NCBI GenBank assembly: GCA_903813345.2
Contig: CAIIXF020000008.1
Span: forward strand, 28,212,005 to 28,276,004
Length of the DNA: 64,000 nt
Direction: 5' to 3'
Origin: Owenia fusiformis
Lineage: Eukaryota > Annelida > Polychaeta > Sabellida > Oweniidae
A program made the translations under genes and the position numbers. Shown piece after piece: positions 1 through 64,000 of the stretch (position 1 is its first letter; every line of letters begins with the position of its first letter). The notes under the pieces are model-generated. The model ran no database searches. It was not told where the DNA came from and saw only the letters and a list, made by a program, of their open reading frames with translations.

Positions 1-447
1 TGCATATGATTTTAAGAGGGATAATATGATTTTATTTCCCAGGGAAAACAGTAGTATTATGGAATAATAATGTTTATTACTTTGGTCATGGGCTTTCAAT
101 AGATATTGAATGCCCATGCTTTGGTTTAACATTAAAAACATAAGATTTTTGCGAAAAATTTCTGCCATCTTCCGGAGGGACAGACATAAGCTCAAGCTTT
201 ATAAGCTTCATAAGCTCAAGCTTTATAGGAATAGTGGCTTACACCATGACAGATGGACTGATGAACAGACACCCTATATGCTCAGTATGAGCCAAAATTA
301 AATTATTGCAAATTGGAGTTATAATACAGTCATTTTCATCAAATGCTTTCCAATTTTTGAGCTCTTCATTGAAGTAAAATTCTTCATCAAAAAATTTGAA
401 TTTCAGCTGCAATCTGTATTAAAATCTTAATGCACCATATTCCTTAC

Positions 448-595
448 CTTCTGCAGTTGCCTTGTCACTACCAACATGCTCAGTTAGAACATTGCCGTAT
501 TTCTTCAGCTTATTGATGATGCGCTGGTAGAGGTCAGCATCTTGGCGTCCACCTCTGATACTGCCACAGAAATAGATGGTAGACATAATGTGTAC
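448..595 (-). CDS. DNPH1: DNPH1 copy B, exon 1 (gene continues off the left edge)
   Basis: First coding exon of a second 2'-deoxynucleoside 5'-phosphate N-hydrolase gene. The ATG is at 586-584 and the exon is entered through a TTTCCAG acceptor, leaving 9 nt of 5'UTR (595-587). It ends after one base of a codon at a GTAAGG donor (447-442), the same phase as copy A. The 46 residues begin MSTIYFCGSIRGGRQDAD, with the substrate-loop Tyr5 and Ser9 of the family, and continue to VLTEHVGSD. The following exons, with the catalytic Asp and Glu, must lie left of position 1. The residues are close to those of the copy A exon at 31,517-31,655, so the two genes are tandem paralogues. Whether copy B is complete cannot be judged here. 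Bases 1-447 are intron with nothing recognised. Confidence 0.85.
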
Positions 596-1839
596 CTGGA
601 AACAAATTGAAATTATTTTTTCATTGTGTCTGTTATCGGAAATTCTCATGAAACCCTGCATGAATTCAAATTTCAAAGTTTATTTATACAAATTTTGTAG
701 AGATCTGCATCAAGGTGATCACCTTAGATAATGCCAATGAAATTGATGTTAGACTATAGGGCATGTCCTCTATTTTAATTTTCAAGAATTCAACATTCCC
801 TTATGATTTTATTCCTGAAGAAAATCTGAAATTCCTCGTCTTTGTCCTAGTAGGGAAAACCATATCATGTCATACTTCTTGACAATGGCAACCCTGCTTT
901 ATCAGATTAACTCAAGTGATTGAATCAGCAACATTCAAGTAAGGTACTGAAGTACAATAAACATTAATAATAAAAAAACTTCAAATACATCTTACAAAAA
1001 AGTGCACCTTATATTTTTCAAAGATGCTCTTGAAAGATAATGATAAAAAATTAGTACCATGGGTACTGGGCTCACATGGTCACATTTTTTGCTGATTTTT
1101 TGTTACAAAATTATTTCAAGCCATCTGTCTCTCAGTCAATTAAAATGGCTGAAAAAAAAACGGATATAATTTTTTGCCAATAATTTGTAACAAAATTATT
1201 TCATACAACTACTCTTTACAGTGACATGGCTTTTTGCAATGCAAGACACCTAAAATTATTTGTAAAGCTAGGAAATGGGCCAAAATTGAATTTCGCAAGA
1301 CAAAAATGGCGACCATTTTGAAATCAGGCAAGCTTTTGAACCAGGAGTCATAGGGGAGTTGTTTGTATTGATGTTGAACAAAAATAACTTGAAACTGGAA
1401 TCCTATTGACAGAGGTTTTAAGCAAATGGTCCAAAAGAGGATTTCCCGAGACAGATGGACAAATCAATGTTAACTAAAATGGCTGAAAATAAAAAAAACG
1501 GATATAATATTTTGCTGATTATTTGTAACAAAATAATTTCATACAACTACCTTTTACAGTGACATGGCTTTTTACAATGCAGGACAGCTGAAATTATTTG
1601 TAAAGCTAGGAAATGGGCAAAAAGTGAATTTTGCGAAACAAGAATGGCAACCATTTTGAAAATAGGCGAGCTTTTGAACCAAGAGTCATAGGAGAGTTTT
1701 TTGTATTGATGTTGAACAAAATTAACTTAAAATGGGAATCCTATCGACAGAGGGTTTAAGGTAAATGGTCCAAAAGTGGATTTTGCGAGACAGATGGACA
1801 AATCAATGTTAACTAAAATGGCTGAAAATAAATAAATGG

Positions 1840-2077
1840 ATATATCAGAAACAAGTCAAATTCTTTACTTCAGAGAATATTTTTAATTTATTGAGACTTT
1901 CGACTAATATCCCTTAGTCTTTTTCAAAATATAACAGCATGTATACATTTATGTGACGTCATAAACATGTCGTTACATGCTGTTATATTTTGAAAAAGAC
2001 TAAGGGATATTAGTCGAAAGTCTCAATAAATTAAAAATATTCTCTGAAGTAAAGAATTTGACTTGTTTCTGATATAT
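1840..2077. mobile_element. Near-perfect hairpin MITE with TA-type flanks
   Basis: Two arms of about 105 bp starting ATATATCAGAAACAAGTC are inverted copies around a 25-30 bp loop. The loop contains TGACGTCA, a perfect CRE-like palindrome. The element sits inside one unit of the 335-bp tandem array and explains the extra length of that unit. Flanking TA and very short termini fit a Tc1/mariner-derived MITE. The near identity of the arms suggests a recent insertion. Confidence 0.75.
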
Positions 2078-5000
2078 TAACCAGAGAGATGAACTTACAT
2101 AGAACTAAATGGATATAATTTTTCGCTGATTTTTCGTAACAAAATTATTTCATACATCTACTCTTCACATTGACATGGATTTTTACAATGTAGGACACTT
2201 GAAATTATTTGTAAAGCTAGGAAATGGGTCAAAAGTGAATTTCGCGAGACAAAAATGGCGGCAATTTTGAAAATAGGCGAGCTTTTAAACCAGGAGTCAT
2301 AGGCTAGTTTTCTGAATTGATGTTGAACAGAAATAACTTAAAACAGGAATCCTATCGACAGAGGTTTTAAAACGTGCCACAGAAAGTGGATTTCGCGAGT
2401 CAGATAGACAAATCAATGTTAACTAAAATGGCTGAAAATAAAAAAATGGATACAATTTTTCGCTGATTTTTTGTAACAAAATTATTTCATATATCTACCC
2501 TTTACATTGACATGGATTTTTACAATGTAGGACACCTGAAATTATTTGTAAAGCTAGGAAATGGGTCAAAAGTGAATTTCGCGAGACAAAAGTGACAGCC
2601 ATTTTGAAAATAGCCGACCTTTTGAACCAAGAGTCATAGGAGAGTTTTTTGTATTGATGTTGAACAAAAATAACTTAAAATGGGATTCCTATCGACAGAG
2701 GGTTAAAGGTAAATGGTCCAAAAGTGAATTTTGCGAGACAGATGGACAAATCAATGTTAACTAAAATGGCTGAAAATAAATAAATGGATATAATTTTTCG
2801 CTGATTTTTCATAACAAAATTATTTCATACATCTACTCTTTACTTTGCAATGGACTTCTACAATGTAGGACACTTGAAATTATTTGTAAGGCTAGGAAAT
2901 GGGTCAAAAGTGAATTTCGCGAGACAAAAATGGCGGCCATTTTGAAAATAGGCGAGCTTTTGAACCAGGAGTCATAGGGGAGTTTTCTGAATTCATGTTG
3001 AACAGAAATAACTTAAAACAGGAATCCTATCGACAGAGGTTTTAAAACGTGCCACTGTTATTGACAGAAAGTGGACAAATCAATGTTAACTAAAATGGCT
3101 GAAAATAAAAAATGGATACAATTTTTCGCTGATTTTTTGTAACAAAATTATTTCATATATCTAATCTTTACATTGACATGGATTTTTACAATGTAGGACA
3201 CCTGAAATTATTTGTAAAGCTAGGAAATGAGCCAAAAGTGAATTTCGCGAGACAAAAGTGACGGCCATTTTGAAAATAGGCGAGCTTTTGAACCAGGAGT
3301 CATAGTAGGCGAGTAGGCCAAGCCTCAGAAGTCCTTAAATAAAGGAGTTTAATAGTCGGCTGACCCTATGGGATATTTTGGTATCGTTAGAAAGCTGAGA
3401 TATTGACCTGTAATATGTGATAGATACCTACTTTGAAAACAGGTGACGTTACCATGGAAACGGGCATTGGACAATAGTTATACTTAATAAGAACTAAATA
3501 CCCATTTCAGGTTTATGTGCACCAAATGATAAAAATATTCTCCTTTTTAATGCGTAAATGGTGAGAATTCAATAGAGATTGGTAAATCTTGAACATTTGT
3601 GACTAAATTTGTAGTATAAAACATTTCTAATTTACATTGTGACATCACAATTGTGAAATTCAAATAGAAAACTGTTTATTTCATTTGGTCTCCTTTAATC
3701 CAATTCATCGTGTAATTATAATTTAGTTAAAATATCACCTTCATGTATATCAAATGAAAGCTGCTTTTCTTACAAATACGTTGGTACACGAAACAAAAGG
3801 ATTGGACAATCACCCACTGAGATATAGCATATTTTGCTCTGATGAAGCAATGGCCAGAACTACTGAAATCTACTATAATTGCACAGGTTTAGCACATAGT
3901 TTGTGAATTTCAATACCAAAACACATTTTAATTGTCTTATAACTTTAAATATCTGTGGCCCTTTGGATTAGTTTTGGTCTCATTTCAATAAAGAGGTATA
4001 TATCTAAAATGTATGATATTGACTCATTTGAAAAGCATGTATTGTTACCATGGAAACAGGTGTTGAATAGGAGATTTCATTATTAAGAATAATGCATTTA
4101 TATTCATTATTAGTTGGTGATCTGGTGAAATACTGTGAATACAAATGAAATGATCCTATGTGGATCCTATGGATAAAATTGGTATGTTCGAACAGTTACC
4201 ACTTTGTTCTTGTAGACATAGGAATAGATTTTGATTATAACTGAAATGGGGTTTGTTGCTATGGAAACGCTTGTCAAACAATATATGTCCTTGATATGAG
4301 TAAAATATATAAAACAATTTGTTCGCATAGTTAACATTATGAATGTGTATTCTTTCAGTGCCTAATGTGAGGATATTGGTGGATTTGATTTATATTGACC
4401 ATTAGTGGCTAATTAAGTTCAGTTAATTGAAGTGTATATATGCTATGTGATGTCACAATGGTGAATTTTGATTAAGATAATTGAAAATCAAAATTAATTA
4501 CCGCAATTCATTGTGAAATTTCAATTTTATTGGAATGTGACCGTGTTATATATCATATTAAAGCTACTGGTCTATTGATTTCAGTGATATATAAAAGTAA
4601 TATGATCAGTTTGATATATGTGGATATAACCCTTATTTCTTTCTGTTGTATCAGTACTGGCTACAATGGCTAAATTGACCTGTTTTGGCACAAACAGATT
4701 CACGAACAAAATGTTTGTTAATACTGAATTATTTAAACTATTGATAAGAATGTGCAGAAAACTATTATTTGAATATTCTCTGCATGTAGATCAAATGAAA
4801 GCTTATTTTTTCAGAAAAAAAAACATCCATATCTTTTATTTTGCAATAACCTTTTTGTGACTCATGTCACAGATGGGCCACTAGATATGGTTAATGGTTC
4901 ACAACTGTATTTGAAATCATGATTGTCTAATTTGACATACACTGGCATTCAGCGCATTGCCCAATATGAAATTTGTTTTGCCAAAGTTATTACCATTTGC

Positions 5001-6119
5001 CAGAAAAATAAATTGTTGTAAAATCTTTAGATTTTCCTGAAACAAAGTATACACTCTGGCAATTTTAGAAAATAGACACTACAAGGAATGATATCAAAAA
5101 TATTCTAAAATAGAAACAATTTTTGCTAAGCTTACTCGCTAGATCTGATTGGCCAAAGAAATTATAATATTCGTATGCTATCACAATCATCAATTACCTA
5201 TGTATTCTATAATATTTTTTATTTTATTTATTTTCATGTTTTTTATGTCATCGCCCGATGATAGTGACCAAAAATGATGCAATTTGATTTTCAACTACTA
5301 ACAAGTCTTAAAATAGAACGAAAACGTAAAAATTAAGAGAAATCTCAAGGAATAGCTCTGATGATACTGGATTTGATACTGAATTTTGGCTAATATGGGA
5401 TCTAGTATGGGATCTGATATTGAATTTTGACTGATAAGTAGTTGCTGTATTTGCAACTTATGTCCTGTGAAGATTTCAAAGCTCTTGGAATTTCAGTTTT
5501 CGATGTTTACTTTAAATTGGCAAAAAGTAGACTTTTTCCATTTTCAAGGAACTTTGTCATGTATAAGATCAATTACTAAGTAACAAACTCATATCATTTG
5601 GACAAAAAAGAAGTTTTTCTGTACACAGTTATACCTTTCCAAACATAATGTGGTTACAATTCACTGTCTGAACACAGGGCCGAAGGTCCTTAATTCTAGT
5701 ACCCGGTGGTTGCTTAACAATGAAAATGATAAGTTTCAGTGATTTTTCAATTTATTAAAGAGACTCTATGCCATAGGTTAGCGTAATTAAGATACATTCA
5801 TGTATGAATCAAAGAACATATCAAAATCAAGATAAAAATAAGATTAATATAATTATCATTTCCAAACATTGAAAATGAGTGATAGTGTTAATACAAGTTT
5901 ATCTCTGAAACTAAATGCAGTTACTTTATGAAACTTTCAAATATTTATATTTTAATGATCTTTCTTTCAGATGACATAATTTAAAGAATACCCCTTCTTC
6001 ACTTGAAATTTATTCTATCAAGGTATAACATCGAAATATAGGTAACAGTACTAAAACAACTAGAAAAACAGCAACTCCACGGAGTAGCAAATCCCACCGA
6101 ACAAAACATGTTTTGGTAA

Positions 6120-7390
6120 ATAGCGGCCATATAAAATTTGAGCCAAATCCATCCACTGGTATTTGAATTATCAAAGATTGTGTTTTTATGATACATGGTT
6201 GCCAATTCAGCTGTCATCTTTAGATTTCTTCTTTAGCAGAGCTCCTATGTCCCAAGGCATCAGCATAAACAATTTAATCCTAATCCGTCAACTGGTACTT
6301 GAGTTATTAAGGATTACATGTTTAATGAAAAATTGTGGAGATTTCGATAAATAGCAGCCACCTTGAAAATTTCTTCTCAAGCAGAGCTCCTTTATTTCTA
6401 GGCATCAGTATATACAATTTGAAGTAAATACATCCAATGACATTTGAGTTATCAAGATTACCTTTTTTATGAAAAATGGCAGCCATTTTGAAATTCAGCT
6501 GACGCCTTTGAAATTTCTTCTGAAGCAGATCTCATAGTTCCTTAAACATCAGGATATAAAATTGGAACCAAATCCATCCACTGGTATTTGAGTTATCAAT
6601 GATTATGTTTTTTTTACGAAAAATGGCGACCATTTTGAAATTCAGTGGCCATCTTGAAAATGTCTTCTTGAGCAGAACTTCTTTGTCTCTAGGCATCAGC
6701 ATATAGAATTTGAACCAAATCAATTAACTGGTATTTGAGTTATCAAAGGTTACATTCTTTTATGAAAAATGGCGGCCATTTTGAAATTTAGCTGCCATCT
6801 CGAAAATCCCTTCTCTAAACAGAGCTCCTATGTCCCTGGGCATCAGTATCTAAAATTTAAACCAAATCTATTCAATGGTATTTGAGTTATCAAAGATAAC
6901 GTTTTTTACGAAAAATGGCCGCCATTTTGAAATATGGTGGTCATCTTGAAAATGTCTTCATGAGCAAGGCTCCTTTGTATCCAGGCGACAGCATATGAAA
7001 TTTGATCCAAATCCATTCAATGGTATTTGAGTTATCAAAGATAACGTTTTTTGTTACGAAAAATGGCCGCCATTTTGAAATATGGTGGCCATCTTGAAAA
7101 TGTCTTCTTCATCAAGGCTCCTTTGTACCCGGGCAACAGCATATAAAATTTGAACCAAATCCATCAACTAGTATTTGAGTAATCAAAGATTATATTTTTT
7201 CCGAAAAATGGCCGCCATTTTTAATTTAGCAGCCATATTGAAAATTCCTTCTCGAGCAGAGGTCCTACAACCATAAGGCATAAGCCTATAAAATTTGAAT
7301 GAAATCCGTCAACCGTTATTTGAGTTATTGCCCGGACACACGAACGGACGGACGGCTTTTCTATATTCGAACTTCGTTCGGTGGGATAAT
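6120..7390. repeat. 148-bp tandem array with AAAATGGCNGCCATTTT core
   Basis: The phrase AAAATGGCNNCCATTTTGAAAT recurs near 6,470, 6,618, 6,762, 6,912, 7,059 and 7,205, giving a period close to 148 bp. Weaker units lie further left. Each unit also carries CCAAATCCATCAACTGGTA and TTTGAGTTATCAAAG. The array ends with CGGACACACGAACGGACGGACGG, a terminus typical of abundant marine-invertebrate repeats. It lies inside the 8.2-kb composite element and is non-coding. Confidence 0.75.
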
Positions 7391-7439
7391 AATTTCTCCA
7401 AACTTAATACCGTAGAGTTACCTAGTTAAACGTTCAGCT

Positions 7440-8600
7440 GGTTAGAACTAGCAATCTACCCATTCGAGTGGGTCACCAAGGGTCCATAAAAGCTCCACAT
7501 GGCAACAGCTCCCATCAAATGCTCGTCTGTATTGATCGTTTGACCTTAATATGACCTTGGCCAAGAAACATTGACTTTGACTTCAGGTCACTTAATCATG
7601 AGTCACTGAGGGTTACAGTATCCTTCAAGTAAGTGTCGAACTTTGTTCTTGAGATCTTGACAAATATAATGTTGACCTTAACCCTAAGGTCACCTAGTCA
7701 TGGGTTGCCAAAGATCACAACAGCCCACCAGGCTCTTAAAACACCAAATATCTAGATATCAACCTTTGATCTTGGTATGACCTCAGGTCACGCAATCATG
7801 GGTCGACAAGGGTCACAATAGCCCTTAAGGTACTTACTTAGATAGCAACCCTCGACCTTGACTCATAAAAATTGACTTTGACCTTAGGTTACTTAATCAA
7901 TGGTCGTCAAGGGTCACAGCAGCCCCAAGGACCTAACATCACCAAATATCTAGATATTGACCTATGATCTTGGAATAACCATGACCTCAAGTCACCTAAT
8001 CATGGGTCGCCAAGGGTCAAAGCAGTCCCAAATGCATTAAAACGCCAAATACCAAGGTATTGACCTCTGATCTTGGAATAACCTTGACCCGTAAATATTG
8101 ACTTTGAACTCAGGTCACCAAATCATTGGTCACCAAGGGTAAAAGTAGCCCCAGAAATCTTAAATTTCAAAATACCTAGATATTGACATTTGGCCTAGTA
8201 ATGACCTTTACCTCAGATCACCTTATCATTGGTCGCCAAAGGTCACTAGAGCTCCAGATGCATTCGATCTGGGAATGACCTTGCCCCACAAAGTTGACCT
8301 TGACCTCCGAGCACCTAAGCATGGGTCATCAAGGGTCATAGCACAGATCATTGAGATCAAGGGTCTTAAAAAGCCAAATACCTAGATATTGACCTTTTAC
8401 CTTTAAATGACGTTGACCTCTGATCTTCGTAGAATGTCCACCAATCCACTTAGTATGTTGACCAAGTATGGGAGCTCAGGGTCAAACGGTCTAGGCGGAG
8501 GAGATGTCTGGACAGACAGAGAATGACAGACAGACCACCATACTTCATACATGCTGACCCGATTTGTACCCTAATAGGTATTAGTGTTGTGTCTATAGCC
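7440..8600. repeat. Tandem minisatellite rich in TGACCT/AGGTCA
   Basis: Degenerate units of about 140-150 bp read roughly as TGACCTTGACC, a CCTAGATATTGACC block, CATGGGTCGCCAAGGGTCAC and AGCAGCCCCAAGG. By eye there are about twenty TGACCT or AGGTCA hexamers, including an everted pair TGACCTCAGGTCA at 7,778-7,790. The array ends in GGACAGACAGAGAATGACAG. The same family, in reverse orientation, occurs at 30,060-30,400 and 33,300-33,660. Confidence 0.7.
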
Positions 8601-11600
8601 CCTAGTGATTCCTAGTTGGCCTTAGAGAATATCCTTGAAGATCCAAAATAGTGGAACCGTAAAAGACTAAAGATAGATCTTCATCTTTTGGTTCAGAGTT
8701 TGAACACAGTTGACAAAATTCAGTTCTTTTGTATGATGATGAAGATTTAGATAATTCATTAAATGAAAAATTAATAGAACTAATGAGCCATTTTGTGGAT
8801 CAAAGTTTGAGCCAAATTGATTGGTTTGGCTAATTTTTGCATGCATGTGTTAACTCATCCCTGGCCCATGGGATTATAGTTTCTTATATGAGTTATAACA
8901 TTACTTTGATGAATTTTTAAATGTTAATGCATTCCTATTCATATTGTCTAAAATTGCCGCTAATGTTTTTTATAAAACTTTGGCAATCAATTGCATGTCT
9001 ATAATTGTTAACTAAAGGAATAAATCTATGTATAAAAAAAAGAAAAAAAAAGACAGTTCCTTGAAGGAGGGCCTTCGTTTTTTCAATGATGAAAACATTA
9101 GGTCCAAATAAGACTTTAATGATTTCCATACATATGGTGGTGTCTGCATAGAAGTTCCTGATTGGCATTTAGAATCTTCAGAATAAGGGACAGTGGCTTC
9201 ATAGAAGCCCCAGTACCAGCACAACAGTGATTTCAAGGAAGACTCTTGTAGATTACTACATGGTCATGGTTGTTCCATAGAAGGCCACAGTGGTATCCCG
9301 TCAATCCATAGTAGTTCCATTTTTGTTCCATAAAAGGCCCTATCCCTGGTTGTGCCTTGATAGACATTGTCCTTAGCTCAAATAATTCCCATTTAAAACA
9401 TAGCAACTCCTTCAAATAGGCGATGCCAGAACCAGAATTTGATTTATATAAACACAGTATTCCTAACTTGATTGAATGATAAATTCTTATGAAATCATTC
9501 TTTAAAATTGTTGATTGTATACAAATTAAATTGTTAATTATTTTTAAAGTATATTTCACAATATAAAATTGATACTTATCCAATAGTCGACTACATGAAA
9601 AGAATCCTCAAATAATCAAGCATTTATTGAAGGAATATTTTTGCAGACTTTTTGAGGTCATGTGACCATGCCGTACAGTATGTGAAGTTATCATGGATGA
9701 TTGGCTCAAGGAGTGCAACATTGATATTTTTGCCACATACATATGGACATGTCGTGATTTCAAAATTTGAAGGCTGAACCAAAGTAGAAATATGCATTAG
9801 TTTCTCATTTGTACGCATTTCAATAACAAAAATATTTATAATCGACTTCACAAAAAAATAATTCTTGTGAAAAATTATCTCATACAAATACAGCTCGATG
9901 GATTCCGAAAGTGGTATAATCGTCTTCACAAAATTGATATACGAGGAGGTCCAAAAGTTTTGAACGCCCTGCTATTTTTTTAATGAACATGAAACTTTCA
10001 AATCATTAAGAAAAATTTATAAGTTTCACCGAAAAACACTTTTCTAAATAGTTTTTAATAAGGAGACCAAGCCAATCGGAATTAATGAGTATAATTATTT
10101 CTAAATCACACCCATGTCTAAAATGAGTAAAACAGTTTAGTGCAACCTTAAAAACACCAAAAGTTGTAAATCATTTATTATAATGACATCACAATAGGAG
10201 TATTTACTTAAATTAGTGATTTTAAATGTTTATAAAGCTTTGTCTGATATGAGACATACATGACAATATACCGTATGTACTGAGGAAAACACTTTTCTTG
10301 CGACTTTCAGACTCATCGATCAGGATAAAAAGTTGTTCCACCTCTCCCGAGACTAGCATAAAAGATGTTAGTCTCAGACCTCTCATACAGTATTTTGTGT
10401 CTATAACCACTGATACCCCAGATTCAAAAGCATGAAACCACGGCATAGCTTGATCTAATCATGTTGATTTACTTATCATAATACTCGTTATTGCACTAGC
10501 TTTAATTTGATATCCATAAAGTGCATATTCTTTTGCAATTGTAATCATGGAAGATATCAGTTTCACGGAGACAATGTAAAGCAAACTGTTTCTCATTTGA
10601 AATCCGCTATTGTGATGTCACAATAACACTTTAAAATTTAATATATAGAATCATTTAGTCATTATAGTTCAAGATTGATAAAAATTAGTCATTTCCACAC
10701 AATTGCTATTAATAAAATATACATATTTGGATCACTGGCTGGAAATGCCCATTCCTATACGTATTTCAATCTTATTAAGGATACCTATTGCTCAACGCCC
10801 GTTTCCATGGCAACGGCACCTGTTTAAACACTAATCATATATCACACATCATAGACAGTTGTCAAAGCTTTGCATTGATACCAACTTTTCTCATAGGGTC
10901 AAAATACTACTAAAGTTATGATATCAATAAGAATGTATACAATGGTAGAAATTCACCAATATTTTGTCATTTGCGATAATGCCGAACTGCTGATAATTTC
11001 TGCAACTCAGGCCACAATTTAAATCACCTTATATCATAATATCTCAGAGAGTAAATGATCAATGTTTACAATTTATATACCAAAATGATCGTGAGAGCAG
11101 TAGCTTTCATTTGATATACATAAAGGTAACATTTGTAAGCAATTGTGATTACACAATCTAATGGTGTTAATAATTTCATATGAGACCAACTGTTTTTCAT
11201 TCAAAATAGACCATTATGACATCACAATAATCAAAAAAGAGTAGAATATGTATAATTTTGAGTTAAATGTTGAAGATAAACTAAAATTCTTTCAATTCCT
11301 TAATTTTCATTCTTTCAAAGTTGCACATTGACTTAACCAGATATCCCTTGCAATGGTGCTGTACTTTTTTTTCTTATTAAGGACATCTTTTGTTCAACGC
11401 CCGTTTCCATGACAACGTCACCTATTCCAACACAAATTATTTATCACACGACATAGACAATTCTCTGAGCTTTGCTATGATACCAAATTTTCCCATAGGG
11501 TCAGTTGAACTATTAAACTCATAATTTATTTCTTTGGCCTACTCGCCTATAGGGGGGTTTTCTGTATTGATGTTGAACAGAAATAACTTAAAACAGGAAT

Positions 11601-12729
11601 CCTATCGACAGAGGTTAGCTAGGAAATGGGCTAAAAGTGAATTTTGCGAGACAAAAGTGACGGCCATTTTGAAAATAGGCGAGCTTTTGAACCAGGAGTC
11701 ATAGGGGGGTTTTCTGTATTGATGTTGAACAGAAATAACTTAAAACAGGAATCCTATCGACAGAGGTTTTAAAACGTGCCACAATTGTTGACGGACGGAC
11801 GGACGGACGGACAGACAGACGGACAAGTGAGCGATTGCAATAGCTCACCATGTGAGCTAAAAACTGGACCCTATGTTTTGTCTTTCTACTGTGATGATTT
11901 ACTCTTACAATACCCAGTAATCACCCTTGTATAAAAGTTACCTGGGATCACACATATTTCAGAATTAACTTGCTAAAAGCAGTGAAAGAACTATTTATTC
12001 TCAGTTTATATATTAACTTTGAAAAATCAGGCGATTTTGAATATTCATTTCTTGAAATTTTTTAGAAAAAATTTAAAAACATGTTTGACCAAGGAAAGTG
12101 AAATTACAGATACATAACCATATGGTAAATACTGGATTTGATTCTATTGATATGACATTGACCTTGTATTTAAGTGAGACAAACCCCACATCTATTCTAG
12201 CTTAGTTTCTCCAAAGTCTAATATAGGTTCAAAAAACATAAATAATATGATAAAGTTCACAGAGACAGTGTAAGGAAGTTGGTTATCTCTAGTCTAAGAT
12301 AATTGAACATAGTCTGACCTGTTTCCAACTTAGAGTGCTGTAATGTTAGTATTGGTTACCATAACAACCACACCATCTCATATTTCTAATGCTCCACTAC
12401 CTGGGATAATCTAACTGAGATTTCTGAGAAAAACAATTTCTAAGTGCAATAATGTGAACAACTGTAATCATTATCAGTGAGATTATATCAGTGAAATCAG
12501 ATGGCATGGATTATCATTATGGCTATGTGTATATGTATAAATAAATTGGAAGTAGATCCCCATTAAATTTTTAGAAATTATTGTATCCAAAGAACATATT
12601 GGTCAAATAATACTTGGAATCATATCAGATATATTTCTAAATTCTATAAGTTTCCTTGCTTTGGTTTTTCCAAATAATTGACCAGTCATATTGGCAGACA
12701 CATTTAAGGTAAGTCTGTATGTTCGGAAT

Positions 12730-12860
12730 TTTGATGCAATTCTCAAAAGAGTCGCATGTAATTTTTCAAATATGAATCACTACTTCCACACATTGTCTAC
12801 ATCTTTCAGTTTTGCACAAAGAGTGCACCAATGTACCTAAAAAGAGTGTAAATAAAAGTT
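12730..12860. repeat. Partial copy of the hairpin MITE found at 34,887-35,103
   Basis: The block with CACATTGTCTACATCTTTC and GCACAAAGAGTGCAC matches the central half of the hairpin at 34,887-35,103. Only one arm and the loop region are recognisable. It lies in the first intron of DNPH1 copy B. Confidence 0.5.
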
Positions 12861-13259
12861 TTTTTCATAAAATGTATAAAAACGAGAAAATTCTGTGACA
12901 GTAAGTCACCTGAATTTTCTAGTTTTTTATCCATTTTACAAAAATATTCTTCACATTATGTCTAGGTTCAAAATTGAATACAATAATGAGCAAAACACTC
13001 AATCGGCCGGGCGCTGGCCAATGGATCGGAGAAAATGTGACCCAGGCATAACAGAAGGCCATATTTCTTTCATAACCTTGAGTATATACAATTGCAATAA
13101 CACAGGAACTTTCAATTTAATTCATGAAGAAAATACTTCTGCGCACAGAGTCTAGTTACAACCTCCGAAGATCGAGAATGCAAAGTGTAACAATTGTTAC
13201 AGATGCTGAGAATGTTAGTAGAGTCTATTTCACTGCTTAACTGCGTCAGTAGAACGGCA

Positions 13260-15240
13260 AAAATAAGAAATTGGGAGACCATTGTGCAATAATATATGGA
13301 AAAGTATATTCATAATGTACATGAATGACATTTGTGTATTTCAGATTTTTTAGTTTTTTGTGCAATAAGCCTGTGCAGAGGCACAGATTCCCAAATTTCT
13401 TTACTAGCCATAGTGGCTTGTAATGGAAAATACTTGGGAGCCAGCAGAAAAGTTAGGCGCCAACATTGTGGCTTGTAACCTCAATAGTTACAAGCCAAGA
13501 AAAAACGAATTAAATCCCCCATTGCCTCTTTATTAAGAGTTTTCTACATAGGCCCCGGGAACATGTATGAAATAGCGAGTACAGATGCATTTCCGGGCTA
13601 CAGCTATCAGTTTTTCTGTGTTGACAAACATGACTGTGCATAAATATACTATGATTACTCAACTGAAACCGCTAATCACGCCTGGAAAGACTCTTCATCG
13701 GCTCGGAGTCAGAGACCAGAACTTATTTCAATCGATTCGTTTTTTGGAAAAAAAATCTTTCCAAATATGAATGTCCATTATCGCCTTTCAAAAGCTCAGA
13801 GAGCTCATAATCACAGCCTATATTCTTGAAAACTTCAATCTGGTCTGATCTGATCACATTTCTACTCATTAAGAAGATATGATCAGCTAAAAACGATCAA
13901 AACTAGAGAAAAGTAAATATTTTTTCCAAATCCGTTTTGATGTTTTGGTCACATGACCACATGTGAAAGGTCAGAGGGAATGAAGCTGATTGGTCAAAGA
14001 ATTCATGATGAACTTTAAAACGGCGGTAAATTCAAATTCAAAACTAATCTGCACAATGATTGGTCAAATAATTCACATTGCTGAAAATTAATTAATTAAT
14101 TAACCAATCAAAACGCGAGACACAAAAAGGAGACAAGATATTTAAACTACAAGAGAAGGAATAGTTCCCAGAATACTTTGCGCGTCAATCGGGCCTATCA
14201 ACGATCTCAATTACATTCTTACCACTAAATTGATGCCGGGAAAGCACACTTTCGAAAAAATTGTAAATATCGATCAGCTGATTGAGCAAAAGCAGCATTT
14301 AATTCACGTGAAATCTTCGTCTTTTCACCAATTTTCACGATTGAAATGATAGGATAACAGGTATATTATAGTGGGAACTCTTGTACGCCAGGAATACGTG
14401 TAAATTTGATTTGTTTGGCGCCCGGGGCCAAAGTTAGGCGCATCTGGCGTCCTGGCGTGTGGGAATCTGTGGCTCTGAGCCTGTGCTTACTCGAGTCTCT
14501 AGCTTACAGCTAGATGTAACTTCATTGATTTCGTATGTACTCTAGAAAAGGTGCTACACACACCTACACGCACCTAGTACTCATTTTTTATGAATTTTAT
14601 AAATATTTTTAAGAATATTAATTATATTTAGGATGAAGCGTTGCTTGTCTGGATTTAGATATTTCAAAATTTCATTTCGGAGTTTGACACATGGTGACAT
14701 TTTCTCGCAGTAGCTAAAACTGGCTTCCGGTTCTGGACGTGAATAAAATGGAGGAAACTTTGAAATTATTCTCGCTTAAAGAAATCAAATATAACAATAG
14801 ATTCAGACGGGGATGTGAGCTGATTTTCTTCAAATCGTATACATAAAGGTAGATTTCATATTATTATGCCATATTTACTGTGCGTGTAACACAATGATTT
14901 ACAATATTCATAGTACCAAGGCAGCTCAATCTTCTACTCAAAGCCGGAATATAGACTAGAGAAGGCTTTGAACCGAAGTAAGCCAGTGCCATCCTGTAAT
15001 TTGAAGAATTTCAGCCATGTTAATCTTATTGAAAATAACATGGCAGAGAAGCATCCAAATATAAGAAGACACACACTTTATAAGCCAAACTAGAAGCAAT
15101 CCAAGATATACAAATGTCATTCATGTACGATAGGATATTTTTCCATATATTATTGCAAAATGATATTTTGATTTCATATTTTTTAGCTTTTACTAACGCA
15201 GTTAAGGTAACTTATAACTTAATCAAAAAATCCAAGATGG
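13260..15240. repeat. Dispersed repeat family R, copy 1 (split by a hAT-type insertion)
   Basis: The segments left and right of the element at 13,376-14,477 join into one copy of a dispersed sequence with marker phrases GCAATAAGCCTGTGC, ACTCGAGTCTCTAGCTTACA, GATGAAGCGTTGC and AAGCAATCCAAGATATACAA. Other copies are at 28,745-29,240 and about 40,300-41,135. No ORF or terminal structure was established. Confidence 0.55.
13376..14477. mobile_element. hAT-type non-autonomous element with perfect 8-bp TSD
   Basis: The left end is CAGAGGCACAGATTCCCA and the right end is the inverse, TGGGAATCTGTGGCTCTG with one extra mismatch. Identical AGCCTGTG octamers flank it at 13,368-13,375 and 14,478-14,485. 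CAG...CTG ends plus an 8-bp duplication are the hallmark of hAT elements. The interior has GTGGCTTGTAA and AGTTAGGCGC motifs but no transposase ORF. It is inserted into repeat family R, whose uninterrupted form is seen near 40,365. Confidence 0.8.
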
Positions 15241-16059
15241 CCAAAACCAGGAAGCACATGGCATTTGAGTATAATCTGACCATCAAAATTAATCTTTTCG
15301 TTGGATTTTCTCTCAAATTTTTAGTTCCACTTATCATTTATATAACCAGGCTCACTGTGGTAATGCAAATAGAAACAGTAAACATTTTGGAATGGGAATT
15401 TGAGTTCTCTGAAAATGTGACAGAAAAATTGACAAAAAGAGTAGCACGGCAAAGGTCCCTGAACATTTTTTTTCCTAATTTCTCTGAAACATCCCTTTAA
15501 TATAGCCCAAAATGGAAGGAGCTTTAGAATTTTGAAATCTCTCATACAAATTTAAAAAAATAGAAAAAAAACAATTTGAGAAGTGTACTTTTTTCCTTAT
15601 TTTGATCCCAATTTTTTCATCGGGTAATTTTTCAAATTTCCGTTGCTCCTTCGTTTTTGATATATGTTTGAAGTATATTTTCTGAAATGTTCAGATATTT
15701 TGAATCAGCGGTTTTTCACGGGCTACTCCTAGAAAAAAATCTTTTCAAATTCTTTAAACGGCACTTTTTTTCTCAAACTAAAGTTTTTTGTTGTTCTTTG
15801 ATGTCTTTGTAATGATTACAGTGCACAAGCATATGTGAAATAATAAAAACGACTTCTCAGGAAGAGTTTGAAAATTTCAAGATTGTGAAATTTTCAATTT
15901 TTTCTGAAAATCGATTAAGTTAACAGTCACCTTAAGCAGTGAAATAACAAAAAATAAGTGCCTAGCCAGTCACAGTTTAACTATCACCAATTTACACACA
16001 GCATATCCACAGAGACATGTAGCACTATGATATGAGATGAGCACTATGATAGGCCCTAT

Positions 16060-16995
16060 AGTATAAGTAATAAGGGTAATAACACTTCACTACTTCCGGG
16101 TTCTGTAAATGAAAAAATAAAAAAAACTATTGTTCAGAATTCCACAATAAGGGTCTCATTTTTAAGAAAAATTATTTAGCGGCAACATACGTGTCATTAT
16201 ATTACACACATATGCAATGGTATACGCTGTTCCAATTGTACTATTATTGTTCAAAAATGTGTAAAAGCATACTAATTTTAAAAATATGTCTGTCGAACGA
16301 TTCTCTGCCGCCATCTTGAAATAATGACGTAGTAAACTTGACCCGTCTGACCTTTCATAATTCTATATAGAAAGGGGCTATTAAAAATTATGTAAATAGT
16401 TAATAAACAAAAATATATATTTATCTTTTGTTTTTTTTAATGTTTTACTGCCCAAATATATTTTAAATCATAAATAGATATTATGAATTTCGATCTTCTC
16501 CGGGGTTCTGCAATTTGATTGGTTCAAAATTTACGTCATAATTATTCACAAAGATGGCCGCTAGAATTTGCCAAAATATCTACGAAATCAAATTTCATTT
16601 TTAAAACGGCAAAATAACATATTTTTACAGGCTGAACAGCATAAGCGCAGCATCCCTACAAATCTCTAGTGGGTCAATGATTCCATGATGACCAACCATG
16701 ATTCTGACAAGTTAATTGGCGAAAGATTTGGGGAGAAATCGCTATAAAGGTGAGTTTTGGTTGTATAGAACAGATAACGGTCGTTAGCATGGGTATCAGA
16801 AAGTAAAGAAACTTTTTTATTTAAATTTATCTAAATGTTAGGCAGTGACATTTATCTTACAGAAGAAAGATTTTTTTTCAAAATGAGACCCTAATTATAA
16901 AATTCTGACCAATAATTCATATATTTTTTTTACTTCCAGTTTTCGAAATTTGTCGGCGTTATACTCCTTCTCTATCTATATAAAGCCCCATATCA
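16060..16995. repeat. Diverged inverted-repeat element
   Basis: The block near 16,120-16,165, with AGGGTCTCATTTTT, is repeated in inverse near 16,880-16,930. The outer parts also match loosely, with ACTTCCGG against ACTTCCAG and a TATAAAGCCCC/GGCCCTATAG pair. It is probably an old foldback transposon. The interior, 16,180-16,860, has no recognisable gene. Confidence 0.4.
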
Positions 16996-17480
16996 GTCAT
17001 CATAAACAATACCATATAAGGTGCTACAAGATCCTGTGAGCATATCAGGTCCAACATAGCTAGATCCTTTGTTATTTGGAAATTGAGTTCAAATTTAGAT
17101 TCATTTTTAGTAAGTAGGTCAATAACCTGTCACACTGTAAAAAACAATCGTATCCAGAAAATCAATTTGCTATGAGAAGTAACTCTAAAAGTACATTAGA
17201 ATCGTTCAAAAAGTACCATTAAAAATTTTACAAAATAAAACTGAACAAAGAAATAACCGGAGAGTACTTAATTCAAATCTACCAGGTGTCATTTGTACAC
17301 TTTGACAGGTGTTGTCAAACTAGGCCATGCCGCCGGAGTTTCAAATACAATGAAAAGAACATCACAAAACATTATATTTCTCGAGAATTACAAAATGCAC
17401 AAAGTTATAATATATACCAGTATCATCTTTACATTATGTGAAAGAAAATGTTACTAATATATTTTAAATTGTTTACTTAC

Positions 17481-17580
17481 TTTTAGTAGAAATCAACAGT
17501 TAAACTGGAAAGACAAAGACCGCAACTTCGCGCCGATAATTGATTCAGAATGGAAAATGGAACACGCTCGTTAGAAATTT
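17481..17580 (-). other. DNPH1: Probable non-coding first exon of DNPH1 copy B
   Basis: Read on the minus strand, this stretch ends at a CTAAAA|GTAAGT donor (17,480-17,475) and carries a block containing GGCGCGAAGTTG and CAGTTTAACTG. An almost identical block with its own GTAAGT donor lies at 34,557-34,640, upstream of copy A. The similarity fades on the upstream side at about the same place in both. The inference is a conserved 5'UTR exon, with the promoter just beyond, spliced over about 17 kb of repeats to the coding exon at 595-448. The start of transcription is not defined. Confidence 0.55.
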
Positions 17581-17752
17581 CTAATTATAAATACACTAGA
17601 CGAAACATTTGAATAAAATTCCCGGGAGTACATCGTAATGCTTCTAAGATCAATGTGGCATCATATTTCATCTCATAAAACTTGTGTAACTGTGCCTGTG
17701 CTAATATCTGCTGTAAAATACAATGCCTATTATGTTATGTAGTGTATCAGGC

Positions 17753-17846
17753 CCGTAGCCTTTTTTTGGGGGGGGGGGGGTTGCGGGGGGGTTGCGGGGG
17801 TTTCGAGCCCCCCCCCCCCTTACAAAAAGCTGGCTACGGGCATGTG
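17753..17846. repeat. Short G-run/C-run MITE with GGCCCGTAGCC ends
   Basis: The ends CAGGCCCGTAGCC and GGCTACGGGCATG are inverted. The interior is a run of G tracts (17,768-17,804) followed by a run of C (17,809-17,819), which can form a hairpin or a G-quadruplex. Longer relatives occur in PGGHG introns at 54,335-54,505, 59,655-59,755 and 61,155-61,375. It lies between the two DNPH1 genes. Confidence 0.6.
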
Positions 17847-17849
17847 TAT

Positions 17850-20580
17850 TGACATTAAGGTAAATGATTACATCACAGGCTCAGGGAGAAGATTTAAATC
17901 CCCCTCACTGTGTTATGTATTTTTTTCTTACATTATACAGTGAGTATGGAGGAGGGTTAAAACTTCTTCCTGGGCCTGTGGATTACAATGATACCTATCA
18001 CACTTATTGACAGTTATAACTCTTCCCATGATGTGCTCAGATCAGAGAATATACCTTATAATATCTGAGCATGTTTCAGGTGAAGCAGAAAGATGTTTGA
18101 CGAGCATCAGAATGTGATTTGACAAATTAATTGGAGATGAAACTTTAATGACACTTGCTTGTTTTAATTCCTAATTTAGAGATTGTAATTTAGAGATTGA
18201 AAATGAAGATGTAATGTTAGGTGATAAAGTGCCTGCCGGGGTATCAGAATCAATGTTACGAAGAAAAATGTACTCGTAAAATTAGCATTAGCTGATAATA
18301 TCAGCTAAAACTGATGAATTTGATATCTATCAAATCAGTCGCTTTTATCGCTAAAAAATAGATAATATCAGCTAAATTTGATAATTTATGAAAACTATCG
18401 CATCGCTTAAAAAATTTGGGGTCTGGAGTCAATGTTATGAAGAAAAGGGCATGAGTGAAATTAGCATAAGCTGATAATATCAGCTAAAATTGAAAATTAT
18501 CAAAATCTGATATTATCTCTGATGCTAATTCAATGCGTGCCATGTATCAAAATTATCAAATTTATCGATAATTGATATTTATCTTTATCGCTAATTGATA
18601 AAATTTATCGCTAATTGATAAAAGTGAGTTTCCGCACCTTAGAAATGGGAAACTAGAACACAGACCAGGGTCTGAATCTAACTTCTTTTGGTTAACACTC
18701 TAAAGTGGTTGTTTTAGGCAAAAGTGAGCATCGATCTTTTTGTGCTTGATAAAAAACTAATACACTATATATTACAGGGGCAAGCCAGCGTTCAGTCAAG
18801 GAGAGTGGCCATCGTCAAACAACTTAGCGAGCCAAAGAAAAATTTTGAATTCTACAAACATTTATGCAACTTCCTTCAAAAATGAGCTAGAAATTAAAAA
18901 AAACATTTTAAATATATAAGCACAAATGCCAAAAAGGAAGGGTGACTAAAAACTTTAAGGAAACCCAACAAGAGCTCCTTTCATCTTCGATCTGAGGGTT
19001 CTATTTATTATAAGTTATGGGAGGACGTGCGTTCGTGCCCATACCCCACCCGCTGGCTACGACTACTATCAACACATAATTATGTACATGTAGGTCTGGG
19101 CTAAAACCACTTGTTAACAGAATGTTAACCTCAAGTTACCAACTCAAATCCTTCTGAAAAACAAAATAATAAAATTCAGTTTCCAATATTTAATTCTATA
19201 TAAAACATCTTTGTGTAAATATGTCAAAAATACAAAAAATGAATATCATGGTAAGATCTTGGCTTAATGACCAAAATATCAATCGGAATATAACCATCCT
19301 CCGATCACAGGGCTTAAAAATCCAGAACTTGTATATTCTCTCTTTTTACCCCCTGCGATAAGCTGTTACCATTTCCCCGATTAAGAACTCGCAATCTGAT
19401 TGGCTGTCGCAACACTGCGACAGAAATCATGTATAAGTCATTGCGCATAATTAGATCACGTGATTCAGTTAAATCGGGCGCTTCCAAATTGGTTATAGCA
19501 GGGGGAGGAAGGAGGTACGGATTCTAGACACCTGCTTAGGAGGATGGAATATAACATGAGCAACGTTGATAGTGATATAGATGAGATTAGGGAGCATTTC
19601 AAAACATCAATGACGGAAAATCTGTATTTTTCTACAGTATCAGCATAAGAGTTTATGTTCAACAAAATTTGCTCAAATAAAATTCCTGGAAACGGTGTCG
19701 GAAAGCTATAGCTTTTAAGGCTAATGACCCCCTCACCTATAACTGTCAAATACAGGTAGTTTCTGTCATCGATCTTTTGTAATGGAAACATTCTAAGCAT
19801 TACAATCTGTGCTTTATATCTCTGCTATATTTTACCCTGAAGTTTCTATTAAAAATCTAATATAAAAACTAACTTAACCCCAAATTGTACTTTTGTGGCA
19901 ATATGAAATTATGCTCACAGTCTCATAAACTCGAAATATGCGACTATACATGTAGTTGTCTATCCTGGGATATACCAGAGTTCAAATCATAATTATGTCA
20001 CTAATCAAGATGAAATAAAGTGGTATATGATGAAATATTAGAGCAAGAAGTTCTGGTTATTTACTGAATTGTGACTGGAAGTCATCATTGGTCCAAGGGT
20101 ATTTCACTTCTTTCCATATTTCTGAATTGAGTAATAAATGAAGTCCTTTGAATGAAGGATGACTGACAGTCGCCTATCCTAAGATATTTCCATATATTCC
20201 ATTCGCAAATGAAAATTACATGTCACACTACATACAATATACTTGTGGCTCACACTGGCAAATAGCAACCCAAATCCTTAGAATATATACTGTTTATACG
20301 TCCCTTTACTTTTGATGGCGTAAAATCGCATCTCAGTAAAAATATGTAAATCTTTCACAATTATAGATATGAGCAAAATACTAGTATTCAAATGTGCCTA
20401 AAAATTCCATGAATCAAAATACATTTTAAAGATAAACCTAAATTGTTAAATGACAACTAAACAAGTATTAATTACAACTCAGTTTATAAAATGTCATGTA
20501 AACATAAAAATAGAGATGAAGTTAAATGTCTTTCATGTCTAAATCATAATTTAGCCAGACATGGTAACTTAAATATACAT
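17850..20580. other. Intergenic spacer between DNPH1 copies
   Basis: About 2.7 kb separate the 3' end of copy A from the proposed first exon of copy B. It holds an AT-rich patch at 18,270-18,620, made of GATAA/TTATC words with the palindrome AGCTGATAATATCAGCT at 18,290-18,306 and 18,469-18,485. No other gene was recognised; ORFs here are short and without familiar motifs. Confidence 0.5.
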
Positions 20581-20588
20581 AAAACTGA

Positions 20589-20594
20589 TTTATT
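20589..20594 (-). promoter_or_regulatory. Polyadenylation signal of DNPH1 copy A
   Basis: AATAAA on the minus strand, about 180 bases beyond the stop codon of copy A. It is the first canonical hexamer noticed downstream and would give a short 3'UTR. Confidence 0.5.
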
Positions 20595-20771
20595 AAAATT
20601 TACACTGGTTTTCCGTCGAATATAAAGGAAGACAAAATATCTATATTACTATGTCTGTCTCTACAGAATATCGCTGGACAACAACTAAAAGTAAATAAAA
20701 CATTGGATTTTCTCTTCGAATTGATGCTGAACGTCAAAGGGTAATTGTGCACAATCAGCGTCAACTTTTGC

Positions 20772-20962
20772 CTACAGCGTCTCACCACCAACAGCTTCGC
20801 TAGGGTTAGCACCATTACTAGCCTCATCCTGAGCGGCTTCGGGGTTGATTCCAACGATAGTTTGGAAAAAGTTCTCGAGAAGAGTATCAAGCTCGGACTC
20901 CTCATAGTCTCGGCACAGGAAGTTCTTGTCGTTGTTAGCACCACGGATCATTGCGGAAAGTA
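20772..20962 (-). CDS. DNPH1: DNPH1 copy A, last exon
   Basis: Opens after ATTCCAG with LLSAMIRGANNDKNFLCRDY and ends in GGETL and a TAG stop (20,774-20,772). It supplies Ser110 of the active site and a Glu-rich tail. Longer antisense readings overlap it but resemble nothing. Confidence 0.9.
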
Positions 20963-23900
20963 CTGGAATTACATCAAATTAATTATAGGGGGTTTAGTAG
21001 AATTTGTGACAAAAAGGAAAGTGAACGAAAACAACATCCAAAAATAGTACCATGGATACTGGATTCAATATTTTTAATTTGATTTTCCGCAATACAAGTG
21101 GCGGCCATTTTGAATCTTTACGACTTGTATTGCCAAAACTTGTATACATAATAAGTAGTAAATTAAGGTATCTGTACAATATTAAATGGCTGGCGAGCAT
21201 TTGTGGAGTTATGACAAAAAAGAGCTGAAAACCTATTTTTCGCAATAAGAAAGGGCTGTCATTTTGAAACAATGTGGGATCTGAGACGATACCAATGGAA
21301 CAAGTGAGTGCTTTTCATTGACAGATTTATCAAGTTTGAAACCGTTTCAATTGTCGTGAATGATTTTGAATTAGCTACCAATATGCTGACAGTAGACGGA
21401 CAGACACACGAGTGAGACCCTATAGTTTTTAAACATGCACGCTGTGGAGTGTTTTAAGGTTATGGAGTGCACATAGAATACATATCAAAATGACCTCTTT
21501 AGGATTTCCATACAGCAACTGACAATAAATGTCTGAACAACAGACAAAAATGTTAGTCTGGACCAATGTGAGGTGCTTTACCCTTCAGTTTGTTCATTTG
21601 AACTCCCACTTTGTCTATCTATATTCGAATAGGAAGACTTCACGGGGTGTTTTACAACCATACAAAGGACAGACACTGGAAACGCATACTGTCCTTCTTG
21701 TAGGAAGAAATGGGAGACACGTGGGCAATTAGGTCACCAAAGTCATGTGAGCTAATGATTAGTACAATAACGTCATTTCGAAGGGCAATATTGGACCAAG
21801 GGCCGGAGGCCCAGGCCGAACGCCCAAGGTCCAATATTTCACTATATTGCCCGCAGAAATGACGTTATTAGTATTATTACCACCGTTAATGACCATGGCT
21901 TCTTACGCACTGAACGATATCTAATTTCCCGGGGAAAATTGCCGGTCATTAATTGCATTATTGACCGCCATTATGGACTGCAACTATGACGTCACATATT
22001 GCTCAGGTCGATATAGTAAAATGAATGCCTTCTAAACTAGCACTAAAACCCCTAGAACTGGCTAGGCAAGGTGATAATAATAGTTCGTTATTCTCAGACG
22101 ATAGCAAGAATATTGTCAGGGATGGACAAATGGATTGACATGCAAACAGACAGACGAGCAGGACAAATAGATGTGAGTGATTTCATACGACCCCCGATAC
22201 CGAGTGAGACAGGAAAATAAGTTAAGAGACAACTAAGGAGATTATTGCAAAGAAATACATACATTTGTCTGGTTGAGGTCTGTAAAGGCAAAGGACCTTC
22301 TTGTCCATAGCAACAGCACGGCCTAGTTCATAGCCCACCCCTAAAGATGGTTGAGTAACCTCCGCAACAACAGCTGGAATAGACCACATATTTGAGTCAA
22401 GTAAAAACATAAGGGTTATGTGCTGGGAGGTTTTGGATACAGGGTTTATTTATCCCAAGGGAAATATGTGTATCAAAAAACATATATTTCCCGATGGATA
22501 AACTCTGTATCCGAAACCGACCGTACATAACAGATGTATTCCATACGACACCTACAGAGGTTCTAGGTACATTATACCTCATAAAGTTCCAAAATTCAAA
22601 AACATACTTTAAGTTACGCATTAATTAAGTCCACAGGTAGTTTTTAAAGATTGTGAAATTTTCACACTCATATTTTTCTGGAGCAGATCAATGAATTGAT
22701 ATAAAAAGTTAAAATATAAAGCCTAAGTTTATTGAAATATAATTTTCATTTCGTGTATTGAGTAAAACGTTAATTGAGTTCGCTTTTCAGGAGCGAGATC
22801 GGGATGGATACGGCTTAAAGGTCCATGTGCAGTATGGCAAGTGATTTTAGACGGTCATATCTTTCACCTTTAGTACCTTCTGGGCATAAATAGTATTTAT
22901 TAAATTTATTTATTTTTATTTATTTATTAAATACAGTGGTTTCTATTAAAACAATAGGTTTACTTTCAAGTGAAGTCCACATGATAAAAAAAATAAATCA
23001 AACGAACGATTCGAAAAATTATAAATAGGGACCCCACGTCAACAATCTTTTCAAAATGCTGAACTTATTTGCTCAAAATCTAGTATCTTCTTTTTCTGAT
23101 TTTTATTGCATGAAAACATTATTCAATAAGGGGTGTAAAACATCTTCAAAAGTAGAATGGTATTGAAAGTCTAAAGTAGATATAAAATGTCAGGTATCAG
23201 GCCGGGGTGGGCGGGGGTGGGCAGATTTTCTGGATGTTTTAAGGTCACATGACCATGACATCATCCGGGGGATGATGTCATGATGTCGTGGATGTGTATG
23301 AATATGAATCATGATTAGGAGATAAGTTAATTGGATGGGGCTTTCATCTTAAATGTGTAAAAATGTTAGATAAGATGCGCATGACATCATTGTTATCTTA
23401 AATGGGTGAGAGATAAGATGCGCATGACATCATTGTTATCTTAAATGGGTGAGAAATGTATTTCTTGGACTGAATAGTAAAGTACAAAATAAATCCCTTT
23501 AATATTATTTTAAATTTGGTATAATCCATTAACAGTGTTTACAATTCTACTTTCAATATTAACCCAACATTGAAAAGAATCAATAATCCTATTGAGCTGG
23601 TCAAACAAATACTGTTCGCATAAAAGGAAAGAGAACTGGATTTTGGATTAAATATGTGTACAGATGAAAAGGTTTATTTATTTAAGTCATATATTGAATT
23701 GACCGTTGAAAAGGTTTATTTATTTAAGTCCTATATTGAATTGACCATTTGATCTTACTATACTTGATTTCAACAATAATGGTCTTTTAATGTAATAATT
23801 GAATGTTGACATTTAATTGTGTCATCACAATGTTAATCCTTCATATTCTAGAACATCTTTTGTTTACAGTGTTAATCCCCTTTTTCAAAAACAGATTATA

Positions 23901-26900
23901 GCGATGAGTCATTATTCTGGAAGGTTCCAGAAGTTTGACAGAAAAATCTATTTAATGTATCTTAAGAATATAAATAATCTTTCAACTTTCTAATCTGGAA
24001 TGGTCAATAACAACAAGAACTACATTAATTCACGACATCAGTTTCTAAGAATGTCACGACATCAGATGTTGATAAGAAGTTGATATTGATGCCACTTGAC
24101 AATATATATTGAGTGAAATATTCAAATCTTTATCATTTCAATCCTCATACTTGATATATACACATCAACTAAAAACCATGAAACTAGTACCATATGTAGA
24201 CAACCCAGAACATTGGTTGAAACTTATTCGAGCTGGGAGACAGAATAGATTGAAAGTATCTCAAACAGGAAGAGGGTGGATAGGCATAGATGACATTAAA
24301 GAAGATACTAAACCGGTACAAATCATTTCACCCATGACTGCAGTTGTCGACAGAGCAAAGGCACAATTGAAACGTCAACATGAAGATATGAAATATGAAG
24401 AGTATAGACCATCTAAAGAGAAACAACAAAACTCTGTAAATATAAAGAAGAAACATCCATTTAAACAGAAAAAACAAAACACTTCGAATACAAGAAAGAA
24501 ACGGACATTCTTATACAAACCACCTGGTATCCCGGCAAGGATGGACGATTAAAGTTATTTGTATATAATACTGAACGATATGAATAAAAATAAATAACTA
24601 AAGTTTCAAATGTTGTTTGCTATTTACAGTCATTTACAAATGGTTTGAATATGTATGAACATTAGTTAGCATTACCTCATTAGCATCTGTTAGCATTATC
24701 ATTAGCATATGTTAGCATTATCATTAGCATCTGTTAGCATTACCATTAGCATCTGTTAGCATCATCATTAGCATATGTTAGCATCTGTTAGCATTAGCAT
24801 TAGTATCTGTTAGCATTAGCATTAGCATCTGTTAGCATCATCATTAGCATATGTTAGCATCTGTTAGCATTAGCATTAGCATCTGTTAGCATTACCATTA
24901 GCATCTGTTAGCATTACCATTAGCATCTGTTAGCATTACCATTAGCATCTGTTAGCATCATCATTAGCATATGTTAGCATCTGTTAGCATTAGCATTAGC
25001 ATTAGCATCTGTTAGCATTAGCATTAGCATCTGTTAGCATTACCATTAGCATCTATTAGCATCATCATTAGCATATGTTAGTATCTGTTAGCATTACTTA
25101 GCATTACCATAAGCATCTATTAGCATTAGCATCTGTTAGCATTAGCATTAGTATCTGTTAGCATCATCATTAGCATATGTTAGTATCTGTTAGCATTACT
25201 TAGCATTACCATTAGCATCTATTAGCATTAGCATCTGTTAGCATTAGCATTAGTATCTGTTAGCATTAGCATTAGCATCTGTTAGCATTACCATTAGCAT
25301 CTATTAGCATTAACATCTGTTAGCACGTGTTAGCATAGCATCTGTTAGCATTAGCATTAGCATCTGTTAGCATTACTTAGCATTACCATTAGCATCTATT
25401 AGCATTAGCATCTGTTAGCATACATTTAAATTAGCATTATTGAACATGCCTTTGAACACATATACATAACAGAACGAAATTATGAATTGCATCCATTTTG
25501 TTATCAGTCTTTAAGGCAGTAACATGTATTACTGTCATTGTGGTAAAGAATTTAGACATGCTTCAAGTTTAGCGAGACACAAAGGCATGCACTCTGCACT
25601 AGGTAAAGAAGACATACATGTAGGTATGGACAAAGTGTTGCATCACCCCTTTACCATGTTGGTCACTGGTCCCACAGGCTGTGGGAAAACTACCTTTGTC
25701 AAGCAACTTTTGGAAAATGTAGAGCAATGCATCCAACCCCCTCCACAGCGTATTATCTGGTGTTTTGGACAATGGCAACCACTTTACATAGAGATTAAGA
25801 ACATACATCCTGGACTAGAATTCATGATGGGAATTCCAGATGAATTAAACAGTCCAGATTTCTTAAATCCTAGAGTGCGTAATTTAATGATTGTTGATGA
25901 CTTGATGTCAGATGCTACCAAAGACAGGAAGATCTCTGATTTGTTTACTAAAGGGAGTCATCACAGAAACCTGAGTGTAATCTGTTTACTGCAGAATATC
26001 TTCCATCATGGAAGGGAGAATCGAACCATCAGCTTGAATACACATTACATTGTATTGTACAAGAATCCAAGAGATCAAAACCAAGTAAGAGTACTTTCTC
26101 AGCAGATGTATCCTGGGAACAGTCACAAACTCTTAGATGCTTATAATGCAGCTACTCTAAAACCATATGGGCATTTACTGATTGATCTAAAGCAAGAAAC
26201 CCCAGAGCATTTAAGACTGTGTTATGATAAGACTCATCAAACAATGAATGAGCATGATAGTAGTCATCTAAAGGGAGAACCATTTACTAAGACAGTACAA
26301 TCCAATGACATAGCACTACCATATGATTTGAATTCTAATGAAAACCCATTTAAAGAGATGTCACAGTATGATACTTCAATAATGAAACCTCCATATCAGT
26401 TCACTGCGAGTATAAAAGATACTATCCCCAGCAACGTTATACATTCTGACAACAAAAATTACAACATGAAAGAAATATGTCATTGTGACTATTGTGGCGT
26501 CATGTTAATATCAAGAATGGATCTACAGAATCATATCCAAAACTGTCCATTGAATGAGGATATAGACGACCCTCCAATGAAGAAGCTATGCACTGAAGGG
26601 TTTCAGGAAAACCCTGTGTATATACGGCTAAAGGATAAAGCTATTAAGAAATTTAAAGATCAAATTGAAGAACAAGAGGCAAAATATATAGACAAACAGA
26701 AGGGGAATTCTGAGTATGATAGAAGATATATGGCGAATCAAAAATTCCTACCCAAAATAAGAGAAACGTTTAAGACATACTACAAATATTTAGTTGAAGA
26801 TTTACTAGATTTACAATGTAGTCCAACACATAAAGAAATCATGGTAGACATCCAGCAATTAATGAGTACAGGCATACCGTTTGAAGATGCTTTTAAGAAG

Positions 26901-29900
26901 ACCATGTTACACCACAACTATATGACAGAAGACATTATTAATGTAGGACTTTATGATGATGCAAATGTTTCAGATGAATCGTATACTGACTCTAGTGACA
27001 ATGACAAAGCTAGTGAATCTAGTGATAATGAATCTGATGAAACCAATGATTCTGCTAGTGATAATAAGGATTAATTAGATTATGTGGTACTTTTGTTTGT
27101 AAAATAAATGCAAATAAATTAAACAATATTGTACATTAATTTTTTCTCAGTTATTTGATGTAGTAATTTGATGTAGTGATTTTTAAGATAACAATGATGT
27201 CATGCGCATCTTATCTCTCACCCATTTAAGATAACAATGATGTCATGCGCATCTTATCTCTCACCCATTTAAGATAACAATGATGTCATGCGCATCTTAT
27301 CTAACATTTTTACACATTTAAGATGAAAGCCCCATCCAATTAAGTTATCTCCTAATCCCCATTCAATTAATTTATCTCCTGCTCATCAATATCTCCTGCT
27401 CATCTTTATCTCTCAGAGATTTTGAAAGCCCCGGGCCCGTGGCGGCCCGTGGCGGCCCGTGGCGGCCCAGTATTAGTATTTTTCTATCTACTGTCTAATT
27501 TTGAAGATATCAATTTTCGATTACCAAAATCATGCTGAAAACAATGGACAGCATGAGTTTTCCCTATGGGAAAATAACATGGGAAATGTGGTTTTTAACT
27601 GTTACCGCATTTCAATACCCATCGGCCAGGCCTGTCAACTGTCCCGCAATTTGCGTATTTGTCACGCATTTGCTGAAGAATTTGAAGTCACGCCAGTTTT
27701 TTTGCGTGACAGAAAATGTCACGCAAATACGCATTTTACTTGGTAATAGTGGAAAAAGTGCTGACATAATAGATGTCACCCTTGTTTGTCTTTGATTCTC
27801 TAGGGCCAGACCTCCACTCACTCCAACAGAAACTTGCAACAGTCACTTAATTTCATCATTTATCAAAGAGTGTTGGCTGAATCTGTCTGAAACTTGAATG
27901 GCATACTATTGGATGACCCTGTCAATGCACATATTGTGATTAACCATGAAAATATTGGTTGTCATACGAATAAACCAAGGTTTTAATGAATTTCAGCATT
28001 GCACCAGTGGAGATTTGGCCCAAGTTTTTTAAAAATGTCATGAAAAATGATTTAAATGACATAACTGTTTAAATAAAAGCTATATTTTGAGAAAATTTGT
28101 CACTGAATCCAAATATGCTATCAAAAATAAGAAAAGTAATTCATTAGAGGAAAAAAGTGCAAATCTCTTATAATCTGATGTAAAAACGAGAATTAGCGAG
28201 ATTTCAAAGCTATTTAGAAACTGTTGTCAAGTAAAAATATTTCTGTAGAAAAACTAAAAAAGTTCGCCGATACAACAAAAATACGAACGCCGAAAAAAAA
28301 CGTACGCATTCCGTCCGGACTTGTCACGCATTCCGTCCGAAATACAGACTCCAATTCTTGAATGATGCAATATTGTTAGGCGCACAGTTTGTGATCGAAA
28401 CAAACTTTGATTGACATGGGCACCGTGGATCAAGAGATTTTTCTCGAAACATTGCTTGGCAGTAGGACAGACATGCTACATGTAATCAACCGTGTTCAAG
28501 TTACTTGGGAACAATTTATCTTATTGTGTTCTGTTAAAATAGATCGCATGTTAGATATGTTAATAGAATTTATAGAATGAAAACGTTTATATTAAAGTAA
28601 TTCAAAAAGTGCAATTATAAATAATTTCTCTTGAAAGCCCGTGGTATTTTAAATATTCAACTTATATGATCGTGAGTTTGTATATTAAAATGTTTGTAAT
28701 CTTGATTTATGGAGGAAATAAATAAAACACATACATACATACATATTACTCGAGTCTCTAGCTTACAGCTACAGTAGTTGTAACTTCATTGATTTCGTAT
28801 GTAATCTATAAAAAGCGTCACACGCACCTAGAACTCCTATTTAATGATTCTTATAAATATTTACAAGAATATTAATCATGTTTAAGTTGAAGCGTTGCAT
28901 GTCTGGATCAAGATATTTCAAAATTTATTTTCCGGAAAACCCGATCAAACTCAACAGATCCGCCATTTATACAGCTCACTCAGCAGAAAAATGGAGGCCA
29001 TTTTGAAATGAAATTCCACCTAGCATAATTAAAATATATATAACAATCGATTGGAGCGGGGATATAACCTGATATTCTGCAAATGTGTACATAAATGTGT
29101 GTTTCATATAATTGCGCCATAACAACTGTACGTGTGTCACCATGATTTACAAATATTAAATATCAGGGCGGATGTAAACAATCACTCAAAGCCGGAATAT
29201 AGAATAGAGAAGGCTTTGGAACTAAGTAACATACATACATGTACAGGGTGGTCCAAAAAAATGGGACAGTCATATTTCAAAAATAAATATTGATTTTCTT
29301 GAAGAAAACATGTCATATTATATACCAATAGATAAGGAATTTACTTATCTTTAGTTTGGTATTTGGTATATCATAAGTTCAAATTTATCATAATGTCTGT
29401 CAACCAGCGTCCATAATATAAATGATGTCATTTTCGTTTCAAAACGCGTTTTCCAAAACTTGCAAAATCCAAGTTTTATTGCCAACTTTATTTATTTATC
29501 GACTTCAGAGGTGAAATCATTGTCTCAACAGCATGTCAATGATGCTATTGACCAGTTTTAGGCCAAAATTGAGGGCTACAATAAATCAAAATGATGGACA
29601 TATTGAATATCTGTTTATGTAAATAAAGTTGACAAAAAAACTTGGTTTTTGCAAATTTTGGAAAACCCGTTTTGAAATGAAAAAGACATTTTTATTTTTA
29701 TTATAGACGCTGGTTGGCAGACATCATGATTTTGAACTTAATATGACCAAATTAAATATAAGTAAATTCCCCATCCACTGGTACATAATATGACATGTTT
29801 TCATCAAGGAAATCAATATTTATTCTTGAAACACTAGTGTCCCATTTTTGGACCACCCTGTACATACATTGCGATGTATTCCAATATGGAATTATACTAT

Positions 29901-31655
29901 CGCGGTTGTTTGAGCATTTATTTGTGGTTATTTACCATCGTAGCTTTATTAATTTGCATGCGGAATTCGAAACATTTTGAATCCAAATGATAAAAATGAT
30001 AAAATCTCTTCTCTTGAGAAGCTTTTGTGCAAAATTTTTCGAACGACCCTAATACTTGATATCTAGTTCCAATCCCTGATGATCAGGTGACCTGAGTTTA
30101 AGGTAAACGTTTATAGGTCAAGGTCATTCCAAGGTCATTATCTAGGTAATTGACGTCTTAAGACTCTTTTGGGGTGAAATGACCCTTGACAACCAATGAT
30201 TAGGTAACATGGGGCCAAGGTCATTCAAAAGTCAAAATATAGGTATTTGGCGGTTTAAGGCACTTGGGGCTGCTGAGATCCTTGCCATGAGGTTAAGATC
30301 AACGTTTATTGGTCAAGGTCAGTCCAAGAACAAAAGTCAATTTCTTAATATTTGGTGTTTTAAGATCCTTTTGGGCTGCTGTAACCTTTGAAATGGTAGG
30401 TTGAGAATTCACATAAAACAGATCACTAAGTAATCTAGCAACATAATATTATATGACATTTCGCTCACCCGATGATGTAGATAGCCACCCAATGTCGTTA
30501 TTATGTATTTTCACCTCATCATTGTCCAATGTTGCATCAACTGTAAGAGACAGAAAATAACTTTTTTGGCAGGTTGATTCACCAGGTCTCAACGTGGATA
30601 AACTTCTCATGTCTGACGGCATCAAATTACTGTAAAAATTAAATCTTTAAACATATGTACAGGGTGTTCCAAAGGTGATAGGAATGGCGCTGGTATTTTG
30701 TTAAATATCCACTTATTGTCTTCATGCTGTACTTTCAAGTATTGTAACTAAAACTGTAAGTTTCTAAAAATCATTAAACTTGGGTAGAGCTATAGTTGCT
30801 ATGGTTACATAACATCACAATACCCAGGGCAACATTCCAGGCAGAAAGTTACAGAAACGTTTAGCATTTGTATCACGTGTTATGTCTAACTTGAAATGCA
30901 ACAACAGCTAGGAACTAGATCTGTTTTACATCGTTTGAAGCAAGACTAAAATTATAGTTCTGAGGAGAATCCGAATTCTAGATGCAAGGGGACATACAAC
31001 TTAAAGGCCCACTTTGGGAATTTTCAACATTTTTGGGCAAAATAAAGACTTACATTTAAATTTCATAGTAGCCTATGTCCAATGTATTGATAAGAACCTT
31101 ATCTTTCATTTGACACCAACGCAGCTCAAATGAACCACATCAAAGCTTACAATAAATTATCAAAAAATATTTTTGATCTGTCAAGCTTTACACATCAAGT
31201 TTTTATCAATGTCATTGAAAGATGGCGAAGTTGTTTGTATTACATGATACATTCATTTTTATAGAAGTGTCGCCATCTTTTAAATCAATAGTTATTTGTT
31301 TAGCATGTACATGCATGTCTAATGATCTCTGAATTTCAAATGCCTTTTTCTATGTGAGTTATTTTTTTCTTGGTCCAATATTAAAGCAAATCAAACTTTG
31401 TGTCATATTTGAGCAAGTGTGTGAGTAACATGTTTCAATGATTTTTTTCTTCTTCTAAATTAAGTATAGTGCGCCTTTAATAATCATTTTTGAAATTGAT
31501 TTTAAACAGTCCTTACGTTCACCCATTAACTCGTCACTCCCAACAAATTCAGTAAGTACTTTGCCATATTTCTTCAGCTTCTTGATGATGCGTTGGTAGA
31601 GGTCTGCATCTTGGCGTCCACCTCTGATACTGCCGCAGAAATATATGGTAAACAT
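20772..31655 (-). CDS. DNPH1: DNPH1 copy A, complete 2'-deoxynucleoside 5'-phosphate N-hydrolase
   Basis: The CDS joins 31,655-31,517, 30,540-30,469, 22,373-22,263 and 20,962-20,772: 513 bp, 170 residues (human about 174). All junctions have AG acceptors and GT donors (GTAAGG, GTGAGC, GTATGT), and the phases agree. The enzyme cleaves the N-glycosidic bond of deoxynucleoside monophosphates; in vertebrates this includes hydroxymethyl-dUMP in the nucleotide-sanitising pathway. Predicted residues Tyr5 and Ser9 (IYFCGSIRGG), Asp62 (IHNND), Glu86 (GVGYELGR) and Ser110 (LLSAMIRGA) align with human Tyr24, Ser28, Asp80, Glu104 and Ser128, with matching 24-residue spacings. The C-terminal tail is acidic, like the family's. 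One local oddity is STSS where relatives have QQAD before VVAEVTQPS. Intron 2 (8.1 kb) holds a mini-Polinton. Confidence 0.93.
21035..21445. repeat. Short relative of the 1,050-11,880 MITE, in DNPH1 intron 3
   Basis: It begins AATAGTACCATGGATACTGG, has GGCGGCCATTTTGAA inside, and ends ACGGACAGACACACGAGTGAG then ACCCTATAG. This is the same order of motifs as the family at 1,050-1,330 and 11,640-11,880. It is non-coding. Confidence 0.55.
21755..21875. repeat. Hairpin MITE with AATAACGTCATTTC ends
   Basis: The left side AATAACGTCATTTCGAAGGG and the right side GAAATGACGTTATT are inverted. GGCAATATTGGACC inside the left arm pairs with GGTCCAATATTTC on the right. The centre is GC-rich (GGGCCGGAGGCCCAGG). 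It sits in intron 3 of DNPH1 copy A. Confidence 0.6.
22263..22373 (-). CDS. DNPH1: DNPH1 copy A, exon 3
   Basis: Encodes AVVAEVTQPSLGVGYELGRA through LCLYRPQPDK, the best conserved part of the family, including catalytic Glu86 in YELG. It is bounded by an ATTCCAG acceptor and a GTATGT donor and is 111 bp long, with phase 1 at both ends. Confidence 0.93.
22411..22530. repeat. Hairpin element with GTTATGTGCTGGGAGGTTTT ends
   Basis: A 120-bp inverted repeat: GGTTATGTGCTGGGAGG on the left pairs with CCGACCGTACATAAC on the right, and the inner arms GGATACAGGGTTTAT and ATAAACTCTGTATCC also pair. A second member with the same ends lies at 53,029-53,161 in a PGGHG intron. Confidence 0.65.
24178..24552 (+). 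CDS. Small basic protein of the mini-Polinton
   Basis: A 124-residue open frame from ATG 24,178. It starts MKLVPYVDNPEHWLKLIRAG, has a GRGWIGIDDI segment and ends in a Lys/Arg-rich tail (KKKHPFKQKKQ, RKKR). Short, very basic proteins of this kind in adenovirus-like and Polinton-like elements are thought to be DNA-condensing or minor virion components. Assigning it to that role is inference from size, charge and neighbour. An in-frame upstream reading to 24,109 lacks an ATG. Confidence 0.5.
   Translation: MKLVPYVDNPEHWLKLIRAGRQNRLKVSQTGRGWIGIDDIKEDTKPVQIISPMTAVVDRAKAQLKRQHEDMKYEEYRPSKEKQQNSVNIKKKHPFKQKKQNTSNTRKKRTFLYKPPGIPARMDD
24666..25425 (+). repeat. TTAGCATT minisatellite inside the mini-Polinton
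   Basis: About 760 bp of units built from GTTAGCATTACC and ATTAGCATCT blocks, 18-24 bp long with many indel and substitution variants. It separates the two element genes and has no reading frame of its own. An AT-rich non-coding linker follows to 25,523. Confidence 0.85.
25524..27074 (+). CDS. Packaging ATPase (FtsK/HerA-like, A32 type) with zinc-finger N-terminus
   Basis: A 516-residue intact frame. Residues 3-23 form a C2H2-like finger (C4, C6, H19, H23). Walker A is GPTGCGKT at 49-56 and Walker B is LMIVDDLM at 120-127, followed by the LSVICLLQN sensor segment near 150-158. This order is typical of Polinton/adenovirus-like genome-packaging ATPases. A second Cys/His cluster with HCDYCG and NHIQNC lies near 318-340. 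The last 35 residues are Asp/Ser-rich. A nucleic-acid packaging role is established for the family. Here it is carried by an element without visible capsid genes. Confidence 0.85.
   Translation: MYYCHCGKEFRHASSLARHKGMHSALGKEDIHVGMDKVLHHPFTMLVTGPTGCGKTTFVKQLLENVEQCIQPPPQRIIWCFGQWQPLYIEIKNIHPGLEFMMGIPDELNSPDFLNPRVRNLMIVDDLMSDATKDRKISDLFTKGSHHRNLSVICLLQNIFHHGRENRTISLNTHYIVLYKNPRDQNQVRVLSQQMYPGNSHKLLDAYNAATLKPYGHLLIDLKQETPEHLRLCYDKTHQTMNEHDSSHLKGEPFTKTVQSNDIALPYDLNSNENPFKEMSQYDTSIMKPPYQFTASIKDTIPSNVIHSDNKNYNMKEICHCDYCGVMLISRMDLQNHIQNCPLNEDIDDPPMKKLCTEGFQENPVYIRLKDKAIKKFKDQIEEQEAKYIDKQKGNSEYDRRYMANQKFLPKIRETFKTYYKYLVEDLLDLQCSPTHKEIMVDIQQLMSTGIPFEDAFKKTMLHHNYMTEDIINVGLYDDANVSDESYTDSSDNDKASESSDNESDETNDSASDNKD
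27624..28345. mobile_element. CTGTCAA-type non-autonomous element, one end recognisable
   Basis: It starts CAGGCCTGTCAACTGTCCCG and continues with the TGCGTATTTGTCACGC block. Reversed, it matches the right half of the element at 40,436-40,901. Homology resumes at 28,229-28,345 (ATTTCTGTAGAAAAA, CGTACGCATTCCGTCCG) after about 480 bp absent from the 40-kb copy. No matching far terminus was found. Confidence 0.55.
28745..29240. repeat. Dispersed repeat family R, copy 2
   Basis: Matches 14,490-14,960 in order: ACTCGAGTCTCTAGCTTACA, AACTTCATTGATTTCGTATG, AAGCGTTGC, then AAGCCGGAATATAGA. It lies in intron 2 of DNPH1 copy A, to the right of the mini-Polinton. Confidence 0.6.
29244..29860. mobile_element. 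Long-TIR foldback element with CAGGGTGGTCC ends and TA flanks
   Basis: The left end CAGGGTGGTCCAAAAAAATG and the right end TTTTTGGACCACCCTG are inverted, and TA flanks both sides. The arms run about 220 bp inward, with blocks AATATGACATG, AGTAAATTCC and GCGTTTTCCAAAACTTGCAA versus its complement. No transposase is present. A Tc1/mariner-like origin fits the TA flanks. Confidence 0.7.
30060..30400. repeat. AGGTCA-rich minisatellite, second locus
   Basis: Units of the 7,440-8,600 family in reverse orientation (CAAGGTCATTCCAAGGTCA, TAGGTATTTGGCG, GGGGCTGCTG). It ends about 65 bp from DNPH1 exon 2, within intron 2. Confidence 0.65.
30469..30540 (-). CDS. DNPH1: DNPH1 copy A, exon 2 (72 bp, too short for ORF calling)
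   Basis: Encodes residues 47-70, LDATLDNDEVKIHNNDIGWL then STSS. The Asp of IHNND is the catalytic Asp (human Asp80 in IHEQD). The acceptor CTCTTACAG precedes it and the donor GTGAGC follows it. It is a symmetric phase-1 exon, so skipping would keep the frame but remove the catalytic Asp. Confidence 0.85.
30658..30780. repeat. End of a CAGGGTGTTCC transposon family
   Basis: TACAGGGTGTTCCAAAGGTG followed by GCTGGTATTTTGTTAAATAT. The inverse of the same end occurs at 59,160-59,213 (ATTTAACAAATACCAGC, TTTTGGAACACCCTGG). Only one terminus was found at each locus. Confidence 0.5.
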
Positions 31656-31662
31656 ATTGTAC
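31517..31662 (-). CDS. DNPH1: DNPH1 copy A, exon 1
   Basis: Starts MFTIYFCGSIRGGRQDAD and ends after GGTGAAC, one base into codon 47. The ATG is at 31,655-31,653, with 7 nt of 5'UTR after a TTTTAAG acceptor. It contains the glycine-rich phosphate/substrate loop and the LYQRIIKKLKKYG helix. The homologous exon of copy B has the same boundaries. Confidence 0.92.
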
Positions 31663-32200
31663 CTTAAAATGAATTAATTTTTCATTATATCTATTGTTAG
31701 AAAATCTCGAAACCCTGCTCAAGTTTATCTATATAAAGTTGGGAAAGATCTGCATGTTTAGATAATGCACTGTGGTGAAATTGATGTTAGACTGTGGACA
31801 TGTCCATCTCAACAAACCAGTATACTTCACTTTATTTTCAACTTAGTCAAGATATTCACATTTAAATTCATTTAAATCCATGCACGTTTACAGGGTGGCC
31901 ACAATTTCAAATCAGTATTCCCCAACTATTTTCTGCTTTTCCATGATTCAAACGTGAAATTCCAAGATCAAAAGCTATGATTCTTAGTTACAAATAAAAA
32001 TAGTACCGCGGGTACTGAGCTCACATGGTGCAAGACAAAAAAGCAAAAAATGGGGGCTATTATGAATTTTTCGTTACAACATTATTCCATAAAAGAGCTG
32101 ATTACAGTGACGTTGGTTTTCACAATGCAGGACAAGTGAAATTATTTATAAAGCAACTAAATGGTTCGAAAAGGGAATTGTGAATATTTTGAAATTAGTC

Positions 32201-32721
32201 GAGCTTTTGAATCAGGAGTCATAGGGGAGTTTTCCCTATTGATGTTGAACAAGAATATAATATTTATAAAACGGGGAATCATATCGACAGAGGCTTTAAT
32301 ACTAAAGCTACTAAAATAGTATGCGAGCTTTTGAATCAGGAGTCATAGGGGAGTTTTCCCTATTGATGTTGAACAAGAATATAATATTTATAAAACGGGG
32401 AATCATATCGACAGAGGCTTTAAAACTAAAGCTACTAAAATAGTATGCGAGCTTTTGAATCAGGAGTCATAGGGGAGTTTTCCCTATTGATGTTGAACAA
32501 GAATATAATATTTATAAAACGGGGAATCATATCGACAGAGGCTTTAAAACTAAAGCTACTAAAATAGTATGCGAGCTTTTGAATCAGGAGTCATAGGGGA
32601 GTTTTCCCTATTGATGTTGAACAAGAATATAATATTTATAAAACGCGGAATCATATCGACAGAGGCTTTAAAACTAAAGCTACTAAAATAGTATGCGAGC
32701 TTTTGAATCAGGAGTCATAGG
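32201..32721. repeat. 124-bp tandem array, nearly identical units
   Basis: GAGCTTTTGAATCAGGAGTC starts at 32,201, 32,325, 32,449, 32,573 and 32,697: four full units of exactly 124 bp plus a partial one. The few differences are single bases, such as AAACGCGG for AAACGGGG in the last full unit. It grew from the MITE family also seen at 1,050-11,880, whose start lies near 32,004 (GTACCGCGGGTACTGAGCTC). Confidence 0.9.
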
Positions 32722-33299
32722 GGGAAGGAAAGAAGAAAAGGAAATCACTGATGCATAATCCAACGATCAATATTTGATTTATACTTGTATTAGGAATTAG
32801 CACATTTATTTTAGAATGTTTAGTACTAAGTAAGATACAACCCAGATCTATTCTATGTTTAGTTCATAATTATTCAGACAGGGAAACATGTTTGAAGTAA
32901 TTACTGTAACCTTCTTATATAGTCTCAAACTTTTGTGGATGGTGTTAGGCGGCTAGTGTTCGGCGTCTGTAACAAATGGCAGGTGGTTACATTTTGCATG
33001 TTAATGACATGTTAAACATATTGAAAGGGGAAAACAATTTCAATTATCTTTAACTAGGAATAAGTGATTAACTCCCTTGCATTGTCTCTTTGAACGTTAT
33101 CACATTATTCAATCATGTTTTGAACCATTTTAGACATGCTGAATAAGGGTAGATATATCACTTTTTATCCATTCTTATAACATTTCATACGGTTTTGATC
33201 GCCCGTAGAATCAAAAACATAACATACGTATAATATATTTCTAAATATACAATTTTTAAACCTGTAATTTAAGAAAAATTATAAACGACCCTTCTGTCC

Positions 33300-33660
33300 T
33301 ACCCCATTTTCATTTTCAAGGACATTCCAAGGCCAAAGGTCATTATCTAGGTATTTGGTGATTTAAGGTCATTGGGGATGTGAACATCTGTGACCCATGA
33401 TTTAGTGAACTAAGGTCAAGGTCATTCCAAGGTCAAATGTCAGTATCTAGGTATTTTACTTTTTAATACCTAGGGGGCTGCTGTGACCCTTGCCAACTCA
33501 TGATAACGTGACCTGAAGTCAAGGTCAAGGTCCATGAGTCAAGGTCATCTCAAGGTCAAAGGTCAATATTTAGGTTTTTGGCGTTTCAAGGACCTTGGAG
33601 GGTGCTGTGACCCTTGGCGACCCATGATTAAGTGACCTGAGGTCAATGTCATTCCACTAA
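33300..33660. repeat. AGGTCA-rich minisatellite, third locus
   Basis: Three to four units of the same family as 7,440-8,600, in the 30-kb orientation, in the first intron of DNPH1 copy A. It includes a perfect AGGTCAAAGGTCA at 33,553-33,565. Confidence 0.7.
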
Positions 33661-34556
33661 TTTGGAAACTTTTCATGTGTTAATGCAAAGAGAACACGTT
33701 TTCCACCTAGTGTTGATCTGTGTATGAGCATAGTCGACAGGTTAGTCATTGTATTAACTTTTCTTAAAATATATTAAACATTGTGCCATCTTTACATGGG
33801 TAGCAACTGCTTTTTGGAAAATCGTTCCATATTGGTTATGTTACAAAAAACACCGTCACGTGTGCTATTGAACTTAAAATAAAAGTATATGAAAAAACAT
33901 CAAATCGGAGCATTTTATTTAGATTTCCTTCAGATAATATCAACAGTTCCGCCTTACCCCACCTGTTCCGTCGTACCCCACGCCTGGTAAAGTTCACCCC
34001 ATTGACATGGGAGACGGTTTTGATATGAAATAGTCTGTACGTACAGATAATATAAATTAATTTTAAAATCATTTTCAGTAGCTCTGCTTTGTAAAATATT
34101 ATAAACATTTTCAAGGAAACCAATGTTTAATGAACAGTAGCCTATCAAAGATAGGTGTAGATTTTCGTTCCGTCTTACCCCACTCTCCCCTAATGTCAAT
34201 GACCTGTCACACCGTTACAGAATATCTAGAATTTATATCAATTTTCTAAGACACGTAGCTATTGCAATCGTTCAAAAACTACAATCAAAAATAAACAAGA
34301 TTAAACTAGGCAAAGAAAATAGTACTAAATTCAAATGTAAATGTACCATGTATCATTTGCACACTTTGTTACTCAGTGTTGTTTTCAAACTAGGCCACTG
34401 TGCCAGAGTTTCAAATATGCAATGAAATTAAAAAACATCATTAAACATCATATTTCTCAAGAAGTACGAAATGCAGATAGTTGAAATATACAGTAAAATA
34501 ATCTTAATACTATACGAATGAAACTGTTACTAATATATTTGAAGTTGTTCACTTAC

Positions 34557-34640
34557 TTTAAGTCGAAATCAGCAGTTAAACTGGAAAGACAAAAACCACA
34601 ACTTTGCGCCGAATAGAAAATGGAGCACGATCGTTATTTT
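34557..34640 (-). other. DNPH1: Probable non-coding first exon of DNPH1 copy A
   Basis: On the minus strand the stretch ends GACTTAAA|GTAAGT. It matches the copy B block at 17,481-17,580 along most of its length, including GCGCAAAGTTGTGG and CAGTTTAACTG. Conservation bounded by a splice donor in both paralogues suggests a 5'UTR exon joined to 31,662. The transcription start is not located. Confidence 0.55.
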
Positions 34641-34886
34641 CTGAAATTATTATAATGAACAGTCGTATAACTTAGATATTATTGACCCTTTTTTCCATTG
34701 GTCGGTTTATTTGAAAATCAATAGATTTATGCGACAACATAAATATAATTCAGTTACTAATATATTATGCAAAATGTACCCTGAAGGTTTACAACTGAGC
34801 AATATAATACAGACTCCGAGTGCTAGCCATGCATCTTAAGGTACGCACACACGGGTCTCAGCTCTGTAAAACGTGTGTTTAAGGTC

Positions 34887-35103
34887 AGGGTGCATGATGG
34901 GAAATTTTCTGCATTACTCAATTGAGTCACATGTTATTTTTCAAACAAGAATCACAAATCCTTGCCCACATTGTCTAAATGCGCTAAGTGCACTCTTTGT
35001 GCAAACCTGGAAGATATAGACAATGTGGGGAAGGAGTATTCTTGTTTGAAAAATAACATGTGACTCAATTGGGGAATGCAGAAAATTTCCCAACATGCAC
35101 CCT
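34887..35103. repeat. Hairpin MITE with AGGGTGCATGATGGGAAATT ends
   Basis: AGGGTGCATGATGGGAAATT at the left pairs with AATTTCCCAACATGCACCCT at the right. The arms continue for over 60 bp (CACATGTTATTTTTCAAACA versus its inverse) to a centre with GCACTCTTTGTGC. Just upstream of the DNPH1 copy A first exon. Confidence 0.8.
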
Positions 35104-35134
35104 AAGATAAGTTATATGAAATGACATAAATCAG

Positions 35135-35315
35135 GGGCGGGTCTGGGAATCAACGAGGGGGGGGGCAAATGTCCGGTCAGAGAAAAAAAGTTCCGCCTTT
35201 TTGGGCCCCTAAAACCTAAAAGTGGGCCCAAATTTTGAAATTTTTCGGCCCATTTTCTTCAAAATTTGGCCTCAAATTAAAAAAATAAGGCCTTACAAGG
35301 CCCAATTAAAATGGT
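35135..35315. repeat. G-run repeat with TTTGGGCCCCTAAAAC block, copy 1
   Basis: A GGGGGGGGG tract followed by GTCCGGTCAGAG and a string of GGGCC/GGCCC words. Positions 35,170-35,310 match 39,540-39,735 in inverse orientation. The two copies are about 4 kb apart. Non-coding. Confidence 0.6.
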
Positions 35316-35477
35316 GGTTTTGATGTATAAATGAATTACGTACAGATGCATGAAGTGAATATCAATGTTCCAACACATCGTCCAAGTTTTACGAACTAAT
35401 TACCCAAAGGTATTTGAAAAACAAAATGATATGTATATTGTATATTTTTTACACAATATATTTAAACATAGCTATTA

Positions 35478-35746
35478 CACTGGTGATCCACGACTCGATT
35501 ACGCTTGTTACCGCAACGGTTCGTTTCGGTAACAAAATGTCGGAACGTCGAAGGTACGATTTTTCTTTACAAACTTGTACTATCAGTATCATATGTTTTA
35601 GAAAATGTACATGTTTGCGAAAAATGTCTGGGAATTCTGCCTACAATGTGTGAAATAAGGAAAAAAATCGTACCTTCGACGTTCTGACATTTTTTTACCG
35701 AAACGGTTCGTTTCGGTAACCAGCGTTATCGAGTGGATCATCAGTG
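35478..35746. repeat. Hairpin MITE with CACTGGTGATCCA ends and TA flanks
   Basis: CACTGGTGATCCACGACTCG at the left and CGAGTGGATCATCAGTG at the right are inverted. The inner arms GGTTCGTTTCGGTAAC and GTCGAAGGTACGATTTTT are shared too. TA at 35,476-35,477 and 35,747-35,748 fits a Tc1/mariner-type target duplication. Confidence 0.8.
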
Positions 35747-37382
35747 TATAATTCAAGGGTAAAAATAAGAACACTATGTATGCCAAAGTAACCAATAACA
35801 CTATCAATTTTAACGCACATCAAATTATCCGCCATTTCATCTGATTCTGATTGATTGGTTACATTCAGAGCCCTATGATTGCTATTTGGATGTGTTTGTT
35901 TTTTCTGATTTACTCAAAATCGTGCAAGCAATTGGACGCAAAACAAAGAATCTACTTCGTATAGCCTTAGTAATTTAAACTCTTCGGAGGATAAAAATCC
36001 AGACGATCCATAAAACGTAAGCTGAACAATAATGTTTGTCAAAAAAGACGAACAGCATGCAAACTGCATTCAACTCATGAAAATTGTTTGATAATTTGTT
36101 TGCCAAACATAACAAATTATTTGATCAAATATTTTACAGTTCATAGATAATTTATTTACATTAGCACTTTGTTTGTCACTTTTGCTGAACATAACAACTT
36201 ATTTGATCAAATATTTGGCATTTCTTACAATCTAAAGTTCAAGGCGTTTTCGAGGAGGAGCATTCTGTTTCGCAAAGTCTAATCATTTGTAAAGGTGCAT
36301 AATTACCGAAATGCGAGTAGGTAGTTACCAGTTTGACCACCAGGTGGCTGATTCGGGTCAATTAACATGGCAGGTATATAAGAAAGTTCCCTTAAACTTG
36401 AATATTATCAATTTAAGTGGCTCAATTGTCATATAACCCTTATGTGTCTGATACTTATACTAATGAAAATATGTCCAGTAAAGTAAAATATTATCTGTCC
36501 ACTAAAAGAAAAGATATTTCATTTTTTGTGATTTTATGTATGGGCTCTATGGGGAATCACCCCGAGCTAGAAGTCACATTTTCAAAGAAAATTAATTTTT
36601 CAAAGTTGATAAACACTTTTTAAAACCACATTTCAAGATATAATTTTACATGTAGATTTCAAATATGATATTACTTTGACGGAATTTTGAATTTTTAATG
36701 ACGTAAATCAAGATTATTTCTACTCGCATCTGGGTTATTATATCTGGTCACATTTTGATCTTTTTTATTTTCATTCTTCATTAAATTCGAATCGTTAGTG
36801 TTTTAGAAATAGTTGCCGCATGTGATGGTTTGTGAGAATCGTACCTTTGCTCTTCACTGGGATATGGTCCTGGAAGCCTTGACAGCTGATACTTACTGTA
36901 GTCATTCTGAAAATAGTATATGAGTCGCTGAAACATTTTTGTAGTTTTTGTAATAAAGAAAATCGTTTGTAATACCGTAAAACCTGTGTACATTGAACAC
37001 CTTGTTCACTGTAGGTAGGAGGTTCACATCAGAAAGATATTTTTATACAAAAGTCAGTGGTTTATCAGCTGAGAATTGTGTCCACTAGACACAGGTGTTC
37101 ACCAGAGAGAGGTTTTCACGCAGACGGATTTTATTACACGCGCAGTCAGGTCTGAATGGTCCTAATGTAGCTTTGAATTCTCATTAAAGCCTCTTTTTAA
37201 TGAGATTTTAGGAGATTCCATTAAGGACTGGCATTTTCTTCTATTTGATGGCATATTTGAATTCTATGTGTAATTTTCTATCAAAGCAACTTTGTTCTTT
37301 ATTCAAATTCTAAAAATATTCTAGTTGTCTAAAAAAAGTCCCAATTGACACATGATTTTGAAAAACCTTTAAAAGTTCATGT

Positions 37383-37880
37383 AAAAGGGTAGGAGGTCCT
37401 ATCAAATTATGGTCCTACTCTCCATTGATTTATATTATTTCTTTCACACCGGGCTATAGCCTTGCCAAGTCAGTATTTTTTACTTATTCTGATCTTGAAT
37501 AAATCAACTTATGATAAGTAAAAGAGACCGACTTGGGCAAGGCTAGTAGGGCTAGAATACATGGAAATGTATTGGGAAGAGTCACTTAATTTCATGATCT
37601 AACAAGAATTCCATTTACTGTATTTATCCATAAAACATAACTGTATGATCTTATTGACATGTGGATTGTGATTTCACATTAAAATCATGATCCTTATATA
37701 AGAATAAATTGTGAAAGAAATAATGGTCCCCCAGGGATTATGGTCCCCTTTCTTAACGGCCCTTACTGGCCCTGATTGCGTATAAGATAATGAGAAAAAG
37801 AGTTGTATTTAGGTCACCATATAAATCAATGGAGAGTAGGACCATAATTTGATAGGACCTCCTACCCTTTTACACCGGCC
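37383..37880. repeat. Inverted-repeat element with AAAAGGGTAGGAGGTCC ends
   Basis: AAAAGGGTAGGAGGTCCTAT at 37,383 is repeated inverted at 37,850-37,874, with AGTAGGACCATAATTTGA and the ATAAATCAATGGAGAGTAGG block in both arms. Inside are the CACCGGGC and GGTCCCCCAGGGATTATGG motifs also found at 56,022-56,207. Confidence 0.65.
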
Positions 37881-38779
37881 AACAACCATGATGCCATCCC
37901 AGTTTTTCCCATTTATTAGGAAAATGGTTTGATAATATCCAGCTTGTAGAGAAAAAATAGGAAAATTTTAACTTTTTCTGAGTTATCAAGGCAACAGTTG
38001 GCTTAACATCTTCTTCGACTCATACCTATTTTCTTAAAATGTATGGATAAACTATCAATTTCGGTATTAAAAAGTGTAAATTCAGTTCAAAGCTTCAAAA
38101 AGGGGACGTCCACTTTTATATTTTTAAGATCCACCATGTTTCAAGAGGAATATAAGCTGAAATAATGATTATCTAAGAGGTTTCTTTGTAGAAAATAAAA
38201 ATAGATGTTAGTCTTGATGAAATACCCAAACTTAAATATATTCTGACACTGGTACATGATCGTTGAATGGCCCCTCTGCACTACTTGTTGCACCTACAGA
38301 TTATTTATTGTAAACTCGTTGGATATTTCAAAATAAGAGAGTTTCAAAATAAGGAGTTTATATTTCAAACGAAAATTGAAATGGAGGTTGGGGTACGAGT
38401 TCTCAGTAGCTGCCTGTGTTTGAAGGATGAATAAAGAAATGAATGAGTATCATGTACACTGTAGCTTATTCAATTGACAAACACATGTCAATGATAATAC
38501 ACATTTTGTGTAATCGCTTTAAACTAAAAGAAACTACAATCACAATCTCTGATGAATGCGATCTGAAAAAATAATCGGACAAAATGAGTGGAGGGCCAAG
38601 GAGGTGATTTGTGTTAGAAAATTTAACAAATCATGTTGAATGAATATAGCCTAGTGGGCCTACGATATGGTACAATCATGGGCTCTACCACCTGAGCTCA
38701 CCTGATAGAGCCCATGGTACAATATGTAAGAAAAATATTCAAAAGTTTCCTGATTTTTAACTCACGTATGAAACAGGGC

Positions 38780-39225
38780 CGTCAGACATTTTTCTTCAAG
38801 GGGGGGGGGGTGCGGTTTTTACTAAAATGAATAAACTGGTCATTTTTGCCACGTAAATCAATGGTAGATATTGGTCGGGGGGGGGTTGTTTGGTTACCCC
38901 CTAAATTTGATTGTTTTGTTTTTAGGGGATGCCAAAATATTTCACTTATTCAAGATGCTTTTTCTGGACAAAAAATCACTTTTAAAGGAGTGGGAGCAGG
39001 ACGAAGTTATAACCCATTTCTCTAAGGAAGACCAATAACCCAAAATACAATTTAAAGTGTTAGACAATGATTCCAACTGAGAAAAAAAAGAATTTTGGGG
39101 GGAACATGGGCATTCAATAGAAAGCCCATGGGGGGAAGCAAGGGTTGGGCTCCCCAACTTTGACAAAAAATTCAAGCCAGGGGCTATTTGATGTTGTTTT
39201 GGCACTTTTAATATGTCTGACACAA
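38780..39225. repeat. G-run MITE with GTCAGACAT ends
   Basis: GTCAGACATTTTTCTTCAAG then a G10 tract at the left, and ATATGTCTGAC at the right. The interior has two G runs (38,801-38,811 and 38,876-38,886) and a CCATGGGGGGAAGC stretch. An antisense open frame here looks like chance. Confidence 0.5.
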
Positions 39226-39454
39226 TGATTAAATAAACTCAGATCTTTTTCAATTGTTTTATGGGAGCGAGGGGTCGTCCACTCCGTCTAGCTCTAATTT
39301 GATATGCTGTGATTTCTGGCTGTACAAGTCACAGGCCCAGGAAGATTTAATCCCCCCCCTCAGTCAGTAGAGTATAGCTAATGTATAAATTTTTCTACCT
39401 AATAATATACATAGTGAGTGGGAGGGGATGAACTCTTGTTCCCGTGTCTGTGGT

Positions 39455-39760
39455 CATGGGCTCTGAGCCCACTGGCGGATTAGGGGAGGGGGCCTGGGGG
39501 CCCGCCCCCCCCCCCCCCTTGGGTGGTCCCAGAAAAAAAATTTGGGCCAAAAAAGGCCTTAAGGCTCCAAAAAGTGGACCTATTGGTTATAACTGGGCCT
39601 TTTTAGGCTTTATTTTTTAATTTCAGGCCAAATTTAGAAGAAAATTAGCCTCAAAATTTCTAAATTTGGGCCAACTTTTGGGTTTTAGGGGCCCAAATTT
39701 TTTTCCGCGCTCTGACCTGAAATTTGGCATTCCATGATAACGATACGTATGTTAATCAAG
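39455..39760. repeat. G-run repeat with TTTGGGCCCCTAAAAC block, copy 2 (inverted)
   Basis: Begins CCCACTGGCGGATTAGG with long G and C tracts. The stretch 39,540-39,735 is the inverse of 35,170-35,310. Non-coding. Confidence 0.6.
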
Positions 39761-40299
39761 GCTAAGGTATGTTATTCCTGGGGCTGTGCTAGTAATCAAT
39801 GAACCCCCCCCCCCTCCATGTTTTTATTCATTGTAATCTTCGTTTCACATTCAACATCAGAGTTTGACACTTAGACTTATCGCGAAAAATAAAATAAACT
39901 TTTGCGGTATTTACGAATAAAGTAGTAGACTTCGGTGAATCTCAATCGATTTGTATTTTATTATGAAGGTAAGATATAAGGACACAATGTTGAACTATTG
40001 AAACTGTCAAGATATACCAGTTTGATCTGCAATATCTAATCAAACACATTTTATCTCAATTATCGCCCATTTGAAAAGGAACTTTTTTATTTTATTTTGT
40101 TATTCATTCAAAGCACTAATAATATGACTCAGATAATTCATAACACTTAGATATTTTTTCATATCAACACACATGCTATATCATCATGATCATTGTTGTT
40201 GTTATGTCCATGTTATCATCTTGTTCTGAGTCTGTTACACTACTTGAAAGGCAAGCAGTTGAAGCTGAAAAATAAGAAATCTAAAGACCATAATATATA

Positions 40300-41135
40300 A
40301 AAAATTAATTCATATTGCACACGAATGACATTTGTATATTTCAGATTATTTAGTGTTTAAGCAATAAGCCTGTGCCCTCTTGTAATTTGAGGTCTATCCG
40401 CCATGTTATTTTTTCAGAATTTACCTGGGAGAGAACAGGCCTGTCAACTTGGGAACACCTAACATGAGTGACTTGGAAATGTTGAACACCTCCCCTCAAA
40501 ATGTGGACACCTTGGTCCAAATCTGGACACCTTGATCCAAATTTTGAACACCTTGGTTTAAATTTTATTACACCTCAAATTTTTCGCGCTCGCTACGCTC
40601 GCGTTTCAAACATCCGTCAACGGGGGAGGGGGGGTGGGAAGTTCGAAAAATTCCGAACAGAATGCGTGACATATACGTAATTCGCGTGAAAAGTCCGAAC
40701 GAAATGCGTACATTTTTTTCCGACGTTCGTATTTTTGCTGTGTAGACGATCTTTTTTAGAAATTTTTCTACAGAAATAATTTTGCTTGGTAAAATGCGTA
40801 TTTGCGTGACATTTTCTGTCACGCAAAAATAACTGGCGTGACTTCAAATTCTTCAGCAAATGCGTGACAAATACGCAAATTGCGGGACAGTTGACAGGCC
40901 TGGAGAGAAGCATCAAAATATAAGAGGTTGCGGACTTTATAAGCCAATTTACAAGCAATCCAAGATATACAAATGTCTTTGTGTGCAATGTGAATATATT
41001 TTTCTTTACATTATTGCACAATAGTCTTTAGATTTCTTATTTTTCAGGTTCAACGGCTTGCCTTTGAAGCAGCGAAACAGGCTCTACAATCAATGTAGGG
41101 CGGTCTCGATTTACTCAAGTCTCTAGCCAAATTAC
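40300..41135. repeat. Dispersed repeat family R, copy 3 (split by a MITE)
   Basis: Contains GCAATAAGCCTGTGCCCTC, TGTAATTTGAGG and, beyond the insertion at 40,436-40,901, AGAAGCATCAAAATATAAGA and AAGCAATCCAAGATATACAA, in the order of copy 1 (13,360-15,120). It supplies an uninterrupted site for the hAT insertion at 13,376. Confidence 0.55.
40436..40901. mobile_element. CTGTCAA-type MITE with perfect 14-bp TIRs and an 8-bp TSD
   Basis: Ends CAGGCCTGTCAACT and AGTTGACAGGCCTG. GGAGAGAA occurs on both sides (40,428-40,435 and 40,902-40,909); the last G can belong to either element or duplication. Copy 1 of family R at about 15,045 has the site once (GCAGAGAAGCATCC), which supports insertion. The right half is full of TGCGTGAC/GTCACGCA words. 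hAT-like by duplication length. Confidence 0.75.
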
Positions 41136-41921
41136 TTGGCTAGAAGACATGGCATGTGGACCACTAGCACTAGTGAAAACGTTTATTCTGGAGTAAAAAA
41201 AGTTTTAGATGTTATTCTAAAAAACGTAATGAGTATATTTCATCAATTAGAATTCAAACGGACACTGTCCTTTGTGAGATATTGCATGCTTTCGTCTAAA
41301 CTTGAAATTATTTGGTCTGCCATTTATAAAAACATCTGTTGAGGTTGATCTTTATCTCGCTTTAGCGAAAAACAAACGAGGGTAGGGGTGGGCAGGGCAG
41401 GCACCAATTTTTATAATCATGAAAAGCTCCAAAGTGTTATTTTATTAATATTTCTCTCTTCTAAATGATCAAAATGTTTGCGAAATTGTTAAAGGAGCAC
41501 GTAGGTTATCGCAAACAATTTCAGAAGGTTATATCTTGGATTATGACTATTTTCTGACAATGAAGACAAGTTTATCTTTTAGATCAATTTATTATCTCAA
41601 AGAAAATTATATGCAGTAATAATAAAGTCAAACAAATTCGGAGATAATTAACTAGCAATCAACCCATCAACACACTTTTTCAAAGATGTTGACCCCATTT
41701 TCACCAAAAATGCAATCATTTTTTACAATGTTTAATGCATTACCATTCTTTATTTTGATGTATCAAATACACGGGGTACCATCGAATAATTTTGGCAACG
41801 TACCGGAGAACGACATTTTACTAAGAAATGGCAATAATTTAGCACAATATATTTTTTAACTACAGTTCTATTTTGATTTTGACAAAAGTAAGTATTCCAT
41901 GCAATAACTATTTCATTCATG

Positions 41922-43936
41922 CAGAGCTGTCAAGTGTCCCGCGAATGGCGGGATTATCCCGCGAATTTGATCAAAATTAGGCTAATTCGCGTGTCCCGCA
42001 ATGTCCCACAAAGTCCCGCAAATGTGGTTTTGACCTCCGCGAATTTCCGAAATTGTTGCAATCCCCTATATTGTGATTATCTTATCTTATATAAGAAGCC
42101 AAGTTTTTGCACTTTTGAGGAGTAAAGTTTACCTAATTTTAAGTACCTAGCATGCTGTTGTTTGGTATCAAAATAAAGAGGAAGGGTTCAACTTTCATTT
42201 TAATTACGAAAATAGGGATGTAGGTCAAAAATAGTTCTAACGTTGGCCTTTTTACTATCCGTGTGGCCTTCATCTCAGAACTGAGCAAATGTTAGCAAAC
42301 GCGAGTTACAATAAATGGACGCTGATATCTAGAAAGGGTTTGTAGAAAAACCGGGTACCGGGTAGTAAATCCTCCATGCTGGGTTCAAACTTGGTTTCCG
42401 GTATCCGGTCAAAAAACGGGTACCCAAAAAACGAAAAATACGAATATATAACATACATGTAATTAGATTATGAGAAAACGTGTAAGATTTGTTTTGAATT
42501 CACAAAAATGTATTATCCTTCAAAATTGAGCTAGAAGCTTCAAATAAAAAGCATATTTAAGGCTCTTTTCTTCCTCTATCGTCATGGCCATATTTTCATT
42601 GGTTATGGGGGGGGGTGCGATCGCACCATCGCACCATCTCCTGGCTACACCTATGACATTGTAAGACATAACAATTTACAATTCAGTGGACATTTTGTCG
42701 AAAATTGGGATAACTTAAATTATGATTAATAATCAAAATCATGTAAATTAACACACATCACCTCCCTGCTAAAGCAACGATACATCTGTAGCTATTTACA
42801 GATTTAAATCATAATCAAAACAATTCACGTACCAACAAACGAACTATTGAAAATAGAGTAAGATTGATTTGTCTTGTTTTTGTTCGTCTTACAATGTCAT
42901 TGGCGTAGCCAGGAGGGGGTGCGATCGCACCCCCCCCCCTTCATTACCAATGGAAATATGACCATGATGATAGCGGACGAAAAGAGCCTTAAAATGCTTT
43001 TTTTGAAGCTTCTAGCTCAATTTTGAAGGAAGTTACATACATTTTTGTAAATTCAAAACAAATCTTACACGTTTTCTAATGATCTAATTATGTTGTATAT
43101 TCGTATATTTCGTTTTTTGGGTACCCGTTTTTTTCGACCGGGTACCAAGTTTGAACCCAGCATGGAGGATTTACTACCCGCTACCCGTTTTTTTCTACAA
43201 ACCCTATCTAGAAAAGTAACCCCATTCCCTATAATTTGATGTAGATTAATCGAACCCCTATATCATGGGCTTTCATGATCAATTGAAAGAAAATGCCTAC
43301 AGTATATGAATAGGTACATTTTAATATATAACATTATGGGGGTAAGCGTTTCATAGTTGTTCACGACGCCAGAAATGCAAAGTATTGTTCCGAATTTTTG
43401 AATTTCGTGTTAGATTACAATACTCACACCTGAAGCATGAAGCATAAAGTTTAATAATATTCCTATACGTATTTTGTGAAATTGTGTTGACGTTTATTTA
43501 AGTTACAATACAACGGTGCATTGTATTTGATTAATCAGTATTTGGAAGTTTGATTTAAGTACTTTTACACGCTTCTACATTAGTCCCAATCACGCAAATC
43601 CTTGAATGTCCCGGGACATCCTGCAAATTTAGGTGAATGTCCCGCGAAATCCCGCAAATTTAGGGCACTTTGTTTAAAAAATCTGTCCCTCTATCAAGTT
43701 TTTGGCGTTAAACCTGTTAACTATCCCGCAATTAGGGTGTTTGTCCCTCGAATGGTCCCGCGAAATCCCGCGAATTTGAGAAAAAAAGTTGGCCTATTAG
43801 CGCAATCACGCAAATCCCTTAAATGTCCCGCGAAATCCCGCGAATTTAGTAGATGTCCCGCAAAATCCCGCGAATTTTGGGCACTGGGTCTAAAAAATCT
43901 GTCCCGCGAGAAAATCTTTAGGGGTTGACAGTACTG
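41922..43936. mobile_element. CTGTCAA-type element inserted in the foldback arm
   Basis: Ends CAGAGCTGTCAA and TTGACAGTACTG, with TTCATG on both sides (41,916-41,921; 43,937-43,942). The intact right arm of the host foldback shows this site without the 2-kb insert. Subterminal regions are stacked with TCCCGCGAAATCCCGCGAATTT-like words; a 108-residue frame at 43,602 is read from these repeats and is not a gene. It is related to 40,436-40,901 and 27,624-28,345 by its ends. Confidence 0.7.
42336..43204. mobile_element. MULE-like foldback element with 10-bp TSD
   Basis: Ends GGGTTTGTAGAAAAA and TTTTTCTACAAACCC, with arms of over 300 bp (CGGGTACC, TCCTCCATGCTGGGTTCAAA, AGCTTCTAGCTCAATTTTGA and inverses). 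TATCTAGAAA is perfectly duplicated at 42,326-42,335 and 43,205-43,214. Long arms with a 9-11 bp duplication fit Mutator-like foldbacks. The centre carries GGTGCGATCGCACC palindromes. Inserted into the CTGTCAA-type element. Confidence 0.8.
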
Positions 43937-44395
43937 TTCATGAGTTTGTAGGAATTCTGTTGGAACCCAGTTCTGATCAAGTACGAAGTTATTGAAATCG
44001 GCGCAGACGGACTTTACTCCGAAAGATGGTTTTTCAATTATAACTTTTCACAACATTTAAGTATAGACTTTTGAAAAAAGTACATGAATAGTCCTTATAC
44101 TTTTGAATAATTCTGTTATTTCTGATTCACACAACTCTGATTTTTGAAAAAAGTACAGAATAGTCCTTATACTTTTGAATAATTCTGTTATTTCTGATTC
44201 ACACGACTCTGATTTGTTTAATTTAAAAAAAAGTTTTAAAAATATTACTTAGGAACGTAACCGGAGCTGGGAACGTAACCGGAGCAGATCAGTTGAATTA
44301 TTTAATCAAAAAAATTAAAATATATGATTTAAAGCACATATACTAATTTAAAAACATACGGGATTGTTCGAATGCGTATTTATTAATATATATGC

Positions 44396-44623
44396 CAGGG
44401 CTCTCACCAGGAAATATTTAGGGTGTGGTGCTAACATCTTCAGAATAACCGTTCAATCGTGATAAATCATATTTATGTTATGTTTTATCCTTTTTACATG
44501 CTATTATTGTATATTCAGTCAAGTTTAGACTGTGGAAACAGTCATGATTTGACAATAGGGTGTGGAGGGAGGTAAATAGAGTGTGGTGCTGCGCCACAGT
44601 CTAAAAGCCTGGCGAGAGCCCTG
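44396..44623. mobile_element. Small MITE with CAGGGCTCTC ends in the foldback loop
   Basis: Ends CAGGGCTCTCACCAGG and CCTGGCGAGAGCCCTG are inverted with one mismatch. TATGC flanks both sides. The interior includes TGTGGTGCT twice. It lies between the two arms of the foldback at 41,770-45,104. Confidence 0.65.
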
Positions 44624-45239
44624 TATGCTTTAAATCATATATTTTATTTTTTTTAATTATATAATTCAACTGATCTGCTCCGGTTACGTTCCCAGCTCCG
44701 GTTACGTTCCTAAGTAATATTTTTAAAACTTTTTTTTTAATTAAACAAATCAGAGTCGTGTGAATCAGAAATAACAGAATTATTCAATAGTACAAGGACT
44801 ATTCTGCACTTTTTTCAAAAGTCTATACTTAAATGTTGTAAAAAGTTATAATCGAAAAACCATCTTTCGGAGTAAAGTCCGACTGCGCCGATTTCAATAA
44901 CTTCGTACTTGATCAGAACTGGGTTCCAACATTAACAGAATTCCTACAAACTCATGAATGAAATAGTTATTGCATGGAATACTTACTTTTGTCAAAATCA
45001 AAGTGGAACTCTAGTTAAAAAATATATTGTGCTAAATTATTGCCATTTCTTAGTAAAATGTCGTTCTCCGGTACGTTGCCAAAATTATTCGATGGTACCC
45101 CGTGAAATAGTTCTTGAAAGAAAAACTTAATTGCTTTAAGATAAGTGTTCCCCATGTTATTTCTCCATTGAAAAATCTCATGCTATCCATTGGTTTCAGT
45201 TCATTTTGGTCATCCAAATTCAGTCTCTTTAAAGTCCCT

Positions 45240-46930
45240 GGAGCAATCAACTTTTCCTTTTAGGAAATCGAACATGTCTCAAAGCACATTCTAATTATGC
45301 ATTCAACAATATAATAAAAGGTTGCATTTTTGGTGGAAAATAGGTCAACATTTTTGAAAAAGTATGTTGATTGGTCCATTCAACTTTTGCAGTCGTATCT
45401 TTTCAATTGTAGACTTCAAGTTAAAGCTAATGGAGAATTATCAGCAATCTCAAATGAATACTTCATAAATAGTTCCGTGCCGCAGGGATCCATAATTGGG
45501 CCGTTTTGCTTCCTGTTATATATAAATGACCTTCATGAAGTCATAAATCATAGTCAACTTTACCTTTATGCAGATGATAGTTCAATCTTTATGCCATTTA
45601 ATAGGAAAGCTAATATCATTGAACAGAACCAGCATTTACAAGCTGACTTAAATAATTTACGGGAATGGTCACAGAAATGGAAGCTTAAATTTAAACCTTC
45701 TAAAAGTCAAGATATGATTTTTAAAGGCTCAAGGAGGTGCAATCTCTTATACCCTCCCCTCTACCTAGGAAATGAGGTCATTAATAGAACCAGAACTCAT
45801 AAACACTTAGGAGTCATTCTAGATGAGCATTTGAATTTTGAAGCCCATTTACAGGATATCATAAAAGCATGTAATATAATGTTAAATCCATTGAAAGTTC
45901 TTTAAAACACCTAGAGAAGATGTATCTATCATTTATTCTCCCAAACTTAGAGTATGGAAGTATATTATTTGAAAAATCTACCAAGTATAATATTATGAAA
46001 CTAGACCAAGTTCATTATAGGGCAGCATTATTAGTAAGTGGCTGCATTCATGGAACATCTACTGTAAAGGTTTTGAAATGTCTAAATTGGAATACCCTGT
46101 CTGAGCGGAGAAAGGAGAAACGTTTACGTTTAATGTATGATGTTAGACAGAAATTGGTCCCAACTTATGTTCAAAAAATTTTTGATAGTTATCAAAATAA
46201 GCAACATAATATTAACTTGAGAAAATCAAGAGAATACACTATTCCAAAGTTAACTGCACGTTCACAAAAGTCACCAATAATAAATGCCATAAGAGAATGG
46301 GAAGCCATTCCAAATTATCTAAAAAGTGCACCATCAAGAGTCACTTTCAAAACCAATTTACGTAAATATTCAGGAACAATGAAGCATTTAACAACCACAA
46401 ACCTGGATCTTACAAGAAAAGAAGAAATTTTACTGAATAGAACAAGATGTGATTTCATTTTTACTGGTCATCTTTTTCAACATAATTTTCAAGGTATTGA
46501 CAGTCCCAAATGCATCTGTGGTTTTAAACAACAAACTACAAAGCATCTAATCTTCAAATGCCCTCTGTTGAATGTTATAAGAGAGAAACTTTGGGGGGAA
46601 CTCAGGAACATGCCAGAAATGAACATTTTCTTTACAGGATGCTCTGTAGAGCAAAAGCTGAATATCTTAATGTATGGCAGAGATGGAGTTAGCATAACAT
46701 GCAATTCTTCAATATTGAAGCATTTTACATCCTTTTTGTGTGAATGCATTGATATAATTATATAGTTTTAACACATTCCTGCCATGCATACATATATGTT
46801 GGTAGTCATTTTGTTGCTATTATGTAAATTTGAATAAACTTTGTATTAACAGGGCCAATAATGCTGATTTCAGCCTCGGCCCTGTCATTTGTAGATAATT
46901 TTGTAAAGTAAAATAAAGAAACCATAAAAA
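45240..46930 (+). pseudogene. 5'-truncated LINE (jockey/CR1-like) reverse transcriptase
   Basis: The first frame, to 45,905, carries SVPQGSIIGPFCFLLYINDL, the catalytic box YADDSS, and the WKLKFKPSKSQ and HLGVILDEHLNF motifs of non-LTR reverse transcriptases. The rest continues from 45,920 in another frame (MYLSFILPNLEYGSILFE ... HYRAALLVSG), so there is a stop and frameshift near 45,905. It ends with a C-terminal Cys/His motif, CICGF..TKHLIFKCPLL, near 46,510-46,570. No endonuclease domain is present. The 3' end has AATAAAGAAACC near 46,910. A dead copy, confined to the outer TIR element. Confidence 0.85.
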
Positions 46931-47299
46931 CTAAAATTGGTCCATTGCACCTCCAATATAACTGAGGTCTGATTAACTAAATTATCATTATATATACTTT
47001 TTTGAAGATAATGAATGGATCAAAAAGATACACTAATGTTCATGATCAGAAAACATCAATAATTCAAGTTAGAATTGTTTGAAATTGTTTGCGATAACCT
47101 ACGTGCTCCTTTATTGAGCAAGATGTTCATCAAGTACAAATAATGACATTAAGCACTGTTATGTCATAATTACCACAGTTCAAAAGTCACAAATTCAAAT
47201 TCAGTTACAGCCAAGAAATTGCAAAAATGGCTGCAATTCTCAACTGATAACAGAAGGCCTTGCACATGGTTGCCCAATTTCATACTTCACTTGGACTCA

Positions 47300-47540
47300 C
47301 AGCCACACAACCTTATGCTACCATGAAGAAAGTATAGAAGGAGTATACACCAGATAGAACTACAATTATGAGGTTGCAGAAGATATTCAAAAGTGATGAC
47401 TGGACCCTGGATGACAACTCCAAACATGGGAGACAAAAACTTCACAATTCACAGTTGAAGAAATTGCTAAGAGTGTTCGACCATCAGGCATAAAAAGTAC
47501 ATAACATGCAAAGGCCAATATTTTGAGAAAATGTGAAATG
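47300..47540 (+). pseudogene. Relic of a transposase-type helix-turn-helix domain
   Basis: One frame reads KEYTPDRTTIMRLQKIFKSD then DDNSKHGR, and a shifted frame goes on TVEEIAKSVRPSG. This resembles the N-terminal helix-turn-helix of invertebrate transposase-like proteins (TI.RL..KF....V.D....GR, then VEEI). It is interrupted by stops and a frameshift and then by the MITE at 47,541. The family assignment is tentative. Confidence 0.4.
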
Positions 47541-48559
47541 CATACCTGCCAACCTCTCAGAGATAAAAAACAGAAGTTTTTTTTTTTAAAACAGGAGAAT
47601 CCAGGAGATATTTTGCAAAAAACAGGAGAAAAACAGGAGACTTTTACTGAAAAAAACAGGAGAAAGCAGGAGACTTCTTTTAAAAAACAGGAGAAAACAG
47701 GAGGTTTCTTTTAGAAAACAAGTTACCATCTAAAAAACAGGAGAAAACAAGAGACTTTCAGTCTAAACAGCAGATTTTCTTTAAAAAACAGGAGAAAACA
47801 GGAGACTTCTTTTAAAAAACAGGAGAAAACAAGTTACCATCTAAAAAACAGGAGAAACAGGAGATTTTCAGTCTAAACAGGAGATTTTCTTTAAAAACAG
47901 GAGAAAACAATTTATTTTAAAAGCATGAGAAAACAGATTATCTTTAAAAACAGGAGAAAACAGGGTATTTTCTTTTAAAACAGGAGAAAACAGGATATTT
48001 TCCTTAAAAACAAGAGAAAACAGGATATTTTCTTTAAAAACAGGAGAAAACAGGAGACTTCTTTATAAAACAGTTTAAAACATAGGAAGTATCGGTATCG
48101 ATGTTGCATCCTGGGAGCCAATCCTCCTTGGTCCAGGATGGAAAAACCAAAAAGCTTACCGTAGGCCTAAATGTGACTGATAAATCTCAATCTTTGACAA
48201 ACTTCAATGGTAAAATCATTCAAACTTATTTAACATGATTTCTCTTAATGTATATACATGCTTAATCTTGGTAGGCTTACGCAATCGTGCATAAATAGAC
48301 AAAATTATTCTTACCCCGTTTCACGGACATACTTGCGCAGATTCTTATCGCCTCCACTCAGGAGATTATCTACGTAATACGCATGCGGATTTTTACCTAA
48401 AACATGCGAAGTTTTTTGTAGAAATCGGGGAAATCGGGAGAAAAAATCGGGAGATGATGAAAAATTACAAAATTAGAAAATTGGGAGATGGCAAAATTGC
48501 GCAGGAGATGGGTTAAAAAACAGGAATCTCCCGATTTAAATCGGGAGTTGGCAACTGTG
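47541..48559. mobile_element. CTGCCAAC-type MITE with AACAGGAGAAA minisatellite
   Basis: The left end is CATACCTGCCAACCTC and the right end is GAGTTGGCAACTGTG; GAAATG flanks both. From 47,560 to 48,075 it is a run of AAAACAGGAGA units with variable T/A spacers. The right part repeats ATCGGGAGA. The open frame at 47,523-47,714 is just this repeat. Non-autonomous, hAT-like by its ends. Confidence 0.65.
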
Positions 48560-48994
48560 GAAATGGGACACTGTGCAATATACTTACATTAAATCTAGGA
48601 TGTGCTCCTAGTAATTTAGTATCTTGAAATGTAATTTTGAGCATACTTCTTATAGCTACACAAAATGGTGTTTGTTGATTAATTAGTTCATATTTTCAAT
48701 TTTTCATTCATTTTGACGTGACAATAACCTGCCCCACCCTACCCAAACTCACCAACTTGATTTCATTATAACACCAACATAGTATTATCAGTCAAAATGA
48801 AAATTTGTAGAAAAATCAAAATGTGTCCAAGGAACATTCACTGAAAATTTCATGGAAAAATATCAATTATTGATAAAGTTAGAGCATATAGTGCATTACT
48901 TCTGGGACAACCCTCGTATAGCATCAACAGCTTTGACAGTTGAAGAACATTTGATTTAGGGTTGAATACTAAGCATTTTTATCATTTTTTACAG

Positions 48995-49254
48995 GTTACT
49001 TGATTAAGAGTCAAACTGCATGTTGGATCATGAAACTTCTCAAACTGCGGCTACGACCATTGCGTGTCATCTACATTGTCTTGTTCCTGATTCTTCTGAT
49101 CATCATTGGCTACTGGATAACTCCAAACCGTCGAAATCATACAGGCGATTTTGCACTGTTTATGGGTGATGGGAAAGGGAGCAGAAAAGAGGGATATGGG
49201 ACTCACGATGATAGGGAGTCTATGGATGACTTTGGCCATAGACAGCAAATTCAA
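48995..49254 (+). CDS. PGGHG: PGGHG exon 1: 5'UTR end, start codon and signal anchor
   Basis: A TTTTTTACAG acceptor at 48,994 suggests an upstream non-coding exon. The chosen ATG (49,030) opens MKLLKLRLRPLR, a short basic stretch, followed by an 18-residue hydrophobic helix (residues 13-30, VIYIVLFLILLIIIGYWI). Positive residues before and polar ones after predict a type II orientation, with the enzyme in the lumen or outside. An ATG at 49,020 is in another frame and ends early. The donor is GTAAGT. Confidence 0.8.
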
Positions 49255-52200
49255 GTAAGTGTAGAGTAAAATTGTAATCAGGCAAAAATCTCATAGGGGG
49301 ATGACCATTGACTAAAAAGATTGTCATTCTCTGATTATTTTTTCACCTCAACTAAAAGAAGTGACATATTGTTATAGTCTCCAACTTTTTTTGTGCACCG
49401 TGTTCATAAGTTGGTGTTTGGCGATTGCTGTTCAGCAGTCGGCATCTATCACAAATGGCAGGTGGTGACATTTTGCATGTTAATGCCTTGTTTGAATTAC
49501 AAAAGGGGAAAGATATAGCTGTTTGGAGCATTCAATGAAGGCTTAAATCTCTCATTTTCCTCGAAATGAAGGTTTCGTAATTCGATGCTTTTTGAGTAAG
49601 AAACAATAAGGAACTGTAGCATAGGCTATAAACTATAAAGCCTACTTTAGAAGCTATCACCAAAAACAGTTAAATGACTTGTGGAAGCTTTTAATAAGAG
49701 TGGTAACCTATTACACTATCACTCCCAGTTTATAACTTAATGTTTTAAAGGTACTTCTTAGGCCCACTTTACTTTTAAGGATCCCTAGGTCCCCATTTGT
49801 ACCAGTGTGTGTAGATATTATTTCAATTTTAAACACATGTTCCTCATGACTTGTTTCTCAACAAGCATGTCCCTTATGACATGTTTTTTAACAAGCATGT
49901 TCCCTATGACATGTTTTTTAACTATGTTATATTTTACATTTTAGGAGAATGCTGGGAAAAACAACCCTTCACAACCAAAGCAAACTGCAAAAGGTGAGTC
50001 TTGATGAAACAAACCAATTTACTGAATCAAATCAATATAACTTAAATCTACCAGTGTTAATATTCTAAGGGAAACTTCACTTATAAATGTAGTATAAGAC
50101 CTTTAGGAGAGGCAGCTAATGAATTAAAGAGGAGAGATTCTTTGGTTATGAATTACAGCTATTAGCTTAAATTACATTTATCTTTTAGCACTAGGCCATC
50201 GGAAGGAGAGGCAGCTATTTGAATATTTAGAATAAAAGGTTTCAGCTAATTAGCGCTTTAACTTTTACATTTGTCTTTTTTATTTATCACTAGACCATCA
50301 GAAGGAGAGACAGCTGATGAGGGAAATATTTAGGATAAGAATTACAGCTATAGCACTTTAACTTTTACATTTATCTTTTATATTCATCACTAGACCGTCA
50401 GAAGGAGAGACAGCTGATGAAGGAAAGAGCAGAGATTCAACAAAAACAGCACCTTGCTGCAGAGAAGCTGAGACAGCATAAGGTATGGCCACTTCTATAG
50501 TATAATGTACAATGTCCATTGTCTTGAGTTTTGTGATATCGTGTTTCTCATTGGTGGTGGAGTAAGGGGCATTAGACATTTTTGGTATATTTTTTGGTAT
50601 GTATTTTGGGGATTTTTGCTCTCATCATCTCCATTACACTTAAGCCCGAATTTTTCTTCATTCATCTATGCCTATTTCACCTGTTTGAAGTGGTGGCATA
50701 TTGTTGTTATAGTTACCAATTTGTGGATGCTGTTTGGCAGTTATTGTTTGGTGTTCGGTGGTCTGTGGTTTGTGTTCAGCATTCGCCATTTCGAACAAAT
50801 GGCAGGTAGTGACATTTTTTATGTTCATGCCTTGTATTTATATAATGAATGAACTGACTTGCAATTCCATACAACTAAGACTACATGCCTGTTTCCTATC
50901 TATTTCTTCTCCTTTCCAGCTGAGAGAAATAGAAAGACGTAAGGCACCCAGGACTACTTTATCACCAGAAGCAAAACACGACAAGATAGTTGACGATATT
51001 AACAAAGAGAAAGATGATGCCCTTAGTGGGAAAATTGGTGTAGAGAAACATCTCATTGATAACACAGGAGATCACAATATACATCATGTATATGAAGGTC
51101 AAAAGAAGGAGAAACATGAATCAAATACAATTAATGAAGATGATGAGGAAAATCCTCCCATAAATGATGACAATAATTCCAATGATGAGGAAAGTCCTCA
51201 TAATGATAAGAATAATGGTTCCAATGATGAGGAAACTCCTCTTGATAATAGGAACAATGATTCCAATGATGAGGAAAGTCCAGCAAATGATGGAGGCATT
51301 GATTCCAACAAAAGGGAAAATGCTCCCAATGTTGGAACAAAAACTCAGAGTGTTGGGAAAAAAATTCAGAATGTTGAACAAAAACGTTCTAACAATGGTG
51401 AACAAATTTCAAATAGAGGGGGAAAACCCCACGATCCAAATCATTCTAAACTTGTAGCTAAAATTTCTAAAGTTAGTGAATGGACTGTAAAAAATCCACA
51501 TCCAATCGTTGATAATCTTCAACAAAAGTGGGAGGAGCATCAGAAACAAACGTCTGGCAACAGACAAGTAGCATCAAAAGTTAAAGATGGAATTATTCGT
51601 GACCAGAATCCAAGTTCTCCACAAAAAGTGAAAAAAGAAACATTGATTTCACACAAAGCTCAGAAGGATTCAGTTCAACATGAAAAACAATTGCAACAAA
51701 ATGTTGATTTGATTAAGAATAAAGTGCAACCAGTAGGAAACACTGGAAAGACTATCAATTCCGAAATCCATCAGGAACAAGTTAGACAATTACAAAAATC
51801 CAAAAGCAGACCTTTTCCTAAAGACCAAGTCAACATACAGAAAGAAAAAATATCTGTGGATAATAATTTGAACACTGTTGATGGAAAAGTTCAGAATAAT
51901 GTGAAATTTGAAAACAATGATATGCATAAAGAACAAGATCCAAATGGAAGTGTGGTCAAACAACCTGGGAATGTGGTCAAACAACCTGGAAGTGTGATCA
52001 AACAATCTGCTAATGTGGTCAAACAACCTGGAAGTAAGGTCAAACAATCTGCTGGTGTGGTCAATCAACCTGGTGGTGTTGTAAAGCAACCTAACAATGT
52101 AAACAAACCAGTTCAAACCCTCAATTCACACCTAAATCAGCATCTACCCGACAACACTGATAAACATGTTAAACTTGAAAGTTCTGGAAAGAAACCTATT

Positions 52201-55200
52201 ATAAATGAACCCAAAGATGGACAAATCAAAACACAATTTAAAGAGGAGCATGAAGAAATCGGTGTTCAAAAACGAAACACTTTAGTATTGATGCATAATG
52301 GATCGCCAGTTACATTCCCTGATAACTATTATGCTCAAAACATTCATGATATCACAGAACATTGGATGGATAAGGATACCTATATATTTAGTACAAAACA
52401 GTAAGTGTTTTTTCAACCCATGTTATTCCTTAATAGTAGATATAATATCACCCATATTATATCTTAATATCACCCACATTATTTCTCAATATCACCTTTG
52501 ATTAAGATCACCCATGTTCTTAATAATATTCCACATTATTTCTTATTGATTATCATTTTGATTTCTTAGAAACAGGCAAATTTTGTTTTTACCAAAATCG
52601 CCTGCTGTAATAAGCAATTTTGTGTATTGTTTCAGGTTTTTGAAGTTTCAATAAGTTTGCCTGTTTTTTCATTGCTTTATACTTGTCATGAATTATAATG
52701 AAACACCTGGTTTAGCAAAGTACTTTTCATTTTTAAACAATTTTCATTATTCAATCAAACTATAAACATAATTATCCTATGCCAAGTAGAGTTTTAGCGA
52801 GATAAGTTGGTAAGATCCCGTATCCTGATTTTGAGGTTTCCATATCCAGAACCTCCATATCTCCCGCCATATCTCCCTCTTCGGTGCATATCTTCCTGCT
52901 TCCGGTGCATATCTTCCCGCTTCCCGTAATGCAATAAAATGACTCGATTTTTTATTTTTACACCTTGTACTATTGAAATGGCCATATGCCCCTGAAAACT
53001 CTACTTGGTATAGGATAATGCAGTTATGTACGGTCGGTTTGGATATGGGGTTCATCCCTCGTGAGATATGCACATCTACCTTCGGTCCCTACGGTCCCCC
53101 AGGTAGATATGCATATCTCCCTCTGGATAAACCCCATATCCAAAACCTCCCAGTACATAACCCTTATTTATCTCCCTGATTCAACCTTCTGACAGGGATT
53201 GATATATATTTAAGAATTATATTATAAATATCAATGAATAAATACCGCAGGGCTTACGAAAGCTTTTGTGCCCTAAGATCTATATTGCTAAATGTTATGC
53301 TTGTAGAATAATTAATTTTCAAATTTTTTATATCCAGGCTCCCTATCCAGAACTACATGCCCAGTGTTGGTAACGGACATGTAGCCGCTGTGGTGAATGG
53401 AAAGTATATGTTCATGAATGGAGTGTACAATGGAGCGGGGTCGAGGAGCCATCGTGCGCAAATACCAGCATATTGCGCCTGTAATGTCACCTCTATAGAG
53501 CCTATAGCACCTGGCTTGACTAGGACATATACTCTGAATGTCCTACAAGGTATTGGACTTACTTCCAGATAACCTCCTACAGGAATAATTTTCATGAATT
53601 GTCTTCCCCAAATTCATTTTCATAAAAATCAACTTAATTTACACACCGTGCAGCGTGCATATGCCAAAAGATACTGAATGTCGCTCAAATAATCATATTA
53701 AATTTATTTTATGAAGGTTAACTTTGTTATTTTAGGTATTTTCTTGCAAGAAATGAGCAACAATTTGTACAAAGTGACGCATCGTATCTATGCTCATCGA
53801 AACATTTCGCAGCTCATGGTTGTGGAAATTGAAGTAGAAAAATTTGACCCTGACATCGAGGTCAAGGTCAATATTGAATTGACAAGAGGTCAAGGTCACA
53901 GTCAAGATATTAACTTTGGAGAATCACCAGCCAAAATAAAGGGTGTCAGGTAAAACATTGACACGGTTCTTAATATTTGAAAATGATTTTTAGTATTCAA
54001 GATTTTTAAATGTTTTACTTAATTATATTCTGATTTATAACATGTAGAACAGATTCTAGAACTTTTTAAACACACTTCATGTAATACAAATAAATATTAT
54101 TTCAGATATCGTCATGGTGAGATTTATACTCCGGAGACAGTCGATTCAAAGCGAACTCAAGTGCATGTGTACTTTGATGCGATACCTAGAGTACTGAATG
54201 TTCCGAAAGCTTTGAACTATGTGAAGTATGTTTATTTGATGTCTTCTAGCGTGACCAAGTTAGATGCTATGGAAGGATACCAGCTAGGTATGTGAAGTAT
54301 GAGGAGATATGGTATAATGGTCAAGTTCATAGCCATGGGGGTTTGAGGGGTTTGAGCTTGGCCAAAAATTCTTTCAAAATCATGCAGTTTTTCACAATTC
54401 TGAGCACTTTACAAGTGATTTTGGCCATATTCGAGCCAAAGTTGTCAAAAGTGAAACCCCTGGAATTGTTTAAAATGTGAACCCCCTTGGCAAATCCTTG
54501 CTATCCTGATGGTAAAGTGGACCCATGGGAAAGGCTATAAAGGTATATGTGGCCATGGTGAGGGACTATAGTGAATGTTCAATCACTTATTGGGAGGGGT
54601 TACAGTGATCACATATTAGAAGGGATTATAATGATATTTGAATGTTCAATCACTTATTGGGAGGGGTTATGGTGATAACATATTAGAAGGGATTATAATA
54701 ATATTTAACAGATGTGGATGGGCTGTAATGATATGTGAAATATGAGAAGGTATGGTATAATTGTGTAATTGACCTGTGACCATTGAGGAACAACATTTAT
54801 TCTAAGCAATGCCAAGTCTAAGATCTTACTGACATGATTTAGATAGCGGTTAAGCACCCACCAATTTTGAAAAAAATGGGAGGGTACTTGTAGCCATCGA
54901 TGTTTAGTATGAATTTTGTCAAAACTTCACACACATAAGGATACTCGAATCGATATAAAAAAAGTATGATCTATATGAGTTTGCATAAAAGAAACGTTAA
55001 ACATTACAACTCAAAACTGCCACATGTCCACCATTTTGTCTCCTGTCATAGCTAATACTATTTTTATGTTACGTCATACCAATAAGACGAAATACATGAC
55101 AATAGTATCCATCAACAAAATACTTGAATTCTGATCGCAAACGGTCAATTAATAGCATCCATTGTATTTCAGGAAGGTCCATGTTACAAGACGCAGACAA

Positions 55201-58200
55201 GCTTTATGTTGACCACATCAATACATGGGCTAAGCTTTGGAGTAGAGGTAGAATAGATGTTGAGGGAAACGTACCTCTTGCCCAGACTATATATGCCAGT
55301 ATGTACTACACCCTAAGTTCCATTCCTGTAAGGCAGAATCCAGTTCAGCCATTTTGGGGACTTGCACCATCTGGATTGGCCCATGGTGACAAAGATGTGG
55401 TATATACTTCATTAAGTCTTTAATAGTTTTTTAAACTAGAGTTTTTTAAACTAGACATACAAATAGCCAACATTCAGTTAACTAATGTTAGTCATATTTC
55501 TGTAATTTTAAACCTTTTGAAAATCAGAGTATATTTTGTGATGCTAGTTTTTATGTCACCACCACAAGTGGTGACCACTCTGTGGTTGGTGTCTGTAACA
55601 AATGGCAGTTGGTCACATTCTGCATGTAAATGCCGAGTGTCCAAAATCGTCGTTTGTTTTTCGATAATCCGCCATCTGTTAAAAGTCAAGTATTGTCTAA
55701 GTTTTGAGGGAAAATTAAAAGTCTTCTATTCACCTTTCCACAAAGTAAAGAAAATCGATAATTTCCAGCGTGCTGATTGATTGTATGCAAATGAGTCAAA
55801 TCAATGACGTCAATGATGGAAAGTTTTGAAGAATTAGTACAGCCAGCATAGGAATATTTTGAATTAACTGCTATAAAAAGGATTCTATTTGCCTAACGTA
55901 CTAATTATTTTTAAGCAAATATGAAATATGGACGGGGCACTTTCATTCCGAATCTTATGCAATTTAATTTAATCATTTTTTGACAGAACTATTGTTTATT
56001 AAGACTTCTCAGATCAGCCTCACATACCCGGTGTAAAAGAAATTCTGGTCCCCTGGGGATTATGGTCCCATTTCCTTACGGCCCTCACTGGCCCTGACTG
56101 TGTATAAATAATAAGGAAAATAATTGTAATTAGGTCACCATATAAATCAATAGAGAGTAGGACCAAAATTTGATAGGACCACCTACCCTTTTACACCGGG
56201 CTCACATGTCTAGTGTGATTGTAAACAAAAATGTAAATTGTGAAGCTACAAACAACTCGGTTAAATTATCTGATAGTGGTCATACACTATCATGTTAAAT
56301 GGTTATTGTGTCGTAGTGAGAAGTTCCATCAGAAATTCACCATGAGTGACATTCGCGCAGAGCGTTACCTTTTGGTATTTTTTCGCCGTCAGCGATGTCA
56401 ATTAATGATCAGCAATGTCAACATATCACCAATAAACATTATATGATATACGCTCTTTCACTGAAATCTTCCCAGTGATCATTATTCAAAACCGATCATC
56501 ACATAACTAATTTGTCCAATGACAAGTGAGGTTTCACAAGCGAAATCAGGACACCCATATCCATGTTTGTTTTCTATTAAGCGTAGATTAAGATGAAGAT
56601 TAACTTAAAATAGATTGTCTATCTATATTTTTATGCATGGGAGACATGTTATAATGTTGGTGAACTAATGATCATGATTGAAAACTGACTGGGAGTAATT
56701 CTCTTCAAATTATTTACTCATTATGAACAGAAATTTAATATTTAAATCGCTTAGAAGGCGTAAATAAATGTCAGTTTGATGTTCAATAAAAATCCGTCAA
56801 TATTTTACTGATAACTTGCACATTTGAAGAGGTAAAACTTACAGCAATCAACCGAGGATTTACATGTAAACTCAATTGCATTTGTTTTTCACGGGAAAAA
56901 GTTTCTCTCATTGACGTCACAGATTTTTAAGCAGCTCATTATAATATTCATGAGGTGACTTTGTGGAAAGTTCCTTGTCTATGATTTGTACCTCAGTTTC
57001 GAACTGCACTGGAACTTACTATAATCGTAAAGATCACTTGATCTCATTATAGTAGTAAACACTGTCCAATTTTTTACCCGTTTGGGCTATGCATTTTAGA
57101 TCACTATCTGACCACTATCATGTGCATGATAATTCAAATTCCAACCTTTGGTATAATCAGAGTTGGTTATTTTCCACTGGACATGCAGTTACATGTATGA
57201 TTGATACAACTCTGTCCAACCAGTCACAGTACAGTCTTTCCAATGGGTGTAAAGTTGTGTTAATCAGTTAAAGGCCCCATATAAAGTTTAAACCACTTTG
57301 GCTTATATTGTTGTCTTATCCAATGTTATCAAAGTGTGAAATGTGAAACTTTTTATTAATTTCAAAAATGAAGGACTTTTTGTTCAAAATATTGTGAATT
57401 TATTAAAAACTAACTTTAAGAGGTCACACTTATCCTTTAAAGCGATAATTCACACCAATGCATAGCAATCATCCTCACTTGTTTTTTTGCTGACAAAATC
57501 AAGAAAATTGGTTGATAGATGAGCGAGCAATGAACTCATCCATGCAAGAAAGTGGCTCAGGGAAAGATGCATTTCAAAGTTTTAATTCTCATAGAAACCA
57601 ATGGTAAAATAATATTAAAAACACAATATATTCATCCTTTTAACCTGGTTAGACAGTCAAAATTGGTTTCTTTTTTAAGTTTAGCATATTTAGAAAAGAT
57701 TGACATTGAAAAATGTTGCCACCTAAGTGATGTCACGATGTGGTCACTTAAGTTGAAAATATTTTCGATATGCTAAATCATTAAATTGGCACATTAGATA
57801 TAACATTTTTAACATAGTGTGTCCATTTTTCAATCTTTATATTGGTGTTAAAAAGATATAGAGGTTCTTATATGAGTACCTGTGCAAGATAGTAGTTTCA
57901 CACAGGTGTCAACGGAACCAAACAGTGAACCCTGCTTTCCCGAACCCGAGTTTCCAGGATTTGCCTTGCATGCCTTCGACTCTCTCAAGATTTGGGCCCT
58001 ATATTGTACCCCTACCTTATCATCCTGGTGTCTCATTTATAACACCCTTGTAATTACAATGCGAAGTTACTTAGCATGATAAAAAGTGTATGTGTGGATG
58101 GGGGGAGGTTTGACCCCCCACTTACCAAAAGCTGGGACATGTATACTCAACCGGCCAAGTATTAGCAGTACAAAAGGGAGAAAAAATCCATCAGGCCCAT

Positions 58201-61200
58201 TATACGTTCACGTACAAGTTTAAAAACGTGTAACTTAAATTTATTTAGAACTATGCCTTTATACCAGCGACACACTTTCACAGGTGTGTCCTTACAATGA
58301 AACATAATAACGAAAATTGCAACTTTAGGATCTTGAAAAAAGTTGCAATATCCTTCCTGGTTAGAATAGGTTTCCACGTACAACTAAAAACACTATATAA
58401 AATAACTATCTATACACCATCAATGCAAAAATATGCTTTCATCCATTCTGATACTCATAGCATCTTTCTGTTTCACCTGAAACACAGGGCTTAAAAGAAA
58501 TGAGATGTCATGGTTTATCATGATTGCTTTCTTCGAGAATACATAATGTGGGCCTGGGAATGCGGGATGCCACATTCATTGCAACACACCTTGTAACAAT
58601 GTCTTATGAGGGTAATTTCTTATATTGAGAAGTTTATCATCTATTGAAATTAAATACTTGTAGCTACAAAAAGCGAATTTGTTTGAGCAGTCCTAGCTCA
58701 GTATATTATAAAGAAAACAATATTTACAACATGGTATCCTTAGTAGACTGTTCAATTTGGAGCCAAACATCAGCATTCTAACAAAGATCATCAAAAAAGG
58801 ATTTTATCAAAGTCTTCCATGCAAATGAAGGTGCGAATTCACATTAACAAATTAAGATAAGATCCACAATATGTTATCAAATGGTTAAATGCGCAAAATG
58901 TGGAGATATGTTTTCCTTAATAATGTGTGAGGAGAGGAGGCCTTTCAGGCAATTTTCGAAAGCGTAGTGAGAACAAGTTTGGTGTAGAGGGGAGGGGGAT
59001 ATCTCCCACCTCGGTCTCTCTCTAATGCCTAGGCCACATATGCACCGGGCGCTGGCCGATGAGTAGTCATCGGCCGATTTCTAAATCAGTTTCGACAAAA
59101 ATTATGTAATTAGTTACAAAACATGAAGGTACATTATGTAAAATTTTGAAGACAATTGGTGTATATTTAACAAATACCAGCACCAGTCCTGTTACTTTTG
59201 GAACACCCTGGACCCTCTGGAGGTGTTAAAAAACAAAAATGAATCTGATATACACATAATCACAAGTTAATCATCTATTAATACATCACTCTCATTTTAA
59301 TAATGACAATTCTAGATTTTGATATCAAAATTCAATTCAACAGGTGCATTTGGATTTGTGAAATGCAACCTGTGTTAGGGTAAGTTATCTTATAAAAGGT
59401 AAATGACATTCTATTTAAGTTGCCCTAGTCATTCCACAGTTCCAGGTGTTATTTTGTGGAGCCCATGTCTTGCCACATCACACGTGGAAATGACTTTGAC
59501 AAACCTTGGACATCTTTCTTTCAGTCCATGGACTCTAAAATAACAAGAATTTGCATTGTTGGGAGCGTAAAATTGGTTATTTTGAATGCCGCCTCTTGTA
59601 TTTTTCATCTGCCTCTTGTACACAAAGTTACTGAAACCACTGAGTTTATCGCCATTCTGAGCACCTTTCAAGAGAGCCAAAATGGTCAAAAGTGAACCCC
59701 CTAGAATGTTTTAACCCCCCCTCCCCTCAGCAAAAGCTGGCTATAGCCTATAGGCCTGCTTGGCCTTCATATATTTTCTCTTTACCTTTAGGACTACAAT
59801 GGTCATATATTCTGGGATCAAGAGACATGGATGTTCCCTCCAATCAACCTGCTGCATCGGGAGCTAGCCCCCCTTATACTAGAGACGAGAACCCGCATGT
59901 TAAAGCAGGCCAGGCTCAATGCACAACAGAATGGCTACAAGGGTGCGCAGTACCCATGGGAAAGTGCTTTTACTGGTACGAAGATATTTGTAATTAAGTT
60001 TTGCTGGCCATTTCTTGATTTGGACTTGTAAAATAATGTTCATCCCCCTTAAAGGTTGACGTATAATAATGTTCATCCCCCTTAAAGGTTGAGAATACCA
60101 TGTATTACTACAATACTCTTAGATAACTCCAGGAGTGAACTTTTAAGAAAAATGGATTCCATGTTTACCCCTCTATTCATTGACCAGATATCAGCATCCA
60201 TGATTAAGACCGAAAACATGCCACAATTAAACATCCTGGCACTCAGAACATTTCCAAAACCACTGCCAAGAGTGAAAATTGCAGCCATTGGCATTCAGAC
60301 TCTGTCAATTACCATCCCTGCTAATTATCAACTGATATACCTATATGTATATCTGGGGCCCAGAATTTTTACCATATAATTGGCTAAAATGTGCGACAAG
60401 AGTTTCCAGTCATTGTATGATCACTAAGAGGGGTTATACCCCAGAATTCACAGATGAGCCTATGAAGCTATTTATCCACAAATGAGCGATAATAACTCAA
60501 ACAGGCACTGAACTTTTGGGCATGTTTTACTTAATTGTTCCATATTATTGTTTAACAGGTGTTGAAGTGAGTCCTTCAAAAAATTGCTCCAAGTATGAAG
60601 TTCACATCAACGCAGATATTGCCCTAGCCATCAAACACTACCTTTATCTAACTAGGGACCAGGAGTATGTCGTAGGAGAAGGAGGTGACGTCATAATTGC
60701 ACTTGCAGAATTTTGGGTTTCGAGGCTCTTTCATAACATGACGGAAAAGCGAAATGAAATTAGAGGTAAGGATTTTCCGTTGTTTAATAATACCAGGTAT
60801 TACATTTGAAATGTTGATTTCTTGTCCAGGCTGATTGCAGATTAGATGACATAAGCAGATTTGCTGGCCTGTCTGTATTGAAAATTATTCTCATGTTTTT
60901 ATTTTAGTTAGTGAGCTATTTCAACAGTTTCAATAACTAAAAAAGTATTAACTTTGTTTAATGAGTCAGTTTCTTCCTTATTTTTCAACTTATTTTACAA
61001 CAAATTCAAATTTGATTTGACATTAACGTACTTGTATTGACGCATATATTATAATTGTGCTTAAGTAATAGTCTTTCAAAAACTTTTTGAAATTCATTTA
61101 GACTGAATAATTTTAATTTGCAAAGTTATTTTCTTGTTTGCAATTCTCCAGGGTGATACTAAACAGGCCCGTAACCAGGGGGGGGGGGGGTTTGCAGAGT

Positions 61201-63368
61201 TCTGGCGCACCTCCCCCCTTCCCCCTGGCCAAAAATTCTTTCAAAATCATGCAGTTTTTCACCATTTTGAGCATTTCCCAAGTGATTTTAGCTATATTTG
61301 GGCCAAAATTGTCAAAGGTGAACCCCCCTGGAAATTTTTGAACCCCCTCTTGGCAAATCCTGGCTACAGGCCTGCTATTGATTTCATGGGAGCTTTAATT
61401 AAATGGGGGCTTTTGAGCTCCCATTAAAGAGGGATGTTGCTGTAGGAAAGCACAATCAAGACCCCCCTGAGAAGCCCTGAATTCGCCTGAATTTTTCGAT
61501 TGAAATGCCCTAGGTGAATATAACATTTTGTCGCCTTTTTGGGTATGATGCGGGGATGCCCCCAGATGAATATCACATATTTCCTTAATTTCAGATGTTA
61601 TGCCCCAAGATGAATATCACATGTTTTCTTAATTTCAGGTGCTATGCCCCCAGATGAATATCACATATTTTCTTAATTTCATATGTTATGCCCCCAGATT
61701 TCAGGTGTTATGCCCCCAGATGAATATCACATATTTTCTTAATTTCAAATGTTATGCCCCCTGATGAATATCACATGTTTTCTCAATTTCAGGTGTTATG
61801 CCCCCAGATGAATACCACTTCCCGGTCAATAACTCTGCATATACAAATTATGCTGCCAAACTAGCCTTAGAGCTGCCAGACTTAGCATATAGGATGATAC
61901 AGCAACGGTTAAATACTGCATCTGGTTATTCAAGGCTTGCCTCTGAGATGTATATTCCATTCGACATAGAGAAGCAATATCACCCAGAATTTGATGGCTA
62001 TGTTGAAGGTATGCAGTCATTCAATTTAAAATTATGAGCCACCCCGAAAATCAAGCTCATAGCAATGTGAATATTAAATATTCACTGGATTTGCCCCTGT
62101 GATCTGTTACTTTTCAATAATACATGGTATTTTGAGTAAGTGGTCATCAGCAAACATAAGGGAAAGAGTGATTTCTAGTTTACATGTACTTGACAGCAGG
62201 CTTATAATGAAATCAATGTAGTGTTGAATGTAGGTTAGTAGTTAAGCATCTGGATAAACTTTTAAGTTTGCAAAATGAGGTTTTCAAATATGCTGGACTA
62301 TAATTTGTTTCATTTTCACTGGAAAAAAATCAACAAATTTGGAAGTGAGAATTGCCCTTTATTACATACCATGTGACATATATTTGGCCAAATAAGGATA
62401 TGTGCTATGCTTGTGTTTATTATGTAATCTACAAGCTTATATTTACTTCTAGGTACTGAAGTAAAGCAGGCTGATGTAGTGATGTTGGGATACCCTCTTA
62501 ACATGGATATGCCTGAGTCAGTCAGGAAAAATGATCTCAATATTTACAGAAAGGTATGGACTTAATTTTTTTTTTTCAATTCAGTTATCTCAGACCTCAG
62601 TCAACTCAAATATGAAGATTCAAGTTTTATTTTTATATTTTTAGTGTATATTATATAAGAATTATGAAATAAATAAATTGAATTGAAATTGAATTTAAAT
62701 AAAAACCAGGCATTAAAATGTGAAATGTCACTACCTTACATTTGCTACAAATGCAGAAATTGTACAATTGATTTTCTCATTTCAATATACATTCAAACAA
62801 ATTCCTCAGCAAATATTCTTAAGAATATATAATTGATAAAATATTAGACGGTAAAATTGAACAGCAATTTCCCAAGTGCCATCAAAAAGTCACCAAAGGT
62901 CAATACCAATGTCATACCCCAAAATCAGATTGCAGAAATGACTGACATCTAGCAGATGGTTTTGAAAAAGGAGAAGTTCAACATTGACCTATAATAAGTA
63001 CGGTAGAACCTGTCATAGTGGACACCTCTCTCTAGTGAACACCTGTCTCTAGTAGACACCCTTCCTCCATACATGCTCTACTGACTTCTGTATAAATTAC
63101 CCTTGCTGTAGTAAACACCTACCAACACCGAACATTTTTTTCTCTGCAAAAAATGTTCAATAAACATAGGTTTTACTGTAGATCTCTTAATTTAAAAAGC
63201 TTAAGAAATAAGGAATAAATGATTTATAAATTGTTCCAGGTGACAGACATGAGTGGTCCATGCATGACATGGAGCATGTTTGCCATCAACTGGTTGGATA
63301 TAGGAGACACAGAAAATGCTGATAAAATGTTTAAGTGGGGCTACACAAATGCCCATAGGCCATTCATG
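49030..63368 (+). CDS. PGGHG: PGGHG-type GH65 glucosidase with membrane anchor and stalk (5' part, 13 exons)
   Basis: Exons: 49,030-49,254; 49,945-49,993; 50,394-50,482; 50,920-52,400; 53,338-53,549; 53,736-53,949; 54,106-54,287; 55,173-55,399; 59,792-59,975; 60,559-60,765; 61,793-62,008; 62,453-62,553; 63,240-63,368. All junctions are GT-AG and phases agree, giving 1,172 residues so far. The family removes glucose from glucosyl-galactosyl-hydroxylysine of collagen. Matches to human PGGHG (ATHL1) include GVYNGAG..SHRA, IFWDQETWMFP, WESA, PPDEYH..VNNS.YTN, HPEFDGY, KQADVVMLGYP and GP.MTWSMFA. Asp902 (FWDQE) and Glu1030 (PDEYH) align with human catalytic Asp301 and Glu430, with near-equal spacing. 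The C-terminal part, with the third carboxylate, lies beyond the window. The anchor and stalk are unlike the soluble human enzyme. Confidence 0.92.
50090..50393 (+). repeat. Tandem copies of the exon 3 acceptor and start
   Basis: The sequence around the exon 3 junction, CACTAG|ACCGTCAGAAGGAGAG, occurs in earlier versions: CACTAGACCATCAGAAGGAG near 50,288, CACTAGGCCATCGGAAGGAG near 50,191 and a faint one near 50,105. They are spaced about 100 bp apart, with CTTTAACTTTTACATTT between. Only the last copy leads into an open exon; the 50,294 copy reads into a stop. Confidence 0.7.
50394..50482 (+). CDS. PGGHG: PGGHG exon 3, charged coiled-coil-like segment
   Basis: Encodes DRQKERQLMKERAEIQQKQH and LAAEKLRQHK, a Glu/Lys/Gln-rich, probably helical stretch. 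Together with the start of exon 4 (LREIERRK) it could form a short coiled coil above the membrane. The 49-bp exon 2 (49,945-49,993; ENAGKNNPSQPKQTAK) joins it to the anchor exon. Confidence 0.75.
50920..52400 (+). CDS. PGGHG: PGGHG exon 4: 494-residue hydrophilic stalk
   Basis: One 1,481-bp exon encodes residues 122-615, rich in Asn, Asp, Lys, Gln and Ser and with no hydrophobic segment. About 51,125-51,330 is a degenerate 14-15 residue repeat around SNDEESP. About 51,945-52,110 is a heptad-length repeat around VVKQPGN/S, eight or so copies. The end, DKDTYIFSTKQ, leads into the catalytic module. The upstream open frame back to 50,734 is intron, since the TTTCCAG acceptor at 50,919 fits exon 3's phase. 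Likely a disordered spacer; no enzyme motif. Confidence 0.85.
53029..53161. repeat. Hairpin element with GTTATGTACGGTCGGTTT ends, in PGGHG intron 4
   Basis: GTTATGTACGGTCGGTTT is inverted as AAAACCTCCCAGTACATAAC. GATATGGGG and CCCCATATC pair inside. Same family as 22,411-22,530 in DNPH1 copy A. Intron 4 (52,401-53,337) holds nothing else recognised. Confidence 0.6.
53338..54287 (+). CDS. PGGHG: PGGHG exons 5-7: N-terminal GH65 module
   Basis: Exons 53,338-53,549, 53,736-53,949 and 54,106-54,287. They encode MPSVGNGHVAAVV, FMNGVYNGAGSRSHRA, THRIYAHRNISQLMVVEIEV and VPKALNYVKYVYLMSS, matching the beta-sandwich domain that opens GH65 enzymes. The phrase GVYNGAG is identical in the human enzyme. 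Introns here are short, 186 and 156 bp. Confidence 0.88.
54335..54505. repeat. GGCTAC-type G-run MITE relic in PGGHG intron 7
   Basis: GCCAAAAATTCTTTCAAAAT and CATGCAGTTTTTCAC followed by GTGAACCCCCTTGGC. The same run of words forms 61,190-61,375 in intron 10, where the ends GGCCCGTAACCAGGGGG and CTGGCTACAGGCC are preserved, and partly 59,640-59,755. The rest of intron 7 (54,506-55,172) shows a repeated TATTGGGAGGGGTTA phrase near 54,588 and 54,655. Confidence 0.6.
55173..55399 (+). CDS. PGGHG: PGGHG exon 8: linker to the catalytic barrel
   Basis: Encodes HINTWAKLWSRGRIDVEGN, LAQTIYASMYYTLSSIP and FWGLAPSGLAHGDKDV, equivalent to the W..LW...VEV.G and GSLYYLLSALP...GLSPGGL region of the human protein. 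It ends in phase 0 at a GTATAT donor; the next intron is 4.4 kb and full of dispersed repeats. Confidence 0.85.
55430..59780. other. PGGHG intron 8, 4.4 kb, mostly dispersed repeats
   Basis: Holds a copy of the ACAAATGGCAGNTGGTNACA repeat (55,560-55,640; others near 32,975, 49,450 and 50,795), a MITE at 56,022-56,207, the CAGGGTGTTCC end at 59,160-59,213 and a G-run MITE relic at 59,640-59,755. The stretches 56,210-59,000 contain only short ORFs without familiar motifs. Confidence 0.5.
56022..56207. repeat. MITE with CCCGGTGTAAAAG ends
   Basis: CCCGGTGTAAAAG at the left and CTTTTACACCGGG at the right are inverted. The interior has GGGGATTATGGTCCC and the AGAGAGTAGGACCA block shared with 37,383-37,880. 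Confidence 0.65.
59792..60765 (+). CDS. PGGHG: PGGHG exons 9-10: first catalytic region
   Basis: Exons 59,792-59,975 and 60,559-60,765. Exon 9 opens DYNGHIFWDQETWMFPPI, with the Asp that aligns to human Asp301, and ends GAQYPWESAFTG. Exon 10 reads GVEVSPSKNCSKYEVHINAD through VIIALAEFWVSRL. All are signature segments of the family. Confidence 0.92.
61155..61375. repeat. G-run MITE with GGCCCGTAACCAGG ends, PGGHG intron 10
   Basis: Left GGCCCGTAACCAGG plus a G12 run; right TCCTGGCTACAGGCCTG. The interior matches 54,335-54,505. Non-coding, although two overlapping short frames pass through it. Confidence 0.65.
61550..61792 (+). repeat. Tandem array copying the exon 11 acceptor and first codons
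   Basis: Units of about 45 bp read TTAATTTCAG, GTGTTATGCCCCCAGATGAA and TATCACATATTTTC. At least five are seen at 61,550-61,790, one of them shortened, ending directly in the genuine junction TTTCAG|GTGTTATGCCCCCAGATG at 61,793. The repeated part includes the codons of the catalytic PPDE motif. Confidence 0.85.
61793..63368 (+). CDS. PGGHG: PGGHG exons 11-13: second catalytic region, to the window limit
   Basis: Exons 61,793-62,008, 62,453-62,553 and 63,240-63,368. GVMPPDEYHFPVNNSAYTN holds the Glu aligned to human Glu430. Next come PFDIEKQYHPEFDGY, KQADVVMLGYPLNMDMPESV and VTDMSGPCMTWSMFAINWLD. Exon 13 ends ...NAHRPFM at a GTAAGC donor in phase 0. The bases from 63,369 to 64,000 are intron. 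Confidence 0.9.
62999..63180. repeat. TA-flanked MITE with TACGGTAGAACCT ends, PGGHG intron 12
   Basis: TACGGTAGAACCT at the left and AGGTTTTACTGTA at the right are inverted. The interior repeats AGTGGACACCTCTC-like words (GTGAACACCTGTCTCTAG). A relic of the same family is at 36,965-37,145 (TACCGTAAAACCTGTG). Confidence 0.6.
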
Positions 63369-63839
63369 GTAAGCTTGAATAATCTTTAATGGAGCTGTCA
63401 CATTAGGCGATGTAGACTCACCATTTGCCACCGTGTGAATACTTTGGTGCAAACGGTGGGGATCGGCATGGATCACAATGGGCAAAAGAAACAGTTTCAC
63501 AGCAAGAAACTCCACCCCACTCACACCAAATACGAAAATTCATAAATAATTTTCAAATATGCCCAAAATTATTCACACAGTGGCTACAGTGAGCCTACAT
63601 ATCCTGTCAACAACAACTTAAGGGAACAATGCCATTGAGATAAGCTTCATAGTAAGGAATCAGTAATGGTGAGATAAGGTACTACTTATGGTAAGATAAT
63701 GTTATATGGTAGGATAGAATGAGGTCCAATTTATGGTAAAATTTTTACAGTAAAACTTTTTAGCCACTATTTAAACAGTTAATCATGTTTATTGTAAATT
63801 TAATTATGGGCAGTCATACACCCCCTGGGGTGTCATAGC

Positions 63840-63915
63840 CTGTATAATGTTGTAATTTTTGTAATGAAAACTGAAATAAATTATTTTGAAATTGAATTGA
63901 ATTGAATTGAAATAA
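63840..63915. repeat. LINE 3' tail with TTGAA microsatellite
   Basis: TGTAATTTTTGTAATGAAAAC then TGAAATAAATTATTTTG and a run of ATTGA units, the kind of tail left by LINE insertions. A similar tail, AAATAAATAAATTGAATTG, lies near 62,667. No coding part remains. Confidence 0.45.
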
Positions 63916-64000
63916 AGATGAGGTACTTCTTGTGGTAAACTCCACACAATTAAATGCATTATAATCCTATTTAGGCTTGTAACTTTTTTTAATGTTACCC

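Follow-up and report, generated by a model that had tools for sequence, protein, structure and literature searches.

Where an animal PGGHG-type GH65 enzyme works, and how it would get there, is the question raised by this locus. GH65 hydrolases prefer acid, yet human PGGHG is too short at its start to carry a secretory leader, and to our knowledge the site of collagen glucosidase action is not settled. Within the stretch of Owenia fusiformis DNA analysed here (64,000 nucleotides, the window), the initial annotation had joined a basic and hydrophobic start and a long hydrophilic stretch to a GH65 module. We consider it probable that the gene encodes one type II membrane protein of 1,296 residues, made up of an anchor, a disordered tether and a PGGHG-type GH65 enzyme.

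That length is predicted by a 14-exon gene model whose exon ends were picked by eye, with 13 exons lying within the window and exon 14 outside it (Table 1). All of its junctions are open in the reading frame and all 13 introns have GT-AG ends, in agreement with the earlier claim that the anchor and stalk exons join the GH65 module in consistent phase. The coding-frame score of exon 1 (0.20) exceeded the 99th percentile (0.19) of a null drawn from positions 1-48900, which comprised 154 open segments, each 225 nt long and overlapping one another. The score of exon 2 (0.15) was within the null range, and that of exon 3 (0.31) fell above the 95th percentile of its null (0.27) and below the 99th (0.37). 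The model is weak at the acceptor of exon 3, which ranks at the 79.6th percentile among AG sites. Since exons 2 and 3 together comprise 138 nt, a direct in-frame splice from exon 1 to exon 4 is also possible. Exon 4 had no stops in the 493 codons of its frame, whereas its alternative forward frames had 21 and 74, and the probability of this frame being open by chance is ~10^-14 under a dinucleotide model. Its codon score (0.09) was positive in its own frame only and was not above those of the four other open segments of equal length. Tandem and dispersed repeats are present in the introns, and an Rfam scan of the window returned no families. In the wider genome, mitochondrial COX1 was not found, and the haemoglobin linker domain PF16915, an annelid domain, had three matches (best E 5e-7), which suggests an annelid. 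A mollusc haemocyanin domain had no match, but as the controls gave no signal either, that result carries no information.

Table 1. Positions of predicted exons and protein features. Coordinates are those of the window, except for exon 14; percentiles refer to splice sites.
Feature	Position	Strand	Evidence
Exon 1 (aa 1-75: initiator Met, basic N-tail, signal anchor and beginning of stalk)	49030..49254	+	donor 98.0th percentile of GT sites
Residues 13-30, predicted to span the membrane as a type II signal anchor, basic residues N-side	49066..49119	+	hydropathy and insertion score
Exon 2 (stalk)	49945..49993	+	acceptor 99.5th, donor 99.5th percentile
Exon 3 (charged stalk segment)	50394..50482	+	donor 99.8th percentile; acceptor weak
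Exon 4 (bulk of disordered stalk and first nine GH65-homology residues)	50920..52400	+	acceptor 98.8th, donor 91.3rd percentile
Stalk array of an acidic 14-aa unit, 3.7 tandem copies at a 42-nt period	51140..51292	+	repeat scan
Stalk array of a KQPG(N/S)VV-type 7-aa unit, 7 tandem copies at a 21-nt period	51945..52092	+	repeat scan
GH65 homology start (DTYIFSTKQ, aa 607-615), within exon 4	52375..52400	+	phmmer alignment, from human PGGHG construct residue 8
Exon 5 (GH65)	53338..53549	+	open gene model, human PGGHG alignment
Exon 6 (GH65)	53736..53949	+	open gene model, human PGGHG alignment
Exon 7 (GH65)	54106..54287	+	open gene model, human PGGHG alignment
Exon 8 (GH65)	55173..55399	+	open gene model, human PGGHG alignment
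Exon 9 (GH65 catalytic domain)	59792..59975	+	Asp902 (FWDQ) at 59816-59818 aligned to human Asp301
Exon 10 (GH65)	60559..60765	+	open gene model, human PGGHG alignment
Exon 11 (GH65)	61793..62008	+	Glu1030 (PPDEYH) at 61810-61812 aligned to human general acid Glu430
Exon 12 (GH65)	62453..62553	+	open gene model, human PGGHG alignment
Exon 13 (GH65)	63240..63368	+	open gene model, human PGGHG alignment
Exon 14 (outside window)	C8:28276425-28276799		Glu1176 (VWKEK) aligned to human Glu574

The stalk and the start of the GH65 homology are encoded in a single exon, so the stalk is not a separate gene. The intron between exons 4 and 5, in phase 2, is conserved in position in two GH65 paralogs, B and C, and together with the GH65 start inside exon 4 it rules out that exon as a gene of its own. 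The concern raised in the initial annotation, that exons 1 to 4 might belong to another gene, is thereby answered for exon 4 only. A more general artefact, in which misassembly or an unrelated repeat-rich open reading frame spliced in silico onto a GH65 gene produced the model, could draw on the shortness of exons 1-3 and on the intronic repeats. We judge it very improbable, as one open exon that holds both stalk and GH65 start, followed by an intron common to three paralogs, contradicts it for exon 4.

A methionine just ahead of the GH65 start (MDKDTYIF) is a possible internal start for a soluble form. The main product could then be a soluble, cytosolic, vertebrate-like enzyme, its transcription or translation beginning late in exon 4, around Met604, with exons 1-3 used in a minor isoform or another transcript. 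Both the location of this motif, where human PGGHG begins in an alignment that runs from construct residue 8, and the weak exon 3 acceptor are consistent with such a product. However, the exon 4 frame is open for ~485 codons upstream of the GH65 start and carries in-frame repeats, an openness that an untranslated stretch would not need. The high coding score of exon 1 and the signal-peptide-like exon that paralog B carries ahead of the same intron also argue against a soluble main product, which we regard as unlikely.

The tethered reading depends on the N-terminus, where the basic and hydrophobic start described earlier was recovered as a single strong span. The only segment in the whole protein above a Kyte-Doolittle threshold of 1.6 (KD19) contains residues 13-30, and their membrane-insertion score of -4.94 is the lowest in the protein, the next best stretch scoring +7.3. 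Five basic residues precede the span and two follow shortly after it, and a cleavage site was judged absent by eye. On this gene-model evidence, the exon 1 anchor is well supported as a predicted signal anchor. If it is used as predicted, the enzyme would face the lumen or outward.

Beyond the span, the annotated hydrophilic stretch is present, but it is 576 residues long (31-606) rather than about 540. It contains zero cysteines, and by a charge-hydropathy line the whole stalk and nine of its ten 60-residue blocks are predicted to be disordered, the exception being the tenth block, which extends into the GH65 start. We also considered the repeat periods within exon 4 as proof of coding; this proved weak, as two of five arrays outside the exon (periods 30 and 12) are likewise multiples of three. 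When the stalk was queried against the genome, three of the six matches were exons of the gene itself and the remaining three were weak (E 0.01-0.04), to the KQPG-repeat part. This query returned no stalk counterpart at the paralog B or C locus.

The GH65 module reads as PGGHG-type by homology over the full length of the human enzyme. Its best solved-structure match was human PGGHG (phmmer, E about 1e-128), in an alignment spanning residues 4-675 of the 693 submitted and residues 8-678 of the human construct, and it passed the Pfam model of the GH65 central catalytic domain (PF03632) with 167.1 bits against a cut-off of 27. All three catalytic carboxylates are kept, with D902, E1030 and E1176 aligned to human D301, E430 and E574, whose catalytic role is given in excerpts of PMC10077716 and PMC11012932. 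Two of the three +1-subsite residues of the alpha-1,2 enzyme FjGH65A (W391, E392, T407), W and E, are kept here and in human PGGHG. The third position is Thr407 in FjGH65A, Cys here and Tyr in the human enzyme, and as this residue differs from both, the substrate assignment is tentative. The best NCBIfam match was kojibiose hydrolase NF053734, an alpha-1,2 enzyme, with a score of 282 bits that lies far below the curated cut-off of 800. The GH65 part has 5 sequons where shuffling predicts 3.8 (P 0.34); in the absence of enrichment, they add no separate evidence that this part is lumenal. The genome also contains PF01755, which we take to be a domain of collagen galactosyltransferases. From sequence, we infer that the enzyme may act on collagen.

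GH65 membership and an N-terminal span are common to fungal acid trehalases, and the protein could instead be a membrane-tethered acid trehalase that hydrolyses external trehalose at the surface, like fungal Ath1. We find this improbable. The full-length best solved match was human PGGHG, in a comparison that included no fungal acid trehalase, and the W-E pair of the FjGH65A +1 subsite is kept, as in human PGGHG. Additionally, the genome has two ordinary trehalase loci, and trehalose-6-phosphate synthase was not detected in it.

The genome carries three GH65 genes, the window gene and paralogs B and C, and both paralogs share introns with the window gene, including the one after exon 4. Compared with the window protein from residue 571 onward, paralog B shows 37.2% identity over 710 aligned positions and paralog C 32.1% over 700. 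Unlike the window protein, paralog B has a hydrophobic C-terminal tail and a signal-peptide-like start, encoded in an exon that sits before the shared intron; this signal peptide was read by eye, is below the 1.6 hydropathy threshold and has an insertion score of +3.44. Paralog C differs in having a C-terminal span and in carrying Asp where the general acid is otherwise Glu. Near its N-terminus, where a start codon was not found, are an RSKR site and a hydrophobic stretch that passes the hydropathy threshold, with an insertion score of +5.87. These features point to secretory leaders or anchors in paralog B and possibly C.

Taken together, the window gene most likely encodes a type II membrane alpha-1,2-glucosidase facing the endolysosomal, Golgi or extracellular space. 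A short basic tail would be kept in the cytosol, with residues 13-30 serving as an uncleaved signal anchor, and ~576 disordered residues would make up a flexible lumenal tether. At its far end would be the PGGHG-type GH65 enzyme, an inverting alpha-1,2-glucosidase. The protein may pass the Golgi on its way to the surface or to an acidic endolysosomal compartment, and the tether could provide both reach and a protease-accessible linker, making enzyme release possible. The enzyme would take glucose off Glc-alpha-1,2-Gal-hydroxylysine in collagen or in fragments of it.

The 18-residue span, the short basic tail and the stem-like lumenal stalk resemble the layout of Golgi type II enzymes and could be read as Golgi retention via the anchor, a variant nested in the type II topology, in which the enzyme would edit collagen glycans during secretion by taking off glucose added earlier. 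Against this, undoing glucosylation in the same pathway would seem wasteful and the stalk is longer than stems usually are, which leaves Golgi retention a possible but doubtful variant. A common acid pH optimum is described for GH65 hydrolases (excerpt of PMC8537180), and mouse PGGHG was used at pH 5.3 to remove glucose from type IV collagen (excerpt of PMC8055892). Given that acid range, an endolysosomal site, itself acidic, suits these hydrolases no less than the Golgi lumen or surface. The anchor, long disordered stalk and GH65 architecture of the initial annotation is supported by the sequence; the Golgi lumen and the cell surface, where it placed the enzyme, are candidate sites.

One GH65 gene is predicted to have an anchor and tether, and the products of the other two have a secretory or membrane-bound look; the set suggests that collagen deglucosylation may be lysosomal or pericellular in some invertebrates. 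A bolder interpretation is a tethered collagen deglucosylase displayed at the surface, where it would trim glucose from hydroxylysine glycans on intact collagen of the matrix. Lumenal or extracellular routing would then be ancestral in animals, and vertebrates would have lost the leader later; we give this interpretation a low probability. The three-gene set makes both the location and the substrate of the enzyme directly testable.

Among known systems, human PGGHG (ATHL1, EC 3.2.1.107; PDB 9sd4-9sd8) shares full-length GH65 homology with the window protein. Its chain, 738 residues in 9sd4, begins about seven residues ahead of the homology and so leaves no room for an anchor or stalk. The architecture is unusual relative to the human enzyme, as first proposed, but the contrast with a leaderless norm was overstated, given the leaders or anchors suggested by paralog B, possibly paralog C, an octopus PGGHG peptide and fungal acid trehalases. 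The peptide, MLLVVCLLLLTCLTGQVSATSDSYSSTR, belongs to Octopus vulgaris PGGHG isoform X2, is tabulated in an ink proteome paper (PMC10142993) and looks like a signal peptide; judged from this peptide, the octopus protein would have a seemingly cleavable leader, in contrast to the anchor and stalk predicted here. Fungal Ath1 is a GH65 hydrolase with an N-terminal membrane span, as predicted for residues 13-30, and excerpts of PMC11540316 and PMC7808424 tie that span to a location outside the cell or in the vacuole. It differs in its substrate, trehalose, and in that a comparable stalk is not described in those excerpts; the likeness is drawn from description rather than from sequence comparison. 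Insect acid-trehalase-like genes are described, in a survey (PMC6384254), as being without the bacterial and fungal domains, with a membrane-span motif among the motifs compared. PLD3, a type II membrane hydrolase, undergoes lysosomal cleavage that yields a soluble, active enzyme (excerpt of PMC10783504); as an unrelated enzyme, it offers a mechanistic analogy only. We found no description of an anchor or stalk on an animal PGGHG in the titles, abstract openings and passages covered from open-licence papers. The novelty of this gene is the stalk of over half a thousand residues on an animal PGGHG, while the leaders or anchors suggested for its GH65 relatives make it less exceptional otherwise.

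Exon 4 of the window gene, a 14-exon GH65 gene, is a GH65 exon that also bears the stalk. The alignment to human PGGHG, a collagen-sugar-trimming enzyme (PDB entries 9sd4-9sd8), begins at residue 8 of the human construct, opposite DTYIFSTKQ at the extreme end of exon 4. The next intron, of phase 2, occupies an identical alignment column in paralogs B and C, two further GH65 genes of this genome. We assign exon 4 on these two grounds, and they uphold, for this exon, the claim of the initial annotation that the stalk exons join the GH65 module. Among the ten introns in the aligned part, eight are common with paralog B and six with paralog C, one of the six being off by one column.

The leader ahead of the shared intron seems to be a variable module of the GH65 family here. 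The paralog B counterpart of exon 4 starts MNRFLVTQLLAFLNIFFLKTASG, which we read as a signal peptide, despite its falling below the hydropathy threshold, and the hydrophobic C-terminal tail could be a GPI signal. The counterpart in paralog C has a hydrophobic stretch and RSKR; no start codon was found for this gene. In the window protein, a soluble isoform could arise from a Met just upstream of the GH65 start.

Coordinates of the window, GH65 loci, repeats and virus-like or mobile sequences (G000, this genome; C8 and C1, its contigs; the remaining coordinates count from window start)
Feature	Location	Strand	Description
Window	G000:C8:28212005-28276004		assembly of 498 Mb, 525 contigs
Exon 14	C8:28276425-28276799	+	outside window
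Paralog B	G000:C8:29303010-29308092	-	12 exons, 769 aa, signal-peptide-like start, hydrophobic C-terminal tail
Paralog C	G000:C1:12312727-12321050	+	furin-type RSKR near N-terminus, C-terminal membrane span
Tandem repeat	50177-50426		~100 nt, 2.4 copies; covers exon 3 start and acceptor
Dispersed repeat	49413-49491, 50757-50835, ~55599		in three introns of window gene
Match to dispersed repeat	near 62709	-	weaker
Small basic ORF	24178-24552		no Pfam match
Pox_A32 frame	25515-27071	+	519 aa, E 1.4e-9
RVT_1 fragment	45318-45902	+	reverse transcriptase, E 4e-14
RVT_1 fragment with overlapping open frame	45318-46762	+	open frame after the fragment, no Pfam match

Exon boundaries were picked by eye. 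The plus-strand gene starts at 49030 and extends beyond the window end, with 13 exons inside it. Each of the gene's 13 introns is bounded by GT-AG, and splicing the exons together gives an uninterrupted frame of 1,296 codons. The span 49030..52400, annotated initially as a tethered PGGHG, coincides exactly with exons 1-4. Splice matrices were built from 30 donor and 30 acceptor sites in the three GH65 genes and applied to 3,183 GT and 3,506 AG sites on the window plus strand. Donors of exons 1-4 ranked at percentiles 98.0, 99.5, 99.8, and 91.3, and acceptors of exons 2-5 at 99.5, 79.6, 98.8, and 99.7. The exon 3 acceptor is thus unremarkable. Its sequence is partly repeated 100 and 199 nt upstream, and the tandem repeat here could permit alternative splicing. 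Exons 2 and 3 sum to 138 nt, so a direct join of exon 1 to exon 4 would also be in frame. One dispersed-repeat copy is open-reading ahead of exon 4 and is probably non-coding.

Codon scores were trained on GH65 exons. Exon 1 scored 0.20 against a null 99th percentile of 0.19 (154 overlapping open segments), exon 2 (0.15) was not above its null, and exon 3 scored 0.31 (null 95th percentile 0.27, 99th 0.37). The score of exon 4 (0.09) was positive in the coding frame only and no higher than that of the four other open segments of equal length. Exon 4 has no stops in 493 codons, compared with 21 and 74 in the other forward frames, and a dinucleotide model puts such a frame being open by chance at ~10^-14. 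Its tandem arrays repeat every 42 and 21 nt; since two of five arrays outside the exon also have periods that are multiples of three (30 and 12), we take these periods only as supporting evidence for coding.

The stalk (residues 31-606, 576 aa) contains no cysteine and is ~47% K+N+Q+E+D. A charge-hydropathy test predicted disorder for the whole and for nine of ten 60-residue blocks, the tenth overlapping the GH65 start. A Pfam search found no domain in it. Searched against this genome, the stalk gave six matches, of which three were the gene's own exons and three were weak matches to the KQPG-repeat part. Ahead of the stalk, five basic residues lie within residues 1-12, and residues 13-30 (VIYIVLFLILLIIIGYWI) fall inside the protein's sole segment above 1.6 in a 19-residue Kyte-Doolittle scan. 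These residues score -4.94, versus +7.3 for the next best stretch, on an insertion scale. Because no good cleavage motif was seen by eye after the span, the simplest reading is a predicted signal anchor with type II topology.

The enzyme module matches PF03632 at 167.1 bits (cut-off 27). Asp902, Glu1030, and Glu1176 align opposite human Asp301, Glu430, and Glu574, positions described as essential in passages of PMC10077716 and PMC11012932; in the alignments, Gln takes the place of Glu574 in 9sd5 and of both Glu residues in 9sd6. Of the +1-subsite residues given for the alpha-1,2 enzyme FjGH65A in an excerpt of PMC8626586, the W-E pair is kept, and the Thr407 position aligns with Cys in the window protein and Tyr in human. 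Bit scores against human PGGHG were 434 for the window GH65 part, 386 for paralog B, and 321 for paralog C. The best NCBIfam match was kojibiose hydrolase (282 bits, under the cut-off of 800). Paralog C has Asp in place of Glu at the general-acid position, like Lamellibrachia ATH1 as reported in part of PMC10077716.

Genomic context points towards a collagen-type rather than a trehalose-type role but does not prove it. PF01755, the domain of collagen galactosyltransferases, has two matches in the genome (best E 5e-5); there are two trehalase loci, and trehalose-6-phosphate synthase was not detected in the genome. The genome also has three matches to PF16915, an annelid haemoglobin-linker domain. 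Elsewhere in the window, an array of short TAGCAT-rich repeats precedes the Pox_A32 frame (a packaging-ATPase family), and a small basic ORF lies ahead of it; together these may belong to a virus-like or Polinton-like element. Just upstream of the window gene, the RVT_1 fragment and the frame overlapping it are probably a decayed retroelement.

We suggest that the anchor would deliver the enzyme to the secretory pathway, its catalytic end facing the lumen, and that the stalk may supply reach and an accessible cleavage linker. An endolysosomal site would fit, since GH65 hydrolases are described as active at acid pH in a section of PMC8537180; the enzyme may act on collagen in the Golgi or at the surface, as initially proposed. 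N-glycosylation sequons are not enriched in the GH65 part. According to the survey PMC6384254, the bacterial and fungal domains are missing from the acid-trehalase-like proteins of insects, so secretory routing cannot be taken as general in animals. Yeast Ath1, as described in parts of PMC11540316 and PMC7808424, carries a signal and a membrane span at its N-terminus and localizes to the cell periphery and the vacuole. PLD3, reported in PMC10783504 to be a type II hydrolase that undergoes lysosomal cleavage, offers an analogy only.
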